Assembly: GCA_003156805.1 (NCBI GenBank)
Contig: PMHV01000013.1
Location: 164,388-228,387 of the forward strand
Origin: Acidobacteriaceae bacterium
GTDB taxonomy: Bacteria; Acidobacteriota; Terriglobia; Terriglobales; Acidobacteriaceae
DNA: 64,000 nt
Direction: 5' to 3'
Positions 1 through 64,000 of the stretch are shown here, piece by piece; position 1 is the first letter of the stretch, and each line of letters begins with the position of its first letter. Both the position numbers and the translations under genes were made by a program. Below the pieces are notes generated by a model. The model had not been told where the DNA came from and searched no databases. It saw only the letters and a list, made by a program, of their open reading frames with translations.

Positions 1-245
1 AGTTCGTCGCGCACGATCTTGATGACCTGCTCGCCCGGCGAAAGCGCGGTCAGCACTTCCTGGCCCACGGCTTTGGCCTGTATGCGGTCGATCAGTTCTT
101 TCACCACTTTGAAGTTGACGTCGGCCTCGAGCAGCGCCAGGCGGATTTCGCGCAGCGCCTCGGCGATATTTTCTTCGGACAGCTTGGCCTGTCCGCGGAG
201 GGACTTGAACGCGCGCTGGAGTTTTTCTTGAAGATTCTCGAACAT
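1..245 (-). CDS. ffh: Signal recognition particle protein Ffh, N-terminal part (cut by window edge)
   Basis: About 81 N-terminal residues are visible, beginning MFENLQEKLQ at the ATG at 245-243 and running off the left edge. The sequence matches the N-domain four-helix bundle of Ffh, with the family stretch around ALREIRLALLEADV followed by NFKVV. Ffh is the SRP54 GTPase that binds 4.5S RNA and signal sequences and targets ribosomes to the membrane; its G and M domains lie outside the window. The gene is divergent from the CPBP protease gene that starts at 333. Identification is confident even though the GTPase motifs are not visible. Confidence 0.93.
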   Translation of the reverse strand, partial: MFENLQEKLQRAFKSLRGQAKLSEENIAEALREIRLALLEADVNFKVVKELIDRIQAKAVGQEVLTALSPGEQVIKIVRDE

Positions 246-332
246 AAGGGTAAGTGGCTATTTTAGCAGCCGGGACTGTGTAGTATGGGTTGTGCCTTTG
301 CAACATATTGCCGGAAACCTCTGGGGAAACTT

Positions 333-1043
333 ATGGCAACTGCGACTCTCGCCCAACCGGACCAACCTGGCCTTCGCGCGATTGCGCCTGCGTGGCATAC
401 GGCCGTAATTCTGCTCGTCGTATTCGGACTTTCTTTGCTTGGCGCACGGCAACACGGCTTGCCATCCATCGGCCACGGGCGTGCCGCGGCCTATCTCTCG
501 GTGATCGCTGTCGAATGGGTTCTAACGGCCTTTATCTGGATTGGTATCCGGGGCCGGGGCATGAGGCTTGGTGAATTGATCGGTGGAAGCTGGCCCAGCG
601 TGAGAGCGGTGCTGCGCGACCTGGGTATCGCTGTTTTGTTTCTGATTGCTTCCCATTTGGTTTTGGCACTTCTCGGTTATCTGCTGAAGGTGACTCCAAG
701 TCCGGGTGTGCGGAGCCTTTTCCCCGACGGACCAACGGAGGTTGTGCTCTACCTAATGCTGTCGTTGACGGCTGGCATTTGTGAAGAGATTATTTTTCGT
801 GGCTACCTGCAAAGGCAGTTCGCGGCCCTGACCAAGAGCACGGCAGCAGGACTGATGCTCCAAGGCGTGGCTTTTGGCCTGGCGCATGGCTATCAGGGCA
901 CGAAGTACATGTGCGTCATTGCTGTTTACGGTTGTTTATTTGGCCTGTTGGTCTACTGGCGGCGCAGCCTTCGGCCAGGCATGACGGCCCACTTCGTGCA
1001 AGACGCAATAGGGGGCCTTGTCGGCAGACATTTTCTGAAATAA
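333..1043 (+). CDS. CPBP-family intramembrane metalloprotease (CAAX/Abi type)
   Basis: A 236-residue polytopic membrane protein. The signature CEEIIFRGYL near the middle gives the EExxxR catalytic motif, and a later FGLAHGYQG segment supplies the second conserved His motif of CPBP (CAAX-processing and bacteriocin-processing) proteases. Several hydrophobic segments surround these motifs, as expected for an intramembrane enzyme. I chose the ATG at 333 because GGGGAAA lies just upstream; an in-frame ATG at 285 would add 16 residues unlike a membrane protein N-terminus. The substrate cannot be told from sequence, since the family covers prenyl-protein processing and bacteriocin self-immunity. It stands alone, divergent from ffh. 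Confidence 0.85.
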   Translation: MATATLAQPDQPGLRAIAPAWHTAVILLVVFGLSLLGARQHGLPSIGHGRAAAYLSVIAVEWVLTAFIWIGIRGRGMRLGELIGGSWPSVRAVLRDLGIAVLFLIASHLVLALLGYLLKVTPSPGVRSLFPDGPTEVVLYLMLSLTAGICEEIIFRGYLQRQFAALTKSTAAGLMLQGVAFGLAHGYQGTKYMCVIAVYGCLFGLLVYWRRSLRPGMTAHFVQDAIGGLVGRHFLK

Positions 1044-1115
1044 CATGGCGGGCTGGGAAAATAGTCTGGGATTGTTTCGCCGCCATCGGAGTGTTGCCTT
1101 TGCGATTCTCCACAC

Positions 1116-1748
1116 CTATCCAACCTTGGGCCTCAGCATGGCGAATCGCTCGGTGGTCCGCGTGTACTGAATGCCGCCCATGCGTCCGATGAGATCGAGC
1201 GAATTACGATCCAGCTTGCCGTCTTTGAGATGAGCGTCGTTCATGTGAATCGCGACAATCTCGCCGATCACGAGGCTGCCGCTGGTGGGCGCGGGAGAGA
1301 AGTCGAGAATCTGATGCAGCTTGCACTCGAAGCTGACTGGAGACTCGGCGACCTTGGGCGGACGCACGAGCTTCGACGGCTCCGGAGTAACCTTCGCCGC
1401 CTCGAATTCGTTCACCGATGCGTCGAATTCGCCGCTGGTCAGGTTCATCGCCTCGGCCAGTTCGTAGGTGACGATATTGACCACAAATTCTTTGGTCTCG
1501 CGAATATTTCGCAAGGTGTCCTTGGTTTCGCCTGGGCTGGCTTCCGGCGGTTTGGGAGGCCGCATTCCCGGCGAAAACCCCAGCAACGGAGGATCGACGC
1601 ACACAACGTTGAAAAAGGAAAACGGGGCGAGATTAAGTTGTCCCGACGCGCTAAGCGTGGAGACCCACGCGATGGGCCGCGGCGCCACGGAATTGAGCAG
1701 GATGCCGTAAAGGTCGCTATGAGAAAGATCCGACGGGCTGACGATCAT
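1116..1748 (-). CDS. Flavin reductase-like FMN-binding protein
   Basis: A 210-residue soluble protein of the flavin reductase / flavoredoxin fold. The N-terminal segment with PRPIAWVST followed by LNLAPFSFFN is the usual FMN-binding signature, and the middle stretch ETKEFVVNIV matches the split-barrel core. The ATG at 1748 is preferred: a longer reading to 1808 would overlap the upstream gene by 35 nt and add a basic tail the family lacks. It lies 25 nt after the deacetylase-like gene on the same strand, so the two are probably cotranscribed. Family members reduce or carry FMN for partner oxidoreductases; no partner is visible here. Confidence 0.85.
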   Translation of the reverse strand: MIVSPSDLSHSDLYGILLNSVAPRPIAWVSTLSASGQLNLAPFSFFNVVCVDPPLLGFSPGMRPPKPPEASPGETKDTLRNIRETKEFVVNIVTYELAEAMNLTSGEFDASVNEFEAAKVTPEPSKLVRPPKVAESPVSFECKLHQILDFSPAPTSGSLVIGEIVAIHMNDAHLKDGKLDRNSLDLIGRMGGIQYTRTTERFAMLRPKVG

Positions 1749-1773
1749 TGGTCGAGTATATCTTTCGATAGGC

Positions 1774-2784
1774 TCACTCCTGCGCTGTGAAGACTTCTTT
1801 CGCCGCAATCACCGTATTGCAATGAATCGTCACCGTGTCTTCCACATTCAGTGCGTAGCCGCCGGCGAAGGTCACCATCACGGGAATGTCCCGCGCACGA
1901 GCTACGCGGAACACAAGCTCGTCGCGCTTCTTCAATCCGTTGATCGTTAACGAAAGTCCTCCTAGTTGGTCTTCGCAATACGGGTCGGCGCCCGCGATAT
2001 AGCACAGCAGATCGGGTTCGAATTGCCGCAGGCCGGAACTGAGCGCGTTGTCGAGCCAGGCCAGGTAGTCGTCGTCACCGATGCCATCGGGCAGATCGAC
2101 ATCAATGGAGGACGGCGGCTTCCACATCGGATAGTTGTTGTGCTGGTGAAGCGAAATGGTGAAGACGTCGCCGGCATGAGCGCCCCGCATCTTCGCCGCT
2201 GTTTTGGCGGCGTGCGGCGAGGTCGACATGGAGCCAGCAACCGAAGGCAGAGGCTCGCTTGCCGTGCGCGTGCCGGCAAAAATCGCCGCTGTGCCGTTGC
2301 CCTGATGCACATCGCAATCGATGGTCATCGCGGTGCGGATTTTGCCGTCGCGCTGCAGCCGCCGGATCGCCACGGCCACGTCATGAATCATGCAGAATCC
2401 CTCGCCGTGGTCGGGGAAGGCGTGATGAAAACCGCCGCCAATGTTGACGGCTACGCGATCCGATAAGGCCTGCCGCGCCGCCAGTATCGATCCGCCGGCC
2501 GCCAGCCAGAACGCTCGAGCCAGTTCCGGCGAGAAAGGGACTTCAAGTTCCATCTGCTCACGCGGGCTGAGCGTGCCGGTCTTCAGCTTGTGTACATACT
2601 CTGGCGTGTGCACCAGCAGAATGTCTTGATCCGTAGCAGGTTCGGGCTCTGGGAAGTCTTTGGCCTCAGCAGTGCCATTTGCCAGCAGCCGGTCGCGGAC
2701 GCACCGGTATTTCTCGGCAGGGAAGACATGGGCGCCGATGGGCAGGTAGTAGCCGTTGCTGTAGATGAGTTTGAAGGGAAGCAT
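1774..2784 (-). CDS. Histone deacetylase-like (AcuC/HdaH family) deacetylase
   Basis: A 336-residue enzyme of the arginase/deacetylase fold. Diagnostic pieces are present in order: GGGFHHAFPDHGEGFC with the tandem His general acid/base pair, DCDVHQGNGTA with Asp and His zinc ligands, AGADPY with the second Asp ligand, and a late FAGGYA with the transition-state Tyr. All catalytic positions are intact, so it should be an active zinc-dependent amidohydrolase. Bacterial members deacetylate acetyl-CoA synthetase, acetylpolyamines or other small amides. The start at 2784 gives the usual family N-terminus (LIYSNGYYLPIGAHVFP); 38 more residues are open upstream but come from repeat DNA. Confidence 0.9.
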   Translation of the reverse strand: MLPFKLIYSNGYYLPIGAHVFPAEKYRCVRDRLLANGTAEAKDFPEPEPATDQDILLVHTPEYVHKLKTGTLSPREQMELEVPFSPELARAFWLAAGGSILAARQALSDRVAVNIGGGFHHAFPDHGEGFCMIHDVAVAIRRLQRDGKIRTAMTIDCDVHQGNGTAAIFAGTRTASEPLPSVAGSMSTSPHAAKTAAKMRGAHAGDVFTISLHQHNNYPMWKPPSSIDVDLPDGIGDDDYLAWLDNALSSGLRQFEPDLLCYIAGADPYCEDQLGGLSLTINGLKKRDELVFRVARARDIPVMVTFAGGYALNVEDTVTIHCNTVIAAKEVFTAQE

Positions 2785-2838
2785 GGCGTACGATTCAATG
2801 ATACTGCCGCTTGCCGAGTCCGTGACGCCCAACGCGCC

Positions 2839-2900
2839 TGTCATGCTGAGCGGAGTGAGATGGTTCGGGGAGCGAACCATCTCCCGGAGTCGAAGCATCC
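2839..2900 (+). repeat. REP-A palindromic repeat, copy 1
   Basis: Begins TGTCATGCTGAGCGGAG and ends GTCGAAGCATCCC, enclosing a perfect inner inverted repeat ATGGTTCG / CGAACCAT. It is the first of seven related elements in the window and forms a convergent pair with copy 2. It lies just upstream of the deacetylase-like gene, in a 324-nt stretch (2785-3108) with no gene. Confidence 0.75.
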
Positions 2901-3021
2901 CATGCCACCCGACTCAAGGCAAAGGCGCCGGCGGGAGTTTTCGTCGCGCACGCCCGAACTGAACAAGGCGAGCGTGTCAGAGAGAAAGTCTTTCGCGGTC
3001 CGTCGTCACTGCCTTGCTACA

Positions 3022-3083
3022 GGGATCCTTCGACTGCGCACGACCCTGCGCTTCGCGCAGCCTCATGCTTCGCTCAGGATGAC
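3022..3083 (-). repeat. REP-A palindromic repeat, copy 2 (inverted relative to copy 1)
   Basis: On the plus strand it reads from GGGATCCTTCGACTGCG to GCTCAGGATGACA, so it is the reverse orientation of the TGTCATCCTGAGC family. The inner palindrome is CTGCGC-TTC-GCGCAG, different in sequence from copy 1 but equally symmetric. It sits just downstream of the hspR stop and faces copy 1 about 120 nt away. Confidence 0.8.
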
Positions 3084-3108
3084 AGAGCCGTATAGGACCG
3101 AAGGATGG

Positions 3109-3510
3109 CTAGCGTTTCTTCCCCGACGTCACCGCCGGAGCCACCATCGGCCTTCTCACTGGCACAATCGCGCCCTTCGCCGGATCGGCGGCGGCGTTGG
3201 CTCGGGTGACCACTTCCTGCTGGATATACTGCACGAACTCCTGTATCTGCCGTTGCATCTCTTCCATGCGTTCGCGCATTTGCAGGATGATGGCCATACC
3301 GCTGATGTTCACACCCAGGTCGCGCGCCAGCGAGAGAATGAACTCCAGCCGTTGCAGGTCTTCATCAGTGTAGAGGCGAGTGTTGCCCTCGGTCCGCGAA
3401 GGCTTAAGCAGTCCCTCGCGCTCATAAAGGCGTAGAGTCTGGGGATGGATGCCATACATCTCGGCCACCGACGAGATCATGTACGCGCCCTTGGATTTTC
3501 GCTTGCTCAT
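3109..3510 (-). CDS. hspR: HspR-like MerR-family heat-shock repressor
   Basis: A 133-residue DNA-binding protein. It carries the MerR winged-helix signature YMISSVAEMYGIHPQTLRLY followed by EREGLLKPSRTEGNTRLY, then a coiled-coil helix (MQMRERMEEMQRQI region), the arrangement of HspR. In actinobacteria and Helicobacter HspR represses dnaK operons through HAIR sites. The ATG at 3510 gives the family N-terminus; a longer reading to 3672 runs into the region divergent with the DUF2383 gene. dnaJ and dnaK lie 3-6 kb away on the same strand, so the target set is nearby but not contiguous. The C-terminus is Arg/Lys-rich (GKKR). The assignment rests on the HTH and the neighbourhood. Confidence 0.85.
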   Translation of the reverse strand: MSKRKSKGAYMISSVAEMYGIHPQTLRLYEREGLLKPSRTEGNTRLYTDEDLQRLEFILSLARDLGVNISGMAIILQMRERMEEMQRQIQEFVQYIQQEVVTRANAAADPAKGAIVPVRRPMVAPAVTSGKKR

Positions 3511-3619
3511 AGATTGCCTCGTTGATTTTAGAGCAGGATCAGTTTTGTTCCTAGTTTCAGGATGCACAATCCCGCCAAACCCCAACCCCATTCGCGCATC
3601 GAACTCGTGGAGGCTCAAT

Positions 3620-4069
3620 ATGGACAATGATAACGCTGTCAGCGTGGTGGAAGATCTCATCGAAACCTGCAAAGACGGACAAAAGGGCTATCAGGATGCC
3701 GCTTCCCACGTGAAGCGGAGTGACCTGAAAACGTATTTCAACGAGCAGAGCCTGGAGCGGGCTCGGTTTGCCGGGGAACTGGAAACAGAGCTTATCCGGT
3801 TGGGTAAACCGGACAAGAAGGTTTCCGGGTCTGTCTCGGGAGCGCTCCGCCGCGCCTGGATTGATACGAAAGTCAGCCTCGGCGGCGGCGATAGGACCAT
3901 TCTTGAATCGGTTGAGGCGGGCGAAGACAACGCCAAGGAAAGCTACCAAAAGGCAATGAGTGGCAAGTTGCCGGGGGACGTGGCTGAGATCGTCCGGCGG
4001 CAGGCGGCCAGCGTGCAAAAAGCGCATGACAAGGTAAAGAGCTTGCGAGATACGGCGGCCGCCGCATAG
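3620..4069 (+). CDS. DUF2383 / PA2169-type four-helix-bundle protein
   Basis: A 149-residue, all-helical soluble protein. The pattern LIETCKDGQKGYQDAA followed by SLERARFAGELE matches the ferritin-like DUF2383 fold, whose biochemical role is not established; members are often stress-linked. The ATG at 3620 follows GGAGG with 6-nt spacing, which decides the start over an open extension to 3449 that would run antisense through hspR. It is divergent from hspR and ends in a clear terminator at 4098. Confidence 0.85.
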   Translation: MDNDNAVSVVEDLIETCKDGQKGYQDAASHVKRSDLKTYFNEQSLERARFAGELETELIRLGKPDKKVSGSVSGALRRAWIDTKVSLGGGDRTILESVEAGEDNAKESYQKAMSGKLPGDVAEIVRRQAASVQKAHDKVKSLRDTAAAA

Positions 4070-4097
4070 TCTTCTGGCCACGCCAAATCACCAATGA

Positions 4098-4128
4098 AGG
4101 GCCGGGATTTTTCCGGCCCTCTTTTATT
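4098..4128 (+). terminator. Rho-independent terminator after the DUF2383 gene
   Basis: An 8-bp perfect stem AGGGCCGG / CCGGCCCT with a 7-nt loop is followed by CTTTTATTTC. It lies 29 nt after the stop codon at 4069 and could also help end convergent transcription from the permease. Confidence 0.88.
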
Positions 4129-4140
4129 TCTTGGGAAAAA

Positions 4141-5574
4141 TCAGGCTGCTGGTTCAGGCTTCTGCTCCGCTGGAGCCCATCCTCGCGGCTTCAGCGCGTG
4201 GTTGACCGCGTACGCCACGAAGCCCGCCGCGATCAGGATCATGCCGAAGGCGAACGAACTCATGTTCCAAACCTGCTCATGCTCGCTGCGGATGATGGAA
4301 AAGCCCAGCAGCAGCATGGGCGGGATTCCGATCGCGATCGCCCCAAACAATCCGCCAGGAACCCGGAACGGGCGCGCCAAATCCGGCTCGCGGAAGCGCA
4401 AGACCGCCAGCGCTACGAATTCCAGCAGCAGGCTGAAACCGTACAGAAGAATGTCGAGTGTCACCAGACGGGCAAAGCCCAGGCCGAGGCACATCGCCCA
4501 GCCAATGGCGAGAGCGACAATTGCAACCCAGGGAGCGCGCGATTTCTTCTGCAGCTTGCCGAAGATACTGGGCAACATGCCGTCCTGCGCCATCGCCAGC
4601 GGCAGACGCGAGTAGCTCATCACCAGGGCGTTGAACATGCCAAAGGCGCTGATCAGCCCGCCGAGCACCACGCCGATGCGCAGCAGCGGCCCGCCCAGCA
4701 AGCCGGCAATGTCCGCCCAGGATCCCGTCTCCCAGGCTGTGGGCGTAAGCCCCGTCATCCACATGGCGGCGAAGGGAAGCACATAGCTCAAGGCCACAAT
4801 CGCCACCGCCACCAGCATCGCCCGCGGATACGTCCGCTGCGGTTTCTCGACCTCCGTCGCAATGGTCGAGGCGTTGTCCCATCCCATATAGTTCCACATG
4901 CAGATGAGCAGGCCGCCGAGGATGTCCACGGTCGAGGTCGTCGGCTTGGTTACGGCATTGGCCAGCGCGCCGATCTTGAACGGCGCCAACACTATGATGG
5001 CCACGAACGGCGCCGACAAAGCGAAAAACAACCAAAGCGAAGTCAGCGAAACCACTTTCACTCCCGCAATATTGAAAATCGCGCACGCAATTACCACTGC
5101 CAGCGCAACCCACCAGGCTCGGTTCGCCACCGTGAACCACGGAAACATGCGAGTCAGGTAGAGAACAAACAGCGTGGGGTAAATCGCCATATCGAAAATC
5201 GAAGCCACCAGCGAGAGCCACGCTTCCTGAAATCCCCAGAAGTTGCCGAGGGCGCGGCGCACCCAGGCGTAGTAGCCGCCTTCGTAAGGCAGCGCGCTCG
5301 AAAGCTCGCCGATCATGAAAGCCGTGGGCAGGCTCCACAGCAGCGGCGTGAGCAGCAAGAACAGAATGGCGCGTCCGTAGCCGGCGCCGTGCACGATTTC
5401 TTCCGTGCCATAGGTTCCGCCCGACACCATAAAGAAGGTGGCGGCGACCAGAGGCCACAGGGTGAGCCGAACGAACTTTTTCCGGTTGGGTACGGCGGCG
5501 AGGGGTTGGGGATTCTCTCGTTGAAGGGTGCTAGCGGTTGCCAATTTCGATGTCTTCCTCCTCAGGCGACTCAC
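4141..5574 (-). CDS. APC-superfamily amino acid permease
   Basis: A 477-residue integral membrane transporter with about twelve hydrophobic segments. The first helix contains FMVSGGTYGTEEIV, the APC-type unwound helix 1, and later segments (MWNYMGWDNASTIATEVE) fit the eukaryote-like amino acid / polyamine transporter branch. Substrate is not predictable. The start is uncertain: 5574 is GTG, and a TTG at 5544 preceded by GAGGAGGAAG is a good alternative that would give a shorter, more typical N-terminus. The gene is isolated between the DUF2383 and cupin genes, both on the opposite strand, and divides hspR from dnaJ. No terminator of its own is obvious beyond the shared hairpin at 4098. Confidence 0.88.
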   Translation of the reverse strand: MSRLRRKTSKLATASTLQRENPQPLAAVPNRKKFVRLTLWPLVAATFFMVSGGTYGTEEIVHGAGYGRAILFLLLTPLLWSLPTAFMIGELSSALPYEGGYYAWVRRALGNFWGFQEAWLSLVASIFDMAIYPTLFVLYLTRMFPWFTVANRAWWVALAVVIACAIFNIAGVKVVSLTSLWLFFALSAPFVAIIVLAPFKIGALANAVTKPTTSTVDILGGLLICMWNYMGWDNASTIATEVEKPQRTYPRAMLVAVAIVALSYVLPFAAMWMTGLTPTAWETGSWADIAGLLGGPLLRIGVVLGGLISAFGMFNALVMSYSRLPLAMAQDGMLPSIFGKLQKKSRAPWVAIVALAIGWAMCLGLGFARLVTLDILLYGFSLLLEFVALAVLRFREPDLARPFRVPGGLFGAIAIGIPPMLLLGFSIIRSEHEQVWNMSSFAFGMILIAAGFVAYAVNHALKPRGWAPAEQKPEPAA

Positions 5575-5845
5575 TCTCAGCTACTCCGCAGCGCGGCTGG
5601 TCGTGCCTTTGAAAGCGTTCGTTCGAAAGCGTGCTCGAGCTTTCTGGTTTGGTTAGATTCCAGAAATCGCGCTGGAGTTAGTTCGCAGTGTAGAGATTAC
5701 GGGATTTTTCCAGCGATGCAAGAGAATTCTGGAAATTTTTTGCAAAATTTTGTCTAGCAGGCAGGTACGGAGGTAACGGCAGGAAACTCCCTTGACCGCG
5801 CTTGTCGCGGGGCATCGCCGGGGTACAGCGATCTCGACAATCCTA

Positions 5846-5875
5846 TTGCCGTTTGCGGTAAGGACCGTCTATCAT
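5846..5875 (+). promoter_or_regulatory. Candidate sigma-70 promoter of the cupin gene
   Basis: TTGCCG and TATCAT are separated by 18 nt and lie 27 nt before the cupin start, within the 327-nt divergent region 5575-5901. The rest of that region holds an A/T-rich stretch around 5725-5757 and no recognisable gene. Confidence 0.45.
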
Positions 5876-5901
5876 GCCGCCACCGCTTTGGAGGCGGCTC
5901 G

Positions 5902-6366
5902 ATGAAACTATCGTTTCTCGCTTTTGCTCTCACCGCGGCTGCGCTGTTAGTTGCGCAGCCATCCCAGGCGCAAAATGCCTTCACGCCAGATCAAATCAAG
6001 TTCGGCCCAGCGCCGCCGTTTCTGCCCGCGGGCGCACAGCTAGCCGTGCTCGAAGGCGATCCCATGGCTTCATCCGGCGATTTCACCATCCGTCTCAAAT
6101 TGCCGGACGGCTATAGAGTCGCTCCCCACACTCATCCCAACCGGGAGAATGTGACCGTGCTCTCGGGCACTCTCAAAGTCGGCATGGGCGACCAATTCGA
6201 CGCCAGCAAGATGATGAGTTTCGGCGCAGGCAGCTTCGCCTATCTCGATCCCACCATGCACCACTACGCCGCGGCTTCCGGAGCGACCGTGATCCAGATC
6301 CACGGCATGTCGCCGGCGAAGTTCAACTACATCAACCCCGCCGACGATCCCAGCGGGAAGAAGTGA
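5902..6366 (+). CDS. Secreted cupin-domain protein
   Basis: A 154-residue protein. A signal peptide is evident (MKLSFLAFAL, hydrophobic core, cleavage near QAQNA), so it is exported. The mature part is a single cupin barrel: HTHPNRENVTVLSGTL provides the first metal-binding motif with two His and a Glu-like position, and the second motif includes HHYAAASG. The ATG follows GGAGGC. A similar exported cupin is encoded at 14673-15113, so these may be paralogues. The enzymatic role is unknown; a bidirectional-looking hairpin follows. Confidence 0.85.
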   Translation: MKLSFLAFALTAAALLVAQPSQAQNAFTPDQIKFGPAPPFLPAGAQLAVLEGDPMASSGDFTIRLKLPDGYRVAPHTHPNRENVTVLSGTLKVGMGDQFDASKMMSFGAGSFAYLDPTMHHYAAASGATVIQIHGMSPAKFNYINPADDPSGKK

Positions 6367-6373
6367 ACTGAAA

Positions 6374-6397
6374 AGGGCTCGGCATCAGCCGAGCCCT
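6374..6397. terminator. Hairpin between convergent cupin and dnaJ genes
   Basis: A 10-bp perfect stem AGGGCTCGGC / GCCGAGCCCT with a 4-nt loop lies 7 nt after the cupin stop and 37 nt beyond the dnaJ stop. There is no long T-run on either strand, so it may be a weak or Rho-assisted bidirectional terminator. Confidence 0.65.
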
Positions 6398-6434
6398 CTG
6401 TACTCCTCTTAATCGTTCCCAAATAAGCGAGCCG

Positions 6435-7676
6435 TCACACTTTCTTCCAGAGTTCTTCCCGCGGGTCTTCGGGATTCAGCTTGGCCAGTTCCCGCAGCAG
6501 CTCTTTGGTGCGCTCGTCGCGGGGCATCGGCACGGTCACGGTGATCTCGACGATCTCATCCCCGCGCACTGCCTCATTGGTGGCCAGGGGCACTCCCTTT
6601 TCCCGCAACCGCAATTTCTGCCCCGATTGCGTTCCCGGAGGAATCTTCAGCAGCGCGCGGCCGTCGATAGTCGGGACTTCAATCTTCGCTCCTAGCGCCG
6701 CTTCGGTGGCGCTCACTGGCACGGTAAGATAAATATCGTCGCCATCGCGGCGAAAAACCGGATGTTCCCCGGTCCGTATGATCACATACAGATCGCCCGC
6801 GGCGCCCTCGCGCAATCCGGCATTTCCCTTGCCTGGCACGCGGATGCGCTGCCCATCGCGAGTTCCCGCCTTGATGCGCACTTCCAGCGGCTCGCTGCGC
6901 GATACCACGCCCTCGCCGTGGCAGGTGGGACACGGCGAAAGGTTCTTGCCCGTCCCATGGCAGCGCGGACACGGCACATTAAACTTCATGCGCCCGCCCG
7001 TCTGCGTAATCTGTCCCGTCCCATCGCACTCAGGACATTTTCCCGCCGCCTCGATAAACCCCTTGCCGCGACACTGTCCACAGGTATCGTGCCGCGCGAT
7101 ATTCAGGCGCATGACCCCGCCGCGAATCGCCGTCCAGAACGGCACATTCACCTGATACTCCAGGTCCGTGCCCGGCTCCGGTCCAGCCTCGGTCGCAGCT
7201 CTGCGCCCGCCGCCAAACATGCCGGAAAAAATATCGCGGAAGCCACCGCCTCCGCTTCCACTTCGAGTTCCCCGGCCGGCATTGTCCATCAGATCCGAAA
7301 AATCGAACCCGCCGAAATCGAACTGCGCGCTCTGGCCTCCACCTTGACCCTCGCCGCCAGAAAATCCTCCCGGGAACCCTCCGGAAAACCCACCCGTTCC
7401 ACTGCCCGCGCGCGCATAAGCCTCGGCCGCCGCCGGATCGATGTTGTCCGAGTAGAAACCGACCGCGTCGTAGATTTTGCGCTTCTTGGGATCGCTGAGA
7501 ACGTCGTTGGCCTCGGAAAGCGTCTTGAACTTCTCTTCCGCCCCTTTGTCCCCAGGATTGACGTCAGGATGGTATTTCCGCGCCAACTTGCGAAACGCTT
7601 TGCGGATCTCTTCCGCCGAGGCAGACTTCTTCACGCCGAGAATTTCGTAGTAGTCCTTCTTGGTGGTGGTTGCCAT
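6435..7676 (-). CDS. dnaJ: Chaperone DnaJ
   Basis: A 413-residue type I Hsp40 co-chaperone that stimulates DnaK ATPase. The N-terminal J domain has the invariant HPD (KYHPDVNPG, about residue 36). It is followed by a long Gly/Phe-rich linker (about 85-165) and four CxxCxGxG zinc-finger repeats ([32 protein letters not shown]), then the C-terminal beta domains. All motifs are intact. dnaK is 1.4 kb upstream on the same strand with two genes and three REP-A copies between, so the ancestral dnaK-dnaJ operon appears split. Confidence 0.97.
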
Positions 7677-7687
7677 TTAGAGCAGTC

Positions 7688-7746
7688 TGTCATCCTGAGC
7701 GGAGTTTCCGTTCGCGAAGCGAAGGGAAACGAAGTCGAAGGATCCC
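7688..7746 (+). repeat. REP-A palindromic repeat, copy 3
   Basis: Starts TGTCATCCTGAGCGGAG and ends GTCGAAGGATCCC, with an inner near-palindrome TTTCCGTTCGC / GCGAAGGGAAA. It lies only 12 nt upstream of the dnaJ start and 40 nt downstream of the GIY-YIG stop. Confidence 0.85.
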
Positions 7747-7786
7747 TTACCTGCTTGCGCTAGTACGGACGCGTCAGGGAGTTCTC

Positions 7787-8116
7787 TCATCGGCCTTTGA
7801 TCGCTTCCCCCGCAAATGCCATCTGCCCGCCCCACGTCTCCGCCAAATCCGCCCATCGCGGATTCTTCGACTCAATGAGAGCAACTTTCTTCGCCCGGCT
7901 CCAGCCCTTCAACTGCTTCTCGCGACCGATGGCCTTATGAACATCGTCAAAGCTCTCGTAATATACCAGTCGGTCGCAATGATACTCGCTGGCAAACCCT
8001 TCAACCTCGCCCCGCTTGTGTTCTAGCGCCCGACGATAAATGCTGTTCGTCATTCCGATGTAGAGCGTGCCCGAGCGGCTGCACATGATGTAAGCGAAAT
8101 ACTCGTGATCCTTCAC
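7787..8116 (-). CDS. Standalone GIY-YIG domain nuclease (UPF0213-like)
   Basis: A 109-residue protein consisting of one GIY-YIG domain. The family pattern is seen as AYIMCSRSGTLYIGMT (the GIY and YIG positions are diverged to AYI and YIG), followed by a conserved Arg (IYRRALEHKRG) and a C-terminal segment with GREKQLKGWSRAKK. The start at 8116 is GTG, supported by GGAG five nt upstream. Small standalone members are probably DNA endonucleases of unknown biological role. The gene is boxed in by REP-A repeats on both sides. Confidence 0.82.
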   Translation of the reverse strand: MKDHEYFAYIMCSRSGTLYIGMTNSIYRRALEHKRGEVEGFASEYHCDRLVYYESFDDVHKAIGREKQLKGWSRAKKVALIESKNPRWADLAETWGGQMAFAGEAIKGR

Positions 8117-8132
8117 GCCAACTCCATAAGCT

Positions 8133-8190
8133 TGTCATCCTGAGCGAAGTTTCCCTTCGCGAAGCGAAGGGAAACGCAGTCGAAGGACCC
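8133..8190 (+). repeat. REP-A palindromic repeat, copy 4
   Basis: TGTCATCCTGAGCGAAG at the left end, GTCGAAGGACCC at the right, and inner arms TTTCCCTTCGC / GCGAAGGGAAA that are perfectly complementary. It lies just upstream of the GIY-YIG gene and faces copy 5. Confidence 0.88.
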
Positions 8191-8290
8191 ATACCCCTTA
8201 TTCCCAACACGAACGCATCCGGGAGTTCCCACCGCGTACTCAGCGTCGTGAGAACTCCTTGACCGGTCTCCCTCACTGCACGCTTGCAAG

Positions 8291-8350
8291 GGGTCCTTCG
8301 ACTCCGTGGCTGCTTCGCTTCGCGAAGCATCCACTCCGCTCAGGATGACA
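8291..8350 (-). repeat. REP-A palindromic repeat, copy 5 (inverted)
   Basis: Plus strand reads GGGTCCTTCGACTCC to CTCAGGATGACA, the reverse orientation of copy 4. Inner arms GCTTCGC / GCGAAGC are perfect. Its end supplies the last two sense codons and the TGA stop of the membrane-protein gene 8340-9029. Confidence 0.88.
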
Positions 8351-9029
8351 GTCTGATCTTTGATTGCGCATCCTCAGTGGGCTTAGCCACCGGCCGGGGT
8401 TTTCGCCTCTTGGTAACTGAGCGCGGCGATGCCCCGAGCTCGGCGGCCTCGTCCTCGTAAAAGTAGAACAAGTCCTCGTCGCTGGGGATGTCCGGCTGCC
8501 CGTTACGCTCGGCTTGGATGCGCTGCATTTCGGAGATGAGCCAAACGAAGTCATCGTAATAACTTAAGTCCTCCAGCTGTTCGTACTCGATCAGCCTTCT
8601 CGCGTCGTAGTAAAGGGGGGTAGCCCAGTAGGCAAACGAGTGCCACACATCATAAACATCAAGGTGCTTCCGCCTGACGAGCAAGCCGATGTGCTCAAAG
8701 AAATTTAGGAGCACGTAGGCTTCAGAGGGCGGATCGTCCACGTCAATCGCGCTCAAACGACCGCCCTGGATACGGGACTTCGCTAGTGCTTTCCGGAACT
8801 TGAGGAAGTGCTCGGACTCGAAATAAAACACCTGCTTCTCTAGACTGTCTACGCGAGCGACATCACGTTGTGTCGCAAGTTGCTTCCAGGCAAATGCGAT
8901 CGCGCCCAGACCAGTCAATACCAGCGCGACAGACGAAAGAGCGACTACTGCTTCCCAGCTAAAACCAAAGGAATGCGCAGGCGCCACGACGACGCTATCT
9001 GGAATGACGAAGTGGGTCAACCAAACCAT
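8340..9029 (-). CDS. Single-pass membrane protein of unknown function (DUF4760-like, tentative)
   Basis: A 229-residue protein. One clear transmembrane helix lies at about residues 28-50 (AVVALSSVALVLTGLGAIAF), followed by a cytosolic helical domain rich in aromatic and acidic residues (FYFESEHFLKFRKALAKS, LLNFFEHIGLLVRRK). That layout resembles small DUF4760-type proteins, but no catalytic motif is visible. The C-terminus is encoded by REP-A copy 5, which gives the final LSS and stop codon, so the original C-terminus may have been altered. It lies 17 nt downstream of dnaK on the same strand and could be read from the dnaK transcript. Confidence 0.6.
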   Translation of the reverse strand: MVWLTHFVIPDSVVVAPAHSFGFSWEAVVALSSVALVLTGLGAIAFAWKQLATQRDVARVDSLEKQVFYFESEHFLKFRKALAKSRIQGGRLSAIDVDDPPSEAYVLLNFFEHIGLLVRRKHLDVYDVWHSFAYWATPLYYDARRLIEYEQLEDLSYYDDFVWLISEMQRIQAERNGQPDIPSDEDLFYFYEDEAAELGASPRSVTKRRKPRPVAKPTEDAQSKIRLSS

Positions 9030-9046
9030 TCTGCGCCCCTTCAGAG

Positions 9047-11002
9047 TTACTTCTTCTCCTCTACATCCACATACTCAGCGTCGATCACGCCTTCATCTTT
9101 CTTCTGACCGCTGCCGTTCGTGCCCGCCGCTGCGCCCGCCCCGTCCGTCGGATCGCCGCCGCCCGGCCCCGCGCCAGCACCCGGTCCGCCAGCCTTCGCT
9201 CCCGCTGCCTTGTACATTTCCTCGGCCAGCTTATGTGAAGCTTTGGTAAGGTTCTCGCGAGCTTTATCCATCTGCGTTTTATCGTTCGACTCCAGCGCCT
9301 TCTTGGCGTCGGCCACGGCGTTCTCTACGTCTCCTCGCTCCGAGCCTGAGATCTTGTCGCCATTCTCGCGCAGCATCTTCTCCACTCCATACAACATGCT
9401 GTCGAGTTGGTTCCGCGTCTCGATCTCGTCTCGCTTGGCCTTGTCTTCAGCCGAGTGCGCGGTGGCTTCCTTGGCCATGTTCTCCACTTCTTCCTTCGAC
9501 AGTCCCGAAGACGATGTAATCGTAATCTTCTGGTCCTTCTGCGTGGCCGTATCTTTCGCAGTCACGTTCAGGATGCCGTTGGCGTCAATGTCGAACGTCA
9601 CTTCAATCTGCGGCACGCCCCGCGGAGCCGGCGGTATCCCGGTCAAGTGGAACTTGCCCAAAGTCCGGTTCTGCGCCGACATAGGCCGCTCACCCTGCAG
9701 CACGTGCACTTCAACCGACGTCTGACTGTCGGCCGCCGTCGAAAACGTCTCCGTCTTCTTCGTCGGAATAGTCGTGTTGCGCGGAATCATCGGCGTAGCC
9801 ACGCCGCCCAGCGTTTCAATCGCCAGCGTCAGCGGAGTCACATCCAGCAGCAGCAGGTCTTTCACTTCGCCGCCCAGCACGCCGCCCTGAATCGCCGCTC
9901 CCACCGCCACAACTTCATCCGGGTTCACACCCTTGTGGCCTTCCTTGCCAAACAGTTCTTTCACCAGCGCCTGAATGCGCGGCATGCGCGTCTGTCCGCC
10001 CACCAGCACCACTTCGTTGATCTTGCTCGCGTCGATGCCGGCATCTTTCATGCACTGCTTGCACGGTCCCGCCGAGCGCTGAATGATGTCTTCCACCATC
10101 GATTCCAGCTTCGCCCGCGTCAGCTTCTTCACCAAATGCTTCGGACCGCCGGCATCCGCCGTAATAAACGGCAGGTTGATCTCAGTCTCCATCGTGGTCG
10201 AAAGCTCGATCTTCGCCCGCTCGGCCGCATCGCGCAGTCGCTGCAGCGCCATCTCGTTGCCCTTGCCGCGCAGGTCGAGCCCTTCGTCTTTCTTGAATTC
10301 GTCAATCAACCAGTCCACCAGCCGCTGGTCGAGATTGTCGCCGCCCAGGTGCGTGTCGCCGTTGGTGGCCTTCACTTCAATCACGCCCTCGCCCACTTCC
10401 AGAATCGAAATGTCGAAAGTTCCGCCGCCGAAGTCGTACACCGCAATCGTCTCGTCTTTGCTCTTGTCGAGACCGTAGGCCAGCGCCGCCGCCGTCGGCT
10501 CATTGATAATGCGCTTCACTTCCAGCCCGGCAATCTGCCCGGCATCTTTCGTGGCCTGCCGCTGCGCGTCGTTAAAGTAAGCCGGCACGGTGATCACCGC
10601 CTCGGTCACTTTCTCGCCGAGATAGTCCTCCGCCGCCTTCTTCAGCTTCTGCAAAATCAGCGCCGAAATCTGCGGAGGCGTGTATTCCTTGCCCTGCGCC
10701 AGCACCGCCACATGGTCGCCCGACTGCACCACTTTATAGGGCACCATCTTGATCTCTTCGGCGACTTCGTTGTAGCGCCGCCCCATAAAGCGCTTGATCG
10801 AATAAACCGTGTTCTCTGGATTGGTGATCGCCTGCCGCTTCGCCACCTGCCCCACCAACCGCTCTCCAGTCTTGGTAAACCCAACCACGGACGGAGTAGT
10901 CCGCCCTCCTTCTTCATTGGCAATCACTTTAGGCTCGCCGCCCTCCATCACGGCCACGCAAGAATTGGTAGTCCCAAGGTCAATTCCGATAATCTTTGCC
11001 AT
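9047..11002 (-). CDS. dnaK: Chaperone protein DnaK (Hsp70)
   Basis: A 651-residue Hsp70. The ATPase domain opens [16 protein letters not shown] and contains YDFGGGTFD and [11 protein letters not shown]; the substrate-binding domain contains [14 protein letters not shown]. The lid ends in a Gly/Ala-rich linker and an acidic [11 protein letters not shown] tail, as in other bacteria. The ATG at 11002 follows AGGAGA with good spacing and gives the canonical MAKIIG start; seven more residues are open upstream but unlikely. A sigma-70 promoter matches at 11032-11060. grpE is not in the window, and dnaJ is 1.4 kb downstream. Confidence 0.98.
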
Positions 11003-11026
11003 ACCAGTCTCCTCTTGATGCAAATA

Positions 11027-11060
11027 AGTGCTTTATAATCAGTGCATTTATGATTGCCAA
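11027..11060 (-). promoter_or_regulatory. dnaK promoter with overlapping direct repeats
   Basis: Reading the minus strand, TTGGCA (11060-11055) and TATAAA (11037-11032) are separated by exactly 17 nt, giving a leader of about 20 nt before dnaK. On the plus strand AGTGC followed by an A/T-rich TTTAT block occurs twice, 14 nt apart (from 11027 and from 11041), covering the -10 and spacer. This is a possible operator. It does not match the HAIR (CTTGAGT-N7-ACTCAAG) or CIRCE consensus. Confidence 0.75.
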
Positions 11061-11165
11061 CAACCCCATGCTAAGACCTGAGTGGGATGTTGTCAAGGTT
11101 TAGATGCGGTGTTACAGTGTCGGGATGCAGCGGTTCCTAATCGGGGAAAGGTGGGAAGCTGGGCC

Positions 11166-12341
11166 ATGGAAGAGGGGGAAGAGGAGTTGGCCAATAAAGA
11201 GTCGACTCGGCGCGAGGAACTTGAGGCTGCACACGACTACCGGAGACAGCTCCAAGAACGATCGGCAGAGGGGTACGAAGTAGCTGGCAAAGAAGCGCGC
11301 TTGCGCTGGGTCGACGACCACCGCGAGTTGCTGGCAGACATTGCTACTACGAGCTGGGGTCCTGAGCCCACCGGCCTAGGGTTCGCCGAGTTTAAGAAGG
11401 AACTCGATGGCACTCCCCTGTTCACTCCGCACGACGATCCGCTGACTCAGTCCCTCATAGCCATGCTGTGTGAAGAAGTGGAGAACGCGTGCCGAGACCT
11501 CGGGATACCGCTGCGGAGCGGAATAGCATCCGGGAGCACGCCCGCCCTCCAGATAAACGCCGAGCGATACTCAGTTCCTCTGACCGAGGCGAGCGTTTTG
11601 TCTTTGAGCTCCGGGTTCATTACATTCTGTAGCCACGTCAGCAAGGTATTTTCGTTGAGCGTGCTGCATGAGGCGGACGACCACGAAATTAGAGTCTCCT
11701 GTAACCCCAAGCTGGTTATTGCCAAGATCGGTGCAAGCGAAGATCTCAAGGGTTATTGGACAAGGCTATTCGGAGCGTACGCATTCGGATCGGGCCCGCT
11801 TGAGTTTGAACACCGACTTGTTTCCTACCCGGCGTCCGTCACTAGGATACGGCTACTTCAATCGATGGAGCGTTTTTCAGTAGCTCACGAGTACGCGCAC
11901 CATATTGCCGATCACGGGAGGAGAGAAATCATCGGAGCTGGCAAAGACCCCGAGGCAATAGGCGAAGAGTTCGAAGCCGATTTGTTTGCTTTGAGCCTCG
12001 ACCGCTACATCGGTACGTGGTCAAATCCCTTCTCAGCGTCGGGTGCCGCGGCTGTGCTGCCCCTAAAGTGCCTGGAGTGCGTCAATCGTGTCCGAAGAGT
12101 TTTCCTCACCGGAGACGATGTTGCCCCGCCGCGGACTACTCACCCAGAAACGGAAGATCGAATCGCCGCTTTCGACGGATCGGACGAGTTGGCCCCAGAC
12201 CATGCCAAGCGGAGTTTCAAGGCTATGAGAGAGGATTTTTCCGTCATCGTTGACGAGGTTTACAAAAGGGTCAGGCCTATTTATGTCGAGATGCATAAGC
12301 AAGGACTTCGACCGCTGGACTCAACAGAATGGCTCCCATAG
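11166..12341 (+). CDS. HExxH metallopeptidase-like protein (ImmA/IrrE-type, tentative)
   Basis: About 391 residues from the ATG at 11166. The central motif SVAHEYAHHIADHG has the HExxH zinc site, and EEFEADLFALSLDRYI 25-30 residues later supplies the third, Glu-type ligand with a following Asp, as in gluzincin proteases. The N-terminal 100 residues are charged and probably helical. ImmA/IrrE proteases cleave phage or stress repressors, and such a role would fit the toxin-antitoxin island that follows; that is inference, because no cognate XRE repressor is adjacent. An in-frame ATG at 11082 would add 28 residues without a better Shine-Dalgarno. Composition is somewhat lower in GC than neighbours. 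Confidence 0.65.
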   Translation: MEEGEEELANKESTRREELEAAHDYRRQLQERSAEGYEVAGKEARLRWVDDHRELLADIATTSWGPEPTGLGFAEFKKELDGTPLFTPHDDPLTQSLIAMLCEEVENACRDLGIPLRSGIASGSTPALQINAERYSVPLTEASVLSLSSGFITFCSHVSKVFSLSVLHEADDHEIRVSCNPKLVIAKIGASEDLKGYWTRLFGAYAFGSGPLEFEHRLVSYPASVTRIRLLQSMERFSVAHEYAHHIADHGRREIIGAGKDPEAIGEEFEADLFALSLDRYIGTWSNPFSASGAAAVLPLKCLECVNRVRRVFLTGDDVAPPRTTHPETEDRIAAFDGSDELAPDHAKRSFKAMREDFSVIVDEVYKRVRPIYVEMHKQGLRPLDSTEWLP

Positions 12342-12394
12342 GGAATCTTAGTAGTCGTAGAAAAACTTGGGTCGACGGGACGTTCCCTAGTTTT

Positions 12395-12453
12395 GGGGCC
12401 GGGTGCCCCACTTCTCGCTTCTTTTCGCGAGAAGTGGGAATCCACGGCCCCAT
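12395..12453. repeat. Palindromic repeat D, copy 1
   Basis: A 12-bp perfect stem CCCACTTCTCGC / GCGAGAAGTGGG (12407-12418 / 12427-12438) is nested in an outer GGGGCCG / CGGCCCC stem. The right side continues as TCCACGGCCCCATCCCT, closely matching 15294-15311. It lies between the protease gene and the first antitoxin; there is no T-run, so it reads as a repeat rather than a terminator. Confidence 0.7.
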
Positions 12454-12508
12454 CCCTCTGGGGTACCTGCTTGCATGACAGGGAAAACCGCGCTAGGGTT
12501 GTAGGCAT

Positions 12509-12721
12509 ATGAGCGATTTGCGAAGCCAGATCAACAGCCTCTCCGCCGCGGAGAAGGCAGAACTGCTTGATACGCTTTGGGAAAGCCTGGAAGCGGACTC
12601 CGCATCACTGACCGATGCGCAACGGGCGGAGCTTGACTACCGCATCGCTCGGCACGCGCAGAAACCCTCCGATGTCATTCCGTGGCAGCAAGTCAGGGCG
12701 GGCCTGTTTAAGAAACCGTGA
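12509..12721 (+). CDS. Addiction-module antitoxin (unstable-antitoxin / TIGR02574 type)
   Basis: A 70-residue acidic, helical protein typical of antitoxins that sit upstream of ParE/RelE toxins: LSAAEKAELLDTLWESLEA, then LTDAQRAELDYRIARH, and a C-terminal IPWQQVRAGLFKK that likely docks on the toxin. The stop codon overlaps the toxin GTG start by 4 nt, so translation is coupled. It would neutralise the adjacent toxin. Confidence 0.88.
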   Translation: MSDLRSQINSLSAAEKAELLDTLWESLEADSASLTDAQRAELDYRIARHAQKPSDVIPWQQVRAGLFKKP

Positions 12722-13011
12722 CACCCCCGGTCGTCTGGACCCCAGAGGCGAATGAGGATTTGCTGGAAGCGCGGGCGTGGTACGACAACATCCGTCCCGA
12801 GCTGGGGGAGCGTTTCGCCTTGGCCCTCGAAGCCACGGTTGAGGCAATCGCGGAACATCCATCGCAATTCCCTGTCGTCTATCGGAACCGTCGCCGCGCC
12901 GGTGTGCGGCGCTTTCCGTATGGCGTATTCTTCGAGTTTCAAGAGCATCGGATTGTGGTAATCGCGTGCTTCCACGGCAGGCGCAATCCGCGACGCTGGC
13001 AATCGAGGTAA
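12718..13011 (+). CDS. RelE/ParE-superfamily toxin
   Basis: A 97-residue basic protein with the compact ParE fold: VVWTPEANEDLLEARAWYD (strand 1 and helix 1), FPVVYRNRRRAGVRRFPYGVFFEF (central strands), and the C-terminal strand IVVIACFHGRRNPRRW. The GTG start at 12718 overlaps the antitoxin stop (GTGA). Close relatives are mRNA interferases or gyrase poisons; which applies cannot be read here. Full length and apparently intact. Confidence 0.88.
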   Translation: MTPPVVWTPEANEDLLEARAWYDNIRPELGERFALALEATVEAIAEHPSQFPVVYRNRRRAGVRRFPYGVFFEFQEHRIVVIACFHGRRNPRRWQSR

Positions 13012-13093
13012 GCGGTGGGAGGCCTGAATCCCTCTGGGGATTTTATTGATTCACCCCACTCTTTCCCGTACCCTTAAACCCAAGGAGCCAACC

Positions 13094-13351
13094 ATGACCA
13101 TCGAAATTCGCGACGCATCCCTGGAGGCCAGAATCCGAAAGCAACTCCAAGCCACCGGCTCCACCAGCGTCGAAGAAGTACTGCTCCGCCTGCTGGACAC
13201 GCAGGAAGAACAGGACCGCTGGCTTTTAGAGAACCGGCAGGAGATCAATGCCAAGATTCGCCGCGGCATCGCTCAACTCGACCGCGGAGAGGGGATTCCA
13301 GAAGACCAGCTCGACGACTACCTGGCGAAACTGAAAGCCCAGCCGAAATAA
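13094..13351 (+). CDS. Antitoxin of second ParE-type module
   Basis: An 85-residue protein starting MTIEIRDASLEARIRKQLQ at 13094 after a strong AAGGAG. The N-terminus looks like a ribbon-helix-helix (ParD-like) DNA-binding segment; the C-terminus QLDRGEGIPEDQLDDYLAKL is the usual toxin-wrapping tail. The leader plus the first 11 codons are nearly copied at 14059-14105. The stop overlaps the toxin reading frame in the sequence AAATAA. Confidence 0.82.
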   Translation: MTIEIRDASLEARIRKQLQATGSTSVEEVLLRLLDTQEEQDRWLLENRQEINAKIRRGIAQLDRGEGIPEDQLDDYLAKLKAQPK

Positions 13352-13656
13352 AAAGGCGTTACGTTCTCGCGCCGGAAGCCGCCCTCGATCTCGTCCAAGG
13401 CTGGCGTCACCTCAAGAAAGAAAGCAGCGTGAAGATCGCAGATCGTGTTGAAGCGGCCATTCGCGACCAGATCGTTTCCCTAGCCAAAAGACCAGGTGTC
13501 GGTCACGGGCGCAAGGATCTCACGGACGAAGCGGTGAAGTTCTTCCCAGTCTATTCTTATCTCGTCGTCTACCGGCCCGACACGAGGCCTCTGCACGTAG
13601 TCGCCATCCTCCAAGGCCGACGGGATGTGCAACAGGTCCTGAAAGATCGCTCGTAA
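13348..13656 (+). CDS. RelE/ParE-type toxin lacking a standard start codon
   Basis: The reading frame begins at an ATA overlapping the antitoxin stop and encodes about 102 residues: KRRYVLAPEAALDLVQGWRH and then helix 1, with a C-terminal LVVYRPDTRPLHVVAILQGRR that matches ParE strands. The only in-frame standard start is GTG at 13429, which would delete the first strand and helix of the fold, so the frame upstream must be part of the gene. A single G-to-A change from the usual ATGA overlap to ATAA would explain the missing start. It is therefore either a weakly translated or a disabled toxin. Confidence 0.7.
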   Translation: MKRRYVLAPEAALDLVQGWRHLKKESSVKIADRVEAAIRDQIVSLAKRPGVGHGRKDLTDEAVKFFPVYSYLVVYRPDTRPLHVVAILQGRRDVQQVLKDRS

Positions 13657-13692
13657 AGGCGTTCCCCATACGTCGCGCTTCCCACAATCCGC

Positions 13693-13721
13693 TTGACATG
13701 TACGGTATAACCGTACATCAT
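13693..13721 (+). promoter_or_regulatory. Promoter with a palindromic operator upstream of the HigA-like gene
   Basis: TTGACA (13693-13698) and CATCAT (13716-13721) are 17 nt apart. Filling the spacer is a perfect inverted repeat with 9-bp arms ATGTACGGT / ACCGTACAT and a 3-nt centre (13698-13718). A repressor bound there would block RNA polymerase, the usual autoregulation of HigA/XRE antitoxins. Confidence 0.8.
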
Positions 13722-13745
13722 AAATGCCTAACCGTCGAGGCCAAA

Positions 13746-14033
13746 ATGCCCATGAAGAACCCGCCCCATCCGGGCGACCTGATAAGAACCGAAGTCATTG
13801 AGGCTCTCGGCCTCACCGTGTCGAAGGCGGCGGAGATTTTGCAGGTGCGCCGCGCCACGCTCTCCGACCTTCTGCACGGCAAGGCTGCGCTGACGCCGGA
13901 GATGGCCCTGCGCATCGAAAAGGCCTTCGGCCCCGACATGGATCACCTTCTCCGCATGCAGCTCGCCTATGACGTGGCGAAAACGCGAGAGCATGCACGG
14001 AGCCTCGCGATCAAGCGATATGCTCCAGCCTGA
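13746..14033 (+). CDS. higA: HigA-family antitoxin / XRE regulator
   Basis: A 95-residue protein with the HigA signature: PPHPGDLIRTEVIEALGLTV, then the HTH (SKAAEILQVRRATLSDLLHG with KAALTPEMALRIEKAF), ending in a basic tail. The ATG at 13746 follows CGAGG; an ATG at 13698 lies inside the operator palindrome and is rejected. HigA normally follows a higB toxin in the same operon, but here the gene directly follows its own promoter and no HigB-like frame is seen on either side. It may be an orphan antitoxin or a regulator of the neighbouring modules. Confidence 0.85.
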   Translation: MPMKNPPHPGDLIRTEVIEALGLTVSKAAEILQVRRATLSDLLHGKAALTPEMALRIEKAFGPDMDHLLRMQLAYDVAKTREHARSLAIKRYAPA

Positions 14034-14058
14034 ACAGCAAGTCTGCATCCCCTCAAGT

Positions 14059-14105
14059 CAAAGGAGCGAACCATGACCATCGAAATCCGCGACGCATCAT
14101 TGGAG
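14059..14105 (+). repeat. Copied antitoxin leader and first codons
   Basis: The 46-47 nt block AAAGGAGCGAACC, ATG and the codons for TIEIRDASLE repeats 13081-13126 with about five mismatches. It includes the Shine-Dalgarno and the first 11 codons, so the next gene begins with a borrowed 5' end. Confidence 0.85.
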
Positions 14106-14273
14106 CGCTCCCGGTTCGCATTAACCAGCGACGCCGCCGCGCACGATGCCTGGTTCCGCGCCAAGGTGCAGGAAGCCCTGAGCGATCCCCGCCCCGCCAT
14201 CCCGCACAAAAAGGTTGAAGCGCACTTCGCAAAAAGGAGAGCCGCCGCGCAGCGCAAGATTAAAGAGCAATAG
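14073..14273 (+). CDS. Chimeric antitoxin-like protein
   Basis: A 66-residue protein. Residues 1-11 (MTIEIRDASLE) are the same as the antitoxin at 13094; from about residue 17 it switches to DAAAHDAWFRAKVQEALSD with PRPAIPHKKVEAHFAKRR, the pattern of RelB/DinJ-type antitoxins. The DNA block behind the shared N-terminus is itself a repeat, so the gene looks like a recombinant of one antitoxin 5' end and another body. No toxin gene follows; the next 399 nt hold none. Whether it is expressed is unknown, but the borrowed AAGGAG is intact. Confidence 0.7.
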   Translation: MTIEIRDASLERSRFALTSDAAAHDAWFRAKVQEALSDPRPAIPHKKVEAHFAKRRAAAQRKIKEQ

Positions 14274-14395
14274 TGGGATTTTGCACACCAACAATCCAAA
14301 GCGTGTGACGTCCAACCTTGTCATCCACAGCCCCAACAGCCGATGATGGTCGCGGAGGCAGTTGTACGAAGCTAGTTTTCGAGCGTTTCAGCGCG

Positions 14396-14514
14396 ATCTA
14401 AGTCGTTAGCAATCAAGATTTTGCCCGCAACTTATTGACGCCAAGGGATTATTTCGCAATTTCCCGCTAACCCAATGATTCCAATATACCGGGGGGATAC
14501 GGGGTACCCCCCAG
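14396..14514. repeat. Intergenic repeat C, copy 1
   Basis: Lies in the 399-nt gene-free interval 14274-14672. It carries ATCTAAGT (14396) and a 26-nt block from AATTTCCCGC to GATTCCA (14458-14483) that matches 22 of 26 positions of 44078-44103, and ends in a G/C-run hairpin around GGGGTACCCC. No coding potential. The rest of the interval shows nothing I recognise. Confidence 0.65.
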
Positions 14515-14672
14515 TAACGAAAAAGATGAGCGATTTCCCCGAAGCAGGAAGAAATATCTTCGCCGGTACTTATCGCGCTTCTGCGGCAATGCCCGTTCAC
14601 CAATAGCCGGCGACCTGAAGCGGGTGCCTCAGCGTTCGCCGGCTGGGCGAGATGCGCGCAATGAATCGGAAC

Positions 14673-15113
14673 CTACTTTGCAGGGATCAGATCAAACTTG
14701 CCAGACGATTCTTCATAGAACAGCGCGCCCTCTTTCGCATCGCCGCCGCTCCAGTGCTTGTGTCCTCCCGGAACGCGCAGGAAATCGCCAGGGCCTACGC
14801 GCTTCTCGCCCGCGTCGTCCTTGTACAGATAAGCCCCCTTTATCCCGACGATCCACACGTCATTCGTATGTGTGTGCATGCCGTTGTCCTGCCCGGGATC
14901 GAATTTGGTAAAGGTAGCGTGCGCTCCTTTATTTGCATCGCCCCAGATGGCGGCCGAGGACACTCCTCCGGTGCCCATCGCTGTGAAATTCGCCCCTTCG
15001 GCGGAAACAAAGATGACTTTCTTGGCTTGCTCTTTCTGTCCCTGCACACGCCCGACAGACCAAGCGGCCATAAGCGCCGCCGCCACTCCAACCAACAATA
15101 ATGACCTCTTCAT
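14673..15113 (-). CDS. Secreted cupin-domain protein (second copy)
   Basis: A 146-residue exported protein. The signal peptide MKRSLLLVGVAAALMAAWSV is followed by a single cupin barrel with HTHTNDVWIVG (first His motif) and PGDFLRVPGGHKHWSGG (second motif with His). The ATG at 15113 is preceded by AGGAGG. The motifs differ from the cupin at 5902, so it is a relative rather than a recent duplicate. It is flanked by repeat families C and D and is the only metabolic-type gene in the island. Confidence 0.85.
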   Translation of the reverse strand: MKRSLLLVGVAAALMAAWSVGRVQGQKEQAKKVIFVSAEGANFTAMGTGGVSSAAIWGDANKGAHATFTKFDPGQDNGMHTHTNDVWIVGIKGAYLYKDDAGEKRVGPGDFLRVPGGHKHWSGGDAKEGALFYEESSGKFDLIPAK

Positions 15114-15277
15114 CTCATCCTCCTTTTCGGATTGTCCTTCTCGATTCAAACCTAAAGCGGACGCATTCTACACTGGTCAGCCGGACAAGCACCACCGGCA
15201 GGTGGGGATCTCGGCGTACGGCCCAGCTTTTCGTCCGACTCCGCAGAAAAGAGTGTCGGCCGCGCCATGCTTCACGC

Positions 15278-15400
15278 TTAGCGAAAGGTGGGGTTCCACG
15301 GGTCCATCCCTGTAGCGATTTGCGATTCCGCAACCTGCTGCCCCGTTGTTGCGCCAACACACGCTCTCTCGTACCCTTGAAGCCAAGGAACAAATGATGA
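15278..15400 (+). repeat. Repeat D copy 2 plus a third, decayed antitoxin leader
   Basis: The segment GCGAAAGGTGGGG, TTCCACGGGTCC and ATCCCTGTAG (15281-15314) parallels 12427-12460. About 50 nt later, CGTACCCTTGAAGCCAAGGA (15370-15389) parallels the leader CGTACCCTTAAACCCAAGGA at 13067-13086. After it comes ATGATG and only nine codons before TAG, so the antitoxin frame it once led has been lost or replaced. The interval 15114-15433 otherwise holds no gene. Confidence 0.65.
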
Positions 15401-15433
15401 ACTGGAAACAGACCTCGAGATAGGAGCAACGCA

Positions 15434-15748
15434 ATGGCTCGAATGATAGTGATCTACAAGACTCCGAAAGATGCAGCCGCGTTTGATAAACATTATTTCG
15501 AAACGCACGTTCCAATCGCAAAGAAAATCCCAGGGCTAAGAAAGTACGAGGTCAGCCAAGGGCCCATCGCGACGCCGTCCGGTGCATCCGGCGTTCACCT
15601 GGTCGCGATGCTGCACTTCGATGATATGGCGGCGATCCAAAAGGCTTTCGCGAGTGCGGAGGGGCAAGCCGCCGCAGCCGACGTGCGAATCTTCGCGCCA
15701 AACGACGGCGACGTCCAAATGTTTCTGTTCGATAGCCGCGAAGTCTGA
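15434..15748 (+). CDS. EthD-family dimeric ferredoxin-like protein
   Basis: A 104-residue protein. The signature IVIYKTPKDAAAFDKHYFETHVPIAKKIPGL is the EthD/ABM-like pattern, with the conserved YFETHVPIA His. EthD proteins are small alpha+beta barrel dimers of uncertain function, first seen in ether-degradation clusters. The ATG follows TAGGAGC. It is the last gene of the accessory island and is convergent with the kinase gene. Confidence 0.85.
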   Translation: MARMIVIYKTPKDAAAFDKHYFETHVPIAKKIPGLRKYEVSQGPIATPSGASGVHLVAMLHFDDMAAIQKAFASAEGQAAAADVRIFAPNDGDVQMFLFDSREV

Positions 15749-15795
15749 CCCAGCACGCCTCAGCTAACCGACAAAAAATCTGAGAACTGAGACTG

Positions 15796-18555
15796 CTACT
15801 CGATCTCCGGCTTCCAGATTTGTTGCCCAGCGAGCGAGTGGTAAAAGCCCCAGGCTGCCAGCGCCACCACGCTCAGCAGCGCAAGAACGGAGGTCGGCAT
15901 ATACCAAGCCGAGGAGTCGGTGGTGAAGGGAACATTCGCCAGCATGTTGACGGTGAAGATGGCGCAGGCCAGCGGCACCAGCCCAAAGCGGAATACGATC
16001 AGCACAGCGATGGCGTAAACCAGAATCTGAGTCGGCAGTTCCACCGCCACGTGGGAACTCGACAGTCCCCGGGGCAGCGCCCACAGTGCAACAAATGCGA
16101 TGGCCGCAGGCCAATCATGACCTTTAAGCACCTTCAGCCCGAGCAGCGAAAAGAGGAACTCCAAAATCACTTTCAGTCCGAGCAGCACAAAGAAGAATTG
16201 CAGAGTTCCCAGAATCGAGGAAGGGATTTGCAACAACCACGCACCCAGCGCCTCGCGCCCGCCCATCAGGTATTCAGTCTGACCGAGCCCCGGCGCAGCC
16301 CCCATGTGGATCAGGGGGATAGAGCGAATCTGGAAGATCAGAATCCAAACCATGCCTAGCATCACGCCGAACAAAATGTCGCGGCCCACCAGCGGATCGC
16401 GGAATTGCCCCGACAGCAGCCGGCTCCACGAGATGATGGTTTGCGGCCAGCGTCGCCGCACCCAGGGTTCTAACGCAAGATACAGCATCCATGTCGTCCC
16501 CGAGATAAACAGTCCGGTGCTGACTGCGATGATGAACAAACCGAAAGTGTCGAGGCTCGCCACGAAGTGCCCGCGGCACAGCCACAACAGCATCTCGAGC
16601 CCAAACATCACCAAAGCCAGGCGGAAAGCGCCGTCCCGGTCGCCCCGCCCCTGGCGATAATTCCGGCGCGCCAGATAAATGGCTCCCGATAACACAGCGA
16701 TGAGCACGGCGAGGAAGAGGATCTGACGAACTTTCTTTCCCGTCGAATCGTCTGGACTCTTCACGCGGTCCGGCTTAGTCCAGTCGCCGATGAGTGAGAA
16801 GAAAACCGGTTTGCCATTAAACGCCGCCGCTTCCACGCGCAGCGCCCGAGTCGTGCCCGGCCAGGTTCCAGTCCAGGCCGCGCGGGTGTCGGAAGCGGCG
16901 AGCGAATTCCACGCCGGCTCCGCTTTCTGAAATTGTGCTGGATCGAGTCCCGCCGCGGCGAACAGCACATTCCAGTCGAGCGCCGCGGATTCTGCGCGCG
17001 AACTTTCTTTCTGCGGCGGGATTGCCTGGAAATAAGTGAGTTGCCCCTGCGGATCGAGTTGCAGATTGATCATGCCCGATAGAACTGTCGGAGGATCATG
17101 ACGGGTGACGATGCCGGGATTGAGCAACTGGTCCTGAAAACCATCCGCCACCATCTCCTGCGGACTTTGGCGATACCAGTAGCCAAGCACAGAAGGCCGG
17201 GCGGCGAGCACGGCATCCCAGTTGGGGCGAGGCTTATCGTTTTTCTCTACGTAGTCCTGGAAGTCGTCGTCGTAGTCGAGGCCGAAGGCGCTGTCGACGG
17301 GGCGCTCCGGATATCCCAGCCGCGCGATTATCTCGCGCGATTTTTGCGTGAGAACTTCCGGCGTCAGTTCCAGCCGCATCTTCTCCAGCGCGCTGTAATG
17401 AACCGACAGAACGGTGACCAGACCCAAAGCCAGCAGCACCGCAGCCAGGCAGGCGACGGCGATTCGCGGCCGCAGGCCGGCGGTTTCGCCGGCGGCAGCC
17501 ACCATCTGCGGCGAAGGTGTTTCACCCGCCGCCAGAGCCGCGGCAAGGGGATCGCCACCGGGCAGAGCCGCAGCCACGCTTAGGACAGTGGCGGGCCGCG
17601 CCGATGGCTCCGTCTCGAGACAGCGAAGGATGACGCGCTCGATGACCGGGTTGAGATCTTTGACTACGGACGAAGGCCGGCTGGGGGTTCTGTCGCCACG
17701 AGCGCGCAGCATCTCGGCCGGCGTTTCCGAGAAGGCGCGCTTGCCGGTAAAAATCTCGTACAGGACCAGGCCCAGAGAATAAATATCGCTTCGCGTGCTC
17801 ACTTCTCTCCCGGCCAGTTGCTCGGGCGCCATGTAGGCGGGAGTACCGCTGCGCACTTCCGCCCCCTGAATCTGTTCGGCGACTCCTGCCAGACCGAAAT
17901 CGGTGATCACCGCTTGCCCGCGCCCATCGAGCATGATGTTGGCGGGTTTGAGATCGCGGTGAAGCACTCCCTTGGCGTGGGCTGCGGCCAATCCAGCGCA
18001 GAGTTGGCGTGCAATGTCGAGAGCCTTGTCCTCAGGCAAGCGGCCGATGCGACGCAGCAGCGACGCCAGATCTTCGCCATCGACATACTCCATGGTGAAG
18101 AAGGTGTGACTCTCCACGTCACCCACGTCGTAAACGCGGCAAACGTTGGGGTGGGACACACGCCGCGCAGTCCGCACTTCATTCCTAAAGCGCTCCAGCA
18201 GTCCTTCGTCGCGTGCGGCCTCATCGGGCAAGAACTTCATAGCGACGGGTTGACCCAGCGTGAGGTCATCGGCGCGGTACACCTCACCCATACCGCCTTT
18301 TCCCAGCAGGGCAATGATGCGGTAACGGCCAGCCAGCAGGCGGCCGGGGAGAAATCGCCCTTCGCTCATGTATTCGGCGGAACTGGAGGGCCGCGACGAA
18401 GTTGCGGAAGCGGGACGAGGAGACAGGGGCGAAGCTGCGGTGGCGAAGTCGAGTGTGGCTACGTCGTCAGTATTGGCGGCGGCGGGCGCGCCACATGCCG
18501 AGCAGAAGCGGCCAGCTGCCGCTACGTCGGTGCCGCAGGATGAGCACGTGGACAT
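15796..18555 (-). CDS. Zinc-ribbon Ser/Thr protein kinase with C-terminal multi-pass membrane domain
   Basis: A 919-residue receptor-like kinase. Residues 4-22 form a double-CxxC zinc ribbon (CSSCGTD ... CSACG). The kinase domain spans about 77-335, with a Gly loop LLGKGGMGEVY, Lys107 in VAMKF, the HRDLKPAN catalytic loop, DFG, and an APE-like YMAPEQL, so it should be active. A transmembrane helix near 370-390 leads to an extracytoplasmic segment of about 240 residues and then about seven hydrophobic helices. Ser/Thr kinases of this layout are frequent in Acidobacteriota. Upstream it is divergent from 18706, sharing a 150-nt region with a 16-bp inverted repeat. Confidence 0.92.
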   Translation of the reverse strand: MSTCSSCGTDVAAAGRFCSACGAPAAANTDDVATLDFATAASPLSPRPASATSSRPSSSAEYMSEGRFLPGRLLAGRYRIIALLGKGGMGEVYRADDLTLGQPVAMKFLPDEAARDEGLLERFRNEVRTARRVSHPNVCRVYDVGDVESHTFFTMEYVDGEDLASLLRRIGRLPEDKALDIARQLCAGLAAAHAKGVLHRDLKPANIMLDGRGQAVITDFGLAGVAEQIQGAEVRSGTPAYMAPEQLAGREVSTRSDIYSLGLVLYEIFTGKRAFSETPAEMLRARGDRTPSRPSSVVKDLNPVIERVILRCLETEPSARPATVLSVAAALPGGDPLAAALAAGETPSPQMVAAAGETAGLRPRIAVACLAAVLLALGLVTVLSVHYSALEKMRLELTPEVLTQKSREIIARLGYPERPVDSAFGLDYDDDFQDYVEKNDKPRPNWDAVLAARPSVLGYWYRQSPQEMVADGFQDQLLNPGIVTRHDPPTVLSGMINLQLDPQGQLTYFQAIPPQKESSRAESAALDWNVLFAAAGLDPAQFQKAEPAWNSLAASDTRAAWTGTWPGTTRALRVEAAAFNGKPVFFSLIGDWTKPDRVKSPDDSTGKKVRQILFLAVLIAVLSGAIYLARRNYRQGRGDRDGAFRLALVMFGLEMLLWLCRGHFVASLDTFGLFIIAVSTGLFISGTTWMLYLALEPWVRRRWPQTIISWSRLLSGQFRDPLVGRDILFGVMLGMVWILIFQIRSIPLIHMGAAPGLGQTEYLMGGREALGAWLLQIPSSILGTLQFFFVLLGLKVILEFLFSLLGLKVLKGHDWPAAIAFVALWALPRGLSSSHVAVELPTQILVYAIAVLIVFRFGLVPLACAIFTVNMLANVPFTTDSSAWYMPTSVLALLSVVALAAWGFYHSLAGQQIWKPEIE

Positions 18556-18601
18556 GAATTTTTCCCGATACAGTCTACTCCAGAGCTCGGACTTCGGGCC
18601 T

Positions 18602-18665
18602 AGACCTCGGACCTCAGGCTTCGGGCTTCAAGTCGCTTCGATGCATGGGCTGAGGTCCGAGGTCT
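18602..18665. repeat. 16-bp inverted repeat with short direct repeats in a divergent promoter region
   Basis: AGACCTCGGACCTCAG (18602-18617) and CTGAGGTCCGAGGTCT (18650-18665) are perfectly complementary, 32 nt apart. Around them run related pieces such as CTCGGACTTCGGGC and CTTCGGGCTTC. Both flanking genes start away from it, so it is not a terminator. Confidence 0.8.
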
Positions 18666-18705
18666 CACGTCCGACGTACAAGGTCGGTCTTGTATCATTC
18701 AAGCG

Positions 18706-20268
18706 ATGAGCTCGCGCATTCGCCGTTGGCTTTCTGATCCACTGGTGCTTTTGTGTCTTGCGGCGGGTCTGCTTGCTTTTGTGGCGCAGTCCGGAGAACT
18801 CGGCACTGCGGACACCATGCACCGGCTGCAAACCACGCACTGGCTCTGGACTTCTGAGCCACAGGTGTTTCCCGACGAATATCCCGAGTTCGGCCTGCAC
18901 GGCCGCGGAGGCCAGCTCTATAGCTGGTACGGCATCGGCCAGTCGCTGCTCATGCTGCCCGCCGATGTTGCCGGTACGTGGGTCGCGCACTGGAAAATCT
19001 TCTCTGGCTATCGCGACGATCCCGCCGTACGCAGCATTGTGGTCAGCTTCAGCATCAGCATTCTGGTGAACGTGCTGACTGCGCTGACTGCGTTTCGCCT
19101 GCTGCGCCAATTGCGTTTCAGCGTGAAAGAGGCGGTTGCGGGCGTGCTCGCGCTGTTGTTCTGCACCACACATCTGCACTACACGCAAAACATGATGGAG
19201 AACAACTACATCCTGCTGCTTACGCTGGCGGGTTTTTCTTTTCAATACGAATGGTTGCACGGCGGGAGCAGATTCGCGCTTCTGGTTGGATCGTGCGCGC
19301 TGGGGCTGAATCTGCTCACTCGGTTGACCGCAGGACTCGACCTAGTGGCCGCGGGAATATTTCTGCTGCTCGTGCTCCGGTTCGAGCACGTGCATGGACG
19401 CGCGCTATGGCGCCGTTTCCTGGACTACTGCAAGGTTGCGGTGCCGGTCTATACGTTCTTTTTGCTGCTGGATCGCCTCTACCAGTTCTATCGCTTCGGA
19501 TCATTCACCAATACTTATGTGTCGCTGTTCGCTAAAGAGCAGCGGATGCAAGATACTACTTTGCCGGCAGACTATCCTTGGACTACGCCGTTCCACGAGG
19601 GCTTTCTCGGCGCGTTATTCAAACCGGAGAAGTCGATCTTTCTGTTCGATCCCCTGCTGGTGCCGATGATTGTGCTGCTGATTCTCTTATGGAAGCGGTT
19701 GCAACCTGAGGTCCGGGCTTATGCTATGGCCTCACTGCTGCTGCTGTTCGGCTATATCGGCTTCTACGCCCGATACACCTACTGGGCCGGTGACTTTGCC
19801 TGGGGCGACCGCTATGTTTCGACTGCGGCAGAGTTGGGGGCTTTGCTGGCGGTGCCTTTGTTGCTCCGCTATCGTCAAAATATGAGCGCGTGGATCTGGC
19901 GCGGTGGAATCGTGTTCATCGCGATCAGTCTGATCATCCAGATTGCTTCGGTGGCCTTCTGGCTGCCGCTGGAAATTTATCAGATGGAGACGCTGGGCCA
20001 TCCCACATTTGTAATCGCGCTGCGCTTCAAGAACATCGCGGCGTTTGGGCTGGGCAAGATGGACGCGTGGGGACTGAACAATGAGTCGATGAGACAAGAC
20101 GGGTGGGATTACGTTCACATCACGACCTGGAATTTTCTGCCGTTCCTGCTGCGAAGGGTGGGGGCTGCGCCGCGGTGGGTGGTGGATGTGGCATTTGCGG
20201 TGTGGGGGATGGGGATTGCGGCGCTATTGTTTGTGATCGCCAGACTACGCCATATGGTAGAATGGTAG
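18706..20268 (+). CDS. Polytopic membrane protein, GT-C glycosyltransferase-like (tentative)
   Basis: A 520-residue protein with about eleven hydrophobic helices. The first extracytoplasmic loop holds aromatic and acidic residues (QTTHWLWTSEPQVFPDEYPEFG, split here as conserved Asp/Glu positions), and a later loop reads YTYWAGDFAWGDRYV. This layout recalls GT-C integral membrane glycosyltransferases, but I see no decisive catalytic motif. The gene has no operon partner upstream; downstream the tandem ATGGTAGA repeat overlaps its stop codon and leads into vapB 24 nt later. Confidence 0.6.
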   Translation: MSSRIRRWLSDPLVLLCLAAGLLAFVAQSGELGTADTMHRLQTTHWLWTSEPQVFPDEYPEFGLHGRGGQLYSWYGIGQSLLMLPADVAGTWVAHWKIFSGYRDDPAVRSIVVSFSISILVNVLTALTAFRLLRQLRFSVKEAVAGVLALLFCTTHLHYTQNMMENNYILLLTLAGFSFQYEWLHGGSRFALLVGSCALGLNLLTRLTAGLDLVAAGIFLLLVLRFEHVHGRALWRRFLDYCKVAVPVYTFFLLLDRLYQFYRFGSFTNTYVSLFAKEQRMQDTTLPADYPWTTPFHEGFLGALFKPEKSIFLFDPLLVPMIVLLILLWKRLQPEVRAYAMASLLLLFGYIGFYARYTYWAGDFAWGDRYVSTAAELGALLAVPLLLRYRQNMSAWIWRGGIVFIAISLIIQIASVAFWLPLEIYQMETLGHPTFVIALRFKNIAAFGLGKMDAWGLNNESMRQDGWDYVHITTWNFLPFLLRRVGAAPRWVVDVAFAVWGMGIAALLFVIARLRHMVEW

Positions 20269-20290
20269 AAGATTAATGGTAGAGGGTAGA
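20254..20290 (+). repeat. Tandem ATGGTAGA repeat bridging a stop codon and the vapB start
   Basis: ATGGTAGA occurs at 20254, 20262 and 20276, followed by GGGTAGA (20284-20290). The second unit contains the TAG stop of the upstream gene, and the final GAGGG serves as a plausible ribosome-binding site for vapB at 20293. Confidence 0.85.
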
Positions 20291-20292
20291 AT

Positions 20293-20547
20293 ATGAGCTT
20301 GAATATCAAGAATGAGAAAACTCACCGGCTGGCCCGGGAGTTGGCACGGTTGACCGGGGAGAGCATGACTGCCGCGGTTGACAAGGCGGTCCGGGAGCGG
20401 CTGGAGCGGGTGCGCAACACCAAGAACGGCGGGTTGGCGGAGCGGCTGTTGAAGATCGGGAGGGAGTGCGCCGCTCATATGAAGGAACCCTACCTTTCCA
20501 TCGATCATGGGGAAATGTTGTATGACGAGAAAGGACTGCCCAAGTGA
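20293..20547 (+). CDS. vapB: VapB-type antitoxin
   Basis: An 84-residue protein with the short ribbon-helix-helix N-terminus of the Rv0623-like VapB group: SLNIKNEKTHRLARELARLTG, then ESMTAAVDKAVRERLERV. The C-terminus (EPYLSIDHGEMLYDEKGLPK) is the toxin-binding tail. Its stop overlaps the VapC GTG start by 4 nt. It should bind and inhibit the adjacent PIN toxin and repress the operon. Confidence 0.9.
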   Translation: MSLNIKNEKTHRLARELARLTGESMTAAVDKAVRERLERVRNTKNGGLAERLLKIGRECAAHMKEPYLSIDHGEMLYDEKGLPK

Positions 20548-20945
20548 TCTTGGATTCCTCGGCCGTGGTTGCCATTCTGCGGGCTGAACCGGAAGCGCCA
20601 ACGCTGGCGCAGGCCATGGACCGGGCCGAAGCCTGCGGCATTTCCGCGGTCAGTTATGTGGAGTCTGCCATCGTGATCGATGGCAGCCGCGACCCAATCT
20701 CGAGCCGTCGCTTCGACGATTTTTTCCGCGAAGCGGGGATTGTCATTGAGCCTGTGACACTTAGACAGGCGCAAATTGCGCGTGAGGCGTATCGCGATTT
20801 CGGCAAGGGCCGCCATCGTGCGGGCCTCAATTTTGGCGACTGCTTTGCCTATGCGCTGGCCAAGGTGACGGGCGAGCCGCTGCTCTTCAAAGGGGAAGAT
20901 TTCCGCTATACCGATGTTGAAGCGGGCGGGAATTTGAGCGACTGA
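20544..20945 (+). CDS. vapC: VapC-type PIN-domain ribonuclease toxin
   Basis: A 133-residue PIN-domain protein. Asp4 (ILDSSAVV), Glu40 (SYVESAIV) and Asp99 (LNFGDCFAYALA) are the metal-binding acidic residues, with Asp119 as a fourth candidate. VapC toxins cleave tRNA or rRNA. The GTG start overlaps vapB. It is intact and is followed 55 nt later by the REP-transposase element. Confidence 0.92.
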   Translation: MILDSSAVVAILRAEPEAPTLAQAMDRAEACGISAVSYVESAIVIDGSRDPISSRRFDDFFREAGIVIEPVTLRQAQIAREAYRDFGKGRHRAGLNFGDCFAYALAKVTGEPLLFKGEDFRYTDVEAGGNLSD

Positions 20946-21000
20946 ACTTGGCAGATCGAGCTGTTTCAAAGTGGGAAGGATGTTGTGAGAAAGTGATTTT

Positions 21001-21584
21001 GGGTGGCGCAGCGCTTCCAGCGCTGCGATAGATTGACCATGAGAAGGGCGGCTTTAGCCGCTGAGGTACGTTATGGCCGCACCGCCCCGTGGAAATACCG
21101 GCTACAGCGTTTATTTCATCACAGCTTCTACCTTTCTGCGGACGCCGTTGTTTCGCGGCGAGCCGATGGCGCGGTTGTTTGTGGAGGTGCTGTTTCACTA
21201 CCGGGACAAGAAGAACTATCTGCTGCACGAATTTGTGCTCATGCCCGACCACTTTCATCTCCTCACCTCGCCTACCCTCAGCCTCGAAAGATCTCTTCAA
21301 CTGATCAAGGGAGGATTCTCTTACCGAGCAAAGAGGGAATTAGGATTCGCCGATGAAATCTGGGAGAAGAGTTTTTATGACCGGCGGGTGCGAGGAGTTG
21401 AAGACTATTTCAACTTCAAGCAGTACATCCGGCGAAATCCATTGAAGCAACAGCTGGCAGTAGCACCCGAGGACTATCCTTACAGTTCGGCAAGGCCAGG
21501 GTTTGTGCTCGACGAGGTCCCTCAGCGGCTAAAGCCGGCCAGTTTGAGTGCCTGAACCGCAGCGCTGAAAGCGCTGCGCCACCC
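21001..21584 (+). mobile_element. REP-associated transposase element with nested terminal inverted repeats
   Basis: A 584-bp unit. The outer ends, 21001-21027 and 21558-21584, are inverted copies matching at 26 of 27 positions; each contains its own palindrome (GCAGCGCT / AGCGCTGC). Inside them, 21047-21066 and 21520-21540 are a second inverted pair (GGCGGCTTTAGCCGCTGAGG and its complement with one extra G). The right inner copy lies within the transposase coding region. No target duplication was identified. Confidence 0.85.
21073..21555 (+). CDS. REP-associated tyrosine transposase (RAYT, IS200-like Y1 family)
   Basis: A 160-residue HUH-type transposase. The HUH motif is MPDHFHLL at about residues 56-63, and the catalytic Tyr lies in GVEDYFNFKQYIRRNPLKQ. 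The N-terminus YSVYFITASTF is typical of the family, and the C-terminal VPQRLKPASLSA is encoded by the inner inverted repeat. RAYTs are single-copy domesticated transposases thought to mobilise REP sequences. The length is near the family norm and no frameshift is seen. Confidence 0.92.
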   Translation: MAAPPRGNTGYSVYFITASTFLRTPLFRGEPMARLFVEVLFHYRDKKNYLLHEFVLMPDHFHLLTSPTLSLERSLQLIKGGFSYRAKRELGFADEIWEKSFYDRRVRGVEDYFNFKQYIRRNPLKQQLAVAPEDYPYSSARPGFVLDEVPQRLKPASLSA

Positions 21585-21625
21585 AAAAGCTCGCTAAACG
21601 TGAATCAGAACGACGCCGAAGAAAA

Positions 21626-23500
21626 CTACTCCACCGTAACCGACTTCGCAAGGTTCCGGGGTTGATCCACGTCGCAGCCACGGCGGACGGCGATGTGATA
21701 GGCCAACAACTGTAGCGGGACGATCTCGAGAACGGGCGCCAATTCTTCCGGCGCGGGCGGGATGTACAAAACGTGGTCCGCGGCTTCTTTGATTTCTTCG
21801 TCGCCTTCGGTAGCCATCGCGATTACCACTCCTGAGCGCGCCTTCACTTCTTTCAGGTTCGACATCGTCTTCTCGTAGCGCAACATCGAGTCAGGGTTGC
21901 TTACGTCTCTGGTGGCGATGATGACCACGGGGAGGTTTTCGTCGATCAAGGCGTTGGGGCCGTGCTTCATCTCGCCGGCGGGATAGCCTTCGGCGTGGAT
22001 GTACGAAATTTCCTTTAACTTGAGCGCGCCTTCGAGCGCGATCGGGTAGTGGATGCCGCGGCCGAGAAAAAGAAAATCGTGGGCGCGCTGGAATCTCTTG
22101 GCGAGGTCTTCGCATTCCTCGTCGCGGGTGAGCAGACGTTCGAGCTTGCCCGGAATCAGCATCAGTTCCTGCACCGCGGAGCGCGCCTGTTCGGGCGTCA
22201 TGGCGCCGCGAACCTGCGCCAGATATAGCGCAAAGAGATAGAGCGCGGTGAGCTGGCAGGTGAAGGCCTTGGTCGAAGCGACTCCGATCTCGGGGCCGGC
22301 GTGAGTGTAGATGGTCCCCGAGGCTTCGCGCGTGATCATGGAACCGACGACATTGCAGATGGCCAGCGTTTTCGAGCCTTTGGCCTTGGCCTCGCGTTGG
22401 GCGGCAATGGTGTCCGCGGTTTCACCCGATTGAGAAATCACCAGCGTGATCGTGTCAGGTTCGACGATGGGATCGCGGTAGCGCCATTCGCTGGCGTAAT
22501 CCACTTCCACGGGAACGCGGGCCAGCGTTTCGATCATGAACTTGCCGGACTGGCCGGCGTGCCAACTGGTGCCGCAGGCGGCGATGTTGATTTTTTTGGC
22601 GGCGCGGAACTCGGCCTCGCTGATTCCCATCTCTTCAAGAAAAATGTGGCCGGTGTCCTGCGAGACGCGGCCCAGCGTGGTGTCGCGGACGGCACGCGGC
22701 TGCTCATAAATCTCCTTGAGCATGAAGTGCTTGAAGCCGCCCTTTTCCGCCATGATGGGATCCCAGGTGACGTGCTGAACTTTGCGCTCCACGGGCTTGC
22801 CATCGAAGTCGGTGAGCTGCACGCCTTCGGGAGTCACCACCGCCAGGTCGCCATCGCCGAGAAAGAAAATATCGCGCGTGTGATAGAGAATCGCGGGAAC
22901 ATCGGAGGCCACGAAATATTCGTCGTTGCCTAACCCGACCACCGCCGGAGGGCCGTTGCGCGCGGCCACAATCTTGTTGGGTTCCTCGGGAGAAATCACC
23001 ACCAGGGCGAAAACTCCGCTGAGTTCTTTCACCGTCCTGCGGACGGCTTGCTCAAGCGTAGGGCGGTGGCCATTGCCGGTATTCAGGAAATATTTCTCGA
23101 TGAGATGAGCGATGACCTCGGTGTCGGTTTCGGTGGTGAACCTGTGGCCTTCTTCGATAAGTTTCTTTTTCAGGCTGAGGTAGTTCTCGACGATGCCGTT
23201 GTGGACGACCACGATTTTTCCCGTGCAGTCGCGGTGCGGGTGCGCGTTCTCTTCCGTAGGACGGCCATGAGTGGCCCAGCGGGTATGGCCGATGCCGTAG
23301 GTGCCATGTAGCGGTTTGAGGCGGATGGCTTCTTCCAAATTGCGCAGCTTGCCCTCGGCGCGGCGGATCTGCAAGCCCTCGCCGTTGCCGGCGACGGCGA
23401 TGCCGGCGGAATCATAGCCACGGTATTCGAGCCGGCGCAGGCCATCAATGATGATCGGAACCACGTGCTTTTTGCCGACGTAACCAACAATGCCGCACAT
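21626..23500 (-). CDS. glmS: Glutamine-fructose-6-phosphate aminotransferase
   Basis: A 624-residue enzyme that makes glucosamine-6-phosphate for peptidoglycan and lipid A precursors. The glutaminase domain begins MCGIVGYVG with Cys2 as nucleophile, followed by [21 protein letters not shown]; two SIS domains hold the sugar site ([22 protein letters not shown]), and it ends [16 protein letters not shown] as usual. It lies 18 nt downstream of purS on the same strand. No glmS ribozyme-like structure is seen upstream, and the short spacing leaves no room for one. Confidence 0.97.
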
Positions 23501-23518
23501 GCTGGAACCTCAATCGAA

Positions 23519-23764
23519 TTACTCTGCGAGGGAGAAGCGGAACTCCTCAATCACCGGATTCGTGAGCACCTCGCGCGCTATGCGCTCCACTTCGGCTTGA
23601 ACCTCTTCACGGGAAAGTCCGCCATCGAGAGTGAGTTCGAAATACTTGCCCTGGCGGACGTTTTCCAGACCCTTATAGCCCATCTTCTTGAGAGCACCCT
23701 GGATGGTTTTGCCCTGGGGGTCGAGAACGCTCTTCTTGAGCGAGACGTAGACGTAAGCTGTCAT
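23519..23764 (-). CDS. purS: Phosphoribosylformylglycinamidine synthase subunit PurS
   Basis: An 81-residue protein. The pattern YVYVSLKKSVLDPQGKTIQG, then YKGLENVRQGKYFEL, is the PurS signature. PurS bridges PurQ and PurL in the FGAM synthase complex of de novo purine synthesis. purQ and purL are not in the window, and purS instead is paired with glmS. Both products act in glutamine amidotransferase pathways, which may be coincidental. Start ATG at 23764. Confidence 0.93.
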   Translation of the reverse strand: MTAYVYVSLKKSVLDPQGKTIQGALKKMGYKGLENVRQGKYFELTLDGGLSREEVQAEVERIAREVLTNPVIEEFRFSLAE

Positions 23765-23894
23765 GGAAATCTCATTATACGTCACCGGCGCGAGGGGCTG
23801 GTTCTGAGAGAATCTTCCGAAAACAGGCGACGGTTGTCTGAGTTTTGTAAACTCTGGCAGCAAAAAACCCGAACTGGTCCGATGAGCCGACTGC

Positions 23895-24149
23895 TCAACC
23901 GGGCGGCCTTTCCAGAGAGACCAGCTTTGATTCGATCTCACGCAGAGCAGCGGCAAGCATCTCGGCGTGGCGCGGACTGGGATTGGATTTGAGCTGTTCG
24001 AGCACGCGCTGGCGCGAGAGGCGCAGGATCTCTTTTTCCCGAACCTGAGTCGCCTCTTCCCGCGTCAGACGCGGCTTTGCGGCTGACGTCGGCTCGGCGG
24101 CCTCGGCCTGCTGCGCTTCGACGGACTTGCTTTCCCAGCCCCGCGCCAT
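23895..24149 (-). CDS. Small conserved-looking helical protein of unknown function
   Basis: An 84-residue protein from the ATG at 24149. It is acidic-basic and strongly helical: LTREEATQVREKEILRLSRQR, then VLEQLKSNPSPRHAEMLAAALREIESKL, which could form a helical hairpin or coiled coil. I do not recognise a family. It lies upstream of purS on the same strand (130 nt gap). Codon use and the amphipathic helices argue that it is coding; a longer open frame to 24401 is not supported. Confidence 0.6.
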   Translation of the reverse strand: MARGWESKSVEAQQAEAAEPTSAAKPRLTREEATQVREKEILRLSRQRVLEQLKSNPSPRHAEMLAAALREIESKLVSLERPPG

Positions 24150-24310
24150 TCTCCCATTATGCCTCCGCCAGAGCTGCGAGAACTGCCAAATCTTAAGGGT
24201 AAGACTTGCCGAAGGGACCGCCGTGCTAATGAGGAGAGCAAGGGATTCGACGTGTTGTTCCGAATTGGACTGTTGGAGAAGAAAAGCGTTGCGGTGGAGA
24301 CCGGCTGACG

Positions 24311-24704
24311 TATAATTCCGCCGATTCGTGGGCGTGACGGCCTGAGAGGGGCAGGCCGCAGGAGCGAACTGTGTACCCCTCGGACGAGCCGAACTTCGCA
24401 TCTGGTCCGCAGCGCTGCTGTGCGCTGCGTAGAGTGGTTGGTTCAGTATTGTTACGCGACGACGAAAGTTGTGCTTTCCTGAAGTCTGCGCGTCTTCTGC
24501 ATTCAGCTCCTCCCTTCACCCTCGTTGGAACCTTCCCAGAGGAAACAAGGACCTCATGGCAAAGTTCGGAGAGGCGAATTCGCCACGTCCGGCTGGATGG
24601 CTTGATCTGCAGGGCCGGGCCGAACTTGGCGGCAAGCCCTGGGAGCGCGGCGTGTTTTGCGGCCTTGCAGTGTGCTTGCACGCAGTCAAGAGGCGAGGAG
24701 GCCT
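24311..24704 (+). other. Candidate promoter and long leader before the sigma-54 activator gene
   Basis: TATAAT at 24311-24316 lies 16 nt after TTGCGG (24289-24294). A 7-bp hairpin CGGCCTG / CAGGCCG follows at 24338-24358. From there to the activator start at 24705 about 390 nt contain no gene I trust; a GTG frame from 24371 with an AGGAG in front has poor amino-acid composition and is not called. This covers most of the 555-nt gap 24150-24704. Confidence 0.4.
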
Positions 24705-27700
24705 ATGTCGGCTGACTTGCCAGCTCTCAGCAAGTTGATTCCATTCGCGGTTCGGGAGGCTTTCAGCGAGCCCGAGCAGTTGCTCACTGCCTATTTCCAC
24801 GAGTCCACCGTGGGACTCGGCATTTTCGATACGGAGTTTCGCTTCCTCGCTATCAATCTCGCCCTGGCACAAATGAATGGCATACCTCCCGCGGCGCATT
24901 TGGGGAAGCCTTGCCGCGAGGTGTTGAAGGATTTTGCCGACAAGGTTGAGCCGGAGTTGCGGCGCATACTGGCTGGCGAACCGCCCGTGGTGGGTCTGGA
25001 ACTCAGCGGGCTCCTGCCCACAAGGAACGAGATTGGCCACTGGATCGCGAATTATTTTCCCATCCAGGATACCGATGGAAGGGTAAAGCAGATCGGCGTC
25101 GTGGTGGTCGAGATTACCGAACAGAAGAAGCTCGAAGAATCCCTGGTTCGGCTCACCGCCAGATTGCAGCGGGAAAAAGATCGCTTGCAGGTGTTGCGCG
25201 AGATTGATACCACGCTGGCTTCCAACGCCGACATCCAACGGCTTTTTCCGGCCATCGTAGCCTGCATCGAGAAGGTTATTCCCTACGATCTCGCCGGAAC
25301 CTGGCTCTACGATCGGAAGGACCAGGTCATGCGCACGGCCGCACTCGACTCGCGAGTCGGGGAGGTGTTCCGCGAAGGCGAGGCCACACCCGTCGCCGAA
25401 TGCATGCTGGGCCAATCGATGCTGGCTGAAGCCTCCAAGACCTTCAATCACGCTGAGCTCATGACAATACCTTTCCCGGGCGCAAGAAAGCTCCTGGAAC
25501 ACGGCATCAAGTCAGTGTGCAGCGTGCCGCTGATCACGCCCAAGGGATCCCTGGGAGCACTGGGCCTGGGTGGCCGCGACGATCAGGCTTTCTCTCGGGA
25601 AGACGTGGCTCTGTTAAGCCATGCCGCAAGCTCCATTGCTTTGGGCTTGGAAAACGCTCTAACGAACCAAGCACTGCAGCAGGAGAAAGATCGGCTGCAA
25701 GCTCTGCGCGAAATCGACGCCGCTCTGGTTGCCCACCTCGACCTGGACAAGTTGCTCCCCGCCGTTTCCGAATGCCTGCGCCGGTCCGTGCCCCACGACT
25801 ACATCGGCATCCACCTGTACGACGAAAGCGCGAACGTCCTGCGTGACTATGCCCCCCGCTGTGAGATCACAGAGAAGATTCTTCCCGAGGATGGAGTGCT
25901 GCCGCTGGACGGATCCCTCGCAGGCCAGGCCTTTGTCGAGCGGAAGACTAAGGTCGTCAACTATGCGGAGTTGGCGAACGTCCCTTACGCAGTCGCGCAA
26001 CGAGCGATTGCGCAGGGTGTCCGGTCGATCTGTTTCGTTCCGTTGATCACCGGCAAAGGGACATTGGGGGTCTTGGTGCTTTCCAGCGGCAACGACCTTG
26101 CCTTCCAGCGGGAAGGGGTTGAGTTGCTGGAATCAGGCGCGGCGGCGATTGCCCAGGCCGTCGGCAACGCGCTGGCGCACCGAGACTTGCAGCAGAAGAA
26201 GGCGCGACTGCAGGCCCTTCGCGACATCGATGACATACTATTGTCCAGCCTGGACCTGCGCCAAGTGCTGCCTGCGGTTTCTGAGTGCCTGCGGCGGGCG
26301 CTGCCGCACGACCACGTTGGCATCTGCGTTTACGACGAGAGAGCGAAAGGGTTGCGCGATTATGCCGCGACTTCGGAGATCAAGCGCGGGGTTTACCCGG
26401 CAAATGGCGTGCTTCCACTGGACGGCTCCCTTACCGGTCGACATTTCGTAGAAGGCAAGAGCAGGGTGTATGACCACGCGGAGTTGGTCAATGTGACCTT
26501 CCCACAGACGCGGCGGGCACTCGAGGCGGGGATTCTCTCTTCCTGTTTTGTCCCCCTGGCTACCGCCAAAGGGCGGGTGGGCATTCTGACGCTTTCCAGC
26601 CACAAAGACAACGCATTCCGGCAGGAAGACCTTGAATTTCTCGAACAGGTGGCCGCCGCCCTGGCCCAGACCCTGCAGAACGCATTGGCCCACAAAGCCC
26701 TGCAGGAGGAGAAAAAGCGGTTGCAGGTGTTGCTCAACGTGAGCACTGCCCTGGCTACGAACTGGAATGTGCAGGAGACTTTTTCCACGATCTCGGCTTA
26801 TCTGCGCCGGGTGCTGCGGCAGGAGTACGCTGCTTTCCTTTTGCTCGACAAAAAAAGCGGACTGTTGGTGAGGCAGGCACTGGATTTTCCGTTGGGCAAG
26901 GGGCTGTGTTCCGCTCTGGACGTCAGTGCCGCGGATGGTCCGGAGGGCATGGTACTACGTGAGCGCAGGTCCCTTACTTTCCCCAAGGAAGAGATGCAAA
27001 GATTTCATGTCGAGATCGCGGACTGCTTGCTGGCGGAAGGAATGCGGTCTTTGTGCTCTGTCCCGCTGCTGCGGCCCAAAGGGCCGCTGGGAGTCATCTC
27101 GTTGGCGAGCACGCGGGCCGATGCCTTTAAGCCTGACGATCTGGCCCTTCTGAACCAGGTTGCGGCCCAGTTGGCAGTTGCCCTGGAGAACCGCCGGGTT
27201 TCGCTTGAGATCGAGACCTTGAAAGAACGGCTCTCCGCGGAGCGTAAGTACCTGGAAGGCGAAATCCGCACCGAACCCCATTTCGAAGAAATTATCGGAC
27301 AGAGCCCAGCATTGAAACAGACACTAAGGCAGGTGGAGACGGTCGCCGGCAGCGACGCCACGGTCCTGATTTTGGGCGAGACCGGGACCGGCAAGGAATT
27401 GATTGCCCGCGCCATCCACCGCAGCAGTGGGCGCAGAGAGCGAGCCTTCATCAAATTGAATTGTGCGGCCATTCCCAGTGGGCTGCTGGAAAGTGAGTTG
27501 TTCGGACACGAGAGAGGCGCTTTCACCGGGGCGGTCACTCAGAAAGTGGGACGCTTGCAACTGGCCGATCGGGGAACCCTGTTTCTGGACGAGATCGGCG
27601 AGATCCCGCTGGAATTGCAGCCCAAGCTTCTGCGCGTGCTTCAAGACCAGGAGTTCGAGCGGTTGGGTGGCACGCGGACCATCAAAGTCGATCTGCGGCT

Positions 27701-28244
27701 GATTTCGGCCACCAATCGCGATCTGGCAAAGAGTGTGTCCGAAGGCGAATTCCGCAGCGATTTGTTCTATCGTTTGAACGTCTTTCCCATTCGCGTTCCG
27801 TCCTTGCAGGAGCGGCGCGAAGATATTCCGCTGCTGGTGAGGTACTTCGTTCGCAAGTATGCCGCCCGCATGGCACGAACGATCGAATCTATCCCCAACG
27901 AGACCATGAATGCCCTGATGGAATGGCCGTGGCCGGGGAACATTCGGGAACTGGAGAACTTTATCGAGAGATGTGTGATTTTGAGCCAGGGCCCCGTCCT
28001 GCTGGCGCCCCCGGAAGAGCTTCGGGGCGCGACGGGCAACGCCACCTCCGCAGATCACACGCTGGAGAATGCGGAACGGGAACACATTATCAGCGTTTTG
28101 CGAGAAAGCGGAGGAGTGATTTCCGGTGCCGCAGGAGCAGCCAACCGCCTCGGACTCAAACGAACTACTCTCCAATCCATGATGCACCGCCTGGGAATCG
28201 GCCGGGAAGAATACTCCGGCCGGTCCCCGAAGAACCCGAAGTAG
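24705..28244 (+). CDS. Sigma-54-dependent transcriptional activator with PAS and four GAF domains
   Basis: A 1,179-residue enhancer-binding protein. Order: PAS (about 25-140), GAF1 (185-320), GAF2 (350-490), GAF3 (520-660), GAF4 (690-830), AAA+ (865-1095), Fis-type HTH (about 1125-1175). Each GAF is preceded by a similar linker (LQREKDRLQVLREID, LQQEKDRLQALREID, LQQKKARLQALRDID, LQEEKKRLQVLLNVS), so the module multiplied by duplication. Walker A GETGTGKE is near residue 890, GAFTGA near 938, and Walker B is LFLDEIGE. There is no receiver domain, so it senses ligands or small molecules directly, like FhlA. The ATG at 24705 follows GAGGCGAGGAGG. Its likely target is the adjacent Crp/Fnr gene. 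Confidence 0.95.
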   Translation: MSADLPALSKLIPFAVREAFSEPEQLLTAYFHESTVGLGIFDTEFRFLAINLALAQMNGIPPAAHLGKPCREVLKDFADKVEPELRRILAGEPPVVGLELSGLLPTRNEIGHWIANYFPIQDTDGRVKQIGVVVVEITEQKKLEESLVRLTARLQREKDRLQVLREIDTTLASNADIQRLFPAIVACIEKVIPYDLAGTWLYDRKDQVMRTAALDSRVGEVFREGEATPVAECMLGQSMLAEASKTFNHAELMTIPFPGARKLLEHGIKSVCSVPLITPKGSLGALGLGGRDDQAFSREDVALLSHAASSIALGLENALTNQALQQEKDRLQALREIDAALVAHLDLDKLLPAVSECLRRSVPHDYIGIHLYDESANVLRDYAPRCEITEKILPEDGVLPLDGSLAGQAFVERKTKVVNYAELANVPYAVAQRAIAQGVRSICFVPLITGKGTLGVLVLSSGNDLAFQREGVELLESGAAAIAQAVGNALAHRDLQQKKARLQALRDIDDILLSSLDLRQVLPAVSECLRRALPHDHVGICVYDERAKGLRDYAATSEIKRGVYPANGVLPLDGSLTGRHFVEGKSRVYDHAELVNVTFPQTRRALEAGILSSCFVPLATAKGRVGILTLSSHKDNAFRQEDLEFLEQVAAALAQTLQNALAHKALQEEKKRLQVLLNVSTALATNWNVQETFSTISAYLRRVLRQEYAAFLLLDKKSGLLVRQALDFPLGKGLCSALDVSAADGPEGMVLRERRSLTFPKEEMQRFHVEIADCLLAEGMRSLCSVPLLRPKGPLGVISLASTRADAFKPDDLALLNQVAAQLAVALENRRVSLEIETLKERLSAERKYLEGEIRTEPHFEEIIGQSPALKQTLRQVETVAGSDATVLILGETGTGKELIARAIHRSSGRRERAFIKLNCAAIPSGLLESELFGHERGAFTGAVTQKVGRLQLADRGTLFLDEIGEIPLELQPKLLRVLQDQEFERLGGTRTIKVDLRLISATNRDLAKSVSEGEFRSDLFYRLNVFPIRVPSLQERREDIPLLVRYFVRKYAARMARTIESIPNETMNALMEWPWPGNIRELENFIERCVILSQGPVLLAPPEELRGATGNATSADHTLENAEREHIISVLRESGGVISGAAGAANRLGLKRTTLQSMMHRLGIGREEYSGRSPKNPK

Positions 28245-28263
28245 GCCCGTCGAATCGTACAAG

Positions 28264-28300
28264 ATGCCGACCAATCGTCGTGCTGCCGATTGGTCGGCAT
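28264..28300. promoter_or_regulatory. Perfect 14-bp inverted repeat: activator site or terminator
   Basis: ATGCCGACCAATCG (28264-28277) and CGATTGGTCGGCAT (28287-28300) are separated by 9 nt. The repeat starts 20 nt after the activator gene stop and is followed by ATAGTTTT, so it could end transcription. Its place 86-122 nt upstream of a -24/-12 element is equally typical of an enhancer site for a Fis-type activator. Confidence 0.7.
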
Positions 28301-28385
28301 ATAGTTTTAGCTTTCCATGTCGGAAATTGGCGGATTTTCCTCTTCCGAACAGGTTTTTGCCCAATTCCGCACCCCCCGACCATTC

Positions 28386-28401
28386 TGGAACTACGATTGC
28401 A
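28386..28401 (+). promoter_or_regulatory. Sigma-54 (-24/-12) promoter candidate
   Basis: TGGAAC at 28386-28391 and TTGCA at 28397-28401. The GG and GC are exactly 12 nt apart, and the match to TGGCAC-N5-TTGCA is 10 of 11 fixed positions. Transcription would start near 28413. The region 28245-28631 has no other promoter-like signal that I see. Confidence 0.75.
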
Positions 28402-28631
28402 TTGCTGAGTTTACTTCTCCTCACGGAAAGATTCGAGGGTTTGAGGTTTGGGGTCGCGTCTAGCCGCAATAGACGTAAGATGCCCAGCCGCATTCGTCGG
28501 TAATGCCGGGTGCTACCGGCTACGAGGTAAACGTTGTGTTAGTTGCCAGCCAGTTCCCGCCCAACAGAACAAGTCCTGCGCGTGGTTTCCCAGGGCCGTT
28601 TCGGGGTTTCCCAACCGCAATAGGGACGCCA

Positions 28632-29681
28632 ATGCGTCCCGCATTTCGCGAACCGGAGTTGCGGGAAAATCTCGAGCCTACTGCACCCGGCGAAGTTCGG
28701 GAAGCTGCGAGGTCGGAGCCGCTCGCCAACTGCAATGCGGAAGAAATCGATCCGCTCTATCTGTTTGCCTGTCATGTCGAATGGGAACGGCAGGCTGAAC
28801 CCAGCGCGGCGTGGGAAATCATCGCGGCCGGGCACAGCCTGGACGAAGAGACGCGGGCGCACGCCCGTTGCCTCCTTGCCCAGTCTCACCCCGCTAAAAC
28901 TGGATTGCGCGAGGACAGCCGCGCAGAAGAAAAGTGTCGCCGAAATCCGGCTAAGGAGGCAGGAATGAGAACACCCTACGGTCTGGAAATCATCGAGAGC
29001 TGCGTCGGTTGTAAGCTGAGCCGCACCAGTTTTTTCTGTGGTTTCTCGCCGGCGGTTGTGAGGTCGCTGGATGTAGTCAGCCGCCACAGCATATTTCCCG
29101 GCGGTGCGCTGCTGTTTGTCGAAGGCCAGGTACCGCGGGGCATTTTCGTTCTCTGCTCGGGCAGAGTCAAGCTCTCAACCACTTCCAAAGAAGGCAAGGT
29201 GCTGGTCCTGAAGCAGGCCGAAGCGGGCGAAGTGTTAGGGTTGAGCGCGGTTATCTCCGGGGAAAACTATGAGATGAGCGCCGAGACCGCAACTCCATGC
29301 CAGGTGAACTTCATAAGTCGCGCTGACTTGATGAATCTGCTGCAGTGCGAGAGTGAAGTGGGGGTGCGCGCCGCACAGTGGTTGAGCCGGGAGTCCCAGT
29401 GCGCATCTCGCGATATTCACGACCTTGTCTTGGCGCGCTCTTCGGCGGGAAAACTTGCCCGGCTGTTGCTGTCTTGCGCGCCACTGGGGCTGCAAGCATC
29501 TGAGGAGGAACTCCGCCTGCGTTCCACCATGACGCACGAGGAGATGGCGCAGAGGATTGGATCCTCGCGGGAGACGGTGACGCGTCTATTGAGCGATCTC
29601 AAGAAGAAGCGGCTGATCCGGCTGGAAGGAGCAACGCTGGTAATTCGCGACCGGATCGCGCTGGAGGCAATCGCGGTTTAA
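28632..29681 (+). CDS. Crp/Fnr-family regulator with N-terminal extension domain
   Basis: The frame from ATG 28632 (after AGGGA) encodes 349 residues. The first 111 include EEIDPLYLFACHVEWERQ and PSAAWEIIAAGHSLDEETRAHARCLLA, a helical repeat-like segment unlike Crp. The Crp part starts MRTPYGLEIIESCVGCKLSR at 28965, where an ideal AAGGAGG is present, so a 238-residue form may also be made. That part has a CxxCx8C cysteine cluster plus a later Cys (VLCSGRVKL), suggesting a 4Fe-4S or other redox sensor as in FNR, then a cNMP-binding barrel and an HTH (MTHEEMAQRIGSSRETVTRLL). It is preceded by the sigma-54 promoter and followed by a terminator. Confidence 0.9.
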   Translation: MRPAFREPELRENLEPTAPGEVREAARSEPLANCNAEEIDPLYLFACHVEWERQAEPSAAWEIIAAGHSLDEETRAHARCLLAQSHPAKTGLREDSRAEEKCRRNPAKEAGMRTPYGLEIIESCVGCKLSRTSFFCGFSPAVVRSLDVVSRHSIFPGGALLFVEGQVPRGIFVLCSGRVKLSTTSKEGKVLVLKQAEAGEVLGLSAVISGENYEMSAETATPCQVNFISRADLMNLLQCESEVGVRAAQWLSRESQCASRDIHDLVLARSSAGKLARLLLSCAPLGLQASEEELRLRSTMTHEEMAQRIGSSRETVTRLLSDLKKKRLIRLEGATLVIRDRIALEAIAV

Positions 29682-29696
29682 CCCTTCCCCCAGGGT

Positions 29697-29738
29697 TCGG
29701 AGGGCAAACCGAAGTCAGGATGCCCTCCGATACTTTCT
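29697..29738 (+). terminator. Terminator of the Crp/Fnr gene
   Basis: A perfect 10-bp stem TCGGAGGGCA (29697-29706) / TGCCCTCCGA (29721-29730) is followed by TACTTTCTTCC. It lies 16 nt after the stop codon. Confidence 0.8.
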
Positions 29739-29941
29739 TCCGTCTTGCGGGAACTCGGGGGTAGTGGCGCAGTTTGAAACCTAGACTGCATGCGACTGAC
29801 AAGATAATTGCCGCAAGTGGTCAATGTGGGACAGTTCCTCTTTTGGTTTAGCCTCAATATTGAAGATGAGGTTGCCACCTATCTAAGCGACAGATCGGCC
29901 AACCACTTGTGCCCTGCGGGCTCATGAAAGAGTTAAAGAAA

Positions 29942-31129
29942 ATGACCAGACTCGAAAGCTCACACAAACCACAGATGTTTATGGCGTTAGTATTCGCCGT
30001 TTTGCTTGCAGGTGGTGGAATCGGAAGGGTCTTTGCTGCCGTTGCCCCCGGTGTTACCGTTGCTCCCGGCACTCTTGTCGGCGCAGCTACAGAACCCACG
30101 GTGATTTCGTCAAGCCCAAGTAACAGGGCCACGAACGTGCCGACCAGCACAAATACCAGTGATAACGTTGTAACTGGCGCCGAAGTGACCGCAACCTTCA
30201 GCCAGCCGATGGACCCGGAAACGGTTAACTCGTCCTCGGCGGGAAATTTGCTCACGTTCACGGTCAGGGAGACAAACGGAAACGACGTACCCGGTACCGT
30301 CGTCATGAATGACGCAAACACTGTCGCAACCTTTACGCCAACATCGTCCGCGCTCAACCCGAATGCCAGCTATACCGCCACGGTTACGACGGAGGCGAAG
30401 AACGCAGCTGGAGTTGCAATGGGCAATCCCATTGAATGGACATTTACGACCAACGCCGTCGAGTTTACCGGACAGACGCCGGTACCCCTTGGAGCAGCAG
30501 GCCCTTTCGTGATTCTGACCAAATCAGGAATCACAGACGTTTTTCCCTCTGCTATTAATGGGGATGTGGGAGCTAGTCCGATCACCGGAGCCGCTATCCA
30601 TCTGACGTGTGCAGAAATGATGACAGGGACGATTTACTCCGTGAATGCGGCGGGGCCTCTTCCCTGCAGGGTGACTGACCCCACCTTACTCACAACGGCT
30701 GTGGGCGACATGGAAACCGCGTACACCGATGCCGCCGGACGAAAATTGCCCAATTTTACTAATCTGGGAGCCGGACTGATTGGCGGGTTAACCCTCGTTC
30801 CCGGCCTCTACAAATGGACTACCCGGGTTTCAATACCAACCAATGTCACGCTCTCGGGTGGCCCAGACGCTGTCTGGATATTCCAGATAGCGGGAACTCT
30901 TACTCAGGCCAGCGCTACGAGCGTGATCCTGGAAGGCGGCGCACTGCCCAAGAACATCTTCTGGCAGACTTCCGGCGCTGTGGCCATCGGAACGACTGCG
31001 CACTTTGAGGGAGTAATACTGGCTAAAACAAAAATCGCCATGAAGACGAGCGCATCGGCAAACGGCAGACTGTTAGCACAGACTGCGGTCACTCTTGAGG
31101 AGAATGCGGTTACACGGCCCGCCCCGTAA
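29942..31129 (+). CDS. Secreted protein with Ig-like and ice-binding-fold (DUF3494) domains
   Basis: About 395 residues. A signal peptide (MFMALVFAVLLAGGGIGRVFA) is followed by an SbsA-type Ig-like domain (about 55-160; VTATFSQPMDPETV, VMNDANTVATFTP, and WTFTTN at its end), then a DUF3494 beta-helix (about 165-395) with FVILTKSGITDVFPSAINGDVG, TTRVSIPTNVTLSG and AVWIFQIAGTLTQAS. DUF3494 proteins bind ice or act as surface adhesins. The start is uncertain between 29942, 29924 and GTG 29909; none has a strong Shine-Dalgarno. It is the only gene before the tandem repeat at 31155. Surface attachment or freeze-tolerance roles are inference. Confidence 0.88.
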   Translation: MTRLESSHKPQMFMALVFAVLLAGGGIGRVFAAVAPGVTVAPGTLVGAATEPTVISSSPSNRATNVPTSTNTSDNVVTGAEVTATFSQPMDPETVNSSSAGNLLTFTVRETNGNDVPGTVVMNDANTVATFTPTSSALNPNASYTATVTTEAKNAAGVAMGNPIEWTFTTNAVEFTGQTPVPLGAAGPFVILTKSGITDVFPSAINGDVGASPITGAAIHLTCAEMMTGTIYSVNAAGPLPCRVTDPTLLTTAVGDMETAYTDAAGRKLPNFTNLGAGLIGGLTLVPGLYKWTTRVSIPTNVTLSGGPDAVWIFQIAGTLTQASATSVILEGGALPKNIFWQTSGAVAIGTTAHFEGVILAKTKIAMKTSASANGRLLAQTAVTLEENAVTRPAP

Positions 31130-31154
31130 GGACCAAAGAGCATCATGGGGGCAG

Positions 31155-31186
31155 CCAAACTAACTAACGACCAAACTAACTAACGA
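31155..31186 (+). repeat. Perfect 16-bp tandem duplication
   Basis: CCAAACTAACTAACGA occurs twice without a gap (31155-31170, 31171-31186), itself built of CTAA units. It lies between the convergent ice-binding-fold gene and the LytTR regulator gene. Confidence 0.95.
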
Positions 31187-31211
31187 GGTCGGCATCATCG
31201 CTCTGATTGAC

Positions 31212-31991
31212 TCAGAGACCGAAAAGCTCGCGTAACCGTTTCGTTTGGGCGCGGCTGACGGGAATCTCGCTCTGCCTTTTATCGTCCATGCGCAACTGGT
31301 AAGAGCTCTTGAACCAGGGCACGACTTCGCGAATGCGGTTGATGTTCACCAGATAGGAACGGTGCGCCCGCCAGAAGAAGTTAGGGTCAAGGCTGTCGAG
31401 CAGTTCTTCCAGAGTCCGGCAGTTCGATTGACCCTCCATGCCGGAAAGACCGGCGGTGACCACGGTGATGACTCCGTCTTCGATGGAGGCATAACAGATA
31501 TCCCTGGGGTCGACCAGAAACATGCGTCCCACGGCCTTCAACATGATTTTCGAAGTTTGAGATTTCTGCGACTGCAACATGCGCACCAGGTTGTCAATTT
31601 TCTCAGTCGGCAATCCTTCTGTGCCGTGTTGGGCGCGAGCCTTCTGCACGGACTGCAGGACGCGCTTCTTGTCGAAGGGCTTGAGAAGATAGTCGACCGC
31701 ATTGACCTCGAATGCCTTCACCGCATACTGATCAAAGGCAGTGGCGAAAACGATCTTGGGCAAGGGTACTTTCTTGTCGAGAAGCTTCTTGATGACTCCG
31801 AAACCATCGAGGCCCGGCATCTGGACGTCGAGAAAGACCAGGTCCGGATTGTGCTCTTTGATCAGGCTCACGCCCTCAAGGCCGTTCTTACCCTGGCCGA
31901 CGACGTTCACGTCGCCGGATTTCTCGAGTAGGTAGGCAAGTTCGTCGCGGGCGAGCTGTTCGTCATCCACGATTACCGCGGAAAGGGACAT
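31212..31991 (-). CDS. LytTR-family response regulator
   Basis: A 259-residue regulator. The receiver domain carries Asp9-Asp10 (IVDDEQLARD), the phosphorylation site Asp55 (LVFLDVQMPGLDG) and the Lys of YLLKPFD. The C-terminal LytTR DNA-binding domain includes MFLVDPRDICYASIEDG and FFWRAHRSYLVNINRI, as in AlgR/LytR-type regulators. The ATG at 31991 follows GGAGAAGGA. No sensor kinase is adjacent, so its partner is elsewhere. It is 77 nt downstream of the thiolase gene on the same strand. Confidence 0.93.
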   Translation of the reverse strand: MSLSAVIVDDEQLARDELAYLLEKSGDVNVVGQGKNGLEGVSLIKEHNPDLVFLDVQMPGLDGFGVIKKLLDKKVPLPKIVFATAFDQYAVKAFEVNAVDYLLKPFDKKRVLQSVQKARAQHGTEGLPTEKIDNLVRMLQSQKSQTSKIMLKAVGRMFLVDPRDICYASIEDGVITVVTAGLSGMEGQSNCRTLEELLDSLDPNFFWRAHRSYLVNINRIREVVPWFKSSYQLRMDDKRQSEIPVSRAQTKRLRELFGL

Positions 31992-32068
31992 TCCTTCTCC
32001 GGACGTGACGCAGGAGTTACCAAAACAAGTATAGTTGCCAGGTTTTGGCAGCGTCAATGCGCGGTCGC

Positions 32069-33247
32069 TCACGCGACATTCTCCAGCGCCAGGGCCATGC
32101 CGAGTCCGCCGCTGACGCAGAGTGTAGCCACGCCGCGTTTGGTGTTGCGCTTGAGCATTTCATGCAGCAGAGTTACCGTGATGCGCGTGCCGGTGCAGCC
32201 GATGGGATGGCCGAGAGCGATGGCTCCGCCGTTGACGTTAAGCTTATCGCGGTTGAAATTCAGTTCGCGCTCGCAGGCGATCACTTGCGCGGCGAAGGCT
32301 TCATTCAGTTCGATGAGCCCGAAATCGTGCAGCCTGAGATTGTGTTTTTCCTCGAGTTTGCGCAAAGCCGGAACGGGGCCGATGCCCATGGTGCGGGGAT
32401 CGACACCGGCCGAGGTTACGGCGGCGATGCGCGCGAGAGGCTTCAAGTTATTGCCTTTCACGAATTGTTCACCCGCGACAACCACGGCGGCCGCGCCGTC
32501 GGTGATGCCGGAAGAGTTGCCGGCGGTGATGGTGCCGGTTTTCGAGAAAACGGAGGGGAGCTTTGCCAGCTTTTCCAGACTTGCGTCCGGAAACGGATGC
32601 TCGTCGCGGCTGAAAATAGCCGATCCTTTCTTGCCCTCGATCGTCACCGGAGCCATTTCCGCGTCGAAGCGCCCCGCCGCTATAGCCCGTCCAGCACGGG
32701 TTTGCGACATGAGCGCGAATTCATCTTGCTCCTCGCGTGAAATCTTGTATTGCTCGGCAAGAACTTCAGCAGTTTCGCCCATGACCATCTTCGCCAGGGG
32801 ACAGAAGAACCCGTCGCGATACATGCCGTCAACCAACTCCTGATTGCCCAGACGATATCCCCAGCGAGCTTCAAGATAGTAAGGAACACGCGACATCGAC
32901 TCGCTGCCGCCGGCAAGAATGCAACTCGCATCGCCGAGTAAGACGGACTGATACGCGAGCGCAATCGACTTCAGGCCTGACGCGCAAGCCTTATTCACGG
33001 TAAACGCTGGCGCTTCCTGGGGCACGCCGCTGCGAATGGAAATCTGCCGCGCGGGATTTGGCCCACCGCCAGCCTGGCGCGCGTTGCCGAAGATGGTCTC
33101 TTCCACCTGCTCAGGCTTGATTCCGGCGCGCTCGATCGCAGCCTTGGCGGCGACCACGCCCATGTCAGCGGCGGTTAGCGACGCCAACGACCCGCCGAAC
33201 TTGCCGATCGGCGTGCGCACCGCGGAGAGAATGTAGACGGCCTGCAA
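32069..33247 (-). CDS. Acetyl-CoA acetyltransferase / thiolase
   Basis: A 392-residue type II thiolase. The acylated Cys88 is in VNKACASGLKS; the His of GHPIGCTGTR and the second Cys of CVSGGLGMA complete the active site. It condenses or cleaves acetoacetyl-CoA or longer 3-ketoacyl-CoA. The neighbourhood gives no pathway (no hbd or crotonase gene adjacent), so biosynthetic and degradative roles cannot be separated. Length and motifs are canonical. Confidence 0.95.
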   Translation of the reverse strand: MQAVYILSAVRTPIGKFGGSLASLTAADMGVVAAKAAIERAGIKPEQVEETIFGNARQAGGGPNPARQISIRSGVPQEAPAFTVNKACASGLKSIALAYQSVLLGDASCILAGGSESMSRVPYYLEARWGYRLGNQELVDGMYRDGFFCPLAKMVMGETAEVLAEQYKISREEQDEFALMSQTRAGRAIAAGRFDAEMAPVTIEGKKGSAIFSRDEHPFPDASLEKLAKLPSVFSKTGTITAGNSSGITDGAAAVVVAGEQFVKGNNLKPLARIAAVTSAGVDPRTMGIGPVPALRKLEEKHNLRLHDFGLIELNEAFAAQVIACERELNFNRDKLNVNGGAIALGHPIGCTGTRITVTLLHEMLKRNTKRGVATLCVSGGLGMALALENVA

Positions 33248-33351
33248 ACTGTCACCTCCAAAACATTGGAGTCTAGCAGGATGGGAAAAGATGCGGGACG
33301 GGTTCGGTTCCGAAGTTTCAGTGTCATTCCGAGTAAGCGCTCCCTTAAGCG

Positions 33352-33774
33352 TTAAGCGAACGGATTTTCAATCCGTAGACCATCAATTTTCCGTCCATGC
33401 TGGAAGTCTTCGCTGTAGAGCTTCTCGCACTGGCCCTGCAGAGCCGCCGCGACGATCAGCGAGTCATACCACGACATTCGATGTTTCTCTGCGATCCGCA
33501 AAGCCTCGAAGTAAATGGCGGGCGAAGAGTGTACAGCCAATAGAGGACGGAGAACAGTGATCAGGTATTGTTCCGCCTCGGCCACGCTCATCGGCTGAGG
33601 GAAGCGCCGGAAGGCAACGCTGAAGAACTCCTGCACGACCTGAAAGCTTATGATTCCTTCTCCGGTGTCCGCGGCACGGCGGATGAGCTGCGCGGCCTTC
33701 TTTGCCTTGGCGGGTGCTGTGGCGTCGAAGGCGTAGGCGAAGATATTGGTGTCGAGGAAAAATCTACCGCTCAT
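33352..33774 (-). CDS. vapC: VapC-type PIN-domain toxin
   Basis: A 140-residue PIN protein. Asp8 (FFLDTNIFAYAF), Glu49 (VVQEFFSV), Asp104 (SWYDSLIVAAA) and Asp123 (LYSEDFQHG) form the acidic metal site. The DTNIFAYA form belongs to a VapC branch that often pairs with ribbon-helix-helix antitoxins. The start overlaps the upstream antitoxin by 11 nt. It is a different subfamily from the VapC at 20544. Confidence 0.92.
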   Translation of the reverse strand: MSGRFFLDTNIFAYAFDATAPAKAKKAAQLIRRAADTGEGIISFQVVQEFFSVAFRRFPQPMSVAEAEQYLITVLRPLLAVHSSPAIYFEALRIAEKHRMSWYDSLIVAAALQGQCEKLYSEDFQHGRKIDGLRIENPFA

Positions 33775-33982
33775 TCATCTCGTCCCGGGTGTAGGGGCCG
33801 GCTGAGCGCACATGCCGAAGACGGCGCATCAGCGCATCCACTGCGGCGCCCCCGCCCGCCTGCGCCGCGTACTGCTCCAGCCACTCGCGGAAGGCCGCGT
33901 TCAAGGTCTTATGCTGTGCCCGCGCCACCAGCCGCGCCTGCTCGATCAGGTTCTCTTCCGCGCTGAGAGTAATATTCTTCAT
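33764..33982 (-). CDS. Ribbon-helix-helix antitoxin of the second VapBC-type module
   Basis: A 72-residue protein starting MKNITLSAEENLIEQARLVA, the N-terminal strand and helix of an RHH antitoxin, followed by KTLNAAFREWLEQYAA. The C-terminus with RRLRHVRSAGPYTRDEMNER would contact the toxin. The ATG at 33982 is preferred over an open extension that would run through the operator. The stop lies 11 nt inside vapC. Confidence 0.85.
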   Translation of the reverse strand: MKNITLSAEENLIEQARLVARAQHKTLNAAFREWLEQYAAQAGGGAAVDALMRRLRHVRSAGPYTRDEMNER

Positions 33983-33996
33983 ACTGCAAAAGTGTA

Positions 33997-34009
33997 CACT
34001 ATTATAGTG
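33997..34009 (-). promoter_or_regulatory. Antitoxin operator overlapping a -10 element
   Basis: CACTAT and ATAGTG flank a single T, giving a 13-bp palindrome 15 nt upstream of the antitoxin start. On the minus strand TATAAT falls inside it (34006-34001). A GTGTACAC palindrome abuts at 33992-33999. No good -35 was seen. Confidence 0.6.
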
Positions 34010-34083
34010 CATTTTTCTAGTAGCACGATTTTTGCCGGAGTACACGAGAGAGCAAGTGAGTCTGTCTTTAGGCTTGGTCCGGC

Positions 34084-37000
34084 TCAGAAAATGAATTTGA
34101 GGCCCAACTGGATTTGGCGCGGGGCGTAGGCGGCGTTGGGTTTCAGAAAGTTCTGCGGCTGTTGATAATACGCGGGAGCAGGAACTCCGTTGACATAAAC
34201 GGTGTATTGCACGAACGTAGTGGCGTCGACGGTAAGTCCGTTGGAAGTGATTTCAACGCGCTGGTTGTCGCGGTTGAGCAGGTTGAAGGCTTCGGCCGTC
34301 AACTGGAGCTTGTAGCGCTCACCCAGACGCAGGCGGCGAGTGAGGCGGACGTCGGCGCTGGCATAGTCGGGGCCGGTGAATGCATTGCGGCTGTAGCCAG
34401 GGAGACGGTCGTTGTCGTAGTTGCCGTCCTGATTGGGATCGCCGTCAACAGTAGCGTTGACGGGGCGCCCGCTGCCGGCCGTAACCAGGCTGGAAAGTTT
34501 CCAATCGTTGAACAGGTCGCCGAGAAATTCGTTGCCGCGATGGAAGGGATGAGGTTCCATGGAGAAAGCGACGACGAGACGATGGCGCTGATCGGTGACG
34601 CTGGGGCCACGCTCGGCGTTGGGCGCGTAGGAATTCTGCACGGTGGCGGGCTCGCCGGCGACGAGGGCGTCCTGGCCATCGTCGATGGCGTGGGCGTAGG
34701 TGTAGGAAAGACGCAGATAAGCGCCGCGCGAAACGCGGCGATTGATGGTGAGCGTTGCACCGTTGTAGACACTGGCAGCGGCGCTTTGGAATTCGTCGAT
34801 GGAACCGAGTTGGGCGATGGGGCGTCCGAGCGGGTTGATACACGGCGGAAACGGACAAGTAAGCGATTGTGTGTACTGCCAAGTGGCAAAAGAATCGACG
34901 GTGTAGTAACCGTTATCGAAAATGGAGCCGGTGGAATCGAAAATGGGATAGGTCAGAGCGACGGGAGGGGGCAGATTCACGTCGAGCGCGCGAATGAGAT
35001 GCTCGCCGTAGACGTAAAGATAAGAGACCGCGACGGTGGTGTGGCCGGCGAGTTCGCGCTCGAGAGTGAGGCTGGCTTGCTGCACACGCGGGGTGACGAA
35101 GTTGGGGGCGAAAGCGGAGACCTCGTTGGTGACGCCCTCGGTGAAGCCGGAAGGCAGCGCGCAAGAAGGGGCGGTCAGCGAGCAACTCGCCAGCGGATTG
35201 GGATACGCGGGAAAAACCAGGTGGTCGTAATAGTTGTTGTTGTTGAGGAATACTTGCGCGTCGGTGATGCCATTGTCCGTGGCGATGGCGGAATTGTAGA
35301 TCTGAGGAATTCGCACATAGAACAGGCCATACCCGGCGCGCACGACAAGGGGATGGGTCTTGCCGAGAGAATAAGCCAGTCCAGCGCGTGGGCCGAAGTT
35401 ATAAGGTTTGAATGGAACTTTGCCGGAGGGCGGAAACAGCGGGTTGGAAAGAAGTCCGGCAGTGGTGAAGGTTTGCAGATCCCAGCGAACGCCGAGATTG
35501 AGGGCGAGGTGGCCGGTGACGCGGATCGTATCTTGCGCAAAGGCGGCGTAGTCGTTGGAATCGGGATGGGAGCCGGCTGGACCGAAATTCTGAATGTAGT
35601 AGTGCGGAACGCCGTGGGCGTAAGCTCGGAGAGGTGTGAGCTCCAGGCCGGATTCCTGCGGTTCAAAGGTGAATTGATTGACTTTAATGGGATCGAAAAT
35701 ATATTCGCCGCTCTGCTGGCTGGGAAAGAAATCGTAAATCCAGGTGAGCAGCGAATCGCCGCCGAACTTCCAGGAATGGCGGCTGGTTTCAAAGCTGAGG
35801 GTTTCGGCGAGCTGGGCGCGGTGTTCGCGAGTGGCGCGCGGAAGAAGATCGGAACGCCCGATTCCGTCGATGATGTCGGGAATCTTGATGAGCGTGTCGC
35901 TGGTGTTGGTGTAGGACTGGCGCAGGTCCTGCGAAAACTGGGCGCGGAGATGGCTGATGAGGCGCGGGGTAAATCCCGACGTGAGCGAGACTGAGCCGGT
36001 GTCGGTAGCGACGGTTTCGCTGCCATTGTCGCTGATGGAATCGTAGGTGACGGGACTGGCAGGATCGAGGAAGACGTTGTTCGACCCCCAATAATGGGAA
36101 GAATTGAATCGCAGGGCAAGCTGATGGCGCGGAGATAGATTGATATCGAGCTTGGCGTAGGCGGCGTTGCCGATTTGTGCCGCAGGATAAGCTCCGGCGA
36201 GCGAGTTGAGCTGGGTTGCGGCGGCGCACACCAGGGCCTCGTCGTTCGCCTCGTAATCGCCAGGAGCGTAAGGTCCGGTGCCGGCTTGAGGGACGACCTG
36301 CATGGTTCCATTGAGGAACTCGACTACGTTGGGAACGTGGAAATAGTGCTGGTCGAATCCGGCAAAGAAGAAAACTTTGTTGCGCTTGAGCGGACCGCCG
36401 AGCGTGCCTCCGCCTTGCTGCTGCTGGCTGTGCGGATTGATGGTCTGTTGGCTTTGCGGCCCGGAAGCCTGTTGGCAAGGCGGCTGGCTCTGTGGCTCGA
36501 AGGGCATAAAATCGTCGGCCGCGCCGAACGCGCTGTCGCGAAGAAAGTAGAAGCCGGTGCCGTGCCAGTGATTGGAGCCGGATTTCGTGATGACGTTCAC
36601 CACCGCGCCGCCGGCACGGCCGAGTTCGGCGCCGTAAGTATTGGATGAGACGCGGAACTCCTGCACCACTTCGTTGGAAAATTGGTAGGGCGCGCGATAG
36701 AGGCCGCGCGCCTGCGCGAAGAAAGCGTTATTGTAATCGCCGCCGTCGACCAGGAAGCTGTTCTGAAATCCGCGAATGCCGCCGAACGAAAGATCGCCGT
36801 TGGTCGAGGAAGTCAGGCTGCGTGGATCCTGCGTGACCCCGGGCGAGAGCAACATGAGATCGGAAAAGCGGCGGCCGTTGAGCGGAAGGTCGGCGATGGC
36901 GCGCTCGTCAAGAATGGCGGAGACTCCGCTTGGTTTGGTGTCGACCAGTTGAGGCGCGCCGGAGACAGTCACGTTTTCCTGCGGGCCGGCGATGCCCAGG

Positions 37001-37428
37001 CGGAATTCGAGTTCGGCAGCGCCGCCGACCTCAACATGCAACGGCGGTGATACCTGCGGAGACATGCCTTGCGCCGCGGCGCGGGCGGAATAATCGCCGG
37101 GCGGCAAAAGGTCGAACGCGAAGCGGCCCTCACCGTCGCTGGTCGCGGAGTAGCGTGCTCCGGTCGCGACACTTACTACCACGATAGTGGCCTGTGCGAT
37201 GCGGCTGCCGCTGGGGTCGACCACGGTGCCACGAATGGCTCCCGTGGCCGAATCCTGGGCGCGGGCCGAAGGTGCAAAGACGGCCGCGCCGACGAGAGTT
37301 GCGAGGATTCCTGCGCACAATAGGCGCGTACACAACAAACATGTGGCCAGCAGAGACGGAGACAAAGATAAAGATAGAGATAGAGACGACGATGGCGTGA
37401 GCCTGTCGCGAGACCGAGTGCGCGGCAT
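34084..37428 (-). CDS. TonB-dependent receptor, Oar-like, with N-terminal carboxypeptidase-regulatory domain
   Basis: A 1,114-residue outer-membrane protein. The N-terminal part has a Ser/Leu repeat (SLSLSLSLSPSLL) and an export signal ending near SARAQD, then a CarboxypepD_reg-like beta domain (GAIRGTVVDPSGSRIAQATI), a plug domain with DLPLNGRRFSDLMLLSPGV, and a 22-strand barrel ending QIQLGLKFIF with the terminal aromatic. Such Oar-like receptors are greatly expanded in Acidobacteriota and may import large substrates or act in adhesion; the ligand is not predictable and no partner SusD-like gene is present. The hexamer DNA repeat in the signal region is notable. The gene stands alone. Confidence 0.95.
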   Translation of the reverse strand: MPRTRSRDRLTPSSSLSLSLSLSPSLLATCLLCTRLLCAGILATLVGAAVFAPSARAQDSATGAIRGTVVDPSGSRIAQATIVVVSVATGARYSATSDGEGRFAFDLLPPGDYSARAAAQGMSPQVSPPLHVEVGGAAELEFRLGIAGPQENVTVSGAPQLVDTKPSGVSAILDERAIADLPLNGRRFSDLMLLSPGVTQDPRSLTSSTNGDLSFGGIRGFQNSFLVDGGDYNNAFFAQARGLYRAPYQFSNEVVQEFRVSSNTYGAELGRAGGAVVNVITKSGSNHWHGTGFYFLRDSAFGAADDFMPFEPQSQPPCQQASGPQSQQTINPHSQQQQGGGTLGGPLKRNKVFFFAGFDQHYFHVPNVVEFLNGTMQVVPQAGTGPYAPGDYEANDEALVCAAATQLNSLAGAYPAAQIGNAAYAKLDINLSPRHQLALRFNSSHYWGSNNVFLDPASPVTYDSISDNGSETVATDTGSVSLTSGFTPRLISHLRAQFSQDLRQSYTNTSDTLIKIPDIIDGIGRSDLLPRATREHRAQLAETLSFETSRHSWKFGGDSLLTWIYDFFPSQQSGEYIFDPIKVNQFTFEPQESGLELTPLRAYAHGVPHYYIQNFGPAGSHPDSNDYAAFAQDTIRVTGHLALNLGVRWDLQTFTTAGLLSNPLFPPSGKVPFKPYNFGPRAGLAYSLGKTHPLVVRAGYGLFYVRIPQIYNSAIATDNGITDAQVFLNNNNYYDHLVFPAYPNPLASCSLTAPSCALPSGFTEGVTNEVSAFAPNFVTPRVQQASLTLERELAGHTTVAVSYLYVYGEHLIRALDVNLPPPVALTYPIFDSTGSIFDNGYYTVDSFATWQYTQSLTCPFPPCINPLGRPIAQLGSIDEFQSAAASVYNGATLTINRRVSRGAYLRLSYTYAHAIDDGQDALVAGEPATVQNSYAPNAERGPSVTDQRHRLVVAFSMEPHPFHRGNEFLGDLFNDWKLSSLVTAGSGRPVNATVDGDPNQDGNYDNDRLPGYSRNAFTGPDYASADVRLTRRLRLGERYKLQLTAEAFNLLNRDNQRVEITSNGLTVDATTFVQYTVYVNGVPAPAYYQQPQNFLKPNAAYAPRQIQLGLKFIF

Positions 37429-37763
37429 ACAAGTCCTGCCTGGCGATCAAGATGAGGCTCGGAGGACTGGTCCCGCGCGGCTTACCGGAAGACGGGCGGA
37501 TTGGGAAACCGCATCCTGTATAGCACGAAGCGGATTGAGAAATCAGTGACAGCGCACCAGTATTTTGCAGGAGTTCCCGCAGTGGGAATCGCGTTTGCGT
37601 CATCGCTGTCGGATTTCAGGCGAAACCGATGGCGCCCAAGTTCTGATCCTGGTTGAGCGCCGCAATATCATGAGGAATGGTGAACAGCTTCCAAGGCTAA
37701 AAGGCGCGGGTCTTACGCGGTTGCGGGCCGGCGTGTTATGTTCAATTTCCTTCGGAAAACGCG
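37429..37763. other. Intergenic region between divergent TonB receptor and carbonic anhydrase genes
   Basis: A 335-nt interval. On the minus strand TATACA near 37520 could be a -10 for the receptor, with only a weak -35. I see no gene, strong palindrome or repeat here. Confidence 0.5.
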
Positions 37764-38276
37764 ATGATTCGACCCTTCAAAGGCGTGACGCCGACGATTC
37801 CTTCCACCTGTTACGTGGATGACTCGGCGCAGATCATCGGCGACGTGGTGCTCGGTGAGCACGCCAGCGTGTGGATGAATGCCGTGTTGCGCGGCGATGT
37901 GTACGCGATCCGCATTGGGGCGCATTCGAATGTGCAGGATTGCAGCGTTCTGCACGGAATGAAGAACATCTACGGCGTGACGGTGGGCGAATACGTCACG
38001 GTAGGGCATTCGGTAACGCTGCACGGGTGTGTGATCGAGGACCGATGTTTGATCGGGATGGGGTCGATTATTTTGAATGGCGCGAAGATTGGGGCCGGCT
38101 CGATTATCGCCGCTGGGACGCTGATTCCGGAGCGGACAGTGGTCGAGCCGGGTTCGTTGTGGATGGGGTCTCCGGGCAAATTCCGGCGCAAGCTGGTAGA
38201 GGCCGACCAGGAAGTGATCCTGAAGTACGCGCGGAATTATTTGGGATATACGGAGGAATATTTGCGGGAGCGGTGA
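37764..38276 (+). CDS. Gamma-carbonic anhydrase family protein
   Basis: A 170-residue left-handed beta-helix protein built of hexapeptide repeats (IIGDVVLGEHASVW, AVLRGDVYAIRIG). Three His that match the zinc ligands are present: His64 (SVLHGM), His82 and His87 (VGHSVTLHG). Such trimeric proteins (YrdA/PaaY-like) may be carbonic anhydrases or related acyl-group enzymes; activity of this subgroup is variable. The stop codon is embedded in the first unit of the heptamer repeat at 38275. Confidence 0.9.
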   Translation: MIRPFKGVTPTIPSTCYVDDSAQIIGDVVLGEHASVWMNAVLRGDVYAIRIGAHSNVQDCSVLHGMKNIYGVTVGEYVTVGHSVTLHGCVIEDRCLIGMGSIILNGAKIGAGSIIAAGTLIPERTVVEPGSLWMGSPGKFRRKLVEADQEVILKYARNYLGYTEEYLRER

Positions 38277-38309
38277 GTACCGAGTACCGAGTACGGGGTA
38301 CCGGGTACC
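38275..38309 (+). repeat. Five tandem heptamers starting in a stop codon
   Basis: Units GAGTACC, GAGTACC, GAGTACG, GGGTACC, GGGTACC run without gaps. The TGA stop of the carbonic anhydrase gene is at 38274-38276, so the array begins within it. Confidence 0.92.
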
Positions 38310-38355
38310 GAGAGAACAACAGTCGCAGTTGGCATTGGTGCAACCTTATTAACTC

Positions 38356-38418
38356 TGTCATCTTGAGCGGAGCAAACCGATTCGCTTCGCGAATCGGTTT
38401 GTGGAGTCGAAGGATCCC
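38356..38418 (+). repeat. REP-A palindromic repeat, copy 6
   Basis: TGTCATCTTGAGCGGAG at the left, GTCGAAGGATCCC at the right, and inner arms AAACCGATTCGC / GCGAATCGGTTT that are perfectly complementary. It faces copy 7 in the 337-nt gap 38277-38613. Confidence 0.9.
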
Positions 38419-38530
38419 TATCTCGCAATGCGCGGCGGCGGGCGTGTACACGCGTTCTCCCAGTGCTTTCGGGTAACACTGAACTGTGTGGAAGAACTCC
38501 CTGATCGGCCGGTAGAAGAGTTGAATCGCT

Positions 38531-38595
38531 AGGGATTCTTCGTACTACAACTTTTCTTTCGCGAAGCGAAAGAAAAGTCTCCGTTCAGAATGACA
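38531..38595 (-). repeat. REP-A palindromic repeat, copy 7 (inverted, diverged)
   Basis: On the plus strand it runs from AGGGATTCTTCG to TTCAGAATGACA, the reverse orientation of the family with several substitutions in the ends. Inner arms CTTTTCTTTCGC / GCGAAAGAAAAG are perfect. An ATG in the repeat (38590) is in frame with hisS. Confidence 0.8.
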
Positions 38596-38613
38596 ATTGA
38601 AGATCGAGACTGC

Positions 38614-39894
38614 ATGATCAAAGCTGTTCGAGGAACGCGCGATCTGCTGCCGCCGGAGACGGCGCTGTGGAATTTTGTGGAGTCGGCGGTGCGGGATGTA
38701 TTCCGCGCTTACAACTTCCAGGAGATTCGCACGCCGATTTTCGAGTCGACGGAGTTGTTTGCCCGCGGGGTAGGCGAAGAGACCGATATTGTTTCGAAAG
38801 AGATGTACACGTGGGAGGATCGCGGAAGAGCGGAGAGCGATAAGAGGCAATCACTGACGCTCCGTCCCGAGGCCACGGCTGGCATCGTACGAGCCTACAT
38901 TGAGCACAAGCTCGGTGACCGCGGACTGAACAAGCTTTATTGCATGGGGCCGATGTTCCGGCGCGAGCGGCCGCAAAAAGGCCGCTATCGTCAGTTTTAT
39001 CAGATCGATGCCGAAGTAATTGGACCGCCTTCGGCCGGCAGCGAGTCTCCGGCGCGCGATGCGGAAGTGCTCGAGATGCTGGCCACGCTGCTCGATCGCC
39101 TGGGAATCACCGGCTGGAATCTCGAGCTGAATTCGGTCGGTTGTCCGAGCGATCGCGCCAAGTTCAACGAGGCTCTGCGCAAGGCTTTGGAGCCGGTGGT
39201 GGGAAAGATGTGCGCGGACTGCCAGCGGCGCGCGGTGACGAATCCGCTGCGCGTGTTTGATTGCAAAGTTCCGGAGGATCAGCCGATCATCGACACGCTG
39301 CCGCGCATCAGCCAGTTTCTCGACGAACCGTGCCGTGCGCACTTCGATGCAGTGCAGGCCATTCTCACCAAGGTGGGAGTTCGATTTTCCTTAAACGACC
39401 GGCTGGTGCGCGGGCTGGATTACTACACGCGCACGGCGTTTGAGTTCACGCACGGAGCCCTCGGCGCGCAAAATGCCATTCTCGGCGGCGGCCGCTATGA
39501 CGGACTCTCCGAAGCCCTGGGCGGGCCGGCGGCGCCAGGAATCGGATTTGCCATCGGCGAAGACCGCCTGGTGATGTCGCTGCAGCAATCAGCCTCGGCC
39601 GAGGGCGTGCTGCGCAAGCCGGATGTGTACGTGGCTCCGCTGGGCGCGGGCATGAACTCCGAAGCGGCGCGGCTGGCGCGCGAGTTGCGGAGGCACGATC
39701 TGGTAGTCGATTTGGGAGACGAAACCTTCCGGCTGAAAAAATCGTTTGAGACTGCGACGAAAGCCGGGGCGAAATATATTTTGATCGTAGGTGAAAATGA
39801 AGTGAAGGCCGGCGCGTTCGCTCTCAAGAATCTGGCCACTGGCGAGCAGGTTTCCGTGCCGCGCGCGGAGTTGACGCGGAGAATCCAGGAGTAA
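38614..39894 (+). CDS. hisS: Histidyl-tRNA synthetase
   Basis: A 426-residue class II synthetase that charges tRNA-His. It has the motif segments PEATAGIVRAYIEHKL, FRRERPQKGRYRQFYQ (motif 2) and LVRGLDYYTRTAFEF, the histidine-specific loops, with a GGGRYDGL segment and a C-terminal anticodon-binding domain. The start MIKAVRGTRDLLPPE at 38614 is chosen because the upstream ATG at 38590 is part of REP-A copy 7 and would add eight foreign residues. The next gene begins 6 nt later, suggesting an operon. Confidence 0.96.
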   Translation: MIKAVRGTRDLLPPETALWNFVESAVRDVFRAYNFQEIRTPIFESTELFARGVGEETDIVSKEMYTWEDRGRAESDKRQSLTLRPEATAGIVRAYIEHKLGDRGLNKLYCMGPMFRRERPQKGRYRQFYQIDAEVIGPPSAGSESPARDAEVLEMLATLLDRLGITGWNLELNSVGCPSDRAKFNEALRKALEPVVGKMCADCQRRAVTNPLRVFDCKVPEDQPIIDTLPRISQFLDEPCRAHFDAVQAILTKVGVRFSLNDRLVRGLDYYTRTAFEFTHGALGAQNAILGGGRYDGLSEALGGPAAPGIGFAIGEDRLVMSLQQSASAEGVLRKPDVYVAPLGAGMNSEAARLARELRRHDLVVDLGDETFRLKKSFETATKAGAKYILIVGENEVKAGAFALKNLATGEQVSVPRAELTRRIQE

Positions 39895-39900
39895 CCACGC

Positions 39901-40446
39901 ATGGGTACGATCCGCTCCATGCTCGACGACGCTGCCCGGCGGTTTATCGAGGAGCAGCATATGTTTTTTGTCGCTTCTGCGCCGCTCGATGCGAACGGTC
40001 ATGTCAACCTCTCGCCCAAGGGTCTGGACACGTTTCGCATTCTGGGACCAACCACGGTCGCCTACGTCGATTTCAACGGAAGCGGCGTCGAGACCATTGC
40101 CCACCTCAAGGAGAATGGCAGAATTGTCTTGACGTTCTGCGCGTTCCAGGGCCCGCCGAATATTTTTCGTCTGTATGGCCATGGCCGCGTGGTCGAACCG
40201 CACGCGGCAGAGTTTGCGGCACTCGCGGCTAATTTCCCCGCTTGCGAGAGCGTCCGGTCGATCATTGTCGTCGAACTCACCCGCGTTACGGATTCCTGCG
40301 GATACGGCGTTCCTCTTCTTAAGTATGAGGGCGAGAGGCAACAGCTCGGTGCCTGGGCCCGCAAACAGGGCCCGGAAGGTTTGAGGGATTACCGGCAGCG
40401 CAAGAACCGGCGCAGTATCGATAGTCTTCCGGGAATATCGGAGTAG
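39901..40446 (+). CDS. Pyridoxamine 5'-phosphate oxidase-like flavoprotein
   Basis: A 181-residue split-barrel FMN-binding protein. The N-terminus ARRFIEEQHMFFVASAPLD, then HVNLSPKGLDTFRILGP and YVDFNGSGVETIAHLKENG, is the pattern of the PPOX-type nitroreductase/pyridoxamine-oxidase family that often acts on quinones, heme or F420. The ATG is 6 nt after hisS. No function beyond flavin binding can be given. Confidence 0.88.
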   Translation: MGTIRSMLDDAARRFIEEQHMFFVASAPLDANGHVNLSPKGLDTFRILGPTTVAYVDFNGSGVETIAHLKENGRIVLTFCAFQGPPNIFRLYGHGRVVEPHAAEFAALAANFPACESVRSIIVVELTRVTDSCGYGVPLLKYEGERQQLGAWARKQGPEGLRDYRQRKNRRSIDSLPGISE

Positions 40447-40481
40447 GCTGCCTGCGGCGATTCATCGTGGAGGGATATCTC

Positions 40482-40958
40482 ATGAAATTCCGTTGGCTGA
40501 ATGGCGGCGTCTTCTTCTTGCTGGGAGTTTCCATCTCCGCGATCTCGCAGGTTTCCGCGCCTGCCAAGTCCTTGAGTCCTCTGCAGCAGACGCTGATTGC
40601 CGGCGAGAAAAACCTGATCGAGGCGAAAAAGAAAGACGACGATTCCTTTTTCAAGCAGATACTGGCTGAGGATTTCAGTCTGGTAGGCATCGACGGAAAG
40701 CTGCTCGCACGCCAGGAAGCGGCGGATGAACTGGGGGATTCGGATCTGCTGGAGTTGACGCCCTATGACTTCAAAGTGATAGCGGCGGGCGACAACGCGG
40801 CTATCGTTTCCTACGACGCGATCGTGCGTGAAGCGCCGGAAGAAGATCAAGGATCCCCGCCGCGCTATCAGCATTTCAGCTCCGTGTGGGTGAAGCAGGC
40901 CGGCGGGTGGAAGCTGAAGTTTCATCAGGCGACGGCAGAACATTGGGGAGACTGGTAG
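40482..40958 (+). CDS. Secreted NTF2-like (DUF4440) protein
   Basis: A 158-residue protein. The signal peptide MKFRWLNGGVFFLLGVSISA is cleaved near AISQVSA. The mature domain has the NTF2/DUF4440 pattern: LIEAKKKDDDSFFKQILAEDF, then ISYDAIV-like strands and SSVWVKQAGGWKLKFHQAT at the end. The fold forms a cone-like pocket; members include ketosteroid-isomerase-like enzymes and proteins without known activity. The ATG follows GGAGGG. The following heptamer array starts 9 nt after the stop. Confidence 0.82.
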   Translation: MKFRWLNGGVFFLLGVSISAISQVSAPAKSLSPLQQTLIAGEKNLIEAKKKDDDSFFKQILAEDFSLVGIDGKLLARQEAADELGDSDLLELTPYDFKVIAAGDNAAIVSYDAIVREAPEEDQGSPPRYQHFSSVWVKQAGGWKLKFHQATAEHWGDW

Positions 40959-40966
40959 GAATTGTC

Positions 40967-40999
40967 GATCTGCGATTGACGATTTCTGATTGTGATTCC
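40967..40999 (+). repeat. Degenerate GAT-heptamer tandem array
   Basis: Successive units GATCTGC, GATTGAC, GATTTCT, GATTGT, GATTCC keep a 7- then 6-bp period. The array begins 9 nt after a stop codon, like the arrays at 38275 and 49489. Confidence 0.7.
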
Positions 41000-41156
41000 G
41001 GAGCAGGGCGATGACTGCGGGTTTTTGCACAAGCCGAATGCGTTGACTCGCTGCGAGGGGTGCAGCTAGAATCCGCGTGCTGGGGCGTGCGGCGAATCAT
41101 CTTCGCCCATCGCCGAACGGGACAGATACCTACAACGATGCATTGAGGAGGCGAGT

Positions 41157-41684
41157 ATGAAACGAGCGGGAATGATTTTGGCGGCATGTTTGGTCATTGC
41201 GTCGGCGGCTATGGCGCAAATGGAAATGCCGAAGCCGGGGCCGGAACTTAAGAAACTGGATATTATTAGTGGCTCCTGGACGCTGGACGGCGACATGAAA
41301 CCGGGTCCCATGGGGCCGGGCGGAAAAATCACCGAAAACGAGAAGTGCGAATGGATGCAGGGCGGTTTCTATCTGGTGTGCCATTCGGACTACACCGGTT
41401 CGATGGGCGATGGCGTGGGACTGTCGGTCTTGGGATATTCCGCGGACTACAAGGTTTACACCTATCGCGAGTTCAACAGCTGGGGTGAATTTGGCGACTC
41501 CAAGGGCACGGTCAATGGCGATACCTGGACCTGGATGAGCGACGAAAAAATGGGCGGCATGACCATGAAGGGCCGGTTCACGATGAAGATAACCTCGGCA
41601 ACGTCCTACAACTTCGCTTACGACACATCCCCGGATGGGACGAAGTGGACGAACGCGATGGACGGGAAGGCAAGCAAGAAGTAG
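41157..41684 (+). CDS. Secreted DUF1579-family protein
   Basis: A 175-residue exported protein (MKRAGMILAACLVIASAAMA, cleavage near AQM). The mature part begins with ELKKLDIISGSWTLDGD and has a lipocalin-like beta pattern with repeated aromatic positions, the DUF1579 profile. Function unknown in the family. The ATG follows GGAGGCGAG. It is a single gene between two gene-free intervals. Confidence 0.85.
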   Translation: MKRAGMILAACLVIASAAMAQMEMPKPGPELKKLDIISGSWTLDGDMKPGPMGPGGKITENEKCEWMQGGFYLVCHSDYTGSMGDGVGLSVLGYSADYKVYTYREFNSWGEFGDSKGTVNGDTWTWMSDEKMGGMTMKGRFTMKITSATSYNFAYDTSPDGTKWTNAMDGKASKK

Positions 41685-41802
41685 CGCGGGAGCCGACGGA
41701 TTCGGCTCTCACCCGTTAAAGACGAACCTCGGACGCTGAAGCCCGCATTGATTCCCGGGCCTTCGCGGCGCCGAAGTGTCGCCGTCCACGGAACCGTACG
41801 CA

Positions 41803-41858
41803 TTCCTGAGTCTTCCACTTCCTGAGTCTTCCGCAAGCTGCAAGAATGGTGTTCTTGC
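41803..41858 (+). repeat. Direct repeat and hairpin before aspS
   Basis: TTCCTGAGTCTTCC occurs at 41803-41816 and 41819-41832. A 7-bp hairpin GCAAGAA / TTCTTGC follows at 41840-41858. It is in the 268-nt interval between the DUF1579 gene and aspS; the hairpin has no T-run. Confidence 0.7.
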
Positions 41859-41952
41859 GGCCCGCTGCGTCTCACACCCCCTGCGGCGTTCTCTCACCGT
41901 TTATAATCTCCGATTCGGCGTTCTGCCGTAATTCTCACGATAAGGACACAGC

Positions 41953-43800
41953 TTGCTCGACTTCTTAGGCGATCTTAAACGAACTCACATGTGCGGAACG
42001 TTGCGCGCTTCGCACGCCGGCGAAAAGGTCACCCTTATGGGATGGGTCAACCGTCGGCGCGACCACGGCAACCTGCTTTTCGTCGATCTGCGCGATCGCA
42101 CGGGCGTGACCCAGGTCGTGGTCAATGCCGAGCGCAACGCGGCGGTCCACAAAAAGGCGGAAGCTCTGCGCAACGAGTACGTGATCGCCGTGATTGGCGT
42201 GGTGAAGCATCGCGATGCCGGCACCGTAAACAAAAATATGGCCACCGGGGAAGTGGAATTGGTGGCGGAGGAATTGCGCATTCTGAATGAGTCGAAGCTG
42301 CCTCCGTTTCTGCCGTCGGATACCGCGCTCACCAATGAAGAGACGCGGCTGAAGTATCGCTACATCGATCTGCGACGCGACGTGATGCAGTTCAACATCG
42401 AGATGCGGCACAAGGTGGCGAAGGCGATTCGCGATTATCTTTCGGCGCAGGGATTTTTCGAGATTGAAACGCCGTTCATGACGCGGTCCACGCCTGAGGG
42501 CGCCCGCGATTATCTGGTCCCCAGCCGTGTGCAGCCGGGGACGTTTTATGCGCTGCCGCAGTCGCCGCAGCTGTTCAAGCAGATTCTGATGATCTCCGGC
42601 TTCGACAAATATTTTCAGATCGTGCGCTGCTTCCGCGATGAAGATTTGCGTGCCGACCGCCAGCCGGAATTCACCCAGGTCGATTTAGAAATGTCGTATC
42701 CGCAGCCCGAGCAGGTGTGGGAAGTAGTCGAAGGATTTCTGCAGGCGGCGTTCGCGGCCGCGGGACATGAGATCAAAACCCCGTTTCCCCGCATGGATTA
42801 TGACGAAGCGATCCGGCTGTACGGGATCGACAAGCCGGATTTGCGTCTGCCCGAGATGACCGACGTGCGCGAATGCTTTGCCGCGGAGAATCTACAGGAG
42901 CTTGCCGTCAATCCGAATCTTCCCGTGATTGCGATCCGCACTCCGAAAGTGGGCGAGCTTTCGCGCAAAGAGCGCGACGACATCAAACCCATGTTCCACT
43001 CCAAGGGCGGAGCCAGAGTATTCGAAGACTTCAAACGCATCGCCAACAAATTCCCTGACGCCGCGGCGAAGGTCAAGGCGAAGACGCAAGCTGCCGACGA
43101 TGACCTGATCGTGCTGGTTGTGGGGCCGGCAGAGAGCGGGCCACAAACGCCGCTTCCCGCGCATCGTAAGGTTTCACCGCAGGAGTTGGCCATTTACGCT
43201 TCGGCTGGACTGCTGCGTCTTGCGCTCGGCCAGAAATATGCCGATCGCCACAACTGCTTTCAGCGCGGCGATTATCGTTTTCTGTGGGTGACAAACTTTC
43301 CCATGTTCGAATGGGATGAGAGCGCAAAGCAGTGGATGGCGGCGCATCATCCGTTTACCTCGCCGCACGAGGAGGATATGTATCTGCTCGGAGTCGGCGC
43401 CGGCCCGGTGTCGGTGAAAGATCCGCAGTCGTCGCTGAGCGCGGTGCGCGCCCTGGCCTACGACGTTGTCCTGAACGGTACGGAACTGGGATCGGGCTCG
43501 ATTCGTATTCACCGGCAAGACGTGCAGAGCACGATCTTCCGCGCGCTGGGCATGACCGACGAAGAAGCGCGCTCGCGGTTCGGATTTTTTCTCGAAGCGC
43601 TGGAGTACGGCACGCCTCCGCACGGCGGGATCGCGCTGGGCCTCGACCGCATCGTGATGATTCTGGCCGGTGCGGAAAGCTTGCGCGAAGTGATTCCGTT
43701 CCCAAAAACCGCGCGCGCCGTGGATTTGATGGTAGACGCGCCCACCCCGGTGAGCGATGCGCAGTTGCGGGAGTTGGGAATTGCGGTGAAAAAGAGTTAA
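41953..43800 (+). CDS. aspS: Aspartyl-tRNA synthetase (bacterial type)
   Basis: A 615-residue class IIb synthetase with an OB-fold anticodon domain (GWVNRRRDHGNLLFVDLRDR), catalytic core (FLPSDTALTNEETRLKYRYI, FRDEDLRADRQPEFTQVD) and the bacterial GAD insertion (about 280-420), ending GLDRIVMILAG. The start is a TTG at 41953 with AAGGA 6 nt upstream; the peptide LDFLGDLKRTHMCGTLR is the family N-terminus, so an ATG at 41989 would cut into it. Whether it also charges tRNA-Asn cannot be judged. Confidence 0.95.
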   Translation: MLDFLGDLKRTHMCGTLRASHAGEKVTLMGWVNRRRDHGNLLFVDLRDRTGVTQVVVNAERNAAVHKKAEALRNEYVIAVIGVVKHRDAGTVNKNMATGEVELVAEELRILNESKLPPFLPSDTALTNEETRLKYRYIDLRRDVMQFNIEMRHKVAKAIRDYLSAQGFFEIETPFMTRSTPEGARDYLVPSRVQPGTFYALPQSPQLFKQILMISGFDKYFQIVRCFRDEDLRADRQPEFTQVDLEMSYPQPEQVWEVVEGFLQAAFAAAGHEIKTPFPRMDYDEAIRLYGIDKPDLRLPEMTDVRECFAAENLQELAVNPNLPVIAIRTPKVGELSRKERDDIKPMFHSKGGARVFEDFKRIANKFPDAAAKVKAKTQAADDDLIVLVVGPAESGPQTPLPAHRKVSPQELAIYASAGLLRLALGQKYADRHNCFQRGDYRFLWVTNFPMFEWDESAKQWMAAHHPFTSPHEEDMYLLGVGAGPVSVKDPQSSLSAVRALAYDVVLNGTELGSGSIRIHRQDVQSTIFRALGMTDEEARSRFGFFLEALEYGTPPHGGIALGLDRIVMILAGAESLREVIPFPKTARAVDLMVDAPTPVSDAQLRELGIAVKKS

Positions 43801-44337
43801 GGAACTTCTGTTTGAGTTCAATCCGGCTCCGGGGCTGGCCCGGGCTAAGTCGCGTCTCTACTCCCGCGGGTGCCCCTGTCCAAGCTCCGCTTGGGCGGGG
43901 CCTTTCACCTTGACTTTTCCACAACTTGATGTGACATCTGACCTTGCGCCCACCATTCGAATCGCGCGATCATGGTCGAGGCCGTGACGGTTGGCAGAAG
44001 CCAATCCGTCGCGCTCCTAAGTTCTTCATTTCACGGATTTTAGTATCTAAGTTCTTTGAAAACCGTACTTTGCGGGGAATTTCGCGCTAACGTGATGATT
44101 CCAGAGATTTTGCAAAAAGGGGGAGGGGGTGCCTGGTACACGGGGTGGTACGGACCGGGCGCATTTCGGCTTTCAGACTCGGAGAAACTGCGCTACCACG
44201 CCCCCGCGAAGCGGCCCGTCATCGATATTTTTCAGGTAGTTTTCTACAGGCCCTGAACGACTGTGACCCGCATCTTTGCCTTCCGCTCTACCATCTGCGA
44301 AACTGGCCACTAGCCACTGATCACTAGCCACTCATCC
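43801..44337. other. Gene-free interval between aspS and mutL, with repeat C copy 2
   Basis: A 537-nt interval. A hairpin CCAAGC / GCTTGG lies at about 43881-43895. Repeat C copy 2 spans about 44045-44165, with ATCTAAGT (44045), a block from AATTTCGCGC to GATTCCA (44078-44103) and G-rich ends. A CACTAG / CCACTGAT-type tandem run (44307-44335) abuts the mutL start. No gene is seen. Confidence 0.7.
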
Positions 44338-46410
44338 ATGGGCCGCATCCACGTACTTTCCGAGCAAGTTGCCAACAAGATCGCCGCCGGCGAGGTCGTG
44401 GAAAGGCCTGCTTCGGTGGTGAAAGAGCTGCTCGAAAACGCGCTCGACGCGGGCGCGACTCGCATCAAGATCAGCGTGGAGGCTGGCGGCAAAAGGCTGA
44501 TTCAGATCACCGACAACGGCTGCGGCATGGTGCGCGACGACGCCATGCTGGCGTTTGAGCGCCATGCTACCTCAAAGATCAAAGACGCCGACGATCTGCT
44601 GAGCGTGGCCACGCTAGGATTTCGCGGCGAGGCGCTGCCTTCGATCGCCTCGGTATCGCGGCTGCACCTGGAAACGCGCGCCGCGCCAGATCAGGATCAA
44701 GGTGAAGATCAAGATGAACCCGGCGGCGCAGAGAGTGAAGCCGGCACAGTGATTGAGATCAACGGCGGCAAGATGGCGCGCGTCGAAGAAGCCGGACTGC
44801 CAGTCGGCACATCGATCACGGTGCGCGATCTCTTCTTCAACACGCCGGCGCGCAAGAAGTTCTTGAAGTCGGAGCCGACCGAGCTCTCTCATATCGCCTC
44901 GCTGGTCACGCATTACGCACTGGCGCATCCCGAAAAACATTTCGAATTGCATTCGGCCGCGAATGCCATGCTGGTCGCGCCGCCGGTAGCGGGGCATAGC
45001 GAGCGCGTCTACCAGGTGTTCGGCAAAGAGACGCTGGATCAGTTGATTCCGATTGCGGCCGCGCAGACGCTGGAGCACGTGGGTCTGCCGCAGCCTCCGC
45101 CCTGGCGACGACAGAAACAAGAGCAGGATCAGCAAGAAGATGAAGATCTCGACGGAAGCAGACCTTCTCGCTCAGATCCCGGCGAGATGCGCGTTCACGG
45201 ATTCGTTTCGAAGCCTGAGATTCAGAAGCTGAACCGCAATTCGATTTTTGTTTTTGTGAATGGACGGCTGATTCGCGACCGGCTGGTGCAGCATGCCTTG
45301 ACCGAAGCCTATCGAAACATTATTCCTCCGTCGGTTTATCCGGTGGTGCTGCTGTTTTTGGAGTTGCCCGCCGCCGAAGTCGATGTCAATGTGCATCCCT
45401 CGAAGACGGAAGTACGCTTCCGTCAGCAGACGCTGATGCACGACTTTGTGCGCGACTCGGTGCGCGCCGCGCTGATGAAAGCGCGTCCGGTGCCGCAATT
45501 CACCACCGAGATTCGCGCCCACGCGACGGCAAGCTCATCGCTGACTCCGGGAGCGCGGGATTGGGAAGTTTCCTCAGGGATTGCTTCTGTGGCGGGTTCG
45601 GCGGCGGGACGCGCGTTCTATGAGCCTGTGGCAGGCGGCGGGTTTGCTTTGCAGCCGCCGAGCGCACCTCCAGTTTCGGCGCGGTTTCAGTTCGAAGGCG
45701 GGATCGCTGTCGAGGCGAATGCCGCGATTCCCGTAGCCCGCGGACTCGAGGGAACAGGAAAGGAAACGATTCCGGATAACGGCTGCGCTCCTGCGCTCGA
45801 CGTGCGAGATGAAGAGCCGACCCTCGATTCGCTGTCGACACTCAAGCCGCTGGGCCAGATTCGCAACTCGTTTATTCTTGCGGTAAATGAAGACGGGCTA
45901 TGGATTGTCGACCAGCACGTCGCCCATGAGCGCGTGCTGTTTGAGCGCATCCTGAAACAGCGCGCGGCGCAGAAAGTCGAGAGCCAGCGCCTGCTGATGC
46001 CCATCGTGCTGGAGCTTTCTCCCGCGCAACAAGCGGTGTTCGCGGAGATTTCCGGCGAGCTGCAGCACAACGGCTTCGAAGCCGAGCCTTTTGGCGCGCG
46101 CAGCGTTGCGGTGAAAGTGGCTCCCGCCGGAGTGGACGCTGCGGCAGCCGAGCACATGCTTCACGAACTCCTCGACCAGATCTCGCGCGAAGAGCAGTCG
46201 TTGAACCTGGAAAAGATTCGCGCACGCATTGCCGCATCCATTGCGTGCCATGCCGCGATCAAGGTCAACATGCCGCTCGAGCAAAACAAAATGGAGTGGC
46301 TTCTCGCGGAACTCGCGAAAACCGACCATCCCATGTCGTGCCCGCACGGTCGGCCGGTCGTGCTGCGCTATTCTGTAAAGGATATTCAGAAGGCGTTTAA
46401 GAGAATCTAG
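44338..46410 (+). CDS. mutL: DNA mismatch repair protein MutL (endonuclease type)
   Basis: A 690-residue GHKL ATPase. N-terminal motifs: ENALDAGATRIKI, DNGCGM, ATSKI and GFRGEALPSI. A DQHVAHERVLFE segment in the C-terminal domain matches the DQHA(X)2E(X)4E endonuclease motif except for one Ala-to-Val change, and CPHGRP supports zinc-dependent nicking, so this MutL probably cuts DNA itself (no MutH expected). Two acidic, Gln-rich low-complexity insertions (about residues 118-134 and 258-280) are encoded by short repeats and are not typical. The next gene starts 9 nt later. Confidence 0.95.
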   Translation: MGRIHVLSEQVANKIAAGEVVERPASVVKELLENALDAGATRIKISVEAGGKRLIQITDNGCGMVRDDAMLAFERHATSKIKDADDLLSVATLGFRGEALPSIASVSRLHLETRAAPDQDQGEDQDEPGGAESEAGTVIEINGGKMARVEEAGLPVGTSITVRDLFFNTPARKKFLKSEPTELSHIASLVTHYALAHPEKHFELHSAANAMLVAPPVAGHSERVYQVFGKETLDQLIPIAAAQTLEHVGLPQPPPWRRQKQEQDQQEDEDLDGSRPSRSDPGEMRVHGFVSKPEIQKLNRNSIFVFVNGRLIRDRLVQHALTEAYRNIIPPSVYPVVLLFLELPAAEVDVNVHPSKTEVRFRQQTLMHDFVRDSVRAALMKARPVPQFTTEIRAHATASSSLTPGARDWEVSSGIASVAGSAAGRAFYEPVAGGGFALQPPSAPPVSARFQFEGGIAVEANAAIPVARGLEGTGKETIPDNGCAPALDVRDEEPTLDSLSTLKPLGQIRNSFILAVNEDGLWIVDQHVAHERVLFERILKQRAAQKVESQRLLMPIVLELSPAQQAVFAEISGELQHNGFEAEPFGARSVAVKVAPAGVDAAAAEHMLHELLDQISREEQSLNLEKIRARIAASIACHAAIKVNMPLEQNKMEWLLAELAKTDHPMSCPHGRPVVLRYSVKDIQKAFKRI

Positions 46411-46418
46411 CTCTGTTT

Positions 46419-47303
46419 ATGAACGATCAGGATCTCCAACAGCTTCGCCGCGAGAAGTGGCGGCTGGATGGCAACCCCATCCGGACGATCGAACAGGCGC
46501 GCGCCTTCGTCGAGACCGTGGGATTTTGCCTGATGTATCCGGTGCGGCCAACCGTGCCGGTGCCAACCTTCATGGGCGCATTCGTGGGGGCGGACAATCG
46601 TCTTCCAACGTGGCAGCAGGCTTACTCCGATCCGCGGGCGGCGGAGGCGACAGCGTTGATGGTGCGGCTGCTGCGCGAGCGTGCAGCTTATGAAGCGAAT
46701 TTAATCGACGAGAACAATGCGCTTCTGCTGGCGGCCTCGGTGTTTCCTTATTTCTATGCATTGGTGGGCGAGCGCAATCCCAAGCACGCGCCGAAGCAGG
46801 GGCCGCGTTCTCCGTACTCGCCGCTGGCTTGCGACGCCTTTGAGCTGATCCGGCGCGACGGGCCCATCTCGAAGCAGAAAATGCAGGAAGTGCTGGGCGG
46901 CAGCATATCGTTCCCCGCGCTCGATAAGGCGCTGGGCGAGCTATGGTCCAAGTTGCGCATCACGCGCGTGGACTACAACGCGAGCGAAGGTTCGTTTTGG
47001 GATGTGCTCTACCGCTGGGCGCCGGATGCGGTGCGCGAAGGCGTGGGATTGTCGGTGCAGCAGGCGCTCTCGGCCTTGCTTTCGAAATATCTGGATTGCG
47101 TGGTCGCCGCCGAGCACTCGGAACTTGAATCGTTCTTCGGCAATTTCGTGGCGAAGTCGAAAGTGAAGGATGCGGTGAATGCGCTGCTGGCGGCGCGCGA
47201 ATTGAGCTTTGTGCACGTAGGCGGGAGATCGATGATCGAAATCACGCCGGCAAAAGCCCCCGCGCTTTTCGCGGCAGCGCCTCTCGCTGTAAAGCGGAGA
47301 TGA
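46419..47303 (+). CDS. AlkZ/YcaQ-related winged-helix protein (tentative)
   Basis: A 294-residue soluble protein starting 9 nt after mutL, so almost certainly cotranscribed. The layout, an N-terminal aromatic-rich half (FVETVGFCLMYPVRP, TFMGAFVGADNRLPTW) and C-terminal winged-helix pieces (ISKQKMQEVLGGSISFPALD, KALGELWSKLRITRVDY), resembles AlkZ-type DNA glycosylase relatives, though no catalytic QxQ or QxD motif is evident. DNA-repair context fits. It may be a non-catalytic DNA-binding relative; the call needs a profile search. Confidence 0.55.
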   Translation: MNDQDLQQLRREKWRLDGNPIRTIEQARAFVETVGFCLMYPVRPTVPVPTFMGAFVGADNRLPTWQQAYSDPRAAEATALMVRLLRERAAYEANLIDENNALLLAASVFPYFYALVGERNPKHAPKQGPRSPYSPLACDAFELIRRDGPISKQKMQEVLGGSISFPALDKALGELWSKLRITRVDYNASEGSFWDVLYRWAPDAVREGVGLSVQQALSALLSKYLDCVVAAEHSELESFFGNFVAKSKVKDAVNALLAARELSFVHVGGRSMIEITPAKAPALFAAAPLAVKRR

Positions 47304-47413
47304 GGTCCCGGCATAGCATGTGTTCCCACGGCAATTGTCGTTTCCGAAAGATTTCACTTGAACGCACCATCAGCGATCCCGTAACTTTCTGGAGCCAGCA
47401 ACGTCGAACCAAC

Positions 47414-49471
47414 ATGAATAAAACTTCCCTAGCTTTCCTGATCTTGCTTGTTTTCACTTTCCCGGCAGTGGCGCAGAACGGCGCGGTCCGCCCGGCGAAT
47501 GAGCCCGCTTTTCCCTATACGCCGAGCCTTGATGTCGCGGCCATGGACAGATCCATCGATCCATGCGTGGACCTGTTTCACTATTCCTGCGGTGGCTGGC
47601 AGAAAAGCAATCCCATCCCGCCGGATGAAACCTCGTGGAGCGTTTACGCGAAGCTATACCAGGACAATCTCAACTTCCTCCGCGGAATGCTGGAGCAGGC
47701 TGCTTCGAGCGGCGCCGGAGATGCGGTCTCGCGCGAGATCGGCGGCTTTTATGGCGCCTGCATGGACGAGGCTGCAGTCGAAAAACGGGGACTGACGGCA
47801 ATTCAGCCGGAACTCGACTCCATTGGCGAGCTGAAGTCCGAACCGGCGATTGCGCCGCTGCTCGCGAGTTTGCCGCTTCCTTTCGGCCGGACGATTCTTT
47901 TTGAGGCCGGGTCCAGCCAGGACCCCGACGATTCGGAAAAACAGATCGCCGACTTCGGCCAGGGCGGCCTGGGCCTGCCTGATCGCGACTACTACACCAA
48001 GACCGACGCGAAATCGAAAGAGATTCGCGAGCGCTACCTGCTGCATGTGCAGAAAGTATTTGAGCTGATGGGCGACGCTCCCGCTGCTGCGAAGAGCCAC
48101 GCCGCAACCGTCATGCGCATGGAAACGGCTCTGGCCCAAGCGTCGCTTACCCGCGTGGAGCGGCGCGATCCTTACAAGCTGAAAAACAAAATGAGCGCCG
48201 CGGAGTTCGGAAAACTGGTTCCCAATTTCGATTGGGCCGCCTATTACCGCGACATGCATTTTCCGCAGATTGACATTCTGAACGTGGAGGCCACGGCGTT
48301 TTACAAACAGATGAACGCGGAACTCGCGGCGGAATCGCTCGACAGCTGGAAGACCTATCTGCGCTTCCACGTGGCCGATGCGTATTCGCCCTTCCTTTCT
48401 TCGCAGTTTGTGCAGGAAAATTTTGAGTTCTATCGCAAGTATCTTCACGGCGCGGAGCAAGTGCAGCCTCGCTGGAAGCGGTGCGTGCAATACACGGACC
48501 ATAACCTTGGCGAGGCGCTGGGGCAGGTTTATGTGGCCAAGGTCTTCTCGCCGGAACTGAAGGCGGATACGCTGGACATGGTCCGGCGCATCGAAGACGC
48601 AATGGCGCAGCGTATTCAGCAACTCGATTGGATGAGCCCGGAAACCAAACAGCAGGCCCTCGTCAAGCTGCACGGCATCCGCAACAAAATTGGCTATCCG
48701 GATAAATGGCGCGACTATAGCTCGATCAAAATTACTCGCGACGACTTTGCCGGAGATGTGCAACGCGCGGGCGAGTTCGAGCTGCACCGTCAAATCAACA
48801 AGATCGGCCAACCCGTGGACCACGGCGAATGGGACATCACTCCCACTACGGTAGACGCGTACTACGATCCCCAGATGAACGACATCAACTTTCCCGCCGG
48901 GGTGCTGCAGCCCCCTCTGTATGACCCCAAGATGGATGCGGCTCCAAACTATGGCGACACCGGCGGTACGATTGGCCACGAACTCACTCACGGCTTCGAC
49001 GACGAGGGCAGCCAGTTTGACGCGAAGGGTAATCTCAAGAACTGGTGGACGAAAGACGACCGGCAGAAGTTCGATGCGCGCACCAAATGCGTGGAAGATC
49101 AGTACTCAAGTTATGTTTCGGTGGAAGACGTGCATCTCAACGGCAAGCTGACGCTGGGCGAAAACGTGGCCGATCTCGGCGGCGAAATTTTGGGTTTCAT
49201 CGCCTGGAAAGATGCCACCAAAGATCAGGACCTTCAGCCCGTGGATGGTCTTACGCCGGAGCAGCGCTTTTTTGTCGGCTTCGCGCAATGGGACTGCGCC
49301 AACATGCGGCCTGAGGATTTGCGGGCGCGGGCCATGACCGATCCGCATTCCACGCCGCAATACCGGATCAACGGCGTAGTGGTCAACATGCCGGAATTCG
49401 CGCACGCGTTTTCCTGCAAGGCCAGCCAGCCCATGGTGAATCCGCCAGAGAAGATTTGCCGGATCTGGTAG
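47414..49471 (+). CDS. M13-family zinc metallopeptidase (neprilysin/PepO-like), secreted
   Basis: A 685-residue protein. The signal peptide MNKTSLAFLILLVFTFPAVA is followed by the long N-terminal helical domain (DLFHYSCGGWQKSNPIPPD) and the catalytic domain with HELTHGFDDEG (zinc HExxH) and ENVADLGG with the third ligand Glu and Asp, ending PPEKICRIW as in M13 enzymes. It would degrade peptides outside the cytoplasm. The ATG at 47414 begins the signal sequence; a longer frame to 47300 overlaps the preceding gene end. Confidence 0.95.
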   Translation: MNKTSLAFLILLVFTFPAVAQNGAVRPANEPAFPYTPSLDVAAMDRSIDPCVDLFHYSCGGWQKSNPIPPDETSWSVYAKLYQDNLNFLRGMLEQAASSGAGDAVSREIGGFYGACMDEAAVEKRGLTAIQPELDSIGELKSEPAIAPLLASLPLPFGRTILFEAGSSQDPDDSEKQIADFGQGGLGLPDRDYYTKTDAKSKEIRERYLLHVQKVFELMGDAPAAAKSHAATVMRMETALAQASLTRVERRDPYKLKNKMSAAEFGKLVPNFDWAAYYRDMHFPQIDILNVEATAFYKQMNAELAAESLDSWKTYLRFHVADAYSPFLSSQFVQENFEFYRKYLHGAEQVQPRWKRCVQYTDHNLGEALGQVYVAKVFSPELKADTLDMVRRIEDAMAQRIQQLDWMSPETKQQALVKLHGIRNKIGYPDKWRDYSSIKITRDDFAGDVQRAGEFELHRQINKIGQPVDHGEWDITPTTVDAYYDPQMNDINFPAGVLQPPLYDPKMDAAPNYGDTGGTIGHELTHGFDDEGSQFDAKGNLKNWWTKDDRQKFDARTKCVEDQYSSYVSVEDVHLNGKLTLGENVADLGGEILGFIAWKDATKDQDLQPVDGLTPEQRFFVGFAQWDCANMRPEDLRARAMTDPHSTPQYRINGVVVNMPEFAHAFSCKASQPMVNPPEKICRIW

Positions 49472-49488
49472 GCGGCGTTCCGGAATCG

Positions 49489-49509
49489 CCATTCACCATT
49501 CATTATTCA
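49489..49509 (+). repeat. Three tandem heptamers (CCATTCA type)
   Basis: CCATTCA, CCATTCA, TTATTCA run in order, starting 18 nt after the peptidase stop codon. Same style as the arrays at 38275 and 40967 but a different unit. Confidence 0.75.
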
Positions 49510-49599
49510 TTACGACCTGTGAGGGCCGCGTGCCTCTTCGCGTAGCAAAGTGTAATTAAACGTCACCCGCGTTCGCCATGTACAATCGTTACCTTCGCG

Positions 49600-50298
49600 A
49601 TGAACGAAAAACCGGGAATAGACAATCCTCAACGCAAACTGATCGTCGCTATTGATGGGCCGGCGGGCGCGGGCAAGAGCACGATCGCTTGGCGGCTGGC
49701 ACGGAAGCTGGGCTATGTGAATCTGGAGAGCGGCGCCATGTACCGTGCGCTGGGATTGAAGGCGATCGAGCAAGACGCGTCTTTCGAAGATGAAGACGCT
49801 CTGCTGAAGCTGGCGGAAGGATCCCGCATTCGCCTGGAGCCTACGATTGGCGGGAATCGCACGCTGCTGGATGGCCGCGATGTTTCGTCGCGCATTCGCG
49901 AGCGGGATGTCACCGAGGCCGCGTCGCGGGTTTCGGTTCATCCCAAAGTGCGGGCGTGGATGGTGGCGCGGCAGCAGGAGATGGGCGCAGGCGGCGGAGT
50001 GGTGATGGAAGGGCGCGACATCGGGACGAAAGTTTTCCCCCACGCCGACGTCAAGATTTTTCTCGATGCCGATCCCGTGGTGCGTGAGCAGCGGCGCATG
50101 GAACAGCAAAAACTGAAAGCCGAAGTGGCGGCCAGCGTCGCCGCTGAATTGCGCGAGCGCGACCGCAGAGACCGCACCCGGGCCGCGTCTCCGCTGGTGG
50201 CGGCGGCCGATGCGGTGGTGATCGATTCCAGCTCGCTCGGCGAAGATGAAGTGCTGGCGCGTGCGGAAGAGCTGGTGAAGGAGAAATTGAGTGATTGA
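49600..50298 (+). CDS. cmk: Cytidylate kinase
   Basis: A 232-residue NMP kinase phosphorylating CMP and dCMP. The P-loop is AIDGPAGAGKSTIA; NLESGAMYRALGLKA and GRDIGTKVFPHADVKIFLDA are family segments. Some N-terminal residues (MNEKPGIDNPQRK) precede the P-loop as in other Acidobacteriota-like proteins. The stop TGA lies inside the octamer inverted repeat at 50284-50369, and the convergent DUF4097 gene ends just beyond it. Confidence 0.95.
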   Translation: MNEKPGIDNPQRKLIVAIDGPAGAGKSTIAWRLARKLGYVNLESGAMYRALGLKAIEQDASFEDEDALLKLAEGSRIRLEPTIGGNRTLLDGRDVSSRIRERDVTEAASRVSVHPKVRAWMVARQQEMGAGGGVVMEGRDIGTKVFPHADVKIFLDADPVVREQRRMEQQKLKAEVAASVAAELRERDRRDRTRAASPLVAAADAVVIDSSSLGEDEVLARAEELVKEKLSD

Positions 50299-50369
50299 GT
50301 CATGAGAGATTGATTCCATTGCTCAATGACTCAATCACTCAATTTCTCAATCACTCAATCACTCAATCT
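50284..50369. repeat. Octamer tandem array forming a 19-bp inverted repeat between convergent genes
   Basis: CTCAATGA, CTCAATCA, CTCAATTT, CTCAATCA, CTCAATCA, CTCAATCT occupy 50322-50369 without gaps. The left arm 50284-50302 (AAATTGAGTGATTGAGTCA) is the perfect complement of 50327-50345. It contains the cmk stop and ends one base before the stop of the convergent gene, so it could also act as a bidirectional terminator. Confidence 0.9.
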
Positions 50370-51950
50370 TTAGTTCTCCGTGGCTTCCACTTTCTCCTTG
50401 GGCGGTGGCAGCGACTTGGCGGGTCTGGCTGGCTTTCCCGGCGTGGCAGGAGCGGCGGGCACCGCCGGTGCGGCCACGGCCGCAGCTTTGCGGATCTCAA
50501 TGCCGCCATGATCGTTGTTCAGCACAATGTGCGCGGCGGCATTGCCCAGCGATCCGCTGGCGCTAGCCTCGCGGTCTCCGTTTTCCACTTTCAATTCTGC
50601 GAAGTCAGACTGAATCTCCCCGTCGCGGGTTCTCGCATCCAGCCGGAAACCCGAGTGCTCGGGAAGGCTCAACTGAATATCGCCTTGGCGGTTGTCGATC
50701 TGCAGGTTGCCCAGCGACCGCATCGAGATTTCCACGCCGCCATTTTGATCCTGCAGGCGAACGTCTCCGGCGACGCTCTCCAGGCGAATGTCTTTGGAGC
50801 GTGTGATCAGCCGCAACGGTCCGGTGAGGTGGTCGGCGTTCAGGTCCCCGGAATCGAGGTCAAGATCGCCATCGATCTTGGAGAATTCCATATCTGTGCG
50901 CGAGGACTTGAAGGTGACCGTCTTGGCGATGCGGCTGAGTTTGACGCTCTCCTCGAACTCGCCGTCGAATTGAGCCGCGCCCTTGACGTCAGTAACCGAA
51001 ACTTCATTCAGCCGGCCTTCGATGTGTACGTTTCCCGTGATCTGCTCGACTTTTGCCGAGCTCTTCTCCAGGCTCAGTTTTACGTTGCCGGTAACTTCTT
51101 CGACGGAGGTGTCCCCGCGCTGCGTGGAGACCTCGATATCGCCTTCGCGGTCGGTGACGGTGACATCGCCGCGCCGCGAAACAATGGTAACCGCCGCTTT
51201 GCGGGGCAGGGAAATGTCGAGATCGCTTTCTACCGGATGGTCGCCCGCCGCCTCCACCCTGGCGTCGAGCGTGACCTCTCCGCCAATTGTGGTAAAGGTT
51301 GGCGTGGTTTGGCCGTTGTATTTGTCGGCGTCGCTCCGGTTCTCGGCGCCAATCCGCTTGCGCACCACCACCGTGATCTTGTTGTCGTCGGAAGCGTGAA
51401 CGCTTACTCCGCCGCGGATATCGATCACCTTCAGGCTGTCTCCGGCGGGAAAATCCTGTTCCAGATGCTCGTCGAAGTTGTAAGTCTCGCCGAAGATGTT
51501 GTCGAAGTCCCCGTCGTTGATGCCTATGTTGTCGCGAATCTCGCCCCAGTTGAAGCGCGACGCCTGGGTGGCGATCAAGCCCCAGAACACAATCGCGACC
51601 ACCAAAACAATTCCGCCCGCGCCAATCCCCGGAGGCGCGCTGCCTTCGCGCTGGGCTTGCTGGTATTCGATCAGTTTGAGCACACCCCACAGAATCAGCA
51701 GCAGCGGCCAGTAATGCGCGAACAGAACACCCATGCGCGCCCACGATATTTTGTGCAGGTTGCCCAGCAGGAACACCACGCCCATAATGATCAGCACCAC
51801 CGGGCCCGCGAACGAGCGCCGCCGCCGCCGATACGGCGGTATCGGAGCAACCGGGCCGGGTGCAACATAGTTTGGCGTCGCATAATTTGGCGCAACAAAG
51901 TTTGGCCCAACGTTTGGCGTTCCCGAATTTGGCGTTCCGGGATTAGACAT
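50370..51950 (-). CDS. Membrane-anchored DUF4097 beta-helix protein
   Basis: A 526-residue protein. The N-terminus is a Pro/Asn-rich repeat tail (PNSGTPNVGPNFVAPN), then three hydrophobic helices (about 47-67, 76-97, 112-130) of the LiaF/DUF5668 type, then an extracytoplasmic stack of short beta repeats with Asp/Gly turns (GDVTVTDREGDIEVSTQRGD, split by turns), the DUF4097 fold found in envelope-stress operons. Position at the end of the sigma operon suggests a sensor or effector of envelope stress. Its start overlaps the previous gene by 8 nt. Confidence 0.8.
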   Translation of the reverse strand: MSNPGTPNSGTPNVGPNFVAPNYATPNYVAPGPVAPIPPYRRRRRSFAGPVVLIIMGVVFLLGNLHKISWARMGVLFAHYWPLLLILWGVLKLIEYQQAQREGSAPPGIGAGGIVLVVAIVFWGLIATQASRFNWGEIRDNIGINDGDFDNIFGETYNFDEHLEQDFPAGDSLKVIDIRGGVSVHASDDNKITVVVRKRIGAENRSDADKYNGQTTPTFTTIGGEVTLDARVEAAGDHPVESDLDISLPRKAAVTIVSRRGDVTVTDREGDIEVSTQRGDTSVEEVTGNVKLSLEKSSAKVEQITGNVHIEGRLNEVSVTDVKGAAQFDGEFEESVKLSRIAKTVTFKSSRTDMEFSKIDGDLDLDSGDLNADHLTGPLRLITRSKDIRLESVAGDVRLQDQNGGVEISMRSLGNLQIDNRQGDIQLSLPEHSGFRLDARTRDGEIQSDFAELKVENGDREASASGSLGNAAAHIVLNNDHGGIEIRKAAAVAAPAVPAAPATPGKPARPAKSLPPPKEKVEATEN

Positions 51951-52953
51951 GGTTCACCTCTCCGGAAGACGGAGGCTGCGTTGAATCGGGAGCCGCCGAA
52001 GACGTTGGCGGCGCTGCACTGGGCGGCACTGCATTAGAAGGCGCCATCGGAGTTCCTCCGCCCGGAGGCGGCGGCCCCACATGGCCATGCCACGATGCGC
52101 TGCTTTGCAACAGCTTGACCACTCCCACCACCAGGATCCAGGCCGGCCAGGTGCGGTCGATCCCGGCAATGTCCGTACTCTGTAGTAGAAGCAGCAAACC
52201 GGTAGTCAGCACCATCGTTGGACCCATCAGCCATCGCGTACGGCAGCGGCCACAGGTGCAGGTGCGGTTGGTTCGATCCCAGTGGCGCACGAACATCCAC
52301 CCGCCCAATAGAATAATTATCAGAGGCCAGTAGCGCTCGAAGCCGTATTCCATGATCCCCAGCGTGTGCAGCAGGAACAGCAGTCCCAGTCCGATGAGCA
52401 CCACAGCCCCGGTCGGAACCTTGCCTGCATCGAATTTATCGCTCACATTGAAGGTCTGGCCGAGGCCGAACGGATCCGGCGCGGGCTGGCCCACCTGCAA
52501 CGCTTTCGCCGTGCGCACCGCGTCAATGATCTGGTACACGACGAAGAACGCGAGGCCAATGCCGCAGATCGTATCCAGCGGGCTGCGTTGGCTGGCGCCC
52601 ATCACCAGCAGCACGAAGATGAACAGATGAGCCAGCCCTTTGGCATATTGCCCGTTGTAAACCGCCCCGACGCCGAATGGAATTGCGCCCAGAATCCCGG
52701 CGACTGCCGGGTGCGGGCCCGATGCGGGCGCGGGGGGAATTCTGCTCCCCACTCCTGCGACGCCCGGCGGCGGATACACAGTTTGCGGAGGCACGAATCC
52801 CGCTGCCGGGGCCGTGCCTTCCATACGGGCGGCCAGGCAGGCCTCGCAGTAAATCACTCCACGAACGTCGCGAGTGCAGTTGGCGCAAAGCGGTTTGCCG
52901 CAGGTGCGGCAGAAAGCCGCCGCGGCAACGTCGTTGTGTGTGGCGCAGTTCAT
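51943..52953 (-). CDS. B-box-like zinc-finger membrane protein with LiaF-type helices
   Basis: A 336-residue protein. The N-terminal C-x2-H-...-CxxC-x7-CxxC segment (CATHNDVAAAAFCRTCGKPLC, then CTRDVRGVIYCEAC) is a B-box-type zinc finger. After a Pro-rich linker come about seven hydrophobic helices (IFVLLVMGAS, GAVVLIGLGLLFLLHTLGI) resembling the DUF5668/LiaF-like family, and a Pro/Ala tail. It lies between the anti-sigma and DUF4097 genes with 4-nt and 8-nt overlaps, so it is translated as part of the operon. Role: probably membrane signalling, by context only. Confidence 0.75.
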   Translation of the reverse strand: MNCATHNDVAAAAFCRTCGKPLCANCTRDVRGVIYCEACLAARMEGTAPAAGFVPPQTVYPPPGVAGVGSRIPPAPASGPHPAVAGILGAIPFGVGAVYNGQYAKGLAHLFIFVLLVMGASQRSPLDTICGIGLAFFVVYQIIDAVRTAKALQVGQPAPDPFGLGQTFNVSDKFDAGKVPTGAVVLIGLGLLFLLHTLGIMEYGFERYWPLIIILLGGWMFVRHWDRTNRTCTCGRCRTRWLMGPTMVLTTGLLLLLQSTDIAGIDRTWPAWILVVGVVKLLQSSASWHGHVGPPPPGGGTPMAPSNAVPPSAAPPTSSAAPDSTQPPSSGEVNHV

Positions 52954-53735
52954 ACCAACCTCCTGTACGTGGTCACCGACACTACAGGCAGATCGTGGAC
53001 AGATGGACCCAGACGAGCGCTGGCCAGAACAATACGGCTCTCAGACTGGCTATAGTTGCGCTCCTGCTTCTGTTCGGGTTCTTTGCTGGTGTCGTTCTTG
53101 TGCTCTTTCCGTTTCTCCGGACTCGATTCCTCCGGGGCCGGCTCCGCGGGCACTACATTCCTCTTGAGTTCCCGGACCCGCGATTCCACCTCGTAGACGA
53201 ACCGGATGTTCTCGTAATACTTCACCACCCGGCCGCTGGTCGAGAAATATGCGCGGCGAATGCTGGTCGGCCGCAGGCTCACCTGCCGCAGGTCAGCCGG
53301 CTTCACGCCCGCCACGCTCAACCCCACCGACAGCGCGAAAAATGCCATGCCGAACGACATAGCAAACCTCGGCTGCCGGACCGTCGCCCAGGCTGGAGTG
53401 ATGTATCCATCCAGCCAGGCCTGAGCCCGCTGCACCCACGAACTTCGTGGCCGCGGGGACGGCGCATTCCCCCGCAGGCGCAGGGTGTCTACGCCCGTCG
53501 TCGATGCCAGAACGTTCGCGACCAGATCGGCCGAAGGCTCCACCTCCGTGAGACCCTTCAGCCAGTTGTGTCCCGCCTCAGCTTCCGCAAACAACGGCCC
53601 GCACGCCGGACATACCCGCGCATGAGCCTGGAAGCTGTCGAGTTGATTGCCCTTTAGCGCGCCCTCGACGGCGTCCGCCAGCAGGGCATCAAACTCGTGG
53701 CACTGCAATGAGTTACTGGTCTGGTCTGGCATCAC
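52950..53735 (-). CDS. Zinc-finger anti-sigma factor
   Basis: A 261-residue protein. The N-terminal zf-HC2 module has HEFDALLADAVEG followed by HARVCPACGPLF, giving the HxxxCxxC site. A transmembrane helix at about 128-146 (FAMSFGMAFFALSVGLSVAG region) and a basic/acidic periplasmic tail complete the layout of a ZAS anti-sigma that holds the ECF sigma at the membrane. Its start overlaps the sigma stop by 4 nt and its stop overlaps the next gene. The tail is rich in Glu/Lys repeats. Confidence 0.88.
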   Translation of the reverse strand: MMPDQTSNSLQCHEFDALLADAVEGALKGNQLDSFQAHARVCPACGPLFAEAEAGHNWLKGLTEVEPSADLVANVLASTTGVDTLRLRGNAPSPRPRSSWVQRAQAWLDGYITPAWATVRQPRFAMSFGMAFFALSVGLSVAGVKPADLRQVSLRPTSIRRAYFSTSGRVVKYYENIRFVYEVESRVRELKRNVVPAEPAPEESSPEKRKEHKNDTSKEPEQKQERNYSQSESRIVLASARLGPSVHDLPVVSVTTYRRLV

Positions 53736-54331
53736 ATCACCTGCCTATAGGTACGTTGCAAAAGGCGGCCAAGTTCCGCCCGTCCTCGGTTTATTCTGGA
53801 TTTCACGGTCCCCTCCGGAACTTTCAAAACGGTGGCAATTTCGCGGTAGTCCATATCCTGTAAGTCCCTTAGAATCAAAGCCTCACGCAGCTCCGGCGAA
53901 AGCTTTGCCAGGGCTGCGTGCACGGTCTCGCCGGTCTCCCGGCTGCGCACCTGGGCATCCGGCCGTGGCGATTGGTCTGGAATTTGCTCACTCAGTGGCT
54001 GCGCGTCTTCATGCTCCGATGACGCGGTGTCCAGCGAATCCGTAATCCGGTCCTGCTTGGTTTTGCGGAAGTGATCCACCAGCAGGTTGCGCGTGATGGT
54101 CGTCACCCAGGTCACGAACGCGCCTTTCGACGAATCGTAGCTCGAAAGCGTCCGGTACATCTTGATGAAGACCTCTTGGGTAAGGTCTTCCGCATCGTCG
54201 CCCGAGCCAGCGAAACGATAGCAGATGTTATAGATACGCCGGTTGTAGGTGCGGACGATTTCTTCCCATGCGGCCGCCTCGCCGGCAATGCACCGGCGCA
54301 CCAGCATCGCGATCACATGGACGTCTTCCAA
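53732..54331 (-). CDS. ECF-type RNA polymerase sigma factor (RpoE-like)
   Basis: A 199-residue sigma factor. Region 2 has EEIVRTYNRRIYNICYRF and DAEDLTQEVFIKMYRTL; region 4 has LSPELREALILRDLQDMDY with the HTH REIATVLKVPEGTVKSRI. The linker between them is longer than usual and acidic. The start is a TTG at 54331 with GGGGAG 6 nt upstream. It leads a four-gene operon in which every pair overlaps by 4-8 nt. Confidence 0.93.
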   Translation of the reverse strand: MEDVHVIAMLVRRCIAGEAAAWEEIVRTYNRRIYNICYRFAGSGDDAEDLTQEVFIKMYRTLSSYDSSKGAFVTWVTTITRNLLVDHFRKTKQDRITDSLDTASSEHEDAQPLSEQIPDQSPRPDAQVRSRETGETVHAALAKLSPELREALILRDLQDMDYREIATVLKVPEGTVKSRINRGRAELGRLLQRTYRQVM

Positions 54332-54379
54332 CCCACGCTCCCCGGAATTGCCGGTTGCCTACAAGCTATTTCATCAATG

Positions 54380-54510
54380 GTCTAAATCGTCTAAATCGTT
54401 TTGAAAAAACATCGCTTTGGAAAAGAGTCGTTTTGGAGACAATCGCCTTGGGAAAAAATCGTCCTGAGCAAATCGTCTCGAGCGAATCGTTTTGAGCAAA
54501 TGGTCTTGGG
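54380..54510 (+). repeat. Degenerate AATCGTTTTGAG tandem repeat
   Basis: About eight variants of AATCGTYTTGRGNAA follow each other (for example AATCGTTTTGAAAAAAC, GTCGTTTTGGAGAC, AATCGTCTCGAGCG, AATCGTTTTGAGCAAA). It lies in the 476-nt gap between the sigma factor start and the Ig-lipoprotein end. Confidence 0.8.
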
Positions 54511-54571
54511 AAGGGCACGGCTTCAGCCCTGCCGCCAGAGCCCATAATGACGCGGGCTTTAGCCCTGAGGC
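54511..54571 (+). repeat. REP-B repeat related to the RAYT inner repeat
   Basis: AGGGCACGGCTTCAGCCCTG (from 54511) and GGGCTTTAGCCCTGAGG (54554-54570) repeat the GGCTTTAGCC / CTGAGG motif of the RAYT element at 21047-21066. It is one of the non-autonomous copies one would expect of that element. Confidence 0.75.
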
Positions 54572-54749
54572 AGCCTGGTTGTCCGCTTCCTTCGACTCCA
54601 CAAGACAATACGCAGCTGTGCAGGGCAAAGTTCTCCCCTCGCAACCTTCTGTAAATCAAGGAATTGTAGCAGCCGGAAGATAGGCAAAGAGTATTTCCGC
54701 CGGAACATGCCGGCAGACGAAAGCGCCTCTAAATTCGCCTCAGGCAAGA

Positions 54750-54776
54750 AAAAAAGTGGCGCACCGGAGTGCCACA
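54750..54776 (-). terminator. Rho-independent terminator of the Ig-lipoprotein operon
   Basis: On the minus strand GTGGCAC pairs with GTGCGCCAC around a short loop (arms 54770-54776 and 54757-54763, one mismatch) and is followed by seven T. It lies 32 nt beyond the stop codon at 54808. Confidence 0.85.
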
Positions 54777-54807
54777 CGAAGGGAAGCGGAAACTTCCAAG
54801 CGGAGTA

Positions 54808-57294
54808 CTAGAACGTTTCCAGATCGAAGTAGCCGAGCGTCAACTGGTTGGCGTCGGTTTCGATCGCTATCACGGTTGTCGTGGAAGTCGATGGAGGCAC
54901 GCCGACGTCGACCAGGTAATAGCTGAACGCGTCCTGGTTGGTGGTGGTCGTGACATCCAGGCCCTTGATGGTGCCGGTAAAGACACCGCTGGGATCGGCG
55001 GTGAAGGCGCCGGACACGGTCAGATCCGGACTCTGCACCGCTGACGTGCCAGTGGAAATCCAGTTGAGGTCAGCGGTTCCAGCGAAGGTTCCGACTCCGT
55101 CGGCGACGACGGGGCCGACGGCGCCGAACTCATTCTCGTTAGCTATCGGCGTATTCACGCCGCCAGCGGCTACGACGTAGGTGCCGCCGAAGTTGCCAGC
55201 GACGAATGAGCCGCGGCCAGTTTGCCCGAAGCCAAGACCGCCGACGACGTCGGTCATGTCCATGGAAGCCGAAAGAATCTGGCCGGCTCCGGTTAGATAT
55301 AGCTGTAGGTTATAAGTTGCGGTCCCATCGGTCACGCCGGTCATGGTCACGCGTCCGGTGGCATCGACCGTGTAGGTTCCGCCCGTGATGGCGGAGGGGC
55401 TTTGCGTTCCGGTCCCGGTGAGGTCGTTGTAATTGATTATGCCGCCCACAGTGCCGCCGGAGTTGGCAATGAGCTCCCCGGCCGCTTGCAACACTCCAGA
55501 CGTGTCGAAGCCAGACAAGCCGACCACGTAGCTGTTACCGGCGATGGAACCAAAGGTTCCGGTATTGGTTCCCTGGCCGAGAGCGACACCCCCGGTGCTG
55601 CCCGCCAAAACGTCGTCGGTTTCTACCAGGCGGATGTGAGATCCATCGACGATGTAACCAACCAGAATAATCTGGGGAATGCCCGAGGGCGTACTGGGGT
55701 TGAGGGTGAAGGTGAGACGGCCGGAGGGATCGGGAGTGGAAACGGTGCTGCCGTAGAAAGTCTGATCCAGCAACGGAGCGGGAAGACCTCCATCGTTGAT
55801 GTCGAAGACGCTGCCCGTCCCCGAGATCGTTCCGGGACCGTTGATGTCGAGGACGCCGCCGATGGCGAGCGGATAGCCATTGCTGTCGAGGCCGGCAACG
55901 CCGAAGGCGAACCCTCCCGTGGGAGCGGTCGTGGTGTATTGCAAGTCCAATGTTCCACTGGCCGCAGCCGAGGCATCGTACTCGGTGATCAGGGCCGTGC
56001 AGGTACAAAACAGAGTGCCGTTAAGAGTCTCGACGCCGCTTACGCCGACGTTGGGGTCTGCGGTGGTGCAGTCGGTTCCGTTGCACGTGGTCAGAACGAT
56101 CTGCAGGTTGCCGTCTGCGGTGGTCGACATGGCGCTGCCGGTGCCGTTGATCTGGTCGCTGAGGGGCCCGTTAAAGTCAACGAAGTCCTGCTCGCCGGTG
56201 GTGATCACCCCGCCGCTAACCGTAAAGACACCAGCCAGGGAATAGGGCGCCAAGGTGGCCACGTCTTCCCCTTGCAGAGAGAACACGTAGTTGCCGTCGG
56301 CCAGGGGCGGAGGCGCGATGGTGATCGCGGCCGACGCCGATTTTGAGGGGTCGGTCTTGGAGGTAGCGGTCACGGTCACGGTACTGCCGGTGGGAACGGC
56401 AGCGGGCGCAGTATATGTGGTGGCAACATTGCTGAGCGTGGCGGTGGGGCTGAAGACGCCGCAAGCCCCGGCGCTGCCGCAAGTCACGGTCCAGTTTACG
56501 CCCTGGTTCTGCGAGTCATTGGTGACTACCGCTGTGAGCGACGCCGCGGTACTGGTCTGCAGCGAAGTGGGTGGCGCCGGGTTGAAGGCGACGGAAATCA
56601 CCGGAGCCGTCGTCGTGATAGTGATCGTGGCCGACGCCGATTTTGTGGGGTCAGTCTTGGAGGTTGCCGTGACGGTCACGGTGCTGCCGGTGGGAACGGC
56701 GGCGGGCGCGGTATAAGTGGCCGTGGTAGCCGTCACGGCGCTAAAGGCACCGCAAGCCCCGGTGCTGCCGCAAGTCACGGACCAGATTACACCCTGGTTC
56801 TGCGAGTCGTTGGTGACCACCGCGACGAGCGGCGTCGTGTTACTGATCTGAAGCGAAGTGGGCGGCGCCGGGCTCAAGGCAACGGAAATGGCAGGCGGAG
56901 CCGTGATGGTGATGGTGGCCGAAACCGTCGCCGAGCTGCTGTCCACGGCGGTAGCTGTGACGGTTACGGTGCTGCCAGTGGGAACGGCAGCCGGGGCGGT
57001 GTACATGGTTGCGGCATTGCTCGCCGTGGCGACAGGACTAAAACTTCCGCAGGCCCCAGCGCTGCCGCAGGTGACGGTCCAGTTTACGCCGCCGTTCGCG
57101 GAGTCGTTGCTGACCACCGCTGTGAGCGAGGTTTGAGCGCCGGTTGCGAGCGAGGTGGGCGCGTTGCCGCTGAAGGCAATGGAAATCGTCGGTGGAACTG
57201 TGGTTGTCGTGGTGTGGCTGGAGCCGCCGCAGGCAACCAGCGCGGCGATCGTCATTAATGCAGTGAGCAGAAAAATTGATTTGCGGAATGTCAT
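54808..57294 (-). CDS. Secreted lipoprotein with three Ig-like repeats
   Basis: An 828-residue protein. A lipobox-type signal (FLLTALMTIAALVACGG) places Cys22 at the lipidation site. Three Ig-like repeats of about 95 residues follow, each with NDSxNxGVxWxVTCGSxGACG and YTAPAAVPTGSTVTVTAT; the conserved Cys pair in CGSAGACG may form a disulfide. The rest (about 325-828) holds Gly/Thr/Asp-rich beta repeats (for example SGFDTSGVLQAAGELIANS) that look like a beta-propeller or adhesion stalk. It lies 4 nt within the upstream gene and is terminated at 54750. It is likely displayed on the cell surface. Confidence 0.85.
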   Translation of the reverse strand: MTFRKSIFLLTALMTIAALVACGGSSHTTTTTVPPTISIAFSGNAPTSLATGAQTSLTAVVSNDSANGGVNWTVTCGSAGACGSFSPVATASNAATMYTAPAAVPTGSTVTVTATAVDSSSATVSATITITAPPAISVALSPAPPTSLQISNTTPLVAVVTNDSQNQGVIWSVTCGSTGACGAFSAVTATTATYTAPAAVPTGSTVTVTATSKTDPTKSASATITITTTAPVISVAFNPAPPTSLQTSTAASLTAVVTNDSQNQGVNWTVTCGSAGACGVFSPTATLSNVATTYTAPAAVPTGSTVTVTATSKTDPSKSASAAITIAPPPLADGNYVFSLQGEDVATLAPYSLAGVFTVSGGVITTGEQDFVDFNGPLSDQINGTGSAMSTTADGNLQIVLTTCNGTDCTTADPNVGVSGVETLNGTLFCTCTALITEYDASAAASGTLDLQYTTTAPTGGFAFGVAGLDSNGYPLAIGGVLDINGPGTISGTGSVFDINDGGLPAPLLDQTFYGSTVSTPDPSGRLTFTLNPSTPSGIPQIILVGYIVDGSHIRLVETDDVLAGSTGGVALGQGTNTGTFGSIAGNSYVVGLSGFDTSGVLQAAGELIANSGGTVGGIINYNDLTGTGTQSPSAITGGTYTVDATGRVTMTGVTDGTATYNLQLYLTGAGQILSASMDMTDVVGGLGFGQTGRGSFVAGNFGGTYVVAAGGVNTPIANENEFGAVGPVVADGVGTFAGTADLNWISTGTSAVQSPDLTVSGAFTADPSGVFTGTIKGLDVTTTTNQDAFSYYLVDVGVPPSTSTTTVIAIETDANQLTLGYFDLETF

Positions 57295-57797
57295 TGGGCG
57301 ACTCCCTTTGTCTCAACCTGGGCAGTTCGTCTGTTCTTTGCGGCGCCGTATTGCCCTTGCGGAAAGACTAGAAATCCTCTGGTGTTGCGGATGGTGACGG
57401 TGCGGCCGCCGACCGTGAGTTGGCGGGCCAGGAAATATTCCTTCCCGTGCAGCGACACCGAGGCCCCCACGATCTGAACCGGCATGCCGGTTTGCAGGGC
57501 CGCTTTTGTCTCCTGGCTCAGGAACGGCCCGACGTGGGTATCGACGACGCCCTGCGGACCCGCTACCAGCAAATGCATGCCGGCGGGACTGCCGACCACG
57601 TGCTGGGTGACGACTTCCTGGATGGTTCCGATCAAACTGGTTTCACGGGCCGCGTCGTAGACGAGCCCAAAGCCCTGTGCGGGGCGGGATTCGGGCGCCG
57701 GTTGGGCGCCGAGTGGGATCGCCAGAATCGCGAGCAGCGGACCGGCCAGCAGCCCCGCGAGCATTCGAGTGGATTTCGTGAAACCAGTGCGCCTCAT
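57291..57797 (-). CDS. Secreted protein of unknown function upstream of the Ig lipoprotein
   Basis: A 168-residue protein with a signal peptide (MLAGLLAGPLLAILAIPLGA, cleavage near AQPAP). The mature part (LIGTIQEVVTQHVVGSPAGM, then HLLVAGPQGVVDTHVGPFLS) looks like one small beta domain; no family is recognised. Its stop overlaps the lipoprotein start by 4 nt, so the two are cotranslated. It is preceded by a 175-nt leader and a strong promoter. Confidence 0.7.
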   Translation of the reverse strand: MRRTGFTKSTRMLAGLLAGPLLAILAIPLGAQPAPESRPAQGFGLVYDAARETSLIGTIQEVVTQHVVGSPAGMHLLVAGPQGVVDTHVGPFLSQETKAALQTGMPVQIVGASVSLHGKEYFLARQLTVGGRTVTIRNTRGFLVFPQGQYGAAKNRRTAQVETKGVAQ

Positions 57798-58009
57798 GGA
57801 TTCGCTCCTTAGGAACCGCTCAGCGTTCTTGCTTCTTGCCGCGCGAACTGGCCGGGTCCATTAGCCAGCGCACGGGGGGAGGGTGGGCTTGGGTGTCGAA
57901 CTTCAAAGCTATGCTGCCCGGGCGGTAATCTCTGCCGCCCGTGTATTTCAAATTTGTAATAAATCAGGACGAATGGCCGAATTATGTTCCAGCGTTCACG
58001 CAGCGTCAA
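57798..58009 (-). promoter_or_regulatory. Promoter and long structured leader of the Ig-lipoprotein operon
   Basis: On the minus strand TTGACG (58009-58004) and CATAAT (57986-57981) are 17 nt apart. A leader of about 175 nt would follow, with a 7-bp hairpin CGGGCGG / CCGCCCG at 57919-57941, a second one with CTGGC / GCCAG near 57850-57875, and AAGGAG before the ATG at 57797. Confidence 0.7.
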
Positions 58010-58608
58010 TCAAGAAATGAGTTTTGATGTTTGGTTTGGCGGTACGTCGGGACATGCCCAGAAGTTTGTCCTGAGTCTGGCGGGACGGGCAGGCCCAGGG
58101 TTTGCCTGCGCTTCTCGCGCACTTCTCCTGCATTTTCTCCTGCACTACTCTCCACCAGAAATCGTTCCTTCGGCGATGCCGATGGAGACGGTGATGGCGC
58201 AGCAGGCTGGTGATGGCCGCGCCGGTCCGCGTCAGCAGCAGTGCGGGATCTCCTCCGCAGCAGGCGGAGTGGATATAAGAAGGCTTTATTGGAGAACGTG
58301 GGGAGGAGCGGGCGCGGGAAATTGCCGTGTTCGTTTATATTATCTGTAAGATATAGGGAGGCGCCTGAAGTTCGTTCGTTTTCGCTCCGCGGGAGGGTTT
58401 TTTGGTTCTTCCTCAGCTTTCATAAGCGCCCTGCCGATGGTCTACCGGCCAGCCTCAGGGGCTGACGGCAGGGGAAACCGCAGGCGAGTTTCAGTGGCCG
58501 GCCGATCACTCAACTGCCGCAATTTGCTCTAGACCGGAAAGTCTTTCCGAAAGCTGTAAAGAGTTGCCTGCCGCTGGCCGATGAAGATTACAGGGCGCCC
58601 CATTCCCG
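58010..58608. other. Gene-free region upstream of the histidine kinase
   Basis: About 600 nt. Near its end, CCGGCCA (58445-58451) pairs with TGGCCGG (58495-58501) around smaller helices, a possible structured leader. No gene or promoter that I trust was found; an open frame at 57984-58349 has unlikely composition. Confidence 0.5.
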
Positions 58609-60042
58609 ATGACCTCCTCGAGCAAAGCCATTGCCGCGTGCGCACTGATCATTCTGCTATGCATCGGCACTCTCTCGTTCTGGGGCACGGTGCAGGACGC
58701 GAAAGACCGGGAGTGGGTCACGCACACGCTGCTTGTGGTCGAGAAGCTGCAGGCGGTGCGGATCGACATTACGCAGGCCGAAACCGGCCAACGAGGCTAC
58801 ATGCTTACGGGACAGGACAGATACCTGGAACTGTACGGGGCCGGTCTCAATCAGGTGCGGCAAGACATGAAAGAACTGCCGGATTTGACCCTGGATAACC
58901 CCGGGGAGCAGGAAGCGACCCGACGTCTGGAGCCGCTGGTGGCAGCCCGGCTGGCGGAGCTGGCTGACGGAATTGAGGTCCGGAAGCGAAGCGGACTGCT
59001 GGCTGGGGTGGAAGCGGTGGCAAAGGGCAATATTGGGGAACGGTCGATGCACCAGATCGCGATACAGATCGGCGAGATGCGGCAGACGGAAGCGCAGCTC
59101 TTAGGCAAGAGATTGGAGACCGCGGCGGCCAGTACGCGGAAGATGAAGGCCGTTATCGTGTGCGGAAATGCTTTAGCCGTTCTAATTCTGCTGGCGGCGG
59201 GCTTTGTGATTCACTGGGAAACCGGCAGGCGCGGTCTGGCGGAGCAGGATCTGAAGCAGGCGAATGAACGGCTGGAACGGCGGACGGCAGAGCTGTCGGA
59301 GACCAATATCGAGCTGGAAAGTTTCGCGTATTCCGTAGCGCACGATCTGCGCGCGCCTCTCCGGCACATCGCCGGATATTCCAATGTCGTGCTGCAGGAT
59401 TACGGGCCGAAGCTGGATGGGGAAGGGCGGCGCTACCTGGAGAAAATCGGGGACGGCGCGCAAAAGATGGGACGTCTGGTCGATGAGTTGCTTAATTTGT
59501 CAAGGATCGGGCGGCAGGAACTCTCGCTGCACGACACTTCGCTGGATAAGCTGGTGCGGCATGTGGTCGAAGATCTCGCGCCGGAGTGTTCGGGGCGGGA
59601 GATCGAGTGGCGGATCGGGGGGTTGTCGAGCGCGGAATGCGATCCGGTACTGATGAAACAGGTGTTCGTGAATCTGCTGTCGAATGCCGTGAAGTATACG
59701 CGGAAGCGGGAACGGGCGGTGATTGAGGTGGGAGAGACGATGCAAAACGGCGTGCCCGTTATCTTTGCGCGGGACAATGGAGTGGGCTTCGAGATGCAGT
59801 ATGCAGGAAAGCTTTTCGGTGTTTTTCAGCGTCTGCATAAGGCCCCCGATTTCGAAGGCACAGGAGTGGGTCTGGCGATTGTGCAGCGCATCATTCGCAA
59901 ACACGGCGGGCGGATTTGGGCGGAAGCGGAGATCAACAAAGGAGCGACGTTTTTCTTTACGCTGGGATCGCCCGAGAACAACACGGGTACGAAACCAGAA
60001 CTTGCAATCAGAAATGAGGTGATGCATGCCGGACAGAATTGA
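58609..60042 (+). CDS. Sensor histidine kinase with CHASE3 domain
   Basis: A 477-residue membrane kinase. Two transmembrane helices (about 7-27 and 182-204) flank a CHASE3-type sensor (EKLQAVRIDITQAETGQRGYMLTG). The cytoplasmic part has HisKA with AYSVAHDLRAPLRHIAGYS (phospho-His) and HATPase with VNLLSNAVKYT, DNGVGFEMQ and GTGVGLAIVQRI. The layout is that of phytochrome-like, Rcp1-partnered kinases. It overlaps the response regulator by 17 nt, so they are cotranslated. Confidence 0.94.
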   Translation: MTSSSKAIAACALIILLCIGTLSFWGTVQDAKDREWVTHTLLVVEKLQAVRIDITQAETGQRGYMLTGQDRYLELYGAGLNQVRQDMKELPDLTLDNPGEQEATRRLEPLVAARLAELADGIEVRKRSGLLAGVEAVAKGNIGERSMHQIAIQIGEMRQTEAQLLGKRLETAAASTRKMKAVIVCGNALAVLILLAAGFVIHWETGRRGLAEQDLKQANERLERRTAELSETNIELESFAYSVAHDLRAPLRHIAGYSNVVLQDYGPKLDGEGRRYLEKIGDGAQKMGRLVDELLNLSRIGRQELSLHDTSLDKLVRHVVEDLAPECSGREIEWRIGGLSSAECDPVLMKQVFVNLLSNAVKYTRKRERAVIEVGETMQNGVPVIFARDNGVGFEMQYAGKLFGVFQRLHKAPDFEGTGVGLAIVQRIIRKHGGRIWAEAEINKGATFFFTLGSPENNTGTKPELAIRNEVMHAGQN

Positions 60043-60499
60043 GATTTTGCTGGTCGACGACAGCCCTGAGGATGTGGAGTTGACGATTCGCGAATTGCGC
60101 CGCCACAAACTCGCCAACCACATTCAAGTCGCGGAGGATGGAGCGGAGGCTCTGGACTTCCTCTTCTGCCGCGGTTCGCACCAGTGCCGGTCGTTCGACC
60201 ATCCTCCGAAACTCGTGCTGCTGGACTTGAAACTTCCCAAAGTGGATGGCCTGGAAGTGCTGCGGGCGATGCGAGCCGACGAGCGAACCAAGGCGATCCC
60301 AGTTGTGATTCTCACTTCTTCCAAAGAACAAAAAGATGTGGTTGAGGGTTACCACCTGGGAGTGAACGCTTACGCGCAGAAGCCAGTCGACTTCGATCAG
60401 TTCAGCAAGACCATCCGGGAAATCGGGATGTTTTGGATGGTGATCAATCAAGCGCCTCCGGCGGAAACGTTCTTGGCGAGCAAGGCGCAAGGAGCGTGA
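60026..60499 (+). CDS. Single-domain response regulator (Rcp1-like)
   Basis: A 157-residue CheY-like receiver with Asp11-Asp12 (LLVDDSPEDVE), phospho-Asp67 (LVLLDLKLPKVDG) and the Lys of YAQKPVDF. The insertion and FLFCRG segment are typical of the Rcp1 group that pairs with CHASE3/phytochrome kinases. It has no output domain, so it acts by protein contact. Translation is coupled to the kinase. Confidence 0.95.
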   Translation: MPDRIEILLVDDSPEDVELTIRELRRHKLANHIQVAEDGAEALDFLFCRGSHQCRSFDHPPKLVLLDLKLPKVDGLEVLRAMRADERTKAIPVVILTSSKEQKDVVEGYHLGVNAYAQKPVDFDQFSKTIREIGMFWMVINQAPPAETFLASKAQGA

Positions 60500-60665
60500 A
60501 GTAAGGGTTTCGGCCGGGCCGCAGCCCACCGCTGGAGTATTGAGTTCTCCGAAGCCAGGTGTGGCGCGGAGGTTTCATCGGCGAAGCTCGAGAGTTCTGC
60601 AGGGGAATGAAAGAGCAGCGGAGATAAACGAAGTACCGCGCGGGTAACCGGGCGCGGGGATGGAG

Positions 60666-61916
60666 TTACTCGCTGGTGAAGTAGTCGACGGTCACGGGGT
60701 TTTCGAAGAGCGAGTAGTCGCGGGTTACCACGGCGATGCCGCTATCGGTGACGAAATAGCGGGAGCGGTCGGCTTCGGTGTCGTAGCCGATGGTGGTGCC
60801 TTCGGGAAGGTGGACGTCGCGGTCGAGAATGGCGCGGCGGATGCGGCAGCGGCGTCCGACGCTGACGTGAGAAAACAAAATACAGTCGGTGACCTCGGAA
60901 TAGGAATTGACGCGCACATTTGGCGAGAGAACGGAATTCTTGACCATGCCGCCGGAGACGATGCAGCCGTTGGAGACGATGGAATCGAGAGCGGTACCCA
61001 TGCGGTCTTTTTCGGCGAAGACAAATTTTGCCGGAGGATACTGGCGCTGGTGGGTGCGAATGGGCCAGTCGGCATCGTAGAGGTTGAAGATGGGCGAGAC
61101 GGAGACGATATCCATGTTGGCTTCGTAGAAGGCCTCGAGGGTGCCCACGTCGCGCCAGTAGAGAGCTTCTTTCTTGTTTTCGTCGATGAAGTCGTAGGCG
61201 AAGACGCGGTAGTCGTCGACCATGCGGGGCAGAATGTCTTTGCCGAAGTCGTGGCTGGAGGTGGGATCGTCGGCATCTTTGAGCAGGGCGGGGATGAGGA
61301 CGTCGGCGTTAAAGAGGTAGACCCCCATGGAGCCGGCGACCTTTTCCGGATTCCAGGGAGAACGCAGTTCGGTTTGTTTGGGTTTTTCCTGGAAGCCGTT
61401 AATGCGGCCGTCTTTGTCGACGTCGACCACGCCGAAGCGGGAAGTTTCCGCGAGATCGATCTGGATGGTGGCCAGGGTGATATCGGCGGCGGAGTCCCGG
61501 TGCTGTTTCATCATCTTGCCGTAATCCATTTTGTAGATGTGATCGCCGGAGAGGATGAGGACGTGTTTGGGCTGCTCGGAGCCGATGGAATAGATGTTCT
61601 GATAGACGGCGTCGGCGGTGCCTTGATACCACTGATCGCTGACCCGCTTCATGGGCGGCAGGACTTCGACGAACTCGCCGACCTCGCGGCCTAGGATGTT
61701 CCAGCCTTCGCGGATGTGGCGGTTGAGCGACAGTGCTTTGTACTGGGTGAGAATGTAGACGCGGCGCAATCCGGAGTTGAGACAGTTGGAGAGCGTAATG
61801 TCGATGATGCGATAGATGCCGCCGAAAGTCACGGCGGGCTTGGCGCGATCGCGAGTGAGAGGATAAAGGCGCTCACCGGCGCCGCCGGCGAGCAGGACTC
61901 CGAGAGTGTCTTTCAT
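60666..61916 (-). CDS. glgC: Glucose-1-phosphate adenylyltransferase
   Basis: A 416-residue ADP-glucose pyrophosphorylase, first committed step of glycogen synthesis. It has LLAGGAGERLYPLTRDRAKP, SGDHIYKMDYGKMM and GFQEKPKQ as substrate segments, and a C-terminal left-handed beta-helix (SPNVRVNSYSEVTDCILFSH). No other glg gene is in the window. A GC-rich hairpin at about 60636-60657 lies 9 nt past its stop. Confidence 0.95.
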   Translation of the reverse strand: MKDTLGVLLAGGAGERLYPLTRDRAKPAVTFGGIYRIIDITLSNCLNSGLRRVYILTQYKALSLNRHIREGWNILGREVGEFVEVLPPMKRVSDQWYQGTADAVYQNIYSIGSEQPKHVLILSGDHIYKMDYGKMMKQHRDSAADITLATIQIDLAETSRFGVVDVDKDGRINGFQEKPKQTELRSPWNPEKVAGSMGVYLFNADVLIPALLKDADDPTSSHDFGKDILPRMVDDYRVFAYDFIDENKKEALYWRDVGTLEAFYEANMDIVSVSPIFNLYDADWPIRTHQRQYPPAKFVFAEKDRMGTALDSIVSNGCIVSGGMVKNSVLSPNVRVNSYSEVTDCILFSHVSVGRRCRIRRAILDRDVHLPEGTTIGYDTEADRSRYFVTDSGIAVVTRDYSLFENPVTVDYFTSE

Positions 61917-61997
61917 GGAACCACCCCAGAAAAACAGTAGATGGTAGCACAGGGGGGAGGGTTGGCGGCGATTCGAAGATGCGGCCTTCCAGCACCC

Positions 61998-63302
61998 TTA
62001 ATATTTTCGTACTGAGTTACGAAGTCCGGTCGTGCTCTCGGCGCCGATGCCGTGACGGTAGATCCAAATCTGACGCCTGACAGCTTCGAGCGCTCCAGGG
62101 CCCCAGAGATTCGCGGGCTCGCTATCGTCGTCAGTGTTGGCATCCCATCCTTCGTCGGGCGGAACGAACTCATTGAACTGATGGATGATCAGAAAGATGG
62201 GATCGAGCTGGCGGGCGTACGCCATGAAAGAGTCGAAGGTGTCGTATTGCCCGTCTTCCCCGAAACGGAGAGCGTCATCGGGACAGTAGGGCGGAGCATT
62301 CGAATTGGGGCATCCCCATCCGTTCTGCCCGGCGGTGGCGATGGAAGCGGTGAAGTTCTCCACCCGGGGACCCGCTTGGTTGTAAGAAGGATAGTACGGG
62401 CACAACGAGAGGGTGCATGAAGTGTTGAGCCGGTCCACCCAGCTCCAGAAACCATATTCGGGATTGATTTCGACTGGTCCGTCGGGAGTGCCCTGGTTAA
62501 GCCAGAGATACGGCTGACTGTCGAGATATCCGGCCATCATCTTGAAGGTGTACTTACGGCTGATGTCAGGATGGTTTCTCAGGAATTTTCTGATTTGAAA
62601 CCAGAGGGGATTATCGGATCGGTTCGGATCTTGCGCTGCCCCGAGAAAAATCAGCACCAGAGGTTTGCCCTGGTAAATTACGGTGCGCTCTGGATTCTGC
62701 TGCATCCGTGCGCCGAAGTATTCGACCTCTTTTTCGAACGCGGTCTTGCCGTCGAGATCCCTGAACAGAACATTCTCGTCGATGCCACCCAGAAGCGGAA
62801 TGAGCTTGAGGCGAGTGCCTAGCTTTGTCCATGCGGTATAAAGGTTGCCAGTATTGTCGCGGATGGTTTGGTTGTAAATGCGGAAGGAGGGCGTGCAGTT
62901 CGGGACATATTTCTTGACGAACCACTCACTGTTGAAGATGCAGCTCACGTTATTCGTCAGGTCACTGATGGCGGCGTCCAAGCCGAGGTGTTCCATCCAG
63001 GCGACGTGTTGCTCGATGACGGCGGGGTCGGCGCTGTCATAGCCGCCGCCTACCGCTTGCATGTCCGCCGATTGCAACAGCGGCATAGCCGCGCTGGTTT
63101 GAAAGGTCACGGCTTTGGGACCGAACCAGGCCTCATATTCCATGACGACTATGTGGCTGCTCCCGTCCACGATTAAGGGGCCCTCCGATGCTGAAGCCGC
63201 TGATGCGGGCGACGGCGCCCAGAGCAACAGAAGCAGTGTAGAAATGGTCAGTGCCCGGAGATGATTAAGAACGCGCTGGACGGGTCCCGAGGTGCGTTTC
63301 AT
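61998..63302 (-). CDS. Secreted glycosidase-like TIM-barrel protein (GH71/GH99-like, tentative)
   Basis: A 434-residue protein. The N-terminal signal ends near SPASAAS. The mature part starts IVVMEYEAWFGPKAVTFQTS and contains DLTNNVSCIFNSEWFVKKYV, PLLGGIDENVLFRD and IYQGKPLVLIFLGAA, a pattern like the barrel of extracellular endo-glycosidases of the GH71/GH99 groups, with conserved Glu/Asp at possible catalytic places (IIHQFNEFVPP). The specificity is unknown and the family call is tentative. It lies 21 nt after the 94-residue gene on the same strand. Confidence 0.55.
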   Translation of the reverse strand: MKRTSGPVQRVLNHLRALTISTLLLLLWAPSPASAASASEGPLIVDGSSHIVVMEYEAWFGPKAVTFQTSAAMPLLQSADMQAVGGGYDSADPAVIEQHVAWMEHLGLDAAISDLTNNVSCIFNSEWFVKKYVPNCTPSFRIYNQTIRDNTGNLYTAWTKLGTRLKLIPLLGGIDENVLFRDLDGKTAFEKEVEYFGARMQQNPERTVIYQGKPLVLIFLGAAQDPNRSDNPLWFQIRKFLRNHPDISRKYTFKMMAGYLDSQPYLWLNQGTPDGPVEINPEYGFWSWVDRLNTSCTLSLCPYYPSYNQAGPRVENFTASIATAGQNGWGCPNSNAPPYCPDDALRFGEDGQYDTFDSFMAYARQLDPIFLIIHQFNEFVPPDEGWDANTDDDSEPANLWGPGALEAVRRQIWIYRHGIGAESTTGLRNSVRKY

Positions 63303-63323
63303 AAACGGATGCGCGGGAAGAGA

Positions 63324-63608
63324 CTATTTTTCTTCCTCGATTTTGATGCGGAGGGACTTGAGGAATTTGAGATCCTGATCGCTGATTTTGAATTCGGGAT
63401 TGGTGGAGAGCGTGGTCACGAGCGAAGTTTTGTCGGAAGCCTTCTCACCCTGCTTGCTGACGCCGATGGTGGCTTCGAGCACCAGAAAAATGTCGTAGCC
63501 GCCCTCTTTTATGCGGGAAACGACTTCGGCAATCTGCTCGGAATCGGAGAGCGATTCGTTGATGGCTTCGCCGAGTTCTTTCATCAATTGCTTGAGTTGT
63601 TGGTCCAA
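63324..63608 (-). CDS. Small conserved-looking soluble protein
   Basis: A 94-residue protein, probably alpha+beta: QLKQLMKELGEAINESLSDS, EQIAEVVSRIKEGGYDIFL, then VLEATIGVSKQGEK and an acidic KISDQDLKFLKSLRIKIEEE end. The start is a TTG at 63608 preceded by GAGGGG. I do not recognise a family. The glycosidase-like gene follows 21 nt later. Confidence 0.6.
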   Translation of the reverse strand: MDQQLKQLMKELGEAINESLSDSEQIAEVVSRIKEGGYDIFLVLEATIGVSKQGEKASDKTSLVTTLSTNPEFKISDQDLKFLKSLRIKIEEEK

Positions 63609-63735
63609 GTTGCCCCCTCAGTCAGCGCGATGACAGCGTCTCCCATCTACCCTTTAGATGCCGGTTGCGAGCGAATGGTCTCGCTGACGGAACCGACTGC
63701 GTCATTGTAGCGCCATAGGCTGCTAAAATCGAGCC

Positions 63736-64000
63736 GTGAGTAAGGTTTCTATCGCACAAAAGTTGGGGGTGCTGGCGCGCGTGGCAGTTCAGCAGGCCCG
63801 CCGCAGCCGCACCCTGAATGCGCTGATGAAAGCCTCGGCTACAACGGCTCGAGCTTTTGGCGGGGCTGCGCACCAGTTGTGGCTGGAGGTTACGGGCCTT
63901 GTTTTCTTGGTGATGGCGGCGGGTGGAGGGATTACGCTGCATCGGGAATATGCCAAGTATGAAGCCGGGCGGGCGGGCTCAGGCCGGGTGGTGATTGCAA
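63736..64000 (+). CDS. Membrane protein, N-terminal part (cut by window edge)
   Basis: About 88 residues from the GTG at 63736 (MSKVSIAQKLGVLARVAVQQARR ... in pieces) to the window end. A basic helical N-terminus is followed by a hydrophobic helix VTGLVFLVMAAGGGITL, then YAKYEAGRAGSGR. No family is recognised from the visible part. TAAAAT lies 7 nt upstream, so translation may be leaderless or nearly so. It is divergent from the 94-residue gene. Confidence 0.6.
   Translation, partial: MSKVSIAQKLGVLARVAVQQARRSRTLNALMKASATTARAFGGAAHQLWLEVTGLVFLVMAAGGGITLHREYAKYEAGRAGSGRVVIA

Follow-up and report, generated by a model that had tools for sequence, protein, structure and literature searches.

A candidate one-component sigma-54 switch with a recurrent palindromic site upstream of a Fnr-like gene with two conserved starts in Acidobacteriaceae

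The window analysed here, a 64-kb stretch of an Acidobacteriaceae genome, carries a gene for a sigma-54 enhancer-binding activator and, 3' of it, a Crp/Fnr-family gene, with a long inverted repeat and a -24/-12 element lying between the two. This arrangement, which the original prediction had read as a self-contained sigma-54 circuit, raises the question of whether activator, repeat, promoter and target belong together, and which parts of the intergenic sequence would be the operative ones. The genomes closest by sequence are metagenome-derived acidobacterial ones, many titled Candidatus Sulfotelmatobacter, and the habitat group of these relatives is uncultured soil and peat acidobacteria, nearly all represented by metagenome assemblies. 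For comparison, a set of 29 orthologous loci was used (L001-L026 and L028, giving 27, plus L120 and L121, whereas L027, L029 and L030 were left out).

The activator gene (24657-28244, forward strand) has its first start codon at TTG 24657, while the true start is perhaps ATG 24705. Pfam matches of the product comprise PAS, four GAF, the sigma-54 activator AAA+ domain and, barely over the cut-off (23.1 versus 22 bits), the Fis-type helix-turn-helix domain HTH_8. In line with an enhancer-binding protein, the AAA+ domain bears Walker A (GETGTGKE) and GAFTGA motifs and is combined with a C-terminal HTH. The nearest NCBIfam model is FhlA (PRK15429), which is matched at 596 bits and thus under its curated cut-off of 830. 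The four GAF domains by which the activator had been characterized are indeed found here, but they are not a conserved trait, since six other scanned orthologues show one (L285, L292, and L294), two (L288) or three (L289 and L290) GAF matches, all in combination with PAS. In 26 of the 29 orthologous loci, an activator gene precedes the Crp gene, a count for which the upstream sequence of L024 spans just 705 bases. No activator gene was found within 1500 bases upstream of the Crp gene in L020 and L022. A single rpoN (one PF04552 match, E 3.9e-60) is present in the genome to which the window belongs.

The putative promoter, TGGAACTACGATTGCA at 28386-28401 on the forward strand, matches TGGCACN5TTGCW at 10 of 11 positions, and nowhere else in the 64 kb is this consensus matched with one mismatch or fewer. 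When two mismatches are allowed, 30 matches are found versus 31.8 expected, hence the motif alone is weak proof and a comparison is needed to decide on the promoter. In the orthologues, GG-N10-GC is found at the corresponding place in 29/29 loci, with at least 9/11 in 20, 8/11 in seven and 7/11 in two of them (the anchors L018, L023, and L026, scoring 7-8/11, were taken in on position). The -24/-12 element at exact spacing is thereby confirmed, showing the -24 GG and -12 GC at fixed distance in a genome encoding RpoN, and transcription is predicted to start at about 28412.

In the intergenic region (28245-28536), the arms ATGCCGACCAATCG (28264-28277) and CGATTGGTCGGCAT (28287-28300) form a perfect 14-bp inverted repeat with 9 nt in between. 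First-order Markov resampling of this region gave 14-bp arms in none of 1000 sequences (maximum 10), and all other perfect repeats in the window (loop 3-20) have arms of at most 13 bp, making this one the longest. As such, however, the 14-bp repeat is not conserved among the orthologues and was rejected as a binding site for this reason. What is conserved is a 16-bp palindrome, TGCCGA-N4-TCGGCA, which reaches at least 11/12 in 25 of the 29 loci and 12/12 in 20, compared to 2/2900 random anchors with at least 11/12. Its best copy (searched at 74-105 nt) is placed upstream of the -24 element, at a distance of 97-103 nt in 27 loci and of 88 nt in the other two. In the window, this candidate upstream activator site 2 (TGCCGA-TTGG-TCGGCA, 28284-28299) is perfect, and a degenerate copy, TGCCGACCAATCGTCG (candidate site 1, 28265-28280), matches at 10/12. 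Across the 29 loci, the poorer copy is located 18-20 nt 5' of site 2 and scores 7-12/12 (best of four offsets), with the left half tending to persist in one clade and the right half in another. As judged from these sequences, the 14-bp repeat (28264-28300) merely results, at this locus, from the two sites standing in tandem, since its left arm sits in the poorer copy and its right arm in the good one. From the original prediction, the perfect arms and their position behind the activator gene therefore stand, while the likely binding unit is the 16-bp palindrome with its degenerate copy.

Site 2 is weak (6-9/12) in four of the 29 loci. In L020 and L022, which are without a neighbouring activator, it is down to 9/12, whereas L014 and L017 have only 6 and 7/12 despite the presence of the activator gene. 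Being conserved about 100 bp upstream and common to several sigma-54 promoters, the palindrome has these traits of an upstream activating sequence, and the 29-locus comparison raises promoter and palindromic site, as candidates from sequence, well over chance. The predicted combination of a sigma-54 promoter with an upstream activator site and an adjacent activator is thus supported by the orthologues (palindrome in 25, activator in 26 of the 29 loci). Besides, another palindrome, GGAAC-N2-GTTCC, is conserved in one clade (L012, L014, L017-L024, and L026, with a mismatch also L016 and L025), where it lies 3' of the activator site and 5' of the -24 element and in many cases has GGGAAGTT behind it.

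Across 45 genomes of the genus, 92 perfect copies of the palindrome were counted (present in 39 of the genomes) versus 18 occurrences of the reversed pattern. In the genome of the window, the numbers are three and zero, respectively, and with one mismatch allowed 26 versus 14 per strand, which is a small enrichment. A -24/-12-like element of the GG/GC type at a distance of 70-105 nt accompanies 33 of the 63 distinct perfect sites with available flanking sequence at a score of at least 8/11 and 21 at a score of at least 9/11, as compared to 129 and 30 of 2719 random positions. About half of these perfect sites thus lie ahead of a -24/-12-like element. The remaining 30, many with AT-rich centres, lack such an element at this distance, among them two in the genome of the window, so the palindrome appears to be strongly, yet not exclusively, a sigma-54 site. 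At the latter two (G000:C46:158388 and G000:C13:168684, G000 denoting this genome and C46 the contig of the window), neither a tandem copy nor a -24/-12 element (up to two mismatches) was found nearby, and no adjacent activator gene. Both have AT-rich centres and have a different recurring palindrome, AATGTTCCCATGGGAACATT, behind them within about 110 nt (L104:1389 and L105:1485). The spacings between site and promoter cluster at 74-80, 87-90 and 97-103 nt with 91-96 empty, albeit in lineages that are not independent; this is the pattern predicted if the two sites have to lie on one face of the helix. Using a half-site plus promoter as genome-wide finder proved too weak, giving few matches per genome, with some obtained for the reversed control too. 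At the class level, a Crp-family match was found downstream of the activator in 12 of 29 loci (L256-L284, one from the genus) within the available sequence. Beyond the genus, the downstream palindromes differ (for example, TGACGATATAACGTCA and TGACCTTATAAGGTCA), with the 16-bp layout being kept in several.

Among 14 sites away from activators, picked mostly for a promoter or a tandem copy and with the products named by reading, 13 precede a gene for a small, cysteine-conserving protein of about 100 aa, and the remaining one precedes a PAS/kinase-like frame. The small four-cysteine protein (L150-L179; sequence pattern MLSHCANSQC...WLCDECA) has no Pfam match over the cut-off. In a protein search (E up to 0.001) it was found in 39 of the 45 genomes of the genus and was not found in the genome of the window. 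From 30 loci fetched, 25 were readable by start pattern, and 22 of these show the palindrome together with the promoter ahead of the four-cysteine gene, with combined scores of 18/23 or more, versus none of 492 control windows. The spacings are mostly 87-90 nt here, about one helical turn shorter than at the crp gene. Since at least 22 of the 45 genomes carry site and promoter before this second gene elsewhere, the circuit, as read from these sequences, is a small regulon within the genus, and its description as self-contained has to be given up. In the genome of the window, among the three perfect sites, a promoter was found only at the crp site. Four-cysteine homologues are located within 5 kb of listed Crp-family matches in 12 of 68 cases, where a rough estimate assuming uniformity predicts 0.33, and several of these proximities may represent one inherited neighbourhood.

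The Crp gene product shows Pfam matches to PF00027 (cNMP_binding, 2.1e-15) and PF13545 (HTH_Crp, 1.2e-14), in agreement with the Crp/Fnr superfamily. In 26 sequences, cysteines C156, C159, C168, C207, and C255 show no variation, while in a set of 28 C255 is nearly invariant. In the alignment with E. coli FNR, C156, C159, and C255 fall into the columns of C20, C23, and C122, which are ligand positions in FNR numbering. Accordingly, from the predicted Fnr-like target with Fe-S cysteines the match to three of the four FNR ligands was retained, but the third N-terminal cysteine is off by three residues. The NCBIfam Fnr model PRK11161 is matched at 45.8 bits, far under its cut-off of 228, and the recognition helix SRETVTR resembles that of Crp. 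By sequence, the protein is thus Fnr-like without being a member of the NCBIfam Fnr family, and it may bind an Fe-S cluster via the conserved cysteines. The next gene directly 3' of it, at 29909-31129, encodes an ice-binding-like protein (PF11999) that also has a bacterial Ig-like domain.

For the Crp gene, GTG 28536 is very probably the start codon, giving a product of 381 aa (28536-29681, forward strand) which consists of a disordered tail, a three-helix module (residues 73-116), a linker, a cyclic-nucleotide-binding-type domain, and HTH_Crp. In 26 of 27 loci, all but L026, no stop codon interrupts the frame 5' of ATG 28965 for at least 123 codons, and in 25 of 27 (not in L004 and L024) a start codon accompanied by a ribosome-site-like sequence (loose motif) stands at its head. 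In 26 sequences, pN/pS amounts to 0.34 for residues 68-117, compared to 0.86 for both residues 16-67 and the linker and 0.28 for the Crp part. AlphaFold predicts three helices at 73-116 as a block with pLDDT 70-90 flanked by disordered stretches, in a model that as a whole is weak (mean 64.7, pTM 0.43, 28 sequences). In a phylum search of 247 genomes, with at most 28 candidates scored per genome, the module gave matches at E up to 0.01 in five, strong ones only in the two sampled genomes of the genus, and no convincing relative outside it. Within the frame, an internal ribosome site (GGAGG) with ATG 28965 is present at 28955-28967. The GGAG is kept in 28 of the 29 loci, although the codon before GAG varies (AAG, GCG, ACG, ATG, CCG, TTG, CAG, and others). 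Translation from the inner site would begin with ATG in 27 loci and with GTG in two, and synonymous differences over the four ribosome-site codons are lowered (0.51 versus 0.71-0.73). Because the site is kept while the encoded residues vary and synonymous variation is reduced, a second product of 238 aa starting at ATG 28965 is suggested. In L029, outside the genus, a separate 85-aa frame without Pfam match fills the region before crp, and this suggests that the long form arose from a former operon turned fusion. In most of seven leaders (L003, L005, L006, L009, L010, L013, and L015), GACGAG/CTCGTC or GATGAG/CTCATC can pair into a hairpin ahead of the ribosome site; covariation is weak, with two-sided changes in just two of 22 pairs, and no conserved RNA structure is proposed for these leaders.

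Taken together, we favour, with a probability of roughly 0.78, a one-component sigma-54 switch made up of the activator, the tandem palindromes, the -24/-12 promoter and the Crp/Fnr gene with its two starts, and extending to a regulon in the genus. Directly observed are the sequence elements, how they are conserved, spaced and repeated, and a reading frame that is open and has two starts kept among the orthologues; the following steps would build on this. The PAS/GAF activator, presumably in response to a ligand, would bind the tandem TGCCGA-N4-TCGGCA palindromes right 3' of its own gene, a DNA loop of about 100 bp would bring it to the sigma-54 RNA polymerase at 28386, and the adjacent Crp/Fnr-type gene would be switched on. 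The transcript would then be translated from GTG 28536 into the long form with the three-helix module and, very probably, also from the internal ATG 28965 into the short form, both of them presumably acting as regulators. In relatives, the same site and promoter would drive the four-cysteine gene elsewhere.

An RNA hairpin terminating the activator transcript, instead of a protein-binding site, might also account for the inverted repeat, which begins 20 nt after the activator stop, folds at -28.6 kcal/mol (z -2.85) and is followed by TATAGTTTTA. This intrinsic terminator is highly improbable and was rejected, as at least five T within the next 10 nt are found in just three of the 25 orthologues having a good site; moreover, the conserved part is the palindrome at fixed distance to the -24 element, present also before an unrelated gene. 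Unlikely, but a good deal less so, is the use of the palindrome by another protein, that is, a paralogous activator or the Crp protein itself. The genus does have further activators whose tails are similar (about 47-62% identity), nearly half of the perfect palindromes with available flanks lack a promoter element, and in four genomes (G028, G030, G033, and G035) the site precedes the four-cysteine gene, while the activator tails listed are at most 52% identical to that of the window and no close activator orthologue is among them. For the latter reason, related activators probably read the same site. Against a different user of the palindrome at the crp locus speak the activator gene just 5' of it in 26 of the 29 loci, the decay of site 2 in the two loci without activator, and the genome of the window, where the activator tail finds a single other match, at 47% identity. 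In a scan of 17 activator loci of this genome, the best palindrome beside the others reaches at most 10/12.

The neighbouring activator thus being the preferred binder, it may still be asked which protein is made from the transcript. That the upstream Crp frame is silent and solely the 238-aa protein is synthesized would agree with the strong and conserved internal ribosome site and with the 85-aa frame replacing the upstream part in L029. This is very doubtful in view of the frame being open and properly headed in nearly all loci and of the low pN/pS in the three-helix part as compared to the linker. Starting from the dual-start reading, it can tentatively be proposed, at somewhat less than even odds, that the sigma-54 transcript yields two Fnr-like forms, the long one with a module so far seen only in the genus, that relatives add the four-cysteine protein as a partner in trans, and that the form, and perhaps the partner, sets the action of the regulator, an upstream cistron having been fused with the old start kept. 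From sequence alone, a candidate regulator, its binding code, a spacing rule, a promoter and two targets are obtained which are testable in E. coli reporters, and the palindrome is usable for mapping the same regulon across other acidobacterial genomes. The two-start Fnr-like protein illustrates concretely a way in which a regulator may acquire a domain without giving up its old start codon.

Compared to known systems, the activator resembles the FhlA type, which combines a GAF sensor, AAA+ with GAFTGA and a Fis-type HTH with a 16-bp palindromic site upstream of the promoter. Different here are the bases (TGCCGA/TCGGCA), the PAS with one to four GAF domains, the tandem degenerate copy, the transcription factor as target, and the score under the FhlA model cut-off. 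E. coli FNR shares the Crp/Fnr domain layout and the three aligned ligand columns, but the protein described here has the third cysteine three residues on, an extra invariant C207, the helix SRETVTR, the N-terminal three-helix module and the internal start. For Rhodobacter capsulatus LAerR/SAerR, an internal translation start yields two regulator forms with different effects (PMC9144470); this protein is unrelated, and its two forms were demonstrated experimentally, whereas here they are deduced from conservation. A literature search of limited coverage returned no paper on sigma-54/RpoN activator circuits in Acidobacteriota, including Sulfotelmatobacter. In Desulfovibrio (PMC4641369) and Clostridiales (PMC6615313), one-component enhancer-binding proteins are described, in the accessible parts of these papers, as adjoining their sigma-54 targets, with palindromic sites and small regulons, like the present system; phyla and motifs differ, and no Crp/Fnr target is named in those parts. 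Going by PMC4641369, PMC6615313, PMC9144470, and PMC7057263, activators commonly adjoin their targets and use palindromic sites, at distances of 100 bp or more, so the circuit layout belongs to an already known type. New in detail, as it seems, are the code of the binding site, the additional target present in relatives and the Fnr-like protein with its two starts.
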